Source: an uncultured Anaeromyxobacter sp. (GTDB lineage: Bacteria; Myxococcota; Myxococcia; Myxococcales; Anaeromyxobacteraceae). Taken from it: a stretch of DNA of 38,736 nt. A program made the position numbers and the translations under genes. Positions 1-38,736 of the stretch are shown one piece after another. The notes beneath the pieces are model-generated. The model made no database searches. It was not told the origin of the DNA and saw nothing but the letters and a program-made list of their open reading frames with translations. Position 1 is the stretch's first letter, and each line of letters starts with the position of its first letter. The stretch covers positions 1 to 38,736 of the forward strand of contig CAIOAK010000165.1 in assembly GCA_903855945.1 (NCBI GenBank), given 5' to 3'.

Positions 1-615
1 CACCGACCTCGTGGTGTAGTTGACCGGGATCCCGCCTCCGCCGCAGGCGATCACCACGGTCTCGAGGTGCAGCAGGTGCTTGATGGTGGCGAGCGGGAGC
101 ACCTTGAGCGGCTTGGGGGAGCAGACGGTCCGCCGGTACCCTCGACCGGAATCCTCCACCACCGTCCAGCCCTCCTCCCGCACGAACCGCTCCGCCTGCT
201 CCCGGGTGTAGAACGGGCCGATGGGCTTGGTGGGGTTGCGGAAGGCCGGATCTTCCGGATCCACCACCACCTGGGTGAGCAGCGTCGCGACGTCCCGCTG
301 CATCTTGTCCTCCTCGAGAACCGTCCTCATCGCGATCTCGAGCATGTGCCCGAGGAGCCCCTGGGACGAGGCCACCGCGACATCGAGCGGGGGGACTGGG
401 ATCTGGGCTCGGGCGTTCTCGAACTGGAGGAGAAGGTTCCCGACCTGCGGACCGTTCCCATGGACCAGCACGAGTTCGTATCCCTTGTGCAGGATGGCCA
501 GCATCTGCCGGCAGGCGGACTTCGCCTTCTCCATCTGCGACGGAAACGAGCCGTCGTCCCCTGCACCGAGGATGGCGTTGCCTCCGATTGCAACCACTGC
601 GATGGGTCTGGCCAT
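1..615 (-). CDS. arcC: carbamate kinase, C-terminus beyond window
   Basis: Reading the minus strand from the ATG at 615 gives an uninterrupted frame to the window edge (205 codons), so the C-terminal third is missing. The amino-acid kinase N-terminus is clear: AIGGNAI at residues 9-15 (phosphate-binding Gly-rich loop) and HGNGPQVG at 52-59, followed by the long alpha/beta insertion typical of carbamate kinase and a CGGGGIPV segment near the edge. The family interconverts carbamoyl phosphate + ADP and carbamate + ATP in the cytoplasm. It follows the DUF1116 gene by 12 bp on the same strand with a GGGG-type ribosome site, so it is the last visible gene of this operon. A DUF1116 protein beside carbamate kinase recalls the E. 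coli allFGHK (fdrA-ylbE-ylbF-ybcF) oxamate carbamoyltransferase locus, so the job here is probably ATP recovery from a carbamoyl compound. No ornithine carbamoyltransferase is seen in the window. Confidence 0.9.
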   Translation of the reverse strand, partial: MARPIAVVAIGGNAILGAGDDGSFPSQMEKAKSACRQMLAILHKGYELVLVHGNGPQVGNLLLQFENARAQIPVPPLDVAVASSQGLLGHMLEIAMRTVLEEDKMQRDVATLLTQVVVDPEDPAFRNPTKPIGPFYTREQAERFVREEGWTVVEDSGRGYRRTVCSPKPLKVLPLATIKHLLHLETVVIACGGGGIPVNYTTRSV

Positions 616-627
616 GGTCGCCCCGGG

Positions 628-2022
628 TCACGTGGGAAAGGCGAGGAGGGCGCGCCGGAACGCCTCGATCGGCGCCCGCGCGATTCCGGTGCCGATCTGC
701 CCGACTCCGGACGCCTTGTGCAGGACGCCGGTGTCGATGATGGGAGCCACCCCGGTGCGGACGACCTTCCGCACGTCGATGCCGATCGGTCCGGGCATGA
801 AGTCCATCGCCGAGGGCGAGAACTTCGGGTTGGAGGCTACGCAGATGGCGCGCATGGCCACCATCGCCTTCCGCGCATGGGCGACGGAGCCACCGACGAA
901 GGAGGAGATCCCGGGGGCCGCGCCGATCACGAGCCCCCCCAGACCCACGGTCTCGACGATGGCGCTGTCGCCGATGTCGCCTGCGGCGTCCGCCGCCGTG
1001 TAGCCGGAGTAGTAGATCGCCTCGTCCATGGGGGCGGTGGGGGCGACGAACCAGCGATCCGGTGCGCCGCCCACGCGAACCGCGAAGTCGACGCCGTTGC
1101 GGCTCATCGCCGTGACCACCGTGGACCCGGGAATGCCGTGCGCCGCATCCGCGGCCACCTTGCAGGCGGTGAGCGTCAGGCTGAGGAAGGAGTGGTTGTT
1201 GCCCGCCAGGAACCCGAGGACGTCCTGGATGGTCCTCTTGTCCGCGTCGGTCTGGAGGAGCAACGGGGTCAGCTTGCGCTGCAGCAGGAGCGTGCAGGCT
1301 GCGCTCCTCGCGTGCACCTCGTCGCCCATCTGGATTCCCTCGGCGACGATCTGGAAGATGTCGATGCCTTCTCCGGCGAATCGCAGCGCCTTCTTCAGGG
1401 TGGGGCCGAGGACGTCGCGCATCCACCGGAGCCGCTCGATGGTCGCCCGGTCGTAGGCACCCATCCAGATGACGTTGCCCTTGCCCTCGTTGAAGGTGGT
1501 CCAGCTCCGGTTCCCGAACGGCTGGTTCTCGGTGACGACGACCGGCATCGACGGGGAGATGACCCCGCACATGGCGCCCACGCTTCCCAGCGAGTAGTTG
1601 GGGCGCAGGAGGATCGCCTTCTCCTTCAGCTTTCGCTCCAGTTCCTCCCGCCCGGAGACCCAGCCCTCGAAGACCGCGGCTCCCTCCACCGCGCGCTGCT
1701 GGGGATCGCACATCTCCTCGAAGGCGATGGGCGGTCCGGAGTGGAGGATCGTGTCCGGTTCCAGCCCGGGGATGGCGTCGATCGCCCTCTCGACGTCCCG
1801 CCAGAGGGGACGGCTGTCCATCATGCGCTTCACGGTGGCCGCGTTGGCCTCATCGACCTCCGACCGTTGCAGCGCCGCGAGCCTGTCGATGAGCGCGGGG
1901 ACCCCGCCGGCCGGCGGCTTCCAGTCCACCTGGATCACCGGGACGTTCTGGGCCCGGAGATCCCGGGCGAACCCCTCGAGGCCCACGTTCACGACGGCGA
2001 CCCCCTGCGCGAGCCCCTTCAT
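628..2022 (-). CDS. DUF1116 protein, YlbE/AllG-like (oxamate carbamoyltransferase subunit family)
   Basis: 464 residues from the ATG at 2022, which overlaps the OsmC stop codon by 4 nt (ATGA). The first 40 residues (VVNVGLEGFARDLRAQ, then DWKPPAGG) form the small Rossmann-like segment found in FdrA/YlbE proteins. The rest is the DUF1116 core, recognised by GPPIAFEEM, LFEGW-like AVFEGWV, WMRDVLGPTLKKAL, GIQMGDE, VTAMSRNGVDFAVR, GDSAIVETVGLGG and GVGQIGTGIARAP. In E. coli the FdrA, YlbE and YlbF homologues form oxamate carbamoyltransferase and feed a carbamate kinase. Here carbamate kinase follows directly, but no FdrA or YlbF homologue is visible in the window; they may lie beyond the left edge. 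It is about 45 residues longer than E. coli YlbE because of the N-terminal segment. The substrate is unproven; related DUF1116 genes also occur in purine and urate degradation loci. Confidence 0.85.
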   Translation of the reverse strand: MKGLAQGVAVVNVGLEGFARDLRAQNVPVIQVDWKPPAGGVPALIDRLAALQRSEVDEANAATVKRMMDSRPLWRDVERAIDAIPGLEPDTILHSGPPIAFEEMCDPQQRAVEGAAVFEGWVSGREELERKLKEKAILLRPNYSLGSVGAMCGVISPSMPVVVTENQPFGNRSWTTFNEGKGNVIWMGAYDRATIERLRWMRDVLGPTLKKALRFAGEGIDIFQIVAEGIQMGDEVHARSAACTLLLQRKLTPLLLQTDADKRTIQDVLGFLAGNNHSFLSLTLTACKVAADAAHGIPGSTVVTAMSRNGVDFAVRVGGAPDRWFVAPTAPMDEAIYYSGYTAADAAGDIGDSAIVETVGLGGLVIGAAPGISSFVGGSVAHARKAMVAMRAICVASNPKFSPSAMDFMPGPIGIDVRKVVRTGVAPIIDTGVLHKASGVGQIGTGIARAPIEAFRRALLAFPT

Positions 2023-2414
2023 GGCAGCGCCTTCAGCTCGAAACACACTTCGACCGAGGCCGAGATGCTGTTCGTGATGAAGCAGATGTTCCTGGCCAGC
2101 AGGGCGATGCGCTCCAGCCGATCCGGATCGCAGCGTGCCTCGACCGTCACGAGGACCGAGGAGATGCGGGCCGAGGCGGGATCCTTGGAGCCGGTCACCT
2201 CGACCCGCAGCCCCTCGAGCACGGTTCGCGCCTTGGCGGCCACGTGCGCGAGCGACTGGCCGTAGCAGGACGCGATCGACCAGAGGAAGAGCTCGCTCGG
2301 CATCGGGCCCGTGTCGCCGCCCCCGTACTCGGGGCGCTGGTCGGCGAGCAGGATACGCTCGCCGGAGCGGAGCTCGAAGCGCATCCCGGAGACCTGGGTG
2401 GCCTCGACGATCAC
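2019..2414 (-). CDS. OsmC-like protein
   Basis: 131 residues from a GTG start at 2414 that overlaps the preceding acetyltransferase stop (GTGA). The stop overlaps the next start (ATGA), so translation of the three genes is probably coupled. The OsmC/Ohr fold is indicated by the N-terminal strand pattern, the GPMPSELFLWSIASC segment carrying the first conserved cysteine at the start of the central helix, and a second cysteine in LLARNICFI. This two-cysteine layout belongs to thiol peroxidase-type OsmC proteins that reduce organic hydroperoxides, but many operon-embedded OsmC paralogues have no known substrate. It sits between the Nit1C-like acetyltransferase and the DUF1116 gene, where canonical Nit1C clusters usually carry an AIR-synthase-like gene. 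A role in protecting a thiol or radical intermediate is only a guess. Confidence 0.8.
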   Translation of the reverse strand: MIVEATQVSGMRFELRSGERILLADQRPEYGGGDTGPMPSELFLWSIASCYGQSLAHVAAKARTVLEGLRVEVTGSKDPASARISSVLVTVEARCDPDRLERIALLARNICFITNSISASVEVCFELKALP

Positions 2415-2920
2415 GAGCGCGCCCTCCGGAGCGGGTACTCCATGAGCCGGTGGGCGCACCCCGCCAGCGGGAAGGGGCGCCCACGCGCCAGCCAGTCGAG
2501 CCGCTCGAAGAAGCGGACGTTCTGGACCTGGACGGTGGCGAAGAACCGGCGCACGTCCGGGCGAGCCTCCATCAGCTCGACGGCCCTCCGGACCAGGCTG
2601 GCGCCCAGCAGGCCGGTGCGGTGGTCGCGCGACACCGCCAGACGGCCACCGAACCAGACCCCCTTCCACTTGCGGTAGCAGCGGACGACCCCGACCACGC
2701 GCCCATCCACCGTGGCGATGATGGGGATGGCGTCGTGGTCCCGGAGGTCGCTGTCGTCCGCCTCGAAGAGCCGCTGCTCCTCGACGAACACCTCGCGCCG
2801 GAGCTGGTGATACGCCGCGAGCTCGGCGGGCGTCTCGGCGACCGTGAGGACCGGGTGCGCCGCGGGCCGCGGGCGGACGTCGGTCTCGGCGCTTGCGTGG
2901 AGATGAGGCTGCACGGTCAC
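2411..2920 (-). CDS. GNAT acetyltransferase, MSMEG_0567/Sll0786-type
   Basis: 169 residues from a GTG at 2920 that overlaps the radical SAM stop codon (GTGA). The longer in-frame start at 3139 would run inside the radical SAM gene and is rejected. The GNAT fold is visible: YHQLRREVFVEEQ (helix 1), GRVVGVVRCYR (beta 4), the acetyl-CoA loop region GGRLAVSRDHRTGLLGASLV, and VQVQNVRFFERLDW, a characteristic C-terminal signature. The C-terminus GCAHRLMEYPL matches the nitrogen-starvation N-acetyltransferase family that accompanies the MSMEG_0568-type radical SAM enzyme in Nit1C clusters. The acceptor substrate of this family is unknown to me. The order radical SAM then GNAT is the same as sll0785-sll0786 in Synechocystis. 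Confidence 0.85.
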   Translation of the reverse strand: MTVQPHLHASAETDVRPRPAAHPVLTVAETPAELAAYHQLRREVFVEEQRLFEADDSDLRDHDAIPIIATVDGRVVGVVRCYRKWKGVWFGGRLAVSRDHRTGLLGASLVRRAVELMEARPDVRRFFATVQVQNVRFFERLDWLARGRPFPLAGCAHRLMEYPLRRARS

Positions 2921-3996
2921 TCCCGGAGCTGCAGAAGCGAGCAGGCCCGGCACTTCACGCATCCTGCGCTGCTGTCGCGTGAGCTCAGGCGGGCGCGGGC
3001 GAGCATGTCCCCGACGGCGTCGTAGACCCGGCCGACGTATTCCAGGCTGGGGGGCTCGGCCTTCGCGAGCATGGTCCCGAGCATCGGCCGGAGTGGGACG
3101 ACGAACGGGTAGACACCGAGGGAGATCGCCCTGTGACACCCGTCGAGCGTGAGCCCTTCGTCCTCGCCGAGACCCAGGATGACGTAGGTGCTCACCCTTC
3201 CCCGCCCCATCACCCGCACGGCGGCATGGAATGCGGCGAAGTACTGCTCGATGTCGATGCTGGCCTTTCCGGGCGTGACGCGGGCCCGGACCGCAGGGTC
3301 GAAGCTCTCGATGTGCAGGCCGATGTCATCGACGCCGAGGTCCTTCAGCGCGGCGAAGACAGAGTCGTCGGAAGGCGGCTCGAACTGCACCTGCACGGGC
3401 AGCCCGGTGGTCCGCTTGATGGCCGCGGCGCACTCGCCCAGGTAGAGCGCGCCCCGGTCCGGGCGATCGACCGTCCCGGACGTCAGCGTGACGTGGGTGA
3501 CGCCGTCGAGCATCTTCGCGGCCCGGGCCACCTCGGCGAGCTGGGCGGGGGTCTTGGTATGGACGGTGGCCCCGCTGGCCAGGGAGACCCCGATGGCGCA
3601 GAAGCGGCAGCGCGTGGCCGGATCGTCGTAGCGGTGGCACTCCTGGACCACCGTCGTGGCCAGGCAGTCGGAGCCGTGGAGCCGGGCGAGCTTCTCGTAG
3701 GAGGTCCCGTCGGCCGTCTGGAGGTCGTAGAACTGGGGGCGGGGTACGGCCACCAGTTGCCCGATCCGCTCCCCCTGCTTCTCGAGTGTGGAACCGTCAC
3801 AGCCGGAGACGATCTCGAACGGCGACCCGCGTGCGGGCCGGTTCCGGGTGGGGATCATGAGGGTGTGCGCCCCCATGCGATAGGCGCGATCGTCGGACGG
3901 GCCCGCGCCCCCCCGCCTCGCCTCCTCGCTCCCGCTCCGCGTCCGCGCGCCCTGGCACTGGAGCGCGACGAGATCCCTCAACATGTCGCCCGCCAT
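2917..3996 (-). CDS. radical SAM enzyme, MSMEG_0568/Sll0785-type
   Basis: 359 residues. The ATG at 3996 is chosen because AAGGG at 4006-4010 is 9 nt upstream; the ATG at 4005 would touch that site. Cys120, Cys130 and Cys133 (segment ECHRYDDPATRCRFCAIG) give a CX9CX2C cluster motif instead of the usual CX3CX2C. The barrel follows (HVTLTSGTVDRPDRG, QVQFEPP, DDIGLHIESFD, YVILGLGEDEG), resembling biotin-synthase-like radical SAM proteins. The C-terminus ends in CX2CX2C (Cys346, 349, 352), possibly an auxiliary iron-sulfur or metal site. This family is the hallmark of the Nit1C cluster, linked in Pseudomonas and cyanobacteria to growth on poor nitrogen sources including cyanide; its reaction is not established to my knowledge. 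About 108 bp separate it from the amidohydrolase upstream, the largest gap in the operon. Confidence 0.9.
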   Translation of the reverse strand: MAGDMLRDLVALQCQGARTRSGSEEARRGGAGPSDDRAYRMGAHTLMIPTRNRPARGSPFEIVSGCDGSTLEKQGERIGQLVAVPRPQFYDLQTADGTSYEKLARLHGSDCLATTVVQECHRYDDPATRCRFCAIGVSLASGATVHTKTPAQLAEVARAAKMLDGVTHVTLTSGTVDRPDRGALYLGECAAAIKRTTGLPVQVQFEPPSDDSVFAALKDLGVDDIGLHIESFDPAVRARVTPGKASIDIEQYFAAFHAAVRVMGRGRVSTYVILGLGEDEGLTLDGCHRAISLGVYPFVVPLRPMLGTMLAKAEPPSLEYVGRVYDAVGDMLARARLSSRDSSAGCVKCRACSLLQLRE

Positions 3997-4104
3997 GGAG
4001 CACATCCCTTCGGATTCACCGCCCCGTCCCGCCGGGCCGGGGCCAGGCGAGACGGGAACGGAGGGTTGATCAGGCCAGGATTCGCGTGACCTTCCTGCAG
4101 CGCG

Positions 4105-4974
4105 TCATGTTCCGTAGAGCTTCTCGGCGTTGCCCCAGAAGATCTTGTCCTTCAGCTCCTCGGAGATGTCCTCGCCCTCGATCTTGTAGTACTCGCCCCA
4201 GAAGTCGCTCCAGGGCTCGTCGGAGCTGAACATCACGCGGTCGTCGCCGTACCCGTGCTTCTCGATCTCCTCCAGCAGGTACCGGGCGCAGAATCCGACC
4301 GCCCACGAGGTGTCCGTGTAGACCTGGTAGCCCTCGTGGATCAGCTTGAAGAACTCGGGGATGAACTTGATGTGTCCCGAGACGCCTCCGCCGCAGTGCA
4401 CGGCGTGCACCTTGACCCGCTTTCCGTAGGCGCGGATGAACTTGATGCAGTTCCCGATGTCCGAACCCCCGCCCGGGCTGGTGTGGAGATGGAAGACGTG
4501 CCCGTGCTTCTCGGCCACGCCGATGATCCACTCCCACATCTCCCGGGTCTCGGGGTCCCACTCCTCCGGGTTCCAGGTCCCGCCGAGCAGGCAGGTGGCC
4601 TTCAGAACCTTGATGCCCGGCTCGCCGGCGTGCGCCAGCGAGGCCTCGTTCTCGGCCTTCATCTTGAGCATCGGCGAGAACCAGATGCCGCCCAGGATCC
4701 GCCGGTCGGGATCGCCCGCGGCCTCCAGGACGACCTTGTTCAGCCCGAACGGCTGGGTCGGGATCGGCACGCCGTAGTTCGACATCACGATCGCCCGATC
4801 GACGCCGAGGCGATCCATGACGGAGATCTTCGCGCCGCGGTCGTCATCGGTGAACACGGTCGGGTTCACCGGCTCGGGGAGGCCGTAGTACTTGAACCCC
4901 TCCATGAACCCGATGTGATTGTGGACGTCGAACACCTTGCGGTTCGTCTTCAGCCCCTTCTTGAAGCGCTGCAT
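4105..4974 (-). CDS. amidohydrolase-2 family metal-dependent hydrolase
   Basis: 289 residues from the ATG at 4974 with a GGGGGA ribosome site about 10 nt upstream. It is a TIM-barrel amidohydrolase (PF04909-like): HxH pair at His18/His20 in DVHNH, later metal/catalytic histidines in HVFHLHTSPGG and KVHAVHCGGG, and the catalytic Asp in MFSSDEPW near the C-terminus, followed by the usual FWGNAEKLYG ending. Such enzymes hydrolyse amides or decarboxylate small acids. It lies between a Sll0783-like gene and the radical SAM gene, exactly where the nitrilase sits in canonical Nit1C clusters. It may therefore replace nitrilase in delivering ammonia or a carboxylate from a C-N compound; that role is inferred from position only. 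The spacing to the upstream DsrE-like gene is 30 bp, consistent with co-transcription. Confidence 0.85.
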   Translation of the reverse strand: MQRFKKGLKTNRKVFDVHNHIGFMEGFKYYGLPEPVNPTVFTDDDRGAKISVMDRLGVDRAIVMSNYGVPIPTQPFGLNKVVLEAAGDPDRRILGGIWFSPMLKMKAENEASLAHAGEPGIKVLKATCLLGGTWNPEEWDPETREMWEWIIGVAEKHGHVFHLHTSPGGGSDIGNCIKFIRAYGKRVKVHAVHCGGGVSGHIKFIPEFFKLIHEGYQVYTDTSWAVGFCARYLLEEIEKHGYGDDRVMFSSDEPWSDFWGEYYKIEGEDISEELKDKIFWGNAEKLYGT

Positions 4975-5005
4975 GCGGGCATTCCCCCTGGTCGGGCGAT
5001 GAGGG

Positions 5006-5494
5006 CTAGACCGTCCACGTCGAGAGGATGAGGGCTCCGGAGCGCTGGTGGTCGATGAGGACGTCCAGGACGTCGAGCTGGTGGATGAGCCGTACGCCGT
5101 CGATCAGGTCCGACTCGCGCATGCCGTAGAGCGCCGCCATCGCGAACCGGCAGGCGAGGACCTTCCCGCCTTCCTTGAGGATCGTCTTGATCTGGTTGTT
5201 CATCGAGAGGTTGCCGGGGAAGGCCTCGTCCCCGACCTTGGGGAAGCCGCGGGTGGCGGAGGCCATCAGGACGCCGGGGCCGTAGAGCAGCAGCGTGGTG
5301 TCGTAGCCCTTCCGGATCAGCCGGGTCGTGGTGAGCAGGTTGACGAGGCCTACCGAGCCCTCAAACGGGACGGTGTGCATCTGGACGAGCGCGCGGTCGC
5401 CGGGCCTCGCCTTGAAGTCCTCGAAGAGCTTCGGGACGGACAGGTTGACGATCTCATCTCCGACTTGCGGCTTGGGAATCTGAACGACGCTCAT
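5006..5494 (-). CDS. DsrE-fold nitrogen-starvation protein, MSMEG_0572/Sll0783-type
   Basis: 162 residues from the ATG at 5494, preceded by AAAGGAA 6 nt away. The sequence carries the family signatures EGSVGLVNLLTTTRL, LYGPGVLMASATRGFP, VGDEAFPGNLSMNNQ and CRFAMAALYGMRE. Cys115 aligns with the reactive cysteine position of DsrE-like proteins. Homologues are the first gene of the Nit1C cluster (sll0783 in Synechocystis, MSMEG_0572 in mycobacteria), induced by nitrogen starvation; sll0783 mutation affects polyhydroxybutyrate accumulation. The molecular function is unknown. It is the first gene of the operon here, and its start region contains an inverted repeat overlapping the ribosome site, so expression of the whole operon could be set at this point. 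Confidence 0.88.
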   Translation of the reverse strand: MSVVQIPKPQVGDEIVNLSVPKLFEDFKARPGDRALVQMHTVPFEGSVGLVNLLTTTRLIRKGYDTTLLLYGPGVLMASATRGFPKVGDEAFPGNLSMNNQIKTILKEGGKVLACRFAMAALYGMRESDLIDGVRLIHQLDVLDVLIDHQRSGALILSTWTV

Positions 5495-5502
5495 GGGATG
5501 TT

Positions 5503-5519
5503 CCTTTGAATTGCAAAGG
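5503..5519. promoter_or_regulatory. inverted repeat over the operon ribosome site
   Basis: CCTTTG-AATTG-CAAAGG, perfect 6-bp arms with a 5-nt centre, lies just upstream of the DsrE-like start. On the minus strand one arm contains the AAAGG of the ribosome site, so a hairpin would hide it; alternatively it is a DNA operator. No function is proven. Confidence 0.4.
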
Positions 5520-5804
5520 GTGAAAGAGGGCGACGGACGAGCACCAGGACTCCGCGTCAGAGCAGGAGACGTGCCAGGACACGAAGGAGCGGCGCCTCCC
5601 TCCCACGGCACCTTTCCGGTCGATTTCCCGGCGACTCGCCACGAAAGATCGTCGAGACCTCGACCTCTCGTCGTGGATGACGAGATCCGGTGGTGGCGTG
5701 GGTGGGCGGCGGACTCCCCAGGAGGGCGTTGCGCGCACGGCCCCGCCCGACTAACTGTCCAGGCCTGCCCTTCACCCAGCGCGCCCCCGGGCGCGGAGGA
5801 TCGA
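5520..5804. other. divergent intergenic region
   Basis: Non-coding stretch between the minus-strand Nit1C-like operon and the plus-strand exported-protein gene. It should hold both promoters. A near-perfect palindrome GTCGAG-AC-CTCGAC sits at 5651-5664 and could be an operator. I see no convincing -35/-10 pair, no RNA gene and no credible small gene. Confidence 0.4.
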
Positions 5805-6467
5805 ATGCGAAACCTGTTGCGCATGGCCGCCGTCGCCACCAGCCTCGCCGTCGCGGTGCCCGCGGCCGCCCAGTACACCTTCACCCAGCCCGGCCAGGAG
5901 CCGCAGCCGATGCTCCAGATGTCGTCGGGCTGGAACAACGTCGCCCGCGTCAACGTGGGCGTCGGCTTCTACAACTCCGGATGGGCGAACTGCTACTCGT
6001 CCTACTGGTCGTACCCGTACGCCGGGTACTGCACCTCGGGCTCCTACACGAGCTACATCCCGTTCCTGGTCGGTCCCCAGGTGGACGTCAACCTGGGCGG
6101 CATGAACAACATCAGCGTGGGCTTCACCGTCGCCTTCGGCAACGTCACCACCACGGTCTACAACCAGGTCACGGGGCTCGACGAGAGCGCGACCAAGAGC
6201 GTCACCCTCTGGGAGCCGACCCTCGACTACGTCGCCAAGTTCGGTCCCCAGTCGCAGGACACGGTGGGGCGCTTCCGGGTGGGCGGCGCCATGTACATCG
6301 GACCGAACTCGACGCTCGGCGGCGCCTTCCGCATCGGCGGCGGTGCGTCCTTCCTGAGCACGAACCGTCTCGGCGTGGGGCTCGACCTGGTCCTCGAGGG
6401 CGGTGGCTTCAACGGCTACTGGATCGGCGGCCTCCAGCTGCTCGTCTCCCCCGAATTTCACTTCTAG
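5805..6467 (+). CDS. secreted or outer-membrane beta-barrel-like protein, unknown function
   Basis: 220 residues from the ATG at 5805 with GGAGGA 5 nt upstream. The longer in-frame extension back to 5493 has no ribosome site and is rejected. Residues 1-22 are a signal peptide (basic MRNLLR, hydrophobic core, cleavage after AAA in PAAAQ). The mature part is rich in Gly, Tyr, Ser and Asn with alternating hydrophobic segments (VARVNVGVGFYNSG, MNNISVGFTVAFGNV, GRFRVGGAMYIG, FRIGGGASFL, GLQLLVSPEFHF) and ends in an aromatic residue (Phe), as in small outer-membrane barrels. A Tyr/Ser-rich stretch with two cysteines at about 40-65 may be a surface loop. It is divergent from the Nit1C-like operon; no functional link is evident. 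A specific family was not recognised. Confidence 0.7.
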   Translation: MRNLLRMAAVATSLAVAVPAAAQYTFTQPGQEPQPMLQMSSGWNNVARVNVGVGFYNSGWANCYSSYWSYPYAGYCTSGSYTSYIPFLVGPQVDVNLGGMNNISVGFTVAFGNVTTTVYNQVTGLDESATKSVTLWEPTLDYVAKFGPQSQDTVGRFRVGGAMYIGPNSTLGGAFRIGGGASFLSTNRLGVGLDLVLEGGGFNGYWIGGLQLLVSPEFHF

Positions 6468-6495
6468 TGAACCTGGCCGTTCCGGCCCGCTGACC

Positions 6496-6531
6496 CCTCC
6501 GGTGCCCCCTGTTCAGGGGACGCCGGAGGGA
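6496..6531 (+). terminator. stem-loop after the exported-protein gene
   Basis: The arms CCCTCCGGTGCCCC and GGGGACGCCGGAGGG pair with one small internal mismatch or bulge around a TGTTCA loop, 28 bp after the stop codon. Only AAATTT follows, not a clean T-run, so intrinsic termination is likely but not certain. Confidence 0.5.
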
Positions 6532-6617
6532 AATTTCGGCCGATCGTGTCCCTCGGTCGGGGCGCACTCATCGGGGGCTCTGTCCTTCCTGCGTGAGAGT
6601 TTCATATAACCCCTTGC

Positions 6618-6905
6618 GTGGATTCCTTCGTTCGACCGACGTCTTCCCTGCCTGGCTCGAGTTTCGGCGGCGAGAGCGACCTCTCTCGGCTCCTGGCGGA
6701 ACGGGCGGAGGCTCGGCGCGCGTTCCAGAACCAGAGGCATCGTCGCGACGGCGCAGCCGCCTACTACGACTCGGTGGTCTACGAGGACACGACGTTGACG
6801 AAACCTGCGTGGGACGCCTATCGAGACGCGCAGGAGGCGATGGACCTGGCTGGGGACCGGCTGATCGCACTCCAGGCGACCATCGCAGACCTGACCCGCC
6901 GGTAG
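6618..6905 (+). CDS. small hypothetical protein
   Basis: 95 residues from a GTG at 6618; no good ribosome site is visible, so the start is unsure and a later start is possible. Codon third positions are strongly G/C, as in the neighbouring genes. The C-terminal two thirds look like a charged helical hairpin (LAERAEARRAFQNQRHRRDG, then WDAYRDAQEAMDLAGDRLIA and LQATIADLTRR) with regular hydrophobic spacing. No signal peptide, membrane segment or recognised domain. It stands alone between an exported-protein gene and the TusA/DsrE/MetE operon, 214 bp from the latter. It could also be a chance frame. Confidence 0.45.
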   Translation: MDSFVRPTSSLPGSSFGGESDLSRLLAERAEARRAFQNQRHRRDGAAAYYDSVVYEDTTLTKPAWDAYRDAQEAMDLAGDRLIALQATIADLTRR

Positions 6906-6960
6906 CCTTCACCCGACGCCTACCCCTGCTGCGGTGCACATCCCAGGTACGTCCTGGAAC

Positions 6961-7072
6961 GTGACCGTGCTAGGGATCGGGGCGGATCGGAGGTGACCGC
7001 CGTGACCGACATCGAGTCGCGCAGCCCGCTGGAGTCCTGAGGCCGAGAGGCCGGGAAGCCGTGGGCTTCCCC
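6961..7072 (+). promoter_or_regulatory. structured leader of the TusA-DsrE-MetE operon
   Basis: Three copies of GTGACCG occur at 6961, 6993 and 7002, and GGATCGG occurs twice 10 bp apart at 6974 and 6984. Two back-to-back perfect hairpins follow: GGCC-GAGA-GGCC (7041-7052) and GGGAAGCC-GTG-GGCTTCCC (7053-7071). The first gene starts at 7120. It matches no SAM, SAH or cobalamin riboswitch consensus that I can recall. An operator array plus an attenuator-like leader is an inference. Confidence 0.35.
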
Positions 7073-7119
7073 ATCCGCGAGAGATCCTTCCGAAAACCCG
7101 TTCGAGGAGCGTGGTGGCG

Positions 7120-7350
7120 ATGATCCAGCCTGTCCTGTCAGACGATGCTTGGGACGCGGGCGACATGGGCTGCGGCGAGCTGGTATTCCTGCTCTCCCAG
7201 CGCATGCGCGCTCTCGGCCCCGGCAAGGTGCTGGAGCTCACCGCCACCGACCTCGGCGCGCCCCACGACATCCCGGCCTGGTGCCGGCTGACGGAGCACG
7301 CGCTCCTCGACGCATCTCCACCCCGCTACCTCATTCGATCCAGGGAGTGA
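7120..7350 (+). CDS. TusA-like sulfur-carrier protein
   Basis: 76 residues from the ATG at 7120, chosen over the GTGs at 7111 and 7114 because GAGGAG at 7104-7109 is then 10 nt upstream. The TusA/SirA fold is indicated by WDAGDMGCGELV, GKVLELTATDLGAPHDIPAW and the C-terminal RYLIRSRE. The carrier cysteine is retained (Cys18), but the proline of the usual Cys-Pro motif is replaced by Gly. TusA proteins carry persulfide sulfur on this cysteine and pass it to DsrE-type partners or sulfur-using enzymes. The DsrE-like gene starts 4 bp after this stop and a second TusA domain lies in the third gene, so the three products probably act as one relay. The physiological sulfur acceptor is unknown. Confidence 0.8.
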   Translation: MIQPVLSDDAWDAGDMGCGELVFLLSQRMRALGPGKVLELTATDLGAPHDIPAWCRLTEHALLDASPPRYLIRSRE

Positions 7351-7354
7351 CGAC

Positions 7355-7717
7355 ATGGCTGGAAAGCTCTGTGTCTCGATCACGAACGCGAAGAACGATG
7401 CCGACCGCGCCACGGTGGGCTTCGTCGTGGCGAACGCCGCCGTCGGGTCCGCGCAGGAGACGATGGTGTTCCTCTCCACCGAGGCCGTTCGCCTCGCAGT
7501 GAAGGGATACGCCGACGACATCCACGAGGAGGGATTCGCCCCGCTCCGGGACCTCCTCGCCAACTTCGTGAAGGGCGGGGGCAAGATCTTCGTCTGCTCC
7601 CCCTGCTTCAAGAAGAGGGGGCTCGACGAGAAGGCTCTGGTGGAGGGCGCGACCATCGTCGGCGGGGCCAAGGTGGTGGAATTCCTGGCCTCCGGCGCTC
7701 CCTGCATCTCCTACTAG
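7355..7717 (+). CDS. DsrE-family sulfur-relay protein
   Basis: 120 residues, with a GGGAG ribosome site inside the end of the preceding gene. The DsrE/DsrF-like fold is shown by the N-terminal strand CVSITNAKNDADR, FVVANAAVGSAQETMVFLST, the helix VRLAVKGYADD, and KIFVCSPCFKKRGLDE, which carries a vicinal CX2C pair (Cys81, Cys84) where the persulfide-binding cysteine of this family lies. Such proteins accept sulfur from TusA-type carriers. It sits between a TusA-like gene and a TusA-MetE fusion gene with 4 and 10 bp spacing, forming a clear operon. It differs from the Sll0783-like DsrE-fold protein at 5006-5494, which lacks the CX2C pair. Confidence 0.85.
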   Translation: MAGKLCVSITNAKNDADRATVGFVVANAAVGSAQETMVFLSTEAVRLAVKGYADDIHEEGFAPLRDLLANFVKGGGKIFVCSPCFKKRGLDEKALVEGATIVGGAKVVEFLASGAPCISY

Positions 7718-7727
7718 GGAAACTCCC

Positions 7728-9263
7728 GTGGCCTCCGAGAACATCACGGTCCCTCCGCCATCGGCCAGCTTCGACGGCGGGGCTCTCGACTGCGGGAGTG
7801 GCCTGCTCCTGCTCATCCGGCAGCACATCGACCCTCTCCGCGAGGGGCAGATCCTGGAGATCGCCTCGTCCGAGGCATCGGTGTGCGAGGACCTTCCAGC
7901 CTGGTGCCGGATGACCGGCAACGAGCTGGTCTCGGAGGACCGCGGGGAGGGGCGCTACCGGTTCCTGGTCGCGAAGGGGAGGTTCATCCCCACGCAGGTG
8001 TCCTCCGCACCGGAGACGTCTTCACGCCCCCGCATGCCCGGGCGGCAGATCCTGCCGGTCCAGATCCCGGGCTCACTCCCCTCCCCGGCTCCCGTGCCGT
8101 CCATCCCTCCGCTCTCGGTGATGGGAGTCGGGAGCTGGCCCCGTCCTCGCTGGATGATCCAGGCGCTTCACGAGTACCTGGACGGGCGCCTGCCCGAGGC
8201 CGACTTCCAGGCCACGGCGGACGACGCGGTACGGCTGGTGCTCGACGCGCAGGTGGCGGCGGGAGTGGACGTCGTCACCGACGGGGAGCAGCGTCGAGAC
8301 AACTACGCGAGCTTCGTCGCCTCCCGGCTCGACAACTGCCAGCTCGTGCCCATCACGGATCTCATGCCCTACGTGGAGGACCCGGAGGAGTTCGAGCGCG
8401 AGCTCCGGGCCCTCGACGTCCCGGCCGGGAAGGTCCGTCATCCCGCCGTGCTCGGGCCCCTCTCCCGGTCACGCCCCATCGCGGTCCACGAGCTCGACTT
8501 CGCGAGACGGCATACTTCCCTACCCGTGAAGATTGCCCTCCCCGGTCCGTACCTGCTCACCCGGACCATGTGGATGGAGTGCGTCTCGGACATGGCCTAC
8601 GCCGACCGGGAGGCCCTGGCCGAGGACGTCGTGCGCGTCCTCCGCGAGGAGATCCACTTCCTGCTCGCCGCCGGTGCGGCGCTGGTCCAGCTCGACGAGC
8701 CGGTGCTCTCGGAGGTGGTTTTCGGCGGTGCCGTGGCCGGGAACCGCTCGTTCATGTGCGGCGCACTCGGGGCGCGGAGGGACACCCCCGAGGAACTGGC
8801 CTTCGCCGAGGACCTGCTCCTGCGCGTCACGCGCGGCCTACCGGCGGAGCGGCTCGCGATGCACGTGTGCCGGGGCAACTGGACGCCCGACGAGACCGTC
8901 GCGCTCCGCGGGGACTACCGACCGCTCCTGGGCCTGCTGGCCCGCGCGCCGGTCGGAACGCTGTTCCTGGAGATGGCCACCCCGCGAGCGGGAGAGATGG
9001 AGGTCCTCGCCGAGCTCCCCCGCGAGAAGCGCATCGGGGTCGGGGTCGTGAACCAGAAGATCCCGGAGGTCGAGCCCCTCGACGTCGTGCTGGCCCGGGC
9101 GCAGCGCGCCGTGGAGCTCTTCGGGCCGGAGCGTGTGCTCCTCAACCCGGACTGCGGCTTCGCCACCTTCGCCGACAACCCCGTGGCCTCCGCGGAGATC
9201 GCCCGGGGCAAGCTGGCCGTCGCCGTGGAGGCATCGAGGATCCTGCGCGCGCGTCACGGGTGA
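7728..9263 (+). CDS. TusA-like domain fused to MetE-like (core methionine synthase family) methyltransferase
   Basis: 511 residues from a GTG at 7728, with AGGGA 7 nt upstream. Residues about 10-90 are a second TusA-like domain (DGGALDCGSGL with Cys22, ILEIASSEASVCEDLPAWCR, YRFLVAKGRF), again lacking the Cys-Pro proline. After a Pro/Ser-rich linker, residues about 125-505 form a cobalamin-independent methionine synthase C-terminal-type barrel: VMGVGSWPRP, GVDVVTDGEQRRDNY, KIALPGPYLLTRTMW, LVQLDEPVLS. The zinc ligands of MetE are all present: His379 and Cys381 (MHVCRGNW), Glu415 and Cys476 (NPDCGFATF). This family moves a methyl group to a zinc-bound thiol. The MetE N-terminal half is absent, as in 'core-MetE' proteins that take the methyl group from a corrinoid. 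Fusion to a sulfur carrier suggests the thiol or persulfide acceptor is delivered in cis. The exact reaction is unknown. Confidence 0.85.
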   Translation: MASENITVPPPSASFDGGALDCGSGLLLLIRQHIDPLREGQILEIASSEASVCEDLPAWCRMTGNELVSEDRGEGRYRFLVAKGRFIPTQVSSAPETSSRPRMPGRQILPVQIPGSLPSPAPVPSIPPLSVMGVGSWPRPRWMIQALHEYLDGRLPEADFQATADDAVRLVLDAQVAAGVDVVTDGEQRRDNYASFVASRLDNCQLVPITDLMPYVEDPEEFERELRALDVPAGKVRHPAVLGPLSRSRPIAVHELDFARRHTSLPVKIALPGPYLLTRTMWMECVSDMAYADREALAEDVVRVLREEIHFLLAAGAALVQLDEPVLSEVVFGGAVAGNRSFMCGALGARRDTPEELAFAEDLLLRVTRGLPAERLAMHVCRGNWTPDETVALRGDYRPLLGLLARAPVGTLFLEMATPRAGEMEVLAELPREKRIGVGVVNQKIPEVEPLDVVLARAQRAVELFGPERVLLNPDCGFATFADNPVASAEIARGKLAVAVEASRILRARHG

Positions 9264-9292
9264 GCCCGGTCGCCCGCCAAGCGCCCCGCATT

Positions 9293-12157
9293 TCACTCCT
9301 CGTGACTTTCCGTCATCTTCCGGGAGAAGGACGCCTCCAGCTCCGGGATGGCGCGGTCCAGTTCACAGAAGAACCGGGCGGCCAGCTGCCCGGTCAGCGG
9401 GTCGTCTCCGCGGGCCGCCGCCTCGAGGGCCCTGCACGTGTCCGCCGCGACCAGCGCACCCACGGCGCTCAGCGACGACTTGAACTTGTGCGCCATTCGG
9501 GCCACCGAGGCATGGTCCTCCCGTTCGACCGCGTGCCGCAGATGGGCGCGCTCCGATTCCATCGTCTGGAGCTGCGCTCCGGTGATCTCCCGGCGGAGGT
9601 TCTCGTCCCCACCGCAGTATTCCAGCGCCTTCTTGGAATCGATCGGGGGGCGGCTCAGGCGGTGCTCACAGTCCTCGTAGGCAAGATTCGGGCAGGTCCG
9701 GCATGCCTCGAATCTTCGTAGGTTCACCACCCCCGGGAGGCCGAGCCTCCCGTCCGCGGCCAGCTGGGCGCCGGCCACTGCGGCCTCCAGCGCTGCGGGC
9801 GTGAAGGGCTTCGAAAGGTACGCGTCGGCGCCCGCGGCGAGGCACTCCTCTCGGTCCCCCACCATCGCCTGTGCGGTCACCGCCACCAGCCACAGGTGTC
9901 CTCCGGATTCCTTTTCCCGGAACCGCAGCCTGCGCGTGGCCTCGAGCCCATCCATCTCGGGCATCTGGATGTCCATGAGCACGACGTCGAAGGGCTCTTG
10001 CGCCAGGAGGTAGAGCGCCTCCCTGCCGTCCTTCGCCACCCGGATGGTGTGCCCGGCCGCCTGGAGGATGCGCGTGGCGAGGAGCCGGTTCACCGGGTTG
10101 TCCTCGGCGAGCAGGATGCGGCGAGCGTTCCCCGTTCCGGAAAGGGCTCCGGCCCGGGACGGCTCGTCCTGCCGGGCTTCGGTGACCGGCTGCGCCTCCC
10201 TGGAGACCGGCAGGCGCAGCGTCATCCGGAACATGCTCCCGCGGCCAGGCACGCTCTCCACGGTCACGCGTCCACCCATCCATTCCGCCAGCTCCCGGGA
10301 GATGGCGAGCCCCAGGCCCGTGCCACCGAACCGGCGAGAGATCGATCCGTCCGCCTGGCTGAAGGGAATGAAGAGCCTGGAGATGGCTTCCCGGGTGAGC
10401 CCGATCCCGCTGTCGCGGACCTCGAAGGCGATCTCGGCCTCGCCGGAGGCGGTGATCCTCCCCCCGACACGGAGGGACACGTATCCCGATTCGGTGAACT
10501 TCACGGCGTTGGAGAGGAAGTTGTCGATCACCTGCCCGATCTTCCAGGGATCGCCGAGGAGGGAATCCGGGGTCCCGCTCACGACCTCCTTCGAGAAGCG
10601 CAGACCCTTCTTCTCCGCAGCCAGGACGAACGGAGTGGCGATGCGGTCCACGGCGGCGGCCAGCGAAAAACACTCCACGTGAATGTCGAACTGCCTCGCC
10701 TCGATCCTGGACAGGTCGAGGATGTTAGAGACGAGGTGCAGGAGCGTCTGTGCGGAGGCCTTCGCCGTTTCGACGCACTCCCGCTGCTCGTTCGAGAGGG
10801 GCGTGCGGAGCACGAGTTCCTGCATCCCGATCACGCCGTTCAAGGGCGTGCGGATCTCATGGCTCATGTTGGCGAGGAAGTCCGACTTGGCCCGGGAGGC
10901 CTGGACCGCGGCCTCCTTCGCCTCGGCGAGGCTCTCCTCGGCCCTCTTTCGATCGGTGATGTCGATGACGATCGCCGCGTATCTCTCCACCTTCCCGTCC
11001 GGGCCGAGCATCCTCCGCCCCCGGGAGAGCAGCCACCGATCCTTCTCCGTCCCACCCGAAACGCGGTACTCCAGCTCGAAATCGGTCCCGCCCTTCACCG
11101 CCACGGCCAGGGTGGCCTCCGTGGCCTCCCGGTCCAGCGGGTGAACCGAATCGAGCCACGTCGCGTAGGTGGCCGGGCGCCCGTTCCGCTCGATGCCGTG
11201 GAGCGCCCAGAGAGATTCGGACCAGACGTTCTCGTTGGTCCGGAGGTCCCACACCCACATGCCGGCGAGCGCCGCGTCGAGCGCCAACCGGAGGCGCTCG
11301 GCCCCTTCGTCCACGAGCCTGGTCAGGTGGAACCTCTCCGTCACGTCCTGGATGGTCCCGACCATGCGCAAGGGCTGGTCATCCGACGCTTCCACCCGTT
11401 CGCCGCGCCCTTCCAGGATCCGCTTCGTCCCGTCCGGGCGCACGATGCGGAACGTGATCGCGCCTGGGCCTTCTCCGGCTTCACAGGCCCTCATCCACTC
11501 CGTCATCTCCTTCCGGTCATCGGCGTGGAGGAGATCCAGGAGGTCGTTGCCTCGCGGAGGGGATGCGCCGAAGGGAACCCCGAAGATCCGATAGGCCTCC
11601 TCGGTCCACTGGCGGACGCCGCTGGAGAGATCGAGGGACCAGGCCCCGACGTGGGCGATGCGCTGGGACTGGGCGAGGACGTACTCCCGCTCGCGGGTCG
11701 CCATCTCGGCCCGCTTCCGGTCACTGACGTCGCTCAGCACGACGCGGATCGCCGAACCGGCGTAGGCGTCGGGCGTGGGCATGCAATCGAGATGGGCGTG
11801 GAAGCTGGTGCCGTCGGCGCGCCGGAAGACCTGCTCGCAGGACTTTCGCTCGCCGTCCCGGATGGCGGCGCGGCAGCAATGGTGCCCATCGGACCTGATG
11901 CCCTCATTCATCAGGCTCTCGAATCCACGGCCCTGGAGCTTCCCCCGCTCGATGCCCAGGAGCGAGGCCGCGGTCAGGTTCGCGTCCTGGATCTCCCAGG
12001 AGCCCGAGAGGGTGAGATACCCGACCGGAGCGAAGTCGTAGAGCTCGACGTACTTGTCCCGGGCCGCCAGCAGCGCGACCTGGGCTTGACGCAGCTCCTC
12101 GTTCTGGGCCTCCAGCTCGCTCCGTTGGGCGTCGAGCTCGTGAAGCAACCTGGCCAC
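9293..12157 (-). CDS. multi-PAS hybrid histidine kinase with receiver and HPt domains
   Basis: About 954 residues if the GTG at 12157 is used. The frame stays open to 12376, but that part crosses an AT-rich promoter-like patch; upstream alternatives lack a ribosome site. Order: short coiled coil (HELDAQRSELEAQNEELRQAQ-like) at 1-35, three PAS domains (about 35-150, 150-270, 280-400), HisKA with phospho-acceptor His near 430 (SHEIRTPLNG), HATPase (NFLSNAVKF, DSGIGL, GGTGLGLAIS), receiver with Asp near 727 (VLMDIQMPEMDG), and a C-terminal HPt domain with His near 888 (MAHKFKSSLSAVG). No membrane segment is seen, so it is probably a cytoplasmic sensor. Between receiver and HPt lies a CX2CX7C cluster (FEACRTCPNLAYEDC), which is unusual. 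It is convergent with the TusA-MetE gene (29 bp apart) and paralogous to the next kinase. No partner regulator is nearby. Confidence 0.88.
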   Translation of the reverse strand: MARLLHELDAQRSELEAQNEELRQAQVALLAARDKYVELYDFAPVGYLTLSGSWEIQDANLTAASLLGIERGKLQGRGFESLMNEGIRSDGHHCCRAAIRDGERKSCEQVFRRADGTSFHAHLDCMPTPDAYAGSAIRVVLSDVSDRKRAEMATREREYVLAQSQRIAHVGAWSLDLSSGVRQWTEEAYRIFGVPFGASPPRGNDLLDLLHADDRKEMTEWMRACEAGEGPGAITFRIVRPDGTKRILEGRGERVEASDDQPLRMVGTIQDVTERFHLTRLVDEGAERLRLALDAALAGMWVWDLRTNENVWSESLWALHGIERNGRPATYATWLDSVHPLDREATEATLAVAVKGGTDFELEYRVSGGTEKDRWLLSRGRRMLGPDGKVERYAAIVIDITDRKRAEESLAEAKEAAVQASRAKSDFLANMSHEIRTPLNGVIGMQELVLRTPLSNEQRECVETAKASAQTLLHLVSNILDLSRIEARQFDIHVECFSLAAAVDRIATPFVLAAEKKGLRFSKEVVSGTPDSLLGDPWKIGQVIDNFLSNAVKFTESGYVSLRVGGRITASGEAEIAFEVRDSGIGLTREAISRLFIPFSQADGSISRRFGGTGLGLAISRELAEWMGGRVTVESVPGRGSMFRMTLRLPVSREAQPVTEARQDEPSRAGALSGTGNARRILLAEDNPVNRLLATRILQAAGHTIRVAKDGREALYLLAQEPFDVVLMDIQMPEMDGLEATRRLRFREKESGGHLWLVAVTAQAMVGDREECLAAGADAYLSKPFTPAALEAAVAGAQLAADGRLGLPGVVNLRRFEACRTCPNLAYEDCEHRLSRPPIDSKKALEYCGGDENLRREITGAQLQTMESERAHLRHAVEREDHASVARMAHKFKSSLSAVGALVAADTCRALEAAARGDDPLTGQLAARFFCELDRAIPELEASFSRKMTESHEE

Positions 12158-12682
12158 GGGCTGGTTCGCCTCGGTTGACGGTGTTTTCGTTCTCAGACGC
12201 CCCTCCGCTCCTGATTCGCGGATACGTAACAGCCCTCGGGGGGGGCGAACAAGGGGCCGCGGCGTGCATTCAGGCGAAAAGGCCGACACGCAACATATAC
12301 TGAGAGTTTCACATACTATTAGTTCAATGTTCGTTTCGGGTTTCGGCCCACGGGCCACCTCCCGCACGCGTGCCACGGCGGCGGTCGCCGTTCGTGTGTT
12401 ACTTGTAGTGAAGACAAGTTACCGCCGGGGTTTCGTGGCACATCGAATGGGGAGCGAGAAGGAAGCCGATCCGGTAGGCCCATCGAGGTGCAGACGAACG
12501 TGGTCGCGATCACGACCGTGTAATCACTTCGGGTAATACGGAGGCGCTGGCTATCCCGCGCTGCTGCTTCACGGCCGGGACGGCGGAGTCGAGGACCTTG
12601 GGGCGCCTCTCGGGGGGGGCAGATGGCGGACTCATGCGTGATGTCGGCGACCGGCCACCGCGGGTCGCGGCGGCGCCCCGCG
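12158..12682. other. intergenic region between the two hybrid kinase genes
   Basis: About 525 bp with no credible gene. An AT-rich island at about 12290-12335 on a GC-rich background probably contains the promoter of the downstream kinase (minus strand), but I cannot assign exact boxes. An inverted repeat ACTTGT-AGTGAAG-ACAAGT at 12401-12419 could be an operator. No clear terminator for the upstream kinase is visible. Confidence 0.4.
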
Positions 12683-14881
12683 TCACGCTCGCGCGCCTTC
12701 GGGGAACTGGGCTCCGGTCACCGCGGCTTCCAGCGCTGCAGGCGTGTACGGCTTCGCAAGGTAATCGTCGGCGCCCAGGGCGAAGCACTCTTCCCGGTCC
12801 CCGCTCATCGCCTGCGCCGTCACCGCCACGACCCACAGATGACCTCCGGATTCCTTCTCACGGAAGCGGAGCCGCCGCAGAGCCTCCAGTCCATCCATCT
12901 CCGGCATCTGGACGTCCATCAGGACCAGATCGAAGTGCTCCTTCTCCATGAACTGGAGCGCCTGCCGTCCGTCTCCCGCCACCGTCACCGAATGCCCGGA
13001 TTGCTGGAGCAGCCGGGTCGCGAGGAACTGGTTCACCGGGTTGTCCTCGGCGAGGAGGATGTGCCGGGGCTGCGCCCGGACGGCGCCCGTGGCGGGAGAA
13101 GACCCTGGCCTCCGAGGTGCGGCCGCAGCGCTCTGCGCCTCCCCGGACGTGGGAAGGCGGACGTTCAGCTCGAACGTGCTGCCGTGTCCAGGCACGCTCT
13201 TCACGCCGATGAAGCCCCCCATCATCTCGGCGATCTGTCTGGAGATGGAGAGGCCGAGACCCGTTCCGCCGAAGCGACGGGAGATCGAGCCGTCGGCCTG
13301 GGTGAACGGGGCGAAGAGGCGGGAGACCGCCTCGCGTTCGATGCCGATGCCGGTGTCCTGGACCGCGAAGGTGATGTCGGCGTTCCCGTCGGCGCGGGTC
13401 GATCCCTCGACGCGAACGGATACCTCGCCCCGTTCGGTGAACTTCACCGCGTTCGACAGGAAGTTGTTCAGGATCTGCCCGAGCCGCCAGGAGTCGCCCA
13501 CGAGCAGGTCCGGCGTCCCCTCGGAGATCTTCACCGAGAACTGGAGCCCCTTCCGCTCCGCGGCGAGCGCGGCCGGTCGCGCCACGCGGTTCACCACGGC
13601 ACGAACGGAGAACCCGTGCGGGTCCAGCTGGAGCTGCCTGGCCTCGATCTTGGACAGGTCGAGAACGTCCGAGATCAGGTGGAGGAGTGTCTGGGCCGAG
13701 TCGGTGGCGGTGGCCACGTACTCCCGCTGCTCGTCCGAGAGGGGCGTGCGGAGAAGGAGTTCCTGCATTCCGATCACGCCATTCAGCGGGGTCCGGATCT
13801 CGTGGCTCATGTTGGCCAGGAAGGCGGACTTGGACCGGGAAGCGTCCTCCGCTGCCCGCTTCGCCTCGGCGAGCCTCTCCCCCGCTGCTTTGCGATCGGT
13901 GATGTCCTGGAGGAAACACACCATCACCTCCCGGCCGCCACCGAGGAAGGTGACGCTGACCTCGACGTCGATCAGTCGTCCGTCCTTTCGTCGGTGGCGT
14001 GTCTCGAAGCGTCCCCCGCCCGATCTCCGGATCTCTCCGGTGCGCGCGGCCGTCTCGGCGGGAGACTCGGCCGCCTCCACGTCCGGGATGCGCATCTGCA
14101 GGAGTTCCTCGCGGCTGTAGCCGGACATCGAGCAGTAGGCTGGGTTGACGTCGAGGAACCTTCCCTGCGGGTCCACGAGCCAGAAGGCGTCGAGCGCAGT
14201 CTCCAGGACCGTTCGACTGTATGCCTCCGCAGCCCGGAGTGCCGACTCGCGCTCCAGCGCGGCCTTCTCGGCCTCGGCGAGCCGGAGCATGTCCAGGTAG
14301 GTGGCGCGACGCCGCCGGTGCATGCGCCAGGAGACGTAGGCGCCGATTCCGTTTCCCGCGATCCAGGTGCTGACGATCAGCGCCCAGCCGTTGTAGTGGG
14401 GGGGCGCCCGAAACAGGATGAGCCAGGTGAATGCGCCTGCCGTGACCAGCCCGACCGACACCACCTGGAACCCGAAGCGGGTCTGGAACATCGCCCACAG
14501 GGACATCGAGGCCACGATCTCGGCCAGCAAGGGCATGAAGTAGTCGGCCGGACGGATGGACTGGACAGCGATGCCGCGGAGCGCGAAGGCGGCCGCCCAG
14601 GCCACGACCCAGCCATCCAGGACCGCCGGCCGTCGGGTCCGCAGGAGCGACCAGATGGTGGCGATGCCGATGATGACGAGCGCAGCACGGACGGAGAGCA
14701 CTCCCACCAGGGCCGAGCGGGTCGTCGCAAAGGTGAAATCGCTCACGGCGCCCAGCGGGATGATCAGCGTGGCGATGGCGATGAACGCCGCCGCGACCCG
14801 AGCATCCTCGCGCAGGGAGCTTTCGCGAAAGGCCCTCTCGAGTTCCGGGGGGCATAGGGCAGCGCTCCGTAGTTCACTCAT
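12683..14881 (-). CDS. membrane-anchored hybrid histidine kinase (PAS-HisKA-HATPase-REC)
   Basis: 732 residues from the ATG at 14881, chosen over the in-frame start at 14941 because GGAAGG lies about 6 nt upstream. Residues about 29-190 hold six predicted membrane helices (for example FIAIATLIIPLGAV, VVAWAAAFALRGIAV, VSVGLVTAGAFTWLILF), an integral sensory module of unknown ligand. Then a PAS domain (TVLETALDAFWLVDPQGRFLD) at about 225-335, HisKA with His near 358 (SHEIRTPLNGVIGMQE), HATPase (NFLSNAVKFTE, DTGIGI, GGTGLGLSIS) and a receiver domain with Asp near 654 (VLMDVQMPEMDG) ending in AKPYTPAAL. There is no HPt domain, so phosphate may pass to the HPt of the neighbouring kinase or to one elsewhere. 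From HisKA to receiver it is very similar to the adjacent kinase, suggesting a local duplication. It is divergent from the arginine deiminase gene. Confidence 0.9.
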   Translation of the reverse strand: MSELRSAALCPPELERAFRESSLREDARVAAAFIAIATLIIPLGAVSDFTFATTRSALVGVLSVRAALVIIGIATIWSLLRTRRPAVLDGWVVAWAAAFALRGIAVQSIRPADYFMPLLAEIVASMSLWAMFQTRFGFQVVSVGLVTAGAFTWLILFRAPPHYNGWALIVSTWIAGNGIGAYVSWRMHRRRRATYLDMLRLAEAEKAALERESALRAAEAYSRTVLETALDAFWLVDPQGRFLDVNPAYCSMSGYSREELLQMRIPDVEAAESPAETAARTGEIRRSGGGRFETRHRRKDGRLIDVEVSVTFLGGGREVMVCFLQDITDRKAAGERLAEAKRAAEDASRSKSAFLANMSHEIRTPLNGVIGMQELLLRTPLSDEQREYVATATDSAQTLLHLISDVLDLSKIEARQLQLDPHGFSVRAVVNRVARPAALAAERKGLQFSVKISEGTPDLLVGDSWRLGQILNNFLSNAVKFTERGEVSVRVEGSTRADGNADITFAVQDTGIGIEREAVSRLFAPFTQADGSISRRFGGTGLGLSISRQIAEMMGGFIGVKSVPGHGSTFELNVRLPTSGEAQSAAAAPRRPGSSPATGAVRAQPRHILLAEDNPVNQFLATRLLQQSGHSVTVAGDGRQALQFMEKEHFDLVLMDVQMPEMDGLEALRRLRFREKESGGHLWVVAVTAQAMSGDREECFALGADDYLAKPYTPAALEAAVTGAQFPEGARA

Positions 14882-14942
14882 CGTGACCTTCCGCCGTATT
14901 CCGGGAGGGGTGCTCGATCCGATACAGGTGCCTTTAACCACG

Positions 14943-15056
14943 GGGGCGGCCGCTCGTCACCTCCGATTGCGCCTTTTCTTCAAGGATCTCGGGCCTTGAG
15001 ACGACCACACACGAAATGCACCCGTCCGGGGATGGACACGGGCTCGACAGGCGCGG
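14943..15056 (+). repeat. copy A of a duplicated intergenic element
   Basis: Shares an ordered set of segments with 18800-18914: GGGGCGGCCGC, then TGC(G/A)CCTTTT(T)CTTCAA, then 39 bp with 32 identities ending in GGACAC(G/A)GGCTCGACAGGC. Spacing differs by only a few bases. It lies upstream of the exported arginine deiminase gene on the plus strand. Function unknown; see the matching copy. Confidence 0.55.
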
Positions 15057-15082
15057 GTCGGGACCCCGAGTTGCGGACCAGG

Positions 15083-16486
15083 ATGGATAGTACGATGCCA
15101 CCCCATCCCATGCGCTCCTCCCTTCCCGGTCCGCGTCACGTCCTCCTGGCGACATTCTCTGCGCTTGCATTTCTCGGCGCGCCGCTCCCGGCATCGGCCA
15201 GCCCGCCCGAGGCAGGGCAGCACTGCGAGACGAAGGTAGACCTCGCCGCGGGTCTCGCAGCCGGCAGCCGCGCCGAGTGGGAACCGGCTCGGACCGTCGT
15301 CGTGCACACGCCCGGGGACGAGGTGATGTTCGGCCTCGCACACCCCGCGGCCGCCCTGTTCGAGCGCCCCTTCTCGCTGGAAGGGGCGCAGCGGGAGCAT
15401 CGCAAGTTCATCTGCCTGATGGCCGCCCAGGGCGTGAGGGTCTTCCGGCTCACCGACGTCCTGCTGGCCGGGACCGTGGATGGCGACGGGGAGCCGCTGG
15501 CCGGCAAGCCCCAGGACGAGCTGCGCGGCCTGGCCCTCGCGGCGCTCCGCTACCGCGCCGCGGCGCTGCCCTCGAAGCAGGCGGCGGCGCAGGAAGCCTA
15601 CCGGCGCGAGGTGATCGCGAAGCTCCACCCGCGCGAGCTCCTGGCGATCGTCCTGCAGCAGCCGGTGGTGACCCTCTTCTCCACCGGGACGCACAACACG
15701 GGCTTGAAGGCCGCCTACGGGGCGGATCCGCTGATGAACCTCTACTTCATGCGCGATCAGGTCATCACCACCGCGAAGGGGCTGGTGATCGGCCATTTCA
15801 ACGCCGTCCAGCGGGCGCCCGAGAACCGGCTGGTGCGCTACGCGTACGAGAAGCTGGGAGTGACACCGGTGTACCAGGTGACCGGCTCGGCGCGCCTGGA
15901 GGGCGGTGACTTCATCCCGGCGGGCGACACCGCGCTGATCGGCCAGGGCCTGCGGACCAACGCCGAGGCGGTGCGCCAGCTCCTGAAGCACCAGGTATTC
16001 GGCACGCCGCGGGTCGCCGTGGTGAAGGACGCCTGGAAGAACCAGGACCAGATGCACCTCGACACCTACTTCAACGTCATCGACCGGAAGCTGGCGGTGA
16101 TCGTCGAGGAGCGGATCGACCAGAGGGACGAAGCCGGACGGATCGTGAAAGCCGCGGACCCGGCCAAGAAATCGCTGGTGGACGTCTACGAGCTCGACGG
16201 CGGCTCGTACCGCAAGACGGCCTCCGACGTGCCGTTCCAGCAGTTCCTGGAGAAGGATCTCGGCATGACCCTGATCCCGGTCTCCAACGCGGACCAGCTG
16301 AAGTACGGGATCAATTTCCTGGCGCTGCGCGGGAAGAAGATCCTGGCCATCGACGGCGTGAGCGACGCCTACAAGAAGCGGCTCGCCGACGCCGGCGTGG
16401 ATGCCACCTGGATGGACTTCGGCAACCTGACCGGCGGTTACGGCGCGGCCCACTGCACGACGCAGGTGATCGAGAGAGGACCCTAA
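15083..16486 (+). CDS. exported arginine deiminase family hydrolase
   Basis: About 467 residues from the ATG at 15083; ATGs at 15095 and 15110 are also possible because no strong ribosome site decides. A signal peptide follows the start (RHVLLATFSALAFLGAPLPASA), so the enzyme is probably periplasmic or secreted, unlike the cytoplasmic ArcA of the ADI pathway. Family features: VVVHTPGDEVMFGLAHP, EHRKFICLMAAQGV, YFMRDQVITTAKGLVIG, LEGGDFIPAGDTALIGQG (Glu273), MHLDTYFNVID (His325) and the C-terminal catalytic GGYGAAHCTT (Cys458). Together these are the Glu/His/Cys set of guanidino-modifying enzymes. The expected reaction is arginine to citrulline plus ammonia. It ends tail to tail with a CtlX-like gene, overlapping by a few bases, so the pair could form an extracytoplasmic arginine-citrulline pathway. 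Copy A of a duplicated element lies in its 5' region. Confidence 0.85.
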   Translation: MDSTMPPHPMRSSLPGPRHVLLATFSALAFLGAPLPASASPPEAGQHCETKVDLAAGLAAGSRAEWEPARTVVVHTPGDEVMFGLAHPAAALFERPFSLEGAQREHRKFICLMAAQGVRVFRLTDVLLAGTVDGDGEPLAGKPQDELRGLALAALRYRAAALPSKQAAAQEAYRREVIAKLHPRELLAIVLQQPVVTLFSTGTHNTGLKAAYGADPLMNLYFMRDQVITTAKGLVIGHFNAVQRAPENRLVRYAYEKLGVTPVYQVTGSARLEGGDFIPAGDTALIGQGLRTNAEAVRQLLKHQVFGTPRVAVVKDAWKNQDQMHLDTYFNVIDRKLAVIVEERIDQRDEAGRIVKAADPAKKSLVDVYELDGGSYRKTASDVPFQQFLEKDLGMTLIPVSNADQLKYGINFLALRGKKILAIDGVSDAYKKRLADAGVDATWMDFGNLTGGYGAAHCTTQVIERGP

Positions 16487-17523
16487 TAAACTTCGCCCAG
16501 CATGCAGCGAGCGCTGCCTCCTCCGATGGCCTCGATGGTGGGGATGGCCAGGGGGAGCAGCGTGCCGAAACGCTGCAACCGGGCTCGCTGCTCCGGGGTG
16601 AAGTGGTCGTACGCGGTCCGGGACATGACGATGAGCGGTCCCCGCTCGGTCCGGAGCTCGAGGATGTTGCCCGCCATCTTGCCCATCTGCGCCTGGGTGA
16701 TGGGGATGACCTCCTTGCCCGAGCGCTTCAGCTGATCGAGGACCTCGCGCCGCTCCCGTGGATCACGGATGGACTCGGCGCAGACCACGGCAAACCGGCT
16801 GCCGACGCTCATCATCACGTTGGTGTGGTAGACGAGCCCCCCGCCGGCGTCGTGGCTGCGGAAGCTGACCGGCCGGTACTGCATCCTCCGGGCGAACTCC
16901 TGCAGGACCGCGGGGTCGGTGCGGGGCGAGAGCGCCGCGTAGGCGATCCGGTTGGCGCGATCGAGCACCATGCTGCCGGTCCCCTCGAGGAACATCCCCT
17001 TCTCCTCGTAGGGGCTCAGGTCGATCACCTCGTCCACCGGCAGGCCATCGGCCGAGAGCCGGCCCTGCAACTCGGCGAGGCGTCGTTCGGCACGGCGGTT
17101 GGGCGCCAGCATCGGATACCCCACCAGCACCCGGGGTCCCCCCTCCAGGGCGTGCACGGAGAACCAGTTGTTGGGGAAGACCGCGTCGGGCGTCTTCACG
17201 TCCGCCCGGCTCGCCATCCGGATCACCCGGATGCCGGCCTTGCCAAGCTCCGCCACCGCGGCGTCGAACTCCAGCATGGCCTTTCTTCGCGCATCGGCCC
17301 CCTCGGCGGAGCGGTCCTGGAACCGGTTGCTCCCGGCGGTCTCGACGTTGAAGGCGAAGTCGTCCGGGGACACCATGAACACCGTCGAGGTGGTCTGCCG
17401 CTCCCCGAGCGGAGCCTGCACCACGGGTGCGCCGCGCGCGCTGGCGAGGCCAGGCAGGGCCGACAGCGTGAAGAGGGCCAACGAGACGAGGAGCGGCCGC
17501 AGCGTCCTGCAGGGACCCGTCAT
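16483..17523 (-). CDS. exported CtlX-like (citrulline/arginine-related) amidinotransferase-fold hydrolase
   Basis: 346 residues from the ATG at 17523, with AGGAGG about 10 nt upstream. Residues 1-31 are a signal peptide (LLVSLALFTLSALPGLASA). The mature protein matches arginine-deiminase-related/CtlX proteins: MVSPDDFAFNVETAGSNRFQ, TPDAVFPNNWFSVH, FLEGTGSMVLDR (Glu180), YHTNVMM (His233) and the C-terminal GGGSARCML (Cys340), so the catalytic set is complete. Cytoplasmic CtlX proteins are citrulline hydrolases (ornithine, CO2 and ammonia); others in the family act on arginine-like compounds. An export signal is unusual for this family. Its 3' end overlaps the arginine deiminase gene by a few bases, and it is divergent from the DcaP-like porin gene across 68 bp. 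A role in degrading the citrulline made by the neighbour is a reasonable inference. Confidence 0.85.
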   Translation of the reverse strand: MTGPCRTLRPLLVSLALFTLSALPGLASARGAPVVQAPLGERQTTSTVFMVSPDDFAFNVETAGSNRFQDRSAEGADARRKAMLEFDAAVAELGKAGIRVIRMASRADVKTPDAVFPNNWFSVHALEGGPRVLVGYPMLAPNRRAERRLAELQGRLSADGLPVDEVIDLSPYEEKGMFLEGTGSMVLDRANRIAYAALSPRTDPAVLQEFARRMQYRPVSFRSHDAGGGLVYHTNVMMSVGSRFAVVCAESIRDPRERREVLDQLKRSGKEVIPITQAQMGKMAGNILELRTERGPLIVMSRTAYDHFTPEQRARLQRFGTLLPLAIPTIEAIGGGSARCMLGEVY

Positions 17524-17591
17524 GGCAGATCGACCTCCTGCGACCTACCTTATCGCGATTCGCGCACCCTCGTTTGGTATCCTGCGGGCTC

Positions 17592-18797
17592 GTGACCCGA
17601 CCCGCCGCCGCCCTCCTGCCGATCCTGGCCGCGCTCGTCATCGCCTCCCTTCCGGCCGCATCCGCCGCGGACGCGCCCTCGCCCGAGTCGCCGGCCGAGG
17701 TCTCGGAGCCCATCTTCAAGATCTACGGATTCGCCCAGCTGGACGTGATCGGCGACTTCAAGCGGGTGGCCCCGGACTGGAAGGACACCTTGCGCCCCAC
17801 GACCATCCCGGTCGTGCCCGGCCAGTTCGGCCCCGACGGCGAGACCAGCTTCAGCGTGAAGCAGACCCGCTTCGGCGTCTGGAGCGAGATCCCCACCGCC
17901 TTCGCGCCGGCCCGGGCCCACTTCGAGTTCGATCTCTTCGGCGTGGGCGTGCACGCCGGCCAGACCACCATCCGCCTGCGGCTCGCCTACGCCGAGTTCT
18001 GGCAGTTCCTGGCGGGGCAGACCTTCAGCCTCGTGATGGACGTGGACGTCTTCCCAGACATCGTCGACTACTGGGGGCCGAGCGGCATGCTCTACCTGAG
18101 CAATCCGCAGCTCCGCTGGACCCCGCTCTCCGGAGCGCATTTCCTCGCCGTGGCCCTCGAGGCGCCCGGGCTGGCCATCGACAGCGGCAAGGGCAGCGGC
18201 CTCGATCCCCTGGTCGGGGCGGGCAGCTACAACCGCTACCCCGACCTGACCGCCCGCTACCGCTTCTCGGGACCCTTCGGACACGTGCAGGCCTCGGGGA
18301 TCCTCCGCTGGCTCGGGTACCAGGTGCTCCCGACCGCGACCACCGAGAGCCAGTGGGGCTACACCACCGGCTGGGGCGCCACCCTCGCCTCGGTGCTGAA
18401 CCTCTGGAAGCTGGACCACCTGCGGCTCCAGGCCGTGTACGGCGCCGGCATCGCCGCCTACATGAACGACGCCACCTTCGACCTCGCGCCGGAGAACGGG
18501 GCCGCGAGGGCCCTTCCGGTCCTGGGCCTGGTGGCCTACTACGATCACGCATGGAGCGACCAGTTCTCGAGCACGGTCGGCTGGTCGATGACCCGCATGT
18601 TCACCACCGACCAGCAGACCCCGGCCGCCTTCGAGATCGGCCAGTACGCCTCCGCCAACCTGCTCTTCCGACCCATACCGGCCGTGATGGCGGGGGCCGA
18701 GTTCCTCTACGGCGAGCGGCGCGACAAGGGGGGCGCCGTCGGCACCGACTACCGCCTCCAGTTCTCGTTCCGCGTGGACTACGCGCACAGCTGGTGA
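17592..18797 (+). CDS. DcaP-like outer-membrane porin
   Basis: 401 residues from a GTG at 17592 that starts directly before a signal peptide (LLPILAALVIASLPAASAA); a TTG at 17574 is a weaker alternative, and no clear ribosome site is present. The mature N-terminus FKIYGFAQLDVIGDFKRV, then VPGQFGPDGETSFSVKQTRFGVWSE, is characteristic of DcaP trimeric porins. Later strands (RLRLAYAEFWQFLAGQTFS, RYRFSGPFGHVQASGILRW, GWSMTRMFTTDQQTP, YRLQFSFRVDYAHSW) and an aromatic C-terminal residue fit an outer-membrane barrel. The short N-terminal coiled coil of some DcaP proteins is absent. The family takes up small anionic compounds such as dicarboxylates. It is divergent from the CtlX-like gene, suggesting supply of substrate to the exported hydrolases, or of dicarboxylates to the C4 module downstream. 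Confidence 0.85.
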   Translation: MTRPAAALLPILAALVIASLPAASAADAPSPESPAEVSEPIFKIYGFAQLDVIGDFKRVAPDWKDTLRPTTIPVVPGQFGPDGETSFSVKQTRFGVWSEIPTAFAPARAHFEFDLFGVGVHAGQTTIRLRLAYAEFWQFLAGQTFSLVMDVDVFPDIVDYWGPSGMLYLSNPQLRWTPLSGAHFLAVALEAPGLAIDSGKGSGLDPLVGAGSYNRYPDLTARYRFSGPFGHVQASGILRWLGYQVLPTATTESQWGYTTGWGATLASVLNLWKLDHLRLQAVYGAGIAAYMNDATFDLAPENGAARALPVLGLVAYYDHAWSDQFSSTVGWSMTRMFTTDQQTPAAFEIGQYASANLLFRPIPAVMAGAEFLYGERRDKGGAVGTDYRLQFSFRVDYAHSW

Positions 18798-18799
18798 AT

Positions 18800-18914
18800 G
18801 GGGCGGCCGCCACGAGCAAATGCACCTTTTTCTTCAATAACATCAGGCACTAAGGAGGCCACGCCGGAGGGAATGGACCCACCCGAGGAGGGACACAGGC
18901 TCGACAGGCATGCG
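18800..18914 (+). repeat. copy B of a duplicated intergenic element
   Basis: Second copy of the element at 14943-15056, with the same order of conserved segments: GGGGCGGCCGC at 18800, the CCTTTTT-CTTCAA segment at about 18821-18837, and GGACACAGGCTCGACAGGC ending at 18909. It begins right after the porin stop codon and lies upstream of the large phosphotransferase gene. Most differences in the best-conserved part are single transitions. Confidence 0.55.
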
Positions 18915-19024
18915 GCGATGTGGAGAGAGGTGCCTGGCCCCGTCCCTCCCGGGGCATTGTGCTATCGCGGGGACGGCGTATCCATGGTGAGCGCATCACC
19001 CGGGCGGCCAGGACAGGAGGCGGA

Positions 19025-22000
19025 GTGGATTCCCTCGATCGGTCGATGGCGGGCATCTATTCCGAGCTCCACCTCGCCACGGGGTCGGCCGAGGTCGTGC
19101 AGGCTCTTGGCCTCGAGGTCAAGAGCCTGGTCACGGCCAGCGATGATCCGGCCCTCGCCGAGCAGATCCTGGTACGGCTCGCGTCCATCCTCGTCACCCG
19201 GGCGGGACCCACCGTCGATGCTCTCCTCGATCTGATCGCGAGCCTCGGCCAGGGCCTCCCCTTCTTCGGCGAGGTCGTGGTGTCGATGCTCGGCGCATCG
19301 GACGAGGGCATCCGCGATCGAGTCACGGCCATGGTGGCCGAGATGGCGCAGGGCGGGTGCCTGACCGTCGACGCCGGACTGGTGGAGCGGATCGCCCGGG
19401 CGGATGGAGCGACCCCATTTTCGGCCTCGGCCCTGGCCAACCTGGGCGATGTGGTGAGACTCCTGGGAAGGGACGATCCTTCCGCAAACCCAGCGCTGGC
19501 TCTCTTCCGCACCGGTGCCACGCGGAACGTGCGCCGCCTGGCGGCACGCCTCCTCGACACGGCGGGTGAACGGCCCGACCCCTCGCTCGTGCGCGACCAG
19601 ATCGGCGACGCCGCGGCCGACTTTCTCGCTCCCTACCTCGAGTACAGCGGCGCCACCCACCTGGACCTGCAGGAGATCACCTCGGGCGCCGCCGGCGCCG
19701 TTCCCTGCCTGGAGGGACTCCGCGCCGGGGAGCGGTCGCTTGGTCCCGCCCTCCTCCGGCAGGTGATCAGCGACCTGGGCTGGGCGCGTATCGGAGGGGG
19801 TCTTTCCATCCACGCGAAGACCGGCGTCGCCATCGACGGGAGCTTCCCGTTCGTGGTCGCCTCGGAACACGCGCGACTGCTGGGAGACGTGCTCGGCGCC
19901 GAACCCCTCTGGCGGCGACACCTCATCGTGGCGCAGGGGGGCGCGTCGGGCGACGGCACGGCGCGAGCCTCCGAAGCGACGGTGCAGCGCTTTCGCGCGT
20001 ACAACCTGGCCCACGCGGAGCTCCTCGACGAGATCCTCGCCGTCGAGCCCGTCGACGCGCTCAAGGCGCTCCGGATCCTGCGGCTCCTGGAGCGAGTGGT
20101 GGCCGATTTCGCCGCCCTCTTCGACGGTCTGGGCGACGACGCGCGACGGGCTCCGTCCGTGCTGGAGCGGATCGGCGGCCTGGTGTTGGCCGACCTCTCC
20201 CGCGACCGGTCGAGCGGATCGCTCTCCGGGGATACCATCCGCCGCATCCAGGCGTTCGAGGACCCGAAGCACCTGGAGGACGTGACCACGCTGCACGGCC
20301 TGAAGCGCTACCTCCACCAGCAAGGGCTGCGGCTCGCGTTCCGGCTCTTCCGATCCTACAGCGGGGCGGCCCACACCGTGGACCTGCTCGTGACCGACGA
20401 GCGCCAGATTCTGCGCCGCGAGCAGGGCCTGCGCTACCTGGAGTTCGAGCCCACGCCGCCGGTGGGGACGGCGCGGCTGCCGTTCCTGGTATCGCTCCTC
20501 GCCGAGTCCTTCGGGCGGCAGATCCTGCTCGGTCGGAAGCTCCCGACGGTGACGGTGCTGGGGTACGGCAACGAGTTCCAGATCTACATCAACTACCGGA
20601 ACCACCCGGCTTTCGTGCGCATCGACCTCTCGCCTCCGTTTCGCGGCGGGATGATCGACCTCGAGTACTTCGCCGTGAGCCAGTACGAGATGGATCAGCA
20701 CCCCGACCTGTCCCTGCAGGGCATCCAGCGCCTCATGCGCGAGCTGGACTTCGACGTGTCGAAGGACGGGCTTCGGCTGCGGGCGCGTTACGACAAGGAG
20801 CGGGCGGTCGATCTCGGCGACGTCGTGGCCAAGGTCGGAGTGCTGTTCGACCTCCTGCCCTGCCTGATGGACGTCGACTGGCTGATCGGTGACCTCGACT
20901 ATCCCGAAGGGACGCGGGCCGAGGTCGCCATGGCCTGGGCCGGCTTCTTCGCCCGATGGGGCGTTCTGCCAGCTCCGGACGTGCTGAGCGCCAGCCGGCG
21001 CAAGATCGTGGTGGCCGTCGAGCCCGATCCCGCCGGCCCCCGGGAGATCGCCTGGACGGGGCGCGGCGGCTACCGGGACCGGTTCTCCGATGTTCCGCCC
21101 GCTCCCCTCGCCGAGAAGCTGCGGCACGAGCTGGCACGCCGGGGCCTGGCCCCGCTCGTCGCCGAGGGTCCCCCTCCCCGGGGAGGTTGGGGACAGCGGT
21201 GGCTCGACCGCGCCGTGCTGCAACCGCTTTCCGCGGCGGCTGCGCGGGGCGAGTTGCAGGAGGGGTCGAACGGAGTCGAGCGCGCCCCGGATGACCTCTT
21301 CCAGAGGGAGCACGAGGCAGTCCGCCTGGCCAGCGCGCTCACCGCGGGAGGCTCGGCGCTCCGTGCCGCCGTGGAGATGGCCGAACTGGTCCGCAGCGTC
21401 GAACGGCAGGCCAGGTTCCAGACCACGGGGAGCATCCAGGGGTACGCGGTCCAGGCCACGAACCTTCCCACCGCGCCGCGTCCGGTAGGCCTCTTCGTTC
21501 TCCGGGACGGGCAGGGGATCGTCCGGCTGGCCATCGCGGCGGGGGGCGGCGTGCTCCACCGCGAGCGCGCGTCCCGCGACGTTCCCTGGGTCCGGAGCGC
21601 CGAGATCGACGCAGGGGAACTCGCCCACGCACTGAGGTCCTACAACTACCTGGGCGCCGGCCCGGGCCGCACATCGCGGGCGACCGACGAGGAACTGGAG
21701 GAACTGCGGAATGGGTTCGCCGCCTTCCACGTCACCCCGGTGGGACGGCTCCGGTCCGACGAGCGGGTCGTACCGGGCACCGTGGCCTCGCCCGGTCGGG
21801 CCACGGGATTCGCCGAGTTCCACACCGAGGGGCGAAAGCTCACCGACCTGGACGGTTGCGTCCTCGTGGCCCGCGCCGTCCGCCCCGAGGACGTTCCCTG
21901 GATCCGCCACTCCGCCGGCATCGTCTCCACGGGGGGCGGAATCCTCAGCCACGTCGGGCTCGTGGCTCTCGAGCTGGCGAAGCCGGCGCTCATCGTGGAG

Positions 22001-24007
22001 GGATCCTGGTCGTCCTCCCCGTCCGGAGCCGAGGTTCTGGTCTACCGAAGGCCCGAATGGCGCGAGGAGGAGAGCACGGAAGGCCCCTACCAGGTGGTGT
22101 GCCGTCTCGACCTGCGCCATGCCGAGGAGACCCTGGCGGAGGGCGACCTGGTTGTCGTGGACGGCGACGAGAGAGCGCTCATCGTGCTGGGGCACGACGC
22201 GCAGGCCCTCTCCCTTCACCAGGACCTTCACGAGCTGCAGCGGTCCTCGGCAGCGCTCGGGGTCGTCCGGTCCGACGACGAGATCCTGACCAGCCGGGGC
22301 CGCCTCCTCCGGGCCACGCACCAGCTGGAGAGGCTGCTCGCGCGGATGGAGCGTCCGGCCCTGGTCCGCCACGCGGTGCGAGAGCTCCTGGTCCCGGCTG
22401 GAGCGTCCCTGTCGCCGGAAGGGCGCGGGGGAAGGTCGCGTCTGCTCTCCGTTCTTCTCCGGAATCCCTCCTGTGCGGGGGAAGCGCGTGCCTCCGCATC
22501 GCTCCGGCTGCACGACCTCCGTACCCGCATGGACGCGGCCAGGCGGGTCGCCCTCGACGACATTCCGCTTTTGGTGAATCCCGCGGAGGTCCTGCTCGCG
22601 CGGACAGGCGTACGCAAGATGTACGATTCGTTGCAGGATGCGCTGGAACTGGCGCGTGCGCACGGGCTCGACGTCGGAACCCCGGGGGATCCCATCGACG
22701 TGGATCACGCCTGCCGGCGCCGCCTGCGGGAGATCCGGACCCGCCTCGTCGAATGCGCGGCCGGGGCCGAGGCGAATCCCCAGGAGCGCTGGAGGCTTCG
22801 CCACCTGCTGCCGCAGATGGAGCAGGTCGAGCGGGTCCTCGGACAGGAACGGACCGATACCTCCATGGCGCTCTCCCTGGAGCGCTCCGACCAGGAACTT
22901 CGGGGGACATCCGCGCTCCGCCTGGTCTTCGGGGCGGAATCGGGGGGCCAGGAACTGGGGCCGCTGGTGGGGGGGAAGGCTGCCTTCCTGGGCGAGATCG
23001 CCAGGGTTCTCGGCCCATCGGCGGTTCCTCCCTGGTTCGCGGTCTCCGATGCGGCCTTCCGGGAGGTGCTGGCCACCTCGGTTCCGGCGCCGGTGCTCGA
23101 CCGCCTCGGGCTTTCGGGCATCACCAGCCTGGAGAAGGCCATCGAAAGGATCACGGAGCGAACCGGGAAGGAGGCAGCGGGCCAGGCCTCGTCCATCTGC
23201 GACCTGTGGCAGGCGATGCCGCTGCCAGCACGACTGGTGGATGAGGTCGCCTCGGCCTACCGGTCTCTCTCGGATCGGTCCGGGGAGGAGCGACTCGTGG
23301 CGATCCGGTCCTCCACCCACGAGGAGGACTCGGACGTGTCCACCTGGGCCGGCGAGTTCGACACCTTCCTGTTCGTTCGGGGCCTCGCTCCGGTGCTCGA
23401 GCACCTCAAGCTCGCCTGGGCCGGGTTCTGGACGGACCGAGCCATCGAGCGCCGTCGCGCGACGGGCGCCTCACCGCTTGCCCGCGGCGGGGGGATCGTC
23501 GTCCAGCGCATGGTCGACGCCCGGGTCTCCGGGGTGCTTCACACCGTGTACGCGGCCGCCAACCAGCTCCGGGAGATGGTGATCAACGTCGGCCTGGGCC
23601 TGGGCGAGGGGATCGTGTCCGGCACGGTGGATGTCGATCACATCCTGGTGGCCAAGAACGGCAACCTGCTTCACGGGGATCTCCAGCTCCGCTACCGGGT
23701 CGGCGACAAGCGGGAACAGGTGGTGTTCGACCGGGAGCGCGGCACCGGGACGAAGCGCCAGGAGACGCGCTACCACCAGCGGTTCCGGGCCGCCCTGGAG
23801 TACGTGGAACTTTGCGATCTGGTGCGGGTGGCATCCCGTCTGGAAGAAGCTTTCCTGCAGCCTCTCGACGTGGAGTTTGCCCTCGAGGGTCAGTCCCTCT
23901 TCATCCTCCAGGCCCGCCCCATCCCCCTCTGCGACGCCGCGTGGCGGGAGACCCTGGCGCATCACCCGCTGCGCCCCGACCCCACATCCACGAAGGAGCT
24001 CCCATGA
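19025..24007 (+). CDS. PEP-synthase-like phosphotransferase, permuted domains
   Basis: 1660 residues from a GTG at 19025, with AGGAGG at 19015-19020; the ATG at 19046 is too far from that site. The N-terminal ~930 residues match nothing I recognise. Around residue 976 lies a phosphohistidine swivelling domain (VSTGGGILSHVGLVALELAKP, catalytic His976). The C-terminal part (about 1310-1650) is the ATP-grasp domain of PEP synthase/PPDK: VGGKAAFLGEIAR, RSSTHEEDSDVSTWAGEFDT, VVQRMVDARVSGVL, GLGLGEGIVSGTVDVDH and a final FILQARPIPL. In PEP synthase the order is ATP-grasp, His domain, then PEP/pyruvate TIM barrel. Here the His domain comes first and no TIM barrel is recognisable, so the phosphate acceptor is unknown. 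The stop codon overlaps the start of the malic-enzyme gene (ATGA). A role moving phosphate between ATP and a C3/C4 acid is inferred. Confidence 0.85.
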   Translation: MDSLDRSMAGIYSELHLATGSAEVVQALGLEVKSLVTASDDPALAEQILVRLASILVTRAGPTVDALLDLIASLGQGLPFFGEVVVSMLGASDEGIRDRVTAMVAEMAQGGCLTVDAGLVERIARADGATPFSASALANLGDVVRLLGRDDPSANPALALFRTGATRNVRRLAARLLDTAGERPDPSLVRDQIGDAAADFLAPYLEYSGATHLDLQEITSGAAGAVPCLEGLRAGERSLGPALLRQVISDLGWARIGGGLSIHAKTGVAIDGSFPFVVASEHARLLGDVLGAEPLWRRHLIVAQGGASGDGTARASEATVQRFRAYNLAHAELLDEILAVEPVDALKALRILRLLERVVADFAALFDGLGDDARRAPSVLERIGGLVLADLSRDRSSGSLSGDTIRRIQAFEDPKHLEDVTTLHGLKRYLHQQGLRLAFRLFRSYSGAAHTVDLLVTDERQILRREQGLRYLEFEPTPPVGTARLPFLVSLLAESFGRQILLGRKLPTVTVLGYGNEFQIYINYRNHPAFVRIDLSPPFRGGMIDLEYFAVSQYEMDQHPDLSLQGIQRLMRELDFDVSKDGLRLRARYDKERAVDLGDVVAKVGVLFDLLPCLMDVDWLIGDLDYPEGTRAEVAMAWAGFFARWGVLPAPDVLSASRRKIVVAVEPDPAGPREIAWTGRGGYRDRFSDVPPAPLAEKLRHELARRGLAPLVAEGPPPRGGWGQRWLDRAVLQPLSAAAARGELQEGSNGVERAPDDLFQREHEAVRLASALTAGGSALRAAVEMAELVRSVERQARFQTTGSIQGYAVQATNLPTAPRPVGLFVLRDGQGIVRLAIAAGGGVLHRERASRDVPWVRSAEIDAGELAHALRSYNYLGAGPGRTSRATDEELEELRNGFAAFHVTPVGRLRSDERVVPGTVASPGRATGFAEFHTEGRKLTDLDGCVLVARAVRPEDVPWIRHSAGIVSTGGGILSHVGLVALELAKPALIVEGSWSSSPSGAEVLVYRRPEWREEESTEGPYQVVCRLDLRHAEETLAEGDLVVVDGDERALIVLGHDAQALSLHQDLHELQRSSAALGVVRSDDEILTSRGRLLRATHQLERLLARMERPALVRHAVRELLVPAGASLSPEGRGGRSRLLSVLLRNPSCAGEARASASLRLHDLRTRMDAARRVALDDIPLLVNPAEVLLARTGVRKMYDSLQDALELARAHGLDVGTPGDPIDVDHACRRRLREIRTRLVECAAGAEANPQERWRLRHLLPQMEQVERVLGQERTDTSMALSLERSDQELRGTSALRLVFGAESGGQELGPLVGGKAAFLGEIARVLGPSAVPPWFAVSDAAFREVLATSVPAPVLDRLGLSGITSLEKAIERITERTGKEAAGQASSICDLWQAMPLPARLVDEVASAYRSLSDRSGEERLVAIRSSTHEEDSDVSTWAGEFDTFLFVRGLAPVLEHLKLAWAGFWTDRAIERRRATGASPLARGGGIVVQRMVDARVSGVLHTVYAAANQLREMVINVGLGLGEGIVSGTVDVDHILVAKNGNLLHGDLQLRYRVGDKREQVVFDRERGTGTKRQETRYHQRFRAALEYVELCDLVRVASRLEEAFLQPLDVEFALEGQSLFILQARPIPLCDAAWRETLAHHPLRPDPTSTKELP

Positions 24008-26253
24008 TCCGCAAGCTCGACGCTCTGCGCTACCACTCGGGCGACCGGCCCGGAAAGGTGGAGGTCAAGGCGAGCAAGACCTGCCTGAGCCCTCGCGAGA
24101 TCCGCCTGGCCTACCTGCCGGGCGCCACCTTTCCCGCCTCCGAGATCGCCGCCGACGCCGCAGCGTCCTACCTGTACACCGCTCGTGGGAACCTGGTGGG
24201 CGTGATCACGAACGGGACGGCGGTCCCCGGCCTGGGCGGGGTGGGCGCGGCAGCGGCGAAGCCGGTCCAGGAAGGGATCGCCGTGCTGTTCAAGACGCTC
24301 GCCGACATCGACGTCTTCGACCTGGAACTCGACACCACCGTGGTGGAGGACTTCACCCGCGCGGTGCGCCTGCTGGAGCCGACCTTCGGCGGCATCAACC
24401 TGAGGGACCTCCGTGCCCCGGAAGGTCTCGCCATCTACGACCAGCTGGTGGAGTCGATGGGGATCCCGGTGTTCCACGAGAACCTCCACGGCACGGCGGT
24501 GGTGGCCATCGCCGCCCTGATCAACGCGCTCGACCTCGCCAGCAAGCGCCTGGAGGACGTCCGCGTGGTCGTGTGCGGTGCCGGAACGGTGGGACTGGGC
24601 TGCGCGCGACTCCTGGTCGCAATGGGCCTCCCGACCGAGAATCTGCTGCTCTACGACATCCGGGGGCTGGTTCACCCGGAGCGCGATGACCTCTCGACCT
24701 ACCAGAGGGCGTTCGCGCGTCCGGGCCCGCCCACGCTCGCAGAGGGACTTGTGGGAGCCGACGTCTTCCTGGGCGCGGCCGTGGCCGGGGTCATCGATCC
24801 GCACATGATCCGCTCCATGGCCCGCTTCCCGGTGATCCTCGCGATGGCCATGCCCGATCCGGAGATATCGTACGACGCGGCGCGGGCGGCGCGGCGCGAC
24901 GCCATCGTCGCCACCCGCAGTGCCCAGGACCCCACCGCCATCGTCGACCTGCTCAGCTTCCCGTACATCTTCCGCGGCGCCCTGGACGTGCGCGCCTCGC
25001 GGATCAGCACGGGGATGATGCTCGCGGCGGCGCGCGCCCTGGCGGAGCTGGCGCGCGAGGAGGTCACCGAGGAGGTGAGCCGCGCCTACGGGAACGCCAC
25101 TTTCACCTTCGGCCCCGAATACCTGCTCCCCAAGCCCATCGACCCCCGCATCCTGGCCCGGGAGTCACACGCCGTCGCTGCACAGGCGGTGGCCGAGGGG
25201 TTGGCGAGGATCCCGCTCGACGTCGAGAGCTACGAGGGCGCCCTCACGGTCCGACTGGGGACCGGCCGCGAGGTGATGCGGCGGATCATCATCAAGGCCC
25301 GCCAGCACGGGTGCCGCCTGGTGCTCCCGGATGGAACCCAGGAGACCAACCTGCGCGCCTGCCGCCTCCTCATCGACGAGGGGGTGGCCAGTCCCGTCCT
25401 GCTGGGACGCGAGGAGGAGATCCGCGCGGCCGCACAGCGTCTGGGCCACGAACTCGAGGGAGTGACCATCGTCGATCCGCAGCGCAGCCCGCGGCTCGAT
25501 GCCTACGCCCAGGAGTACCTGCGCCTCCGGGCGCGCCGCGGCGCCACGCCGGACCTGGCCCGGGCACGGCTCGCCGATCCCATGTACTTCGCGGCACTCA
25601 TGGTTCATCTCGGCGACGCGGACATGATGGTCGGATTCGCCTCGGGCCACTACGCCGATGCGATGCGCAAGGTGCTGGAGGTCATCGGCCCGGCGCCGGG
25701 CGTGCGCCGCATCGCCAGCTTGCACGTCGTGCTCCGGCCGCGCACCACCTACTTCCTGGCCGACTGCGCGGTGAACATCGCACCGGAGGCGGAGGACCTG
25801 GCCGAGATCGCGTTGCTCTCCGCGGGCGCGGTGCGCCTCCTGGGGATCGAACCGAGGGTGGCGATGCTGTCGTTCTCGAACTACGGAGGAGCCGAGCACC
25901 CGCTGGCGCGCAAGGTCCGCCGGGCCACCGAGATCGCTCGGGAGCGGGCGCCGGATCTGATCATCGACGGCGAGATCCAGCTCGGAACGGCGCTCGACGA
26001 GGCGACGCGCCGACGCTACTTCCCCTACTCGGAACTCCAGCAGAACGCCAACGTGCTCGTCTTCCCCGACCTCCAGTCGGGCACCCTCGCCCTGCACCTC
26101 CTGCAGAAGCTGGGCGACGCCGTGGCGGTGGGTCCGGTCCTCACCGGAACCCGCCGGCCATTCCACATCCTCCAGCACGAGAACAGCACGGCGGAGGACC
26201 TGGTGAACGTCGCCGCCATGGGCGTGGTCCAGGCGGCGGAAACGCGTCGTTGA
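24004..26253 (+). CDS. maeB: MaeB-like malic enzyme / phosphotransacetylase-domain protein
   Basis: 749 residues; the ATG at 24004 has AAGGAG 4 nt upstream and overlaps the preceding stop, so translation is probably coupled. Residues 1-165 are the malic N-terminal domain (AYLPGA with Tyr37, [19 protein letters not shown], Lys86), 165-420 the NAD(P)-binding domain ([12 protein letters not shown]), and 425-749 a phosphotransacetylase-like domain ([51 protein letters not shown]). In active family members the metal-binding segments read INLEDI and HDDQHGT. Here they are INLRDL (Arg134, Asp135) and HENLHGT (Glu159, Asn160), so two of three expected acidic ligands are changed. Canonical MaeB decarboxylates malate to pyruvate with NADP and is regulated through the PTA domain. 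This copy may be altered in metal use, substrate or activity. Confidence 0.88.
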
Positions 26254-26263
26254 GATCGGCGCC

Positions 26264-27718
26264 TCAGACACCCCGCAGGAGCAGGATCGGCACGCCGATG
26301 AGGAGGAGCGCTCCGAGGAAGATCGTCCCGAAGACCAGGCCCAGTCGCCAGAAGTCCCTCTGCGGCACGTAGTGCGAGCCGTACCAGATGGGCGCCGGAC
26401 CCGTGGCATAGGGGCTGATGACCCCCATCAGTCCGAGCGAGTAGCAGAGAAGGAGCGCAAACGTCAGCGTCGGGAGTCCGGGGACCGCCGCGCCGGCAGC
26501 CAGCACCACCGGGAGCACCGCGGTGGTGTGGGCCGTCGAACTCGCGAACAGGTAGTGGACGAAGAAGAACAGGACCACCAGCGCGATCATCACCGCTACC
26601 GGCGGCATCCCCGCCAGCCTGGCCGCCACGCTCTTGGCGAACCACCCCACGAACCCGACCCGGGCGAGCCCGTCGGCCATGGTCACGAGCGTCGCGAACC
26701 ACATCAGCACGTTCCAGGCAGGCTTGTTCCCGATGATGTCGTCCCAGGACACGATGCGACTCACCACCATCAGGGCCACGACCACCAGCGCGACCGTGGT
26801 GGCGTCGAGCAGGCTGCGCCCCGCGATCCACAGGCCCAGCGCCAGGATGACCAGTGCGCCCATTCCGATCTCATCCCGCTTCACCTTCCCCATGGACTTC
26901 AGCTGGTCATCCGCCCAGCGGGGGACCTCGGGACTGAGCTTCAGTTCCGGCGGGTACAGCACCCAGGCCAGGAGCGGGAGCGTCAGGATCAGGACCAGGC
27001 CCACCGGGAGAAACCCCATCATCCACTGGGCCCAGCCGATCTCGATCTTCACGGTCTTGCGGACCAGTTCCACCGCCAGGAGATTCGGCGCCAGCGCCGT
27101 GAGGAACATGGAACTCGTCACGGCCTGCGCAGCGAAGGCGGTCCACATGAGGTACGAGCCGATGCGACGTGCGCTGGGGCCCGGGCTCGAGTCGTAGAGC
27201 GGTGGGATGCATCGGGCCACCGGGAAGACGATGCCCCCGCTGCGCGCGGTGTTGGAGGGAGTGAAGGGCGCCGCCAGAAGATCCGAGAACGTGAGCGCAT
27301 AGGCCAGGCCCAGGGTCCTCTTCCCGAGCGCCCGAACCAGGAGCAGGGCGAGCCGCCTCCCGAGCCCGGTCTTCTCGTAGCCCAGGGCGAACATGAAGGC
27401 GCTGAAGATCAGCCACACGGTGGTGTTCGTGAAGCCCGAGAGCGCCCACCGGATCGATTCGGCGGGCCCGTTGAAGCCCTTTGCCGCGACCTGTGCCGCC
27501 GTGAACGGAAGCTGAAGCACGGTGGCGGTCACCACCCCCACGAGACCGATGGCAGCCGATGGGAGCGGCTCCAGCACCAGCCCGAGCACCACCGCGCAGA
27601 AGAGACCGAAGTAGACCCAGGCCCGGGGCTCGAGACCTGCGGGCGCGGGGATGAGGGCGATGAGCAGCCAGACGGCAAGGGGGAGGATCGACTTCCAGAT
27701 GATGGTGGATCGCGCCAT
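26264..27718 (-). CDS. DASS-family anion (dicarboxylate) transporter
   Basis: 484 residues from the ATG at 27718, with AGGAGG 8 nt upstream. About twelve membrane segments are visible. Family signatures: AALTFSDLLAAPFTPSNTARSGG-type first substrate loop (SNTA), VFPVARCI, LMWTAFAAQAVTSSMFLTALAPN, LMWFATLVTMADGLARVGFV, and the second loop ASSTAHTTAVLPVVLA. The SSTAH second motif is like plant DiT1 and bacterial TtdT/CitT relatives that exchange or import 2-oxoglutarate, malate, tartrate or citrate across the inner membrane. It converges on the malic-enzyme gene with a 10-bp gap, so a dicarboxylate feeding malate metabolism is likely. The exact substrate cannot be read from sequence. Confidence 0.87.
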   Translation of the reverse strand: MARSTIIWKSILPLAVWLLIALIPAPAGLEPRAWVYFGLFCAVVLGLVLEPLPSAAIGLVGVVTATVLQLPFTAAQVAAKGFNGPAESIRWALSGFTNTTVWLIFSAFMFALGYEKTGLGRRLALLLVRALGKRTLGLAYALTFSDLLAAPFTPSNTARSGGIVFPVARCIPPLYDSSPGPSARRIGSYLMWTAFAAQAVTSSMFLTALAPNLLAVELVRKTVKIEIGWAQWMMGFLPVGLVLILTLPLLAWVLYPPELKLSPEVPRWADDQLKSMGKVKRDEIGMGALVILALGLWIAGRSLLDATTVALVVVALMVVSRIVSWDDIIGNKPAWNVLMWFATLVTMADGLARVGFVGWFAKSVAARLAGMPPVAVMIALVVLFFFVHYLFASSTAHTTAVLPVVLAAGAAVPGLPTLTFALLLCYSLGLMGVISPYATGPAPIWYGSHYVPQRDFWRLGLVFGTIFLGALLLIGVPILLLRGV

Positions 27719-27814
27719 GGGTGAACCTCCTGGGCGATGCGTGGGGTCAACCGATCTTTCAGACGGTACCTGCTCCGGCCTGGCGTGGACAGGGGCGAAT
27801 TGGGGCGCGGGGCG

Positions 27815-28363
27815 CTACATTCCGAGCATCTTGTCCTTCAGCTGCGGGTCGATGGGGTTGCTGCCGATCCAGGTGCGCAGGATGCCGTTCGCGAACTCCC
27901 GTCCGGGAACGGTGCTGCTGTTGCCGGTGGGTGCGTGGAGCGTCGTTCCAACCCCCGGCACATACCGGATCGTCAGGTCCTGGCCCTTCTTCAGGTCGTC
28001 GAGGACGACGTGAAATTTCTCCAGTTCCACCTCCGACTGCTGGGACTGCGGGGACGGATCTCGCTCGAAGGAGTCCTTGAACGCCTGCAGGACGTCGTGG
28101 TGATCGATGTTGCGCGTGAAGTGCATCGCCACCTGCCAGGGTCGATCCGAATCGAGGATCGCCGACGCATCCCTCGTGCGCTTCGGCAGGTAGAGGGCAC
28201 AGGCGTACACACGTGAATAGAGCTTCTGCCGGAATCCTGCGCCGTTCAGCACCAGGGTCTGGTCGCCGACGCGAACCGTCTTGGGAATGTCGTGCCCGCC
28301 AAGTTCGAGCGCGAGAGCGGACCCGGAGGCCAGCAAGAGCAGGGCGGTCACGAAGACTCGCAT
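27815..28363 (-). CDS. chalcone-isomerase-like secreted protein
   Basis: 182 residues from the ATG at 28363, with a signal peptide ([18 protein letters not shown]). The mature part has the bacterial chalcone-isomerase-like pattern (Chalcone_3): [61 protein letters not shown], a [16 protein letters not shown] region and a final [21 protein letters not shown]. Bacterial members are periplasmic, lack the flavonoid substrate context and have no settled function; some may bind fatty acids. It lies 96 bp upstream of the transporter gene on the same strand, and the kinase relic lies upstream of it. Confidence 0.85.
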
Positions 28364-28409
28364 GGGCAGCAGCCTATCCCGGGCGCAAGCAAGACGGAAC
28401 CTATCGCTG

Positions 28410-29975
28410 GAAGCATGTAGGCAACCTTCATGGTCGGCCGAACCCTGGAGAGTTCCAGCGCAAGCGTCCTGCCGTTCATCCTCGGCATGACGACGTCCGT
28501 CAGGAGGAGATGGATGTCACCCACATGCCGGGCGCTCACGCGCAACGCGTCCTCGCCGTCCGCGGCGGCAGGGACCCGGTAACCGGTTGCCTCCAGGCTT
28601 CTCTTGGCCACCTTGCGCAGGGCCTCCTCATCCTCGACCACGAGGATCGTCCCGGTTCCCGTGATCTGCCTGGGAACCGTCGTGGTCTTGATGGCGGCCG
28701 CCTTGGTGGCCGAATGGGCGCGCGGAAGACAGACCTTGAATGTGGCCCCTTGGCCCATCTCGCTGTGGACCTCGACGCTGCCACCGCTCTGCTTGACGAT
28801 GCCGTAGACCGTGGAAAGACCGAGGCCGGTGCCCTTGCCCTTCTCCCTGGTGGTGAAGAACGGCTCGAAGATGCGCGCCCGCGTTTGCTCGTCCATGCCG
28901 CACCCGGTGTCCGTGACCGCGGTCTGGACGCAGGAGCCGGGCTTCATTCCCAGGTGACGCGCTGCGTGCTCCTCATCGATCTCGACGTTGGAGGTCTCGG
29001 AGGATTCGTCGGCGCACTCTCGACCCCCGCAGTGACCTGATTGAGGTCGAGCGCCACGGGCTGCAACACCTGCTTGCGGCTGAATGCCAGCAGCTGGCGA
29101 GTGAGCGCCACCGCGCGGTCGGCGGCCTCCCCGACCTCCAGGAGGTCGTCGCGCCGGGGGTCCCCCTCCTGCAGGCTCGCCAGGATGAATCCCGTGTAGC
29201 TCAGGATCACGGACAGCAGGTTGTTGAAGTCGTGCGCCACGCCTCCCGCCAGGCTGCCGATGGCCTCCATCTTCTGCGACATCCGGAGCTGTGCCTCGAG
29301 CTTCTCGCGCTCCTCCTCGGCCCGCTTGTGCGCCGTGATGTTCCGCTCGGTGGAGGCCAGGCCGACGGGCTTCCCGGCGTCGTACATCAGCTCGGCGCCC
29401 CGGTTCCACGCCGTGATTCCACCCTCGAAGCCCTGGATGGTGATCGCGTCGTTCGAGTCCCTCACCACCGTCGCCATGCGCGCGGCCAGGGCAAGCTGGG
29501 CTCGCGCCACGTTCCTGTCCGATTTCAGCAACTTGCTCTTGGTGATGTCCTGAACCGTGCCCACCTCGTAGACGAAGTGGCCGGTACGGGTGACGGCCTC
29601 GCTCATCCCCAGCCAGCGCTCGCTCTCCCGCAGAGCCTTCTCGGCCTGCGCAAGGTCGGTGACATCGGTGAGGACGACCCGGACATGCGCCCCAGCAGGA
29701 CCTCCCTCCCTCCGCTCGCACGCGAGCAGGGCGTCGAAGGCGACGTCGTCACCCCTGGTGAGAGCGAGTCGGCAGGTGGCGACCTCTCCCGCACGGGGCA
29801 GCGTGTGGACGAAGCGATGCCAGCCATCTGCATCGCTCTCCCGAACCACGCGTGCGAACGGACGGCCGGCCAGGCTCTTTCGGTCCCTGCCGAGGAGACT
29901 GGCCGCCGTCAGGTTCGAACCGATGATGACCCCGCTCCCGTCGAGCGTGACGTAGCCGACCGGGGCGAAAGTTGC
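28410..29975 (-). pseudogene. decayed PAS/HisKA hybrid histidine kinase
   Basis: Minus-strand remnant in two frames. Upstream part (to about 29040): a truncated PAS beginning at TFAPVGYVTLDGSG, a second PAS region, then HisKA with [24 protein letters not shown] and [20 protein letters not shown]. The frame then jumps to a second frame starting about [19 protein letters not shown] and continuing as [41 protein letters not shown], then a receiver domain ([28 protein letters not shown]) that stops at MKVAYML. Compared with this common kinase architecture, about 60-70 residues holding the N-box of the ATPase domain are deleted with a frameshift. The receiver also lacks its conserved C-terminal Lys region, and the N-terminus is cut within PAS. 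No functional kinase can be made. No mobile element is seen at the break. Confidence 0.8.
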
Positions 29976-30112
29976 TCTCCGTCCGTGCCGGTGCCGACAG
30001 TGACGGCTTTCCCGACAGGACGTATGCCCCCTCCGTAGGGGGCGTGATCCTTTGGCGAAAGGCGGCTCTCGCCGCCCCCCCGTCGCTGCCGTTCTGAAGG
30101 GAGACCCTCGCC

Positions 30113-30532
30113 CTACGCGTTCCGCTTCTCTTCCACTTCCTTGGCGAGCTCGGCGAGCTTCGCGTCCTCGGCCTTCTCGCCCTCGACCTTCTTCTCCTCG
30201 GTGGCCTTGCCGGTCATGTGCGCGGCGCCGGGAGCCCAGCCGGGGGTGATGGTTGCGGCCAGGTCCTGCGCGGAGCGGTTGAACGCGCCGCTCACTCCGC
30301 CGGCCGCCGTCTTCGCGGCGAGGTAGAGACCGATGAAGGGGAGGAAGACCACCATCAGGCCGCCCAGCACCGGCATGAGACCGATGGCTGCCGCGGTGGG
30401 GACCTTCACGTAGTGCTCGGAGGAGGCGCCGGGGAGCTTCTCGCCGTCATGGGCGATGGGGAAGATCTCCCAGTGGCTCTTGGAGAGGTAGTACCCGCCC
30501 TGCACTGCGCTGCCGCCGTTGATGGTCTTCAT
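30113..30532 (-). CDS. small membrane protein with charged tail, unknown function
   Basis: 139 residues from the ATG at 30532, with AAGGGAG 8 nt upstream. No signal peptide; the N-terminal 45 residues are polar and Gly/aromatic-containing (NGGSAVQGGYYLSKSHWEIFP). A hydrophobic region at about 47-75 (IGLMPVLGGLMVVFLPFIGLY) makes one or two membrane helices. The C-terminal 35 residues are Lys/Glu/Ala-rich (TEEKKVEGEKAEDAKLAE) and likely helical and cytoplasmic. Good ribosome site, consistent codon use and a clean stop support a real gene. I do not recognise the family. Its neighbours (a decayed kinase, an unknown lipoprotein) give no clue. Confidence 0.75.
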   Translation of the reverse strand: MKTINGGSAVQGGYYLSKSHWEIFPIAHDGEKLPGASSEHYVKVPTAAAIGLMPVLGGLMVVFLPFIGLYLAAKTAAGGVSGAFNRSAQDLAATITPGWAPGAAHMTGKATEEKKVEGEKAEDAKLAELAKEVEEKRNA

Positions 30533-31048
30533 GGTGTGTTCTCCCTTTCTGATGAGGAGTATGCGCGCGGCCGCGCAGCTGCGAAATTGGGAGAGTTACC
30601 CAGGTTGCGGAGAACGATTCCGGGTCCGGACCCGGGAAAACACCCGAACCCGGATGGGGCGCGGGCCACGATGGCGATGAATGGCTCCTCGCGCTAGGCT
30701 CGCCCGGTCATGGCGGCCGTTCAAGGATCCCAGGGATCCCGACGTGAAAATCGACCCGATGACCTGGTATCAGGCCACCCACTGGACTACACGGATGTTC
30801 AGCTGCTCCAGCCCCTCCCCTTCCCCGCCGCACCCGCACCGCCGAGGCGGGCCGGTCCACGTAGAGGTCATCCTCCGAGACCTGGCCGACCTTCCTGTCC
30901 GACCCGAGTGCAGGCGTTTCACCGCGCCAACGGGATCACCCGAAGCACCTCAGGGGAATCCATGACAGTGACGATGACCGACATGGAAACGCCGTTCTGT
31001 AATCACTTCAGGTCATTGCGCATCGACGGTTGCTGCCTATGTTGGGGC
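30533..31048. promoter_or_regulatory. divergent intergenic region with 16-bp palindrome
   Basis: About 516 bp between the divergent membrane-protein and lipoprotein genes. It contains a perfect palindrome CCGGGTCCGGACCCGG at 30620-30635, followed within 20 bp by a partial repeat (CACCCGAACCCGG). The palindrome lies about 90 bp upstream of the minus-strand gene start. A possible weak promoter for the lipoprotein gene is TTGCGC-16 bp-TATGTT ending near 31043. No convincing gene is seen. Confidence 0.4.
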
Positions 31049-32824
31049 ATGACCCTCCTGTCGGCCGGGCTTACCCGCGAGCAGTCCCCACGTCCTCTCG
31101 TCCTCCTCACGGCGCTTTCTCTCGCCCTGTCCCTCTCGGCCTGCGGCAGCTCTTCCACCACCGACCGGCTCACCTCTCCTCCGACATCCGGCACCTACCA
31201 CGGCATGGCGAGTTCCTCCACGCTCGGCAACGCGATGCTCTCGGGAACGGTGTCCGGGTCGAGCGTCAGCCTGGTCTTCAAAGACCACCTCGGGGAGACC
31301 GGCTGGATCTCCGGAACGTTCTCCTTCTCGGACAACACCTGCTTCACCGGAAGCGCGGCGTTCCGCTCCGGAAGCCGGCCTTTCGCCCTCGTGGACTGCA
31401 CCATGAAGGACGGCCGTCTCTCGGCGACGGTGCAGTCGATGACCAGGGCAGCCTTCCCCACCGCCCTCGCCGCAGGGGGTGCCGCCACCGACGTCATGGT
31501 GCTCCAGAGCAGCACGTCCATCCCGGCTTCCTCGGGAACGGTCTACACACAGTACAACTATGTCTCCAGGGCCTTCACGCCCGTCAGCCTCACGAACACC
31601 GAGGATCTGGTGATGTCGAACTACGTGGCGGGCGCCATGCTCGGCCACCTGATCCGGGAGTACAGGCCGAACCTGGCCTTCGACCGCGACCGGATTTACG
31701 GGTCGATCTTCGCCCACCTGCTGCAGGAGGATGGCGCGAACCTCAAGGTGAGCCCCTATGACCCATCCAGGGACACCATCGACGACAGTGGCAAGACGAG
31801 CCTTGCGCTCGTGATGGATGGTGGCGGCCCGTACCAGCTCAACTCCTGGTACAGCGCCAACACGACCGCCTTTGACTGGCCGAACCCCGACTTGTACTAC
31901 GGGCTCGTGAACCTGATCGCCCTGCAAGGTTCCCTGGGCGGCTTCACGACGGACCAACAGGCTGCCGGCATGGTCCCGGCGACCGCTCCCGACATCTTCA
32001 ACAACAAGTACTGGGCCCCGATGGCCGCCGCCTACTGGCACTTCCAGAACCTCGCCAGGATCGAGGCGGCCAACAAGGAAACCGCCTACGACATGGCCGC
32101 CTGCGAGGCGGCCCTGGACCCGATCAACGCTCTCGCCCTCAAGCACAACATCTTCGACATGATCCTGAACGCTTCCTACAACAGCGGAGCGAGTACCCGG
32201 AACGACGGGATCACGGGGACCGAGGCACTCGTCGGCCTCTGCCAGAACGCGGCCAGTACGGCGACCCAGACCACCATCACCGGCACGCTTCTGAGCAACT
32301 CGATGGCGACCGATGCCTACGGGCACGCCCTCGGCATCACGAGCACCAAGTTCTGGGACGTACCCGGCGGGGCGTACCCGGCCTATATCGACTACCCCCG
32401 GCAGCTCCGCTTCACGGCCGACCAGGTCAACGGTCCTTCGGCAGGGGTGACCGGCTACCCGACCAGCATGTTCGACTCGGACACGCAGAAGACCATCACC
32501 CCGACCTACGACGCCACCGCCATCGTGGCGATCTCCGACCTCGAGACGGTCTTCGAGATCGTCATGGCGATGCTCTACTACGTGAACAGTTCGCGCGCCT
32601 ACGTCCAGGTCAGCGCGAGCGACGCCCAGGCGGCGTTCGTGAAGGCCAACACGTCGGTCAACACCGGGAGCAAGACCTACGCGACGATGACGACGGCGGC
32701 CGACCGGACACTCGTCTTCGACATCCTCGACGCGGCCATCAGCAACCTGAAGGCAACGCTCGTGAAGAGCAGCGTCAACTTCGTCTCCTTCTCGGACACC
32801 ACCCAGTCGATGATCACCAGGTAG
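31049..32824 (+). CDS. large lipoprotein, unknown function
   Basis: 591 residues if started at the ATG at 31049, which places a lipobox (LSLSAC, Cys32) at a normal distance. An in-frame ATG at 30962 has a better ribosome site (AGGGGA) but would give an overlong 60-residue leader. After the lipidated Cys come a Ser/Thr-rich linker and a small beta-rich domain (SGTVSGSSVSLVFKD, GWISGTFSFSDNTCFTGS) to about residue 150. A helical domain then includes IYGSIFAHLLQEDG, GGGPYQLNSWY, KYWAPMAAAYWHFQNL, HNIFDMILNASYNSG and a C-terminal region ending at YYVNSSRAYVQVSASDAQ and beyond. The glutamate in LLQEDG followed by a GPYQLN motif faintly recalls lysozyme-like transglycosylases, but I cannot establish it. 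Expected location: outer membrane, periplasmic or surface face. Confidence 0.75.
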   Translation: MTLLSAGLTREQSPRPLVLLTALSLALSLSACGSSSTTDRLTSPPTSGTYHGMASSSTLGNAMLSGTVSGSSVSLVFKDHLGETGWISGTFSFSDNTCFTGSAAFRSGSRPFALVDCTMKDGRLSATVQSMTRAAFPTALAAGGAATDVMVLQSSTSIPASSGTVYTQYNYVSRAFTPVSLTNTEDLVMSNYVAGAMLGHLIREYRPNLAFDRDRIYGSIFAHLLQEDGANLKVSPYDPSRDTIDDSGKTSLALVMDGGGPYQLNSWYSANTTAFDWPNPDLYYGLVNLIALQGSLGGFTTDQQAAGMVPATAPDIFNNKYWAPMAAAYWHFQNLARIEAANKETAYDMAACEAALDPINALALKHNIFDMILNASYNSGASTRNDGITGTEALVGLCQNAASTATQTTITGTLLSNSMATDAYGHALGITSTKFWDVPGGAYPAYIDYPRQLRFTADQVNGPSAGVTGYPTSMFDSDTQKTITPTYDATAIVAISDLETVFEIVMAMLYYVNSSRAYVQVSASDAQAAFVKANTSVNTGSKTYATMTTAADRTLVFDILDAAISNLKATLVKSSVNFVSFSDTTQSMITR

Positions 32825-33198
32825 CCTGGCCACCCTGGGCCCTTCGCCACGTGCGAACAGCGAGAGCACCTCTCACGGTGTGCGGGATCGACCGCGTGAG
32901 GCCAAATCCCGATCTCAGCCTGGCTCCCTTCTCGGGAGCAAAGGCGGGTCAGTTCCCGTTAGCGGCGAAGACGACGACGCCCTGCCTGCCCGCGACGTCA
33001 GCTGCGTCCCAGCTGCCGACCGCTCCGGCCGGTACCAGCTGCGGCAGACGCAGCAGCGCCGTCGCTTCTCGCTCTTGGTCGTCACTCCTCGACGGTCGCC
33101 GAGTCCATCCTCTTTGCCGACTTTCTGGACTCACCTCGGCCGGGCCTCGCCCGCGACGGCGGGTGGATCTCCAGACCGCCGCTCGGTGGATCAGCTAG
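32825..33198. other. intergenic region before the recombinase relic
   Basis: About 375 bp with stop codons in all frames and no clear gene. Short frames on both strands lack ribosome sites and recognisable motifs. The stretch probably contains decayed mobile-element DNA, given the recombinase fragment that begins right after it. Confidence 0.35.
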
Positions 33199-33657
33199 AG
33201 ACCGCCGCTAAAGCCCCGGGACATCCCCATCTTCGATGACCTGATGCCGGAACCGCTCCGACACCGGAATCAGACAGGCGGCGAGGGGTTTCTGTTCGCA
33301 CCGAAGCAGCCTGGACGGAAGGCTGGTAAGAACGGTACACGTTCCCGGTTCATGCGCCCGAACACGCTAGATGACGCCCTCGACACGGTTCTCGGCCAGA
33401 TGAAGCTCGAGATGACCTGGTACGAAGCCACGAAGCACACGTTCGCCAGCCACTTCCTCATCAACGGGGGGTCCATCGAGCGCTTGGCAGTGATCTTGGG
33501 CCACTCCACGAGTGAAGTAACCAAGGTCTACGGCCACCTGACAACCGAACACATCACTGACCAAGACAGGAAGCGCTTCAGCCCCTTATCGGTCAGAAAA
33601 CGGTCAGAATCGGAAACTTCCGGAGCCGGAGGATCTCTGAATTCTTCAATGCTATAG
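33199..33657 (+). pseudogene. tyrosine recombinase (phage-type integrase) C-terminal relic
   Basis: The frame opens after a TAG at 33196. It gives LKPRDIPIFDDLMPEPLRHR, then GEGFLFAPKQPGRK, then the catalytic C-terminal half: WYEATKHTFASHFLINGG, IERLAVILGHSTSEVTKVYGHLT. The GH and YGH motifs and nucleophile Tyr are present, but the Arg expected in the RHTFASH motif is Lys. The N-terminal arm-binding and core domains, including the first catalytic Arg, are absent. An ATG at 33244 could start a 137-residue peptide, but it would not be a working recombinase. It ends 7 bp before tRNA-Lys and is oriented toward it, marking the scar of an integrative element. Base composition is slightly less GC-rich than the neighbours. 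Confidence 0.8.
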
Positions 33658-33664
33658 GCATCAT

Positions 33665-33737
33665 GAGGCGCTAGCTCAATTGGTAGAGCATCGGCCTTTT
33701 AAGCCGGTGGTTCCGGGTTCGATCCCCGGGCGCCTCA
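33665..33737 (+). tRNA. tRNA-Lys (anticodon TTT)
   Basis: 73 nt that fold as a complete cloverleaf: acceptor GAGGCGC/GCGCCTC, D-stem GCTC/GAGC, anticodon stem TCGGC/GCCGG with loop CTTTTAA (anticodon TTT), variable TGGTT, T-stem CCGGG/CCCGG with loop TTCGATC, discriminator A. The CCA end is not encoded. It stands alone, next to a recombinase relic on its 5' side. Confidence 0.95.
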
Positions 33738-33826
33738 CTTCATTACGACGGCGTGGCCACGCCACGGCTCCACGCAACAGGTCCCGACGTCGGAAGAAGA
33801 TAGCCCCCGTGTACGTTGCACCACCG

Positions 33827-34675
33827 ATGCCCTCCGTGACGCGCAGACAGTTCCTGCTGGGTGCTGCAGCCGCAGTCGCCGCGTCGGCCGCGCCCGCCCC
33901 GGCCCTCGCCTCGTCCGAGGAGGTGACGCCGGAACCGAGCGAGATCGTGGTCCCCGACCTCGATCCCGCCCACGACGGGCTTCGGGTCGCGCAGCTGTCG
34001 GACATCCACGTGGGGAGCCTCACCCCGGTGGATCGCATCCGGGCGGCGGTCGCCGAGGCGAATCGGTTCCGTCCGGACCTGGTCGTCCTGACCGGCGACT
34101 ACCTGACCCGGAACCGGGACGGGGTTTCCCTCATCGGAGAACAGCTCGGCGGGATCGAGGCCCCCACCCTCGCCACCCTGGGGAACCACGATCGCTGGGT
34201 GGACCCGGTCGGCGCCGCCGGGGCCCTCGAGCATCTCGGTTACGGCGTGCTACTGAACGAGAACACCACGCTCCGCCTTCGCGGCGCGCCCTTCACCGTG
34301 GTGGGCATCGACGACCTCCGGACGCTGTCGGCCGATCCGCCCCTCGCCATGAAGGGGGCCGCCCCGGGCTCGCGCCTCTACCTCGCCCACGTCCCGAAGA
34401 CGGCGGAGCTCCTCGCCAACTGGGGCAAGCCGATGCTGCTCCTCTCCGGCCACACCCACGGCGGGCAGGTGAACGTTCCGCTCCTGATGCCGGCGCTCCG
34501 CTGGATCGTGCAGGAGCGCTACCTGGACGGGCTCTACCAGGTGGGGACGGTCCAGCTCTACGTGAACCGCGGTGTCGGGAACGTGGGCGTGAACCTGCGG
34601 CTGAATGCCTCGCCCGAGGTGTCGCTCCTCACGCTCCGGAGCGGCGCCGTGGTGGGTCATCCCTCTCCCGGCTAG
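33827..34675 (+). CDS. Tat-exported metallophosphoesterase
   Basis: 282 residues from the ATG at 33827; a GTG at 33810 is an alternative, neither having a strong ribosome site. The N-terminus is a twin-arginine signal (TRRQFLLGAAAAVAA), so the folded enzyme would be exported. All calcineurin-like motifs are present: LSDIHVG (Asp59, His61), LTGDYL, TLGNHDRW, YLAHVPK and LSGHTHGGQV, giving a two-metal site. It resembles the YkuE/YaeI group of phosphodiesterases, some of which act on lipid substrates such as UDP-sugars or phospholipid derivatives. The region between Tat signal and core is short. It follows tRNA-Lys by 89 bp and is convergent with serC. The substrate is undetermined. Confidence 0.88.
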   Translation: MPSVTRRQFLLGAAAAVAASAAPAPALASSEEVTPEPSEIVVPDLDPAHDGLRVAQLSDIHVGSLTPVDRIRAAVAEANRFRPDLVVLTGDYLTRNRDGVSLIGEQLGGIEAPTLATLGNHDRWVDPVGAAGALEHLGYGVLLNENTTLRLRGAPFTVVGIDDLRTLSADPPLAMKGAAPGSRLYLAHVPKTAELLANWGKPMLLLSGHTHGGQVNVPLLMPALRWIVQERYLDGLYQVGTVQLYVNRGVGNVGVNLRLNASPEVSLLTLRSGAVVGHPSPG

Positions 34676-34807
34676 GCAGTACCGGAGTCGAGCTCGTCGG
34701 GCGTCTCCTGCCTACGTCACGGGCCGGAGGCGCGTTGCCTCGTCGTCCTGCCTCCCGGACGCGGAGAGTACACTGGGAGTGACGACGCGGACGTCGCGCC
34801 CGCCGCG

Positions 34808-35932
34808 CTACTTGCCCTTCGAGAACTCCGCCATGAACGACGCCAGCGCGTCCACCCACTCGAAGGGGACGGCGTTGTAGGTGGACACCCGGATGCCGCC
34901 GACCGAGCGGTGCCCCTTCAGGCCGACCATGCCGAGCTTCTTCGCCTCGGCGACGAACTGCTCCTCGAGCGGCTCGGTGGGCAGCCGGAAGACCACGTTC
35001 ATCACCGACCGGCTCTCCCGCTCCACCGGAGACCGGTAGAAGGCCGGGTTCGCCTCGATGGCGCCGTAGAGACGCGCCGCCTTCCTCCGGTTGGCCGCCT
35101 CCATCGCCGGGAGGCCGCCCAGCCCCTTCAGCCATGCGAGCACGTTGCGCACCATGTAAACGCCGAAGGTGGGCGGCGTGTTGTAGAGCGACCTGTTCTC
35201 GGCGTGGGTTCGGAACTGGAAGATCTTGGGGATGTCCTTGCGCCCCTTCTCGATGAGCTCCTTCGAGACGATGGCCACCACGATGCCCGAGGGTCCGATG
35301 TTCTTCTGGGCGCCGGCGTACACCAGGCCGAACCGGGAGACGTCGAACGGCCGCCAGAGGAAGTCGCTCGACATGTCGCCCACGAGGGGGACGGTGCCGG
35401 TGGCCGGGAACGCGCGGGCGGCTTCCACGTTGAACTCCACGCCGTGGATGGTCTCGTTGGAGGTGAGGTGGAGGTAGGAGGCGGCGGGGTCCACCTTCAC
35501 CTCGGCCGGGGCGGGAACGCGGACGTAGCTCTTCTCCTTGCCGTCACCCGTACCCGTGGACTGGCTCGACACCGAGGCGCCGAGCATCGTCGCGACCACC
35601 TTCGCCTCGCCGAGCGCCTTCTCGCCCCAGGCGCCGGTCACGAGGTACTGGGCCGCCTTGCCCTTCTCCATGAGGTTCATCGGGATCTGGGCGAAGAGCT
35701 GCGACGCACCGCCCTGGAGGAAGAGGATCTCGTGGCTGGCCGGGACGGCGAGCAGTTCCCGGAGGAGAGAGAGGGCCTCGTCGTGCACCGCCTCGTACTC
35801 CTTGCCGCGGTGGCTGTGCTCCATCACCGACATCCCGCTTCCGGCGAGGTCGAGGAGTTCGTCGCGCGCCCGTTCGAGTGCGGGGAGCGGCAGCGCTGCG
35901 GGTCCGGCGTTGAAGTTCATCTTGCGGGCCAT
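34808..35932 (-). CDS. serC: phosphoserine aminotransferase
   Basis: 374 residues from the ATG at 35932, with GGAGG about 6 nt upstream. Features of the family: [11 protein letters not shown] at the N-terminus, [57 protein letters not shown] (PLP-binding Lys210), [12 protein letters not shown] and [18 protein letters not shown]. It converts 3-phosphohydroxypyruvate and glutamate to phosphoserine in serine synthesis, and may serve pyridoxine synthesis. The length is about a dozen residues above the usual 360, because of an insertion near residues 122-140 ([17 protein letters not shown] region). It lies 36 bp downstream of a TPR lipoprotein gene on the same strand and is probably co-transcribed. 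Confidence 0.95.
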
Positions 35933-35968
35933 GGAAGCCTCCGTGCGGCTCTGTAAGGTGGGGGGGGA

Positions 35969-36670
35969 TCAGCGGGCCGGAGGGGCTGCGGGCATGCCCG
36001 AGCCAGCCTGGCGCCTGCGAAGCTCGGCGATGGCGGCGCCGGCCTGCCCGGCGAACTGACCGGTCTTGTCGGTGGCGATGACCTTCAGCCACGCCTCCTC
36101 GGCCATCTTCGGCTGGTTGGTCTCCGAGTAGACGACGCCGGCGTTCATGAGGCTCTGCATGTGGTTCGGGTTCAGCTGGTTCGCCTTCACGAAGTTGGCG
36201 AGCGCCTTGTCGTTCTGGCCGAGGTCCCGGTACATCACGCCCTGGTCGGTGAGCACGTCGGGGTTCTTCGGGTCGATGGCGAGGGCGTTGGCGTAGGCGT
36301 CGATGGAGGCCTGCGCCCGCTGCCGGTCGCCGGTCGCCTTGAAGCTGTCGAAGTAGAGGTTCCCGAGCCCGACCCATGCCTGGATGTTCTTCGGGTCCTG
36401 GGCGACCATCTGCTTCCCGACGGCGATCTGCTGGTCGAAGCTGGATGCGCCTCCGGGAATGCTGGGCGCCCCCATCATCCCGCCGGGTGGCATTCCTCCC
36501 CCGCCGGGTGGCATCGCGGGCGGCGGCATGGACGGCGGTGGCATCCCGGGGGCGCCACCCGCGGGGAACGCACCCGCGGGAGGAGCGATGGGGGCTGCGG
36601 TCACCGGCTCGTTCTTCTTGCATCCGGCGATGGCGAGGGCTGCGGCGAGGGCGACGAGCGGACGGTTCAA
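35969..36670 (-). CDS. TPR-repeat lipoprotein
   Basis: 233 residues from a TTG at 36670, selected because GGAGG lies 10 nt upstream and the lipoprotein signal peptide starts there (NRPLVALAAALAIAGC, lipid Cys17). An upstream in-frame ATG at 36709 would put the ribosome site inside the gene. A Pro/Gly/Met-rich linker (residues about 24-74, for example MPPPSMPPPAMPPGGGG) leads to about four TPR repeats (AWVGLGNLYFDS, ASIDAYANALAIDPKNP, VLTDQGVMYRDLGQNDKALA, MNAGVVYSETNQPKMAEEAW). It probably works as an envelope scaffold or assembly factor. It precedes serC, but a functional link is not evident. Confidence 0.85.
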   Translation of the reverse strand: MNRPLVALAAALAIAGCKKNEPVTAAPIAPPAGAFPAGGAPGMPPPSMPPPAMPPGGGGMPPGGMMGAPSIPGGASSFDQQIAVGKQMVAQDPKNIQAWVGLGNLYFDSFKATGDRQRAQASIDAYANALAIDPKNPDVLTDQGVMYRDLGQNDKALANFVKANQLNPNHMQSLMNAGVVYSETNQPKMAEEAWLKVIATDKTGQFAGQAGAAIAELRRRQAGSGMPAAPPAR

Positions 36671-36884
36671 GATGGGATTTCCTCCAGGCAACCGGCGGCT
36701 TAGCGCCATCGGAGCACGCGGCGCAGTGTAACCGGACGCCAGCGAGATTCAAGGCGTCAAGGACGACGACTGCCGCCGCCTCGTGACCGCCCTACCTTGC
36801 GCAGGCGGGACACACACGGCCTCCGGCGCTTCGGGGCGGGCGTTCCGTGATACGGACCATCGGAAAAATGGGGCGTGTGACGGG

Positions 36885-36901
36885 GAGTGCTTGACGCACT
36901 C
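36885..36901. promoter_or_regulatory. inverted repeat GAGTGC-TTGAC-GCACTC
   Basis: Perfect 6-bp arms around TTGAC, in the 270-bp gap between the TPR lipoprotein gene and the HNH relic. TTGACG on the plus strand could be a -35 box for the relic's former gene, but no good -10 follows. Function unproven. Confidence 0.35.
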
Positions 36902-36939
36902 TCGGGCGAATTCGCGTTCCGATGGCTGGGCCCCCCGGG

Positions 36940-37545
36940 ATCGGCGCGCTGGCCATCTCCCGGCGACTCGGGTACCCGAGCCTCTTCGTCCATCTCCACC
37001 GGTGCACCGGCCTCTCCAAGGTGATGACGGAGGACAACCGGGTCGAAACCCTGCCGAAGTTCTTCCACCGGTCCCGCAGGAGGCGAAGGAGTTGGTGGCC
37101 GGGATCCGGCCGGTGGAGAAGGTTCCGGAACGCACGGTCGTGACCGTGGAACGGACCGTCGGTTCAGCGGTTGAACCGCGTCCGACCCACCCCGAACGGG
37201 TTCAAGTCGATCCGCCGCGCACCCTCGTCGAACCGATGACGGCCACGTTGAGCCGGATCCACCTCACGGCCTCCCGCGACTTCCTCGCCCTCCTCGAGAA
37301 GGCCAAGGCCGGCCAGCCTCACGTCCAGCCCGCTGCCCACCCACGACGGCTCCACCTGCGGCGCCACGGTCAAGCTCGAGGTGGACCACATCCAACCGCG
37401 CGGCCGGGGCGGCCCCTCCACGGTCGCCAACGGCCGGATCCTCTGCAAACCCCACAACCTGGAAGCAGCGCGGGACCCCTACGGCGACGACCTGATGGAC
37501 AAGTTCACGACGACAGTCCGAGAACCCCCCGCTGTCTACGCACCG
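36940..37545 (+). pseudogene. HNH endonuclease (DUF222-type) relic with frameshifts
   Basis: Three plus-strand segments in two frames resemble one HNH nuclease of the kind repeated in myxobacterial genomes. Segment 1 (to about 37068): LGYPSLFVHLHRCTGL, LSKVMTEDNRVETLPKFFHRS. Segment 2, shifted frame, about 37068-37335: QEAKELVAGIRPVEKVPERTVV and LSRIHLTASRDFLALLEKAKAG. Segment 3, back in the first frame: STCGATVKLEVDHIQPRGRGG, PSTVANGRILCKPHNLEAAR and PYGDDLMDKFT. The HNH core (VDH, N, H) is preserved, but the central region between segments 2 and 3 is largely deleted, and the N-terminus is missing. It cannot yield an intact enzyme. The 3' end runs up to the next gene. Confidence 0.7.
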
Positions 37546-37578
37546 GCGACCCGGGAGGCCTCGTCCCCGTCCCGCCGG

Positions 37579-38736
37579 CTAGTAGGCCCCCACCAGGAAC
37601 ACGTTCGCCGCCGTACCCCACGGAACCGACGCCTCCATGTTGTCGATCCCGCCTCGCAACAGGATGGAGGCCCGCACGGCCAGCCACCGGTTGAGCGCGA
37701 CGACTCCGTTCAACGTGAGCCCGAGATCGTTCGTCGTGGCGGGCATGGCGACGCCCTGGACCGTCTCCAGCGTCTGGAACCAGGAGACGCGCGCGGTGAG
37801 GCGGGTCCCCTCCGCCGGCGCCCAGGCGACCTGGCTCCAGGCGCTCTGCCCGTCCACCCAGCCGAAGTCCTTCAGGTAACCGAAGGAGAGACCGGAGAGC
37901 ACCTTCGTGAAGGTGACCTCGGGACCGACGTAGGAATGGGAGAGGTCGGACGTGAGGTCGCTCACCCAGCCTCCCAGCACCGCGATGCGCAGCCAGGGCG
38001 TGGCCTCCACGCCGGCCGACCCGTCCGCGCGCCGCGACGGGCCCGGATAGGTGGAGATGGGCTCGCCATCCGGTACCGTGAGCCCCCAGTAGGAGAAGCC
38101 GGCCGTGAACCACACGATCGGGTCCGGGCGGAACGTGACGGCGAGACGCCCTGCATCGATGTAGCCCGGGGAGTGCACGTCCCCGAATCCGACCCGGAGG
38201 TCCCCGCTGACGGCCAGCATGGCTCCCGCCCAGTAGCTGAGCAGCAGTTCCCCCTCGTAGTGGCGCTGGACAGCCTGGTTCTGCACCAGGGCGGCCCGCG
38301 CACTTCCGGAGAGCAGCGTCGCGCCCAGGGGGGCCTCGAAGTTGGCGTAGAGTCCGCCGGTGTACTGGTTCACCGTCGGTTCGGTCGTCCAGGTGTCCGG
38401 CACGAGGCCTCCGAACACGCCCACCTCGGACCTGCCGAAACGAAGCCCACCCTGGGCCCCGTCGAACACGGTGGCGCCGGGGACGAACCAGGGCTGAACG
38501 CGCCCGAAGGCCGCGCTCCAGGACTTCCGGGGATCGCGCTGGGCGAGTTCCAGGTCGTAGACCAGGAGCTGGGTGGACGATCCGGGGACGTAGGTCGAGT
38601 TGCGCTGGGTCCACTGCATGAGCCGGGCGTCGGCCTCCAGCTTGAAGCCGGCGAACGTGTCGAGGCCGTGCACCTGCACGTCGAGCTGGAGCCGCTGGGA
38701 GTCGCCGGGGCCGGAGGGGCTCGCGAGCCAGACCGC
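37579..38736 (-). CDS. outer-membrane beta-barrel-like protein, N-terminus beyond window
   Basis: The minus-strand frame is open from the right window edge to a TAG at 37579 (385 codons seen), so its N-terminus and any signal peptide lie outside the window; an internal GTG at 38679 is unlikely to be the real start. The sequence has repeated short amphipathic strands with aromatic girdles (GGLRFGRSEVGVFGGLVP, TGGLYANFEAPLG, ELLLSYWAGAMLAVSGDLRVGFG, WFTAGFSYWGLTVP, GLSFGYLKDFGWVDG, WLAVRASILLRGG) and ends NVFLVGAY with a terminal aromatic residue. This fits an outer-membrane barrel. No specific family is recognised. It is preceded on the other strand by the HNH relic. Confidence 0.75.
   Translation of the reverse strand, partial: AVWLASPSGPGDSQRLQLDVQVHGLDTFAGFKLEADARLMQWTQRNSTYVPGSSTQLLVYDLELAQRDPRKSWSAAFGRVQPWFVPGATVFDGAQGGLRFGRSEVGVFGGLVPDTWTTEPTVNQYTGGLYANFEAPLGATLLSGSARAALVQNQAVQRHYEGELLLSYWAGAMLAVSGDLRVGFGDVHSPGYIDAGRLAVTFRPDPIVWFTAGFSYWGLTVPDGEPISTYPGPSRRADGSAGVEATPWLRIAVLGGWVSDLTSDLSHSYVGPEVTFTKVLSGLSFGYLKDFGWVDGQSAWSQVAWAPAEGTRLTARVSWFQTLETVQGVAMPATTNDLGLTLNGVVALNRWLAVRASILLRGGIDNMEASVPWGTAANVFLVGAY

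Follow-up and report, generated by a model that had tools for sequence, protein, structure and literature searches.

The 38,736 nucleotide stretch of uncultured Anaeromyxobacter DNA analysed here (the window) contains a three-gene operon encoding a stand-alone TusA-like carrier, a DsrE-family protein and a fusion of a TusA domain to a MetE-like zinc barrel. Judged from sequence comparisons, the operon is very probably a selenium-supply module acting upstream of SelD. The full explanation, in which selenium supply upstream of SelD is combined with the demethylation steps set out below, is favoured with moderate confidence. This conserved three-gene module is apparently undescribed. Its genes and key residues are as follows.

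7111..7350, + strand: stand-alone TusA-like carrier (Pfam PF01206, 1.1e-7, over the cut-off)
7355..7717, + strand: DsrE-family protein, 120 aa (Pfam PF02635, 3.2e-13, over the cut-off)
7728..9263, + strand: TusA::MetE-like fusion, 511 aa, GTG start (Pfam and AF2 model)
7791..7793, + strand: Cys22, carrier Cys in the TusA part of the fusion (44/44 fusions)
8757..8759, + strand: Cys344 in the R-[ST]-F-M-C insert (53/53 relatives)
8862..8870, + strand: Zn ligands H379 and C381 (HVC), invariant
8970..8972, + strand: Zn ligand E415, invariant
9153..9155, + strand: Zn ligand C476, invariant

All three genes lie on the same strand with intergenic gaps of 4 and 10 bp, an arrangement typical of a single transcript. 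The stand-alone TusA has 79 aa when read from the GTG at 7111, the ATG at 7120 being an equally likely start; its catalytic Cys is found in 'MGCGEL' and a second Cys in 'PAWC'. The active-site CxxC of the DsrE protein is C81-S-P-C84. The fusion consists of a TusA domain (residues ~11-84), a linker (~85-126) and the Zn barrel (~127-511), with Pfam matches over the cut-off for both TusA (residues 27-83, 1.8e-8) and Meth_synt_2 (3e-26). A preliminary description had read the operon as two TusA domains, a CxxC DsrE protein and a four-ligand MetE barrel fused to one of the TusA domains, and the Pfam matches and residues confirm this layout. The TusA assignment stood as to family and catalytic Cys and not as to motif, which is CGxG or CGEL here in place of the canonical CPxP. 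TusA and DsrE proteins are carriers of chalcogen atoms on Cys. The carrier Cys was kept in all 44 fusions, the first and second Cys of the stand-alone TusA in 44/44 and 43/44, and both Cys of the DsrE CxxC in 65/65 relatives. Sec codons were also looked for inside the operon genes, and none was convincing.

The Zn ligands H379, C381, E415 and C476 were invariant across all aligned barrels, and so were the homocysteine-binding residues S136, E187 and D323 in the 28 barrels tested; both sets follow published definitions, the homocysteine residues being Ser433, Glu484 and Asp599 in E. coli numbering (PMC7857596). These conserved residues are consistent with the idea, put forward earlier from the sequence, of a carrier-coupled thiol methyltransferase. 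An AF2 model of the fusion (pLDDT 87) had MetE and MesD as its nearest folds. The insert R-[ST]-F-M-C, which follows the strand bearing D323, is specific to the family; it was absent from the homologs compared, namely MesD, two annotated 'methionine synthase II', two archaeal and four other myxobacterial proteins. Its loop is poorly ordered or flexible in the model, with low pLDDT at 337-341, and from the barrel topology C344 would lie at the mouth of the active site. In the barrel tree, in which long outgroup branches leave the exact root unsure, the 28 FMC barrels formed one group (88/95) and the TusA fusions a subclade (100/99). On this comparison, the fusion is a member of the MetE superfamily in a separate clade. 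NCBIfam methionine synthase models matched it below threshold only (best PRK04326, 165 bits versus a cut-off of 406), which leaves it outside every curated family; literature searches of open-access papers for TusA with methionine synthase and DsrE or OsmC returned neither the fusion nor a selenium link. That no system with this fusion had been described was already supposed in the preliminary description; the fusion proved to be widespread rather than unique.

A scan of GTDB genomes yielded 80 loci, and the trio is kept at about 70 loci across many phyla, which excludes chance association. The three clusters that recurred on the same strand were MetE (81 loci), DsrE (71) and TusA (69). Per-locus gene orders revealed the arrangement TusA-DsrE-(TusA::MetE) in Anaeromyxobacter, other Myxococcota, Betaproteobacteria, Alphaproteobacteria, Planctomycetota, Rokubacteria, Chloroflexota, Actinomycetota and Obscuribacter. 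The operons of Betaproteobacteria and Rokubacteria carry an added PhnD-PhnE-PhnC transporter, which the window's own operon lacks; the inserted PhnD matches HtxB, a hypophosphite/phosphite substrate-binding protein (SBP), with E ~1e-81. The PhnD at locus L018 is of another type and its adjacency was not counted. Two extra operon proteins of no known family were found in Paracoccus, Aquabacter and others. In Poribacteria, Nitrospinota and some Planctomycetota, TusA is fused to an OsmC domain and the barrel is separate; in Armatimonadota and anaerobic cocci, a TusA-less barrel is accompanied by an OsmC protein, a cytosolic substrate-binding-like protein and an acyl-CoA dehydrogenase.

Several details of these variants were recorded in passing. 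Two Anaeromyxobacter MAGs each have two copies of the operon (L015/L017 and L016/L018). The TusA-OsmC fusions at L085 (6248-6988), L086, L087 and L088 adjoin a stand-alone MetE barrel, and their OsmC domain is closest to the NCBIfam OsmC-related (seleno)protein model. At L089, L093 and L094, an acyl-CoA dehydrogenase is clustered with a cytosolic SBP-like protein of the Rv1680 family, a MetE barrel with the FMC motif and OsmC; this set resembles M. tuberculosis Rv1679-Rv1681, and the NCBIfam model for the radical SAM protein Rv1681 matches the operon's TusA domains weakly. Two proteins with no Pfam match occur in or next to the operon at L054 (5714-7910), L070 (5879-7944), L026, L048 and L087: a membrane protein of ~170 aa with a conserved Cys, and a secreted, C-terminally anchored protein of ~530 aa with the motif CPTGHNFGF, the latter found among plasmids only in the three records that have the fusion. 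X537, inserted in some operons, gave a poor fold model (pLDDT 43).

The first sign of selenium came from Paracoccus, where selA lies directly downstream of the operon in three cases and selB upstream. Further physical linkage was found in Chloroflexota (selB within ~7 kb of the operon at five loci), at L079 (selD within 3 kb) and in a Burkholderiales MAG (one or more of selA, selB and selD nearby). The Corynebacterium locus L119 has, within 11 kb, selB-selA-selD, a Sec-formate dehydrogenase with TGA at its NQARI-U-H site, and then TusA-DsrE-(TusA::MetE). At L092, a TusA-less sister barrel lies amid glycine/sarcosine reductase genes, with TGA in both GrdA and GrdB. The operon has no adjacent sel genes in the window or in most carriers; the host itself is a selenoprotein maker, its SelD having an in-frame TGA (Sec) at the catalytic position. 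Readings based on thiosulfate, arsenic, mercury or organosulfur compounds, suggested by PhnD-like and MerT-like neighbours, were dropped once the sel linkage appeared.

Co-occurrence pointed the same way. Of 48 carrier genomes, 46 had SelD and 44 had SelA, against a published bacterial background of 38.3% for SelD and 24.7% for Sec decoding, with which SelA was compared (PMC5322559); as the carriers are not independent, a binomial comparison with this background overstates the case. In all, three carrier genomes lack a SelD match, and these look like incomplete drafts or MAGs. SelU was found in 19 of the 48 carriers, among them three of the four that lack SelA, and the shared step is therefore SelD: since the module is common to Sec users and to users of 2-selenouridine only, it would act at or before SelD. 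Among 181 Corynebacterium genomes, 55 were SelD-positive, and all seven carriers were among these 55 (P = 1.8e-4). No enrichment was seen in Burkholderiales (carriers 9/11, all genomes 215/300, P = 0.35), a control that is uninformative because SelD already stands at 72% there. YedF exceeded the cut-off in just 4 of the 48 carriers, three of them TusA-less variants. A Planctomycetota carrier encodes a stand-alone DsrE domain resembling the C-terminal part of YedF, with an in-frame TGA, possibly a selenoprotein (G223:C8:58804-59136).

The linkage to selA, selB, selD and Sec-formate dehydrogenase argues against taking the fusion for a core-MetE-type methionine synthase with an unknown methyl donor, with TusA and DsrE handling sulfur and the selenium tie a mere correlation of habitat. 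Such an enzyme is compatible with the intact Zn and homocysteine residues and with a fold nearest MetE and MesD, and the idea is kept alive because a few carriers (Dermabacter, Helcobacillus and Enteractinococcus) matched neither MetH nor full-length MetE. However, MetH and/or MetE is already present in most carriers, and the host has MetH (and no full-length MetE); neither a corrinoid gene nor MesX (DUF1852), which does occur beside true MesD, was seen adjoining the operon or among its conserved neighbours. We consider this explanation improbable. A methionine or methanethiol purpose, proposed at the outset, therefore lost ground on the same MetH/MetE distribution, the comparative signal being selenium and not sulfur; nor did the corrinoid and homocysteine-synthesis neighbours then suggested recur among those neighbours that carried an annotation.

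For the preferred reading, selenium supply upstream of SelD, the following route can be proposed. Methylated selenium (methylselenol, methylseleninate or dimethyl diselenide) would enter the cell, in some lineages through the operon-encoded HtxB-like ABC transporter, whose SBP could alternatively bring in phosphorus compounds or selenite. The CH3-Se group would then form a selenenyl sulfide on a Cys, either Cys22 or the C344 in the loop of the barrel. Since the barrel keeps both Zn and homocysteine binding, a Zn-bound homocysteine thiolate could attack the methyl group, giving methionine and Cys-S-Se-, and TusA and DsrE would hand the selenium on to SelD, for use in selenocysteine and/or 2-selenouridine. 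That Zn-bound homocysteine takes the methyl from a methylseleno group on a carrier, so that Cys-S-Se- remains to be relayed, is quite possible, if somewhat short of probable; the methyl donor and the role of C344 are points that we only infer. Precedent comes from Methanococcus, which uses methylseleninate, dimethyl selenide and dimethyl diselenide; upon selenium starvation it induces a locus that resembles SdmABC and is tied to the use of methylselenides, and transcripts of tusAD and of a PhnU-like (phosphonate-type) transporter go up (PMC11097638).

The selenium link itself, through SelD/SelA co-occurrence and the L119 linkage, also fits a module devoid of methyl chemistry, in which selenite or a similar oxyanion is imported, TusA and DsrE carry reduced selenium, and the Zn/Cys barrel, as a metal-thiol site, binds or releases selenide. 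The HtxB-like oxyanion SBP and the extra C344 near the barrel mouth agree with such a scheme, and so does a published report that thioredoxin reduces selenite and thereby feeds the synthesis of selenoproteins (PMC8538045). The invariance of the homocysteine residues in 28/28 barrels would be odd, though, if homocysteine or methionine were no substrate, and we regard the scheme as rather unlikely. Run in reverse, these carriers and the Zn-thiol chemistry could also serve detoxification, with the barrel methylating the selenide on a carrier so that it becomes volatile. This is highly improbable, since the module tracks selenium users and adjoins biosynthetic sel genes, and the barrel has no recognisable methyl-donor site.

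Among known systems, YedF (TIGR03527, a TusA-DsrE fusion, equal to FdhU) likewise combines TusA and DsrE and is linked to selenium; it is associated with SelD and its function is unresolved (PMC5322559). Here, in contrast, TusA and DsrE are separate, CPxP is missing and a MetE barrel is added. YedF itself was rejected as the identity of these genes, there being no TIGR03527 match among the window proteins and none in G000. SdmABC of Methanococcus is likewise a methyltransfer system and mobilises selenium from methylselenides (PMC11097638), a function which for the present operon we infer. SdmABC is corrinoid-dependent and has a coenzyme M methyltransferase, whereas the operon is bacterial and its enzyme MetE-type, with a homocysteine pocket and a fused TusA; no corrinoid partner was recognised among the operon's recurrent neighbours, whose annotation is partial. 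The core methionine synthases MesA-D (MesD structure 3RPD) share the barrel, the Zn ligands and the homocysteine residues (PMC7857596), but the fusion forms a separate clade with the C344 insert and a TusA domain, has no MesX, and occurs in carriers that mostly have a methionine synthase. With TusA of the TusA-BCD-E relay the operon has the carrier fold and catalytic Cys in common, and it differs by its CGx motif, the enzyme fusion and the genomic tie to selenium genes. The most far-reaching proposal, somewhat less likely than not, is a corrinoid-independent bacterial demethylase, acting on methylated selenium held on the fused carrier and yielding methionine and a protein-bound perselenide for relay to SelD.

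According to a 2026 review, prokaryotes have no known transport system that is specific for selenium and of high affinity, nor is it settled which form of selenium SelD receives in vivo and from which donor (PMC13188914). The operon is a concrete and widespread candidate for this donor step, with its own transporter in some lineages. If the proposal is true, a set of proteins now annotated as methionine synthase would become selenium enzymes, and a dedicated route of selenium scavenging and delivery exists across many phyla.

Elsewhere in the window, positions 1-5494 (- strand) hold a Nit1C-like/nitrogen-starvation set (an MSMEG_0572-like DsrE relative, an amidohydrolase, an MSMEG_0568 radical SAM protein, an MSMEG_0567 GNAT protein and an OsmC protein) that continues into an AllG/FdrA-like gene and a carbamate kinase; genes of the cyanide/nitrile type are thus mixed, unusually, with genes of the oxamate type. 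The Nit1C-like genes do not recur beside the TusA-MetE operon in relatives and were rejected as part of the system. One tRNA gene, the sole Rfam match in the window, was found at 33665-33737 (+ strand).
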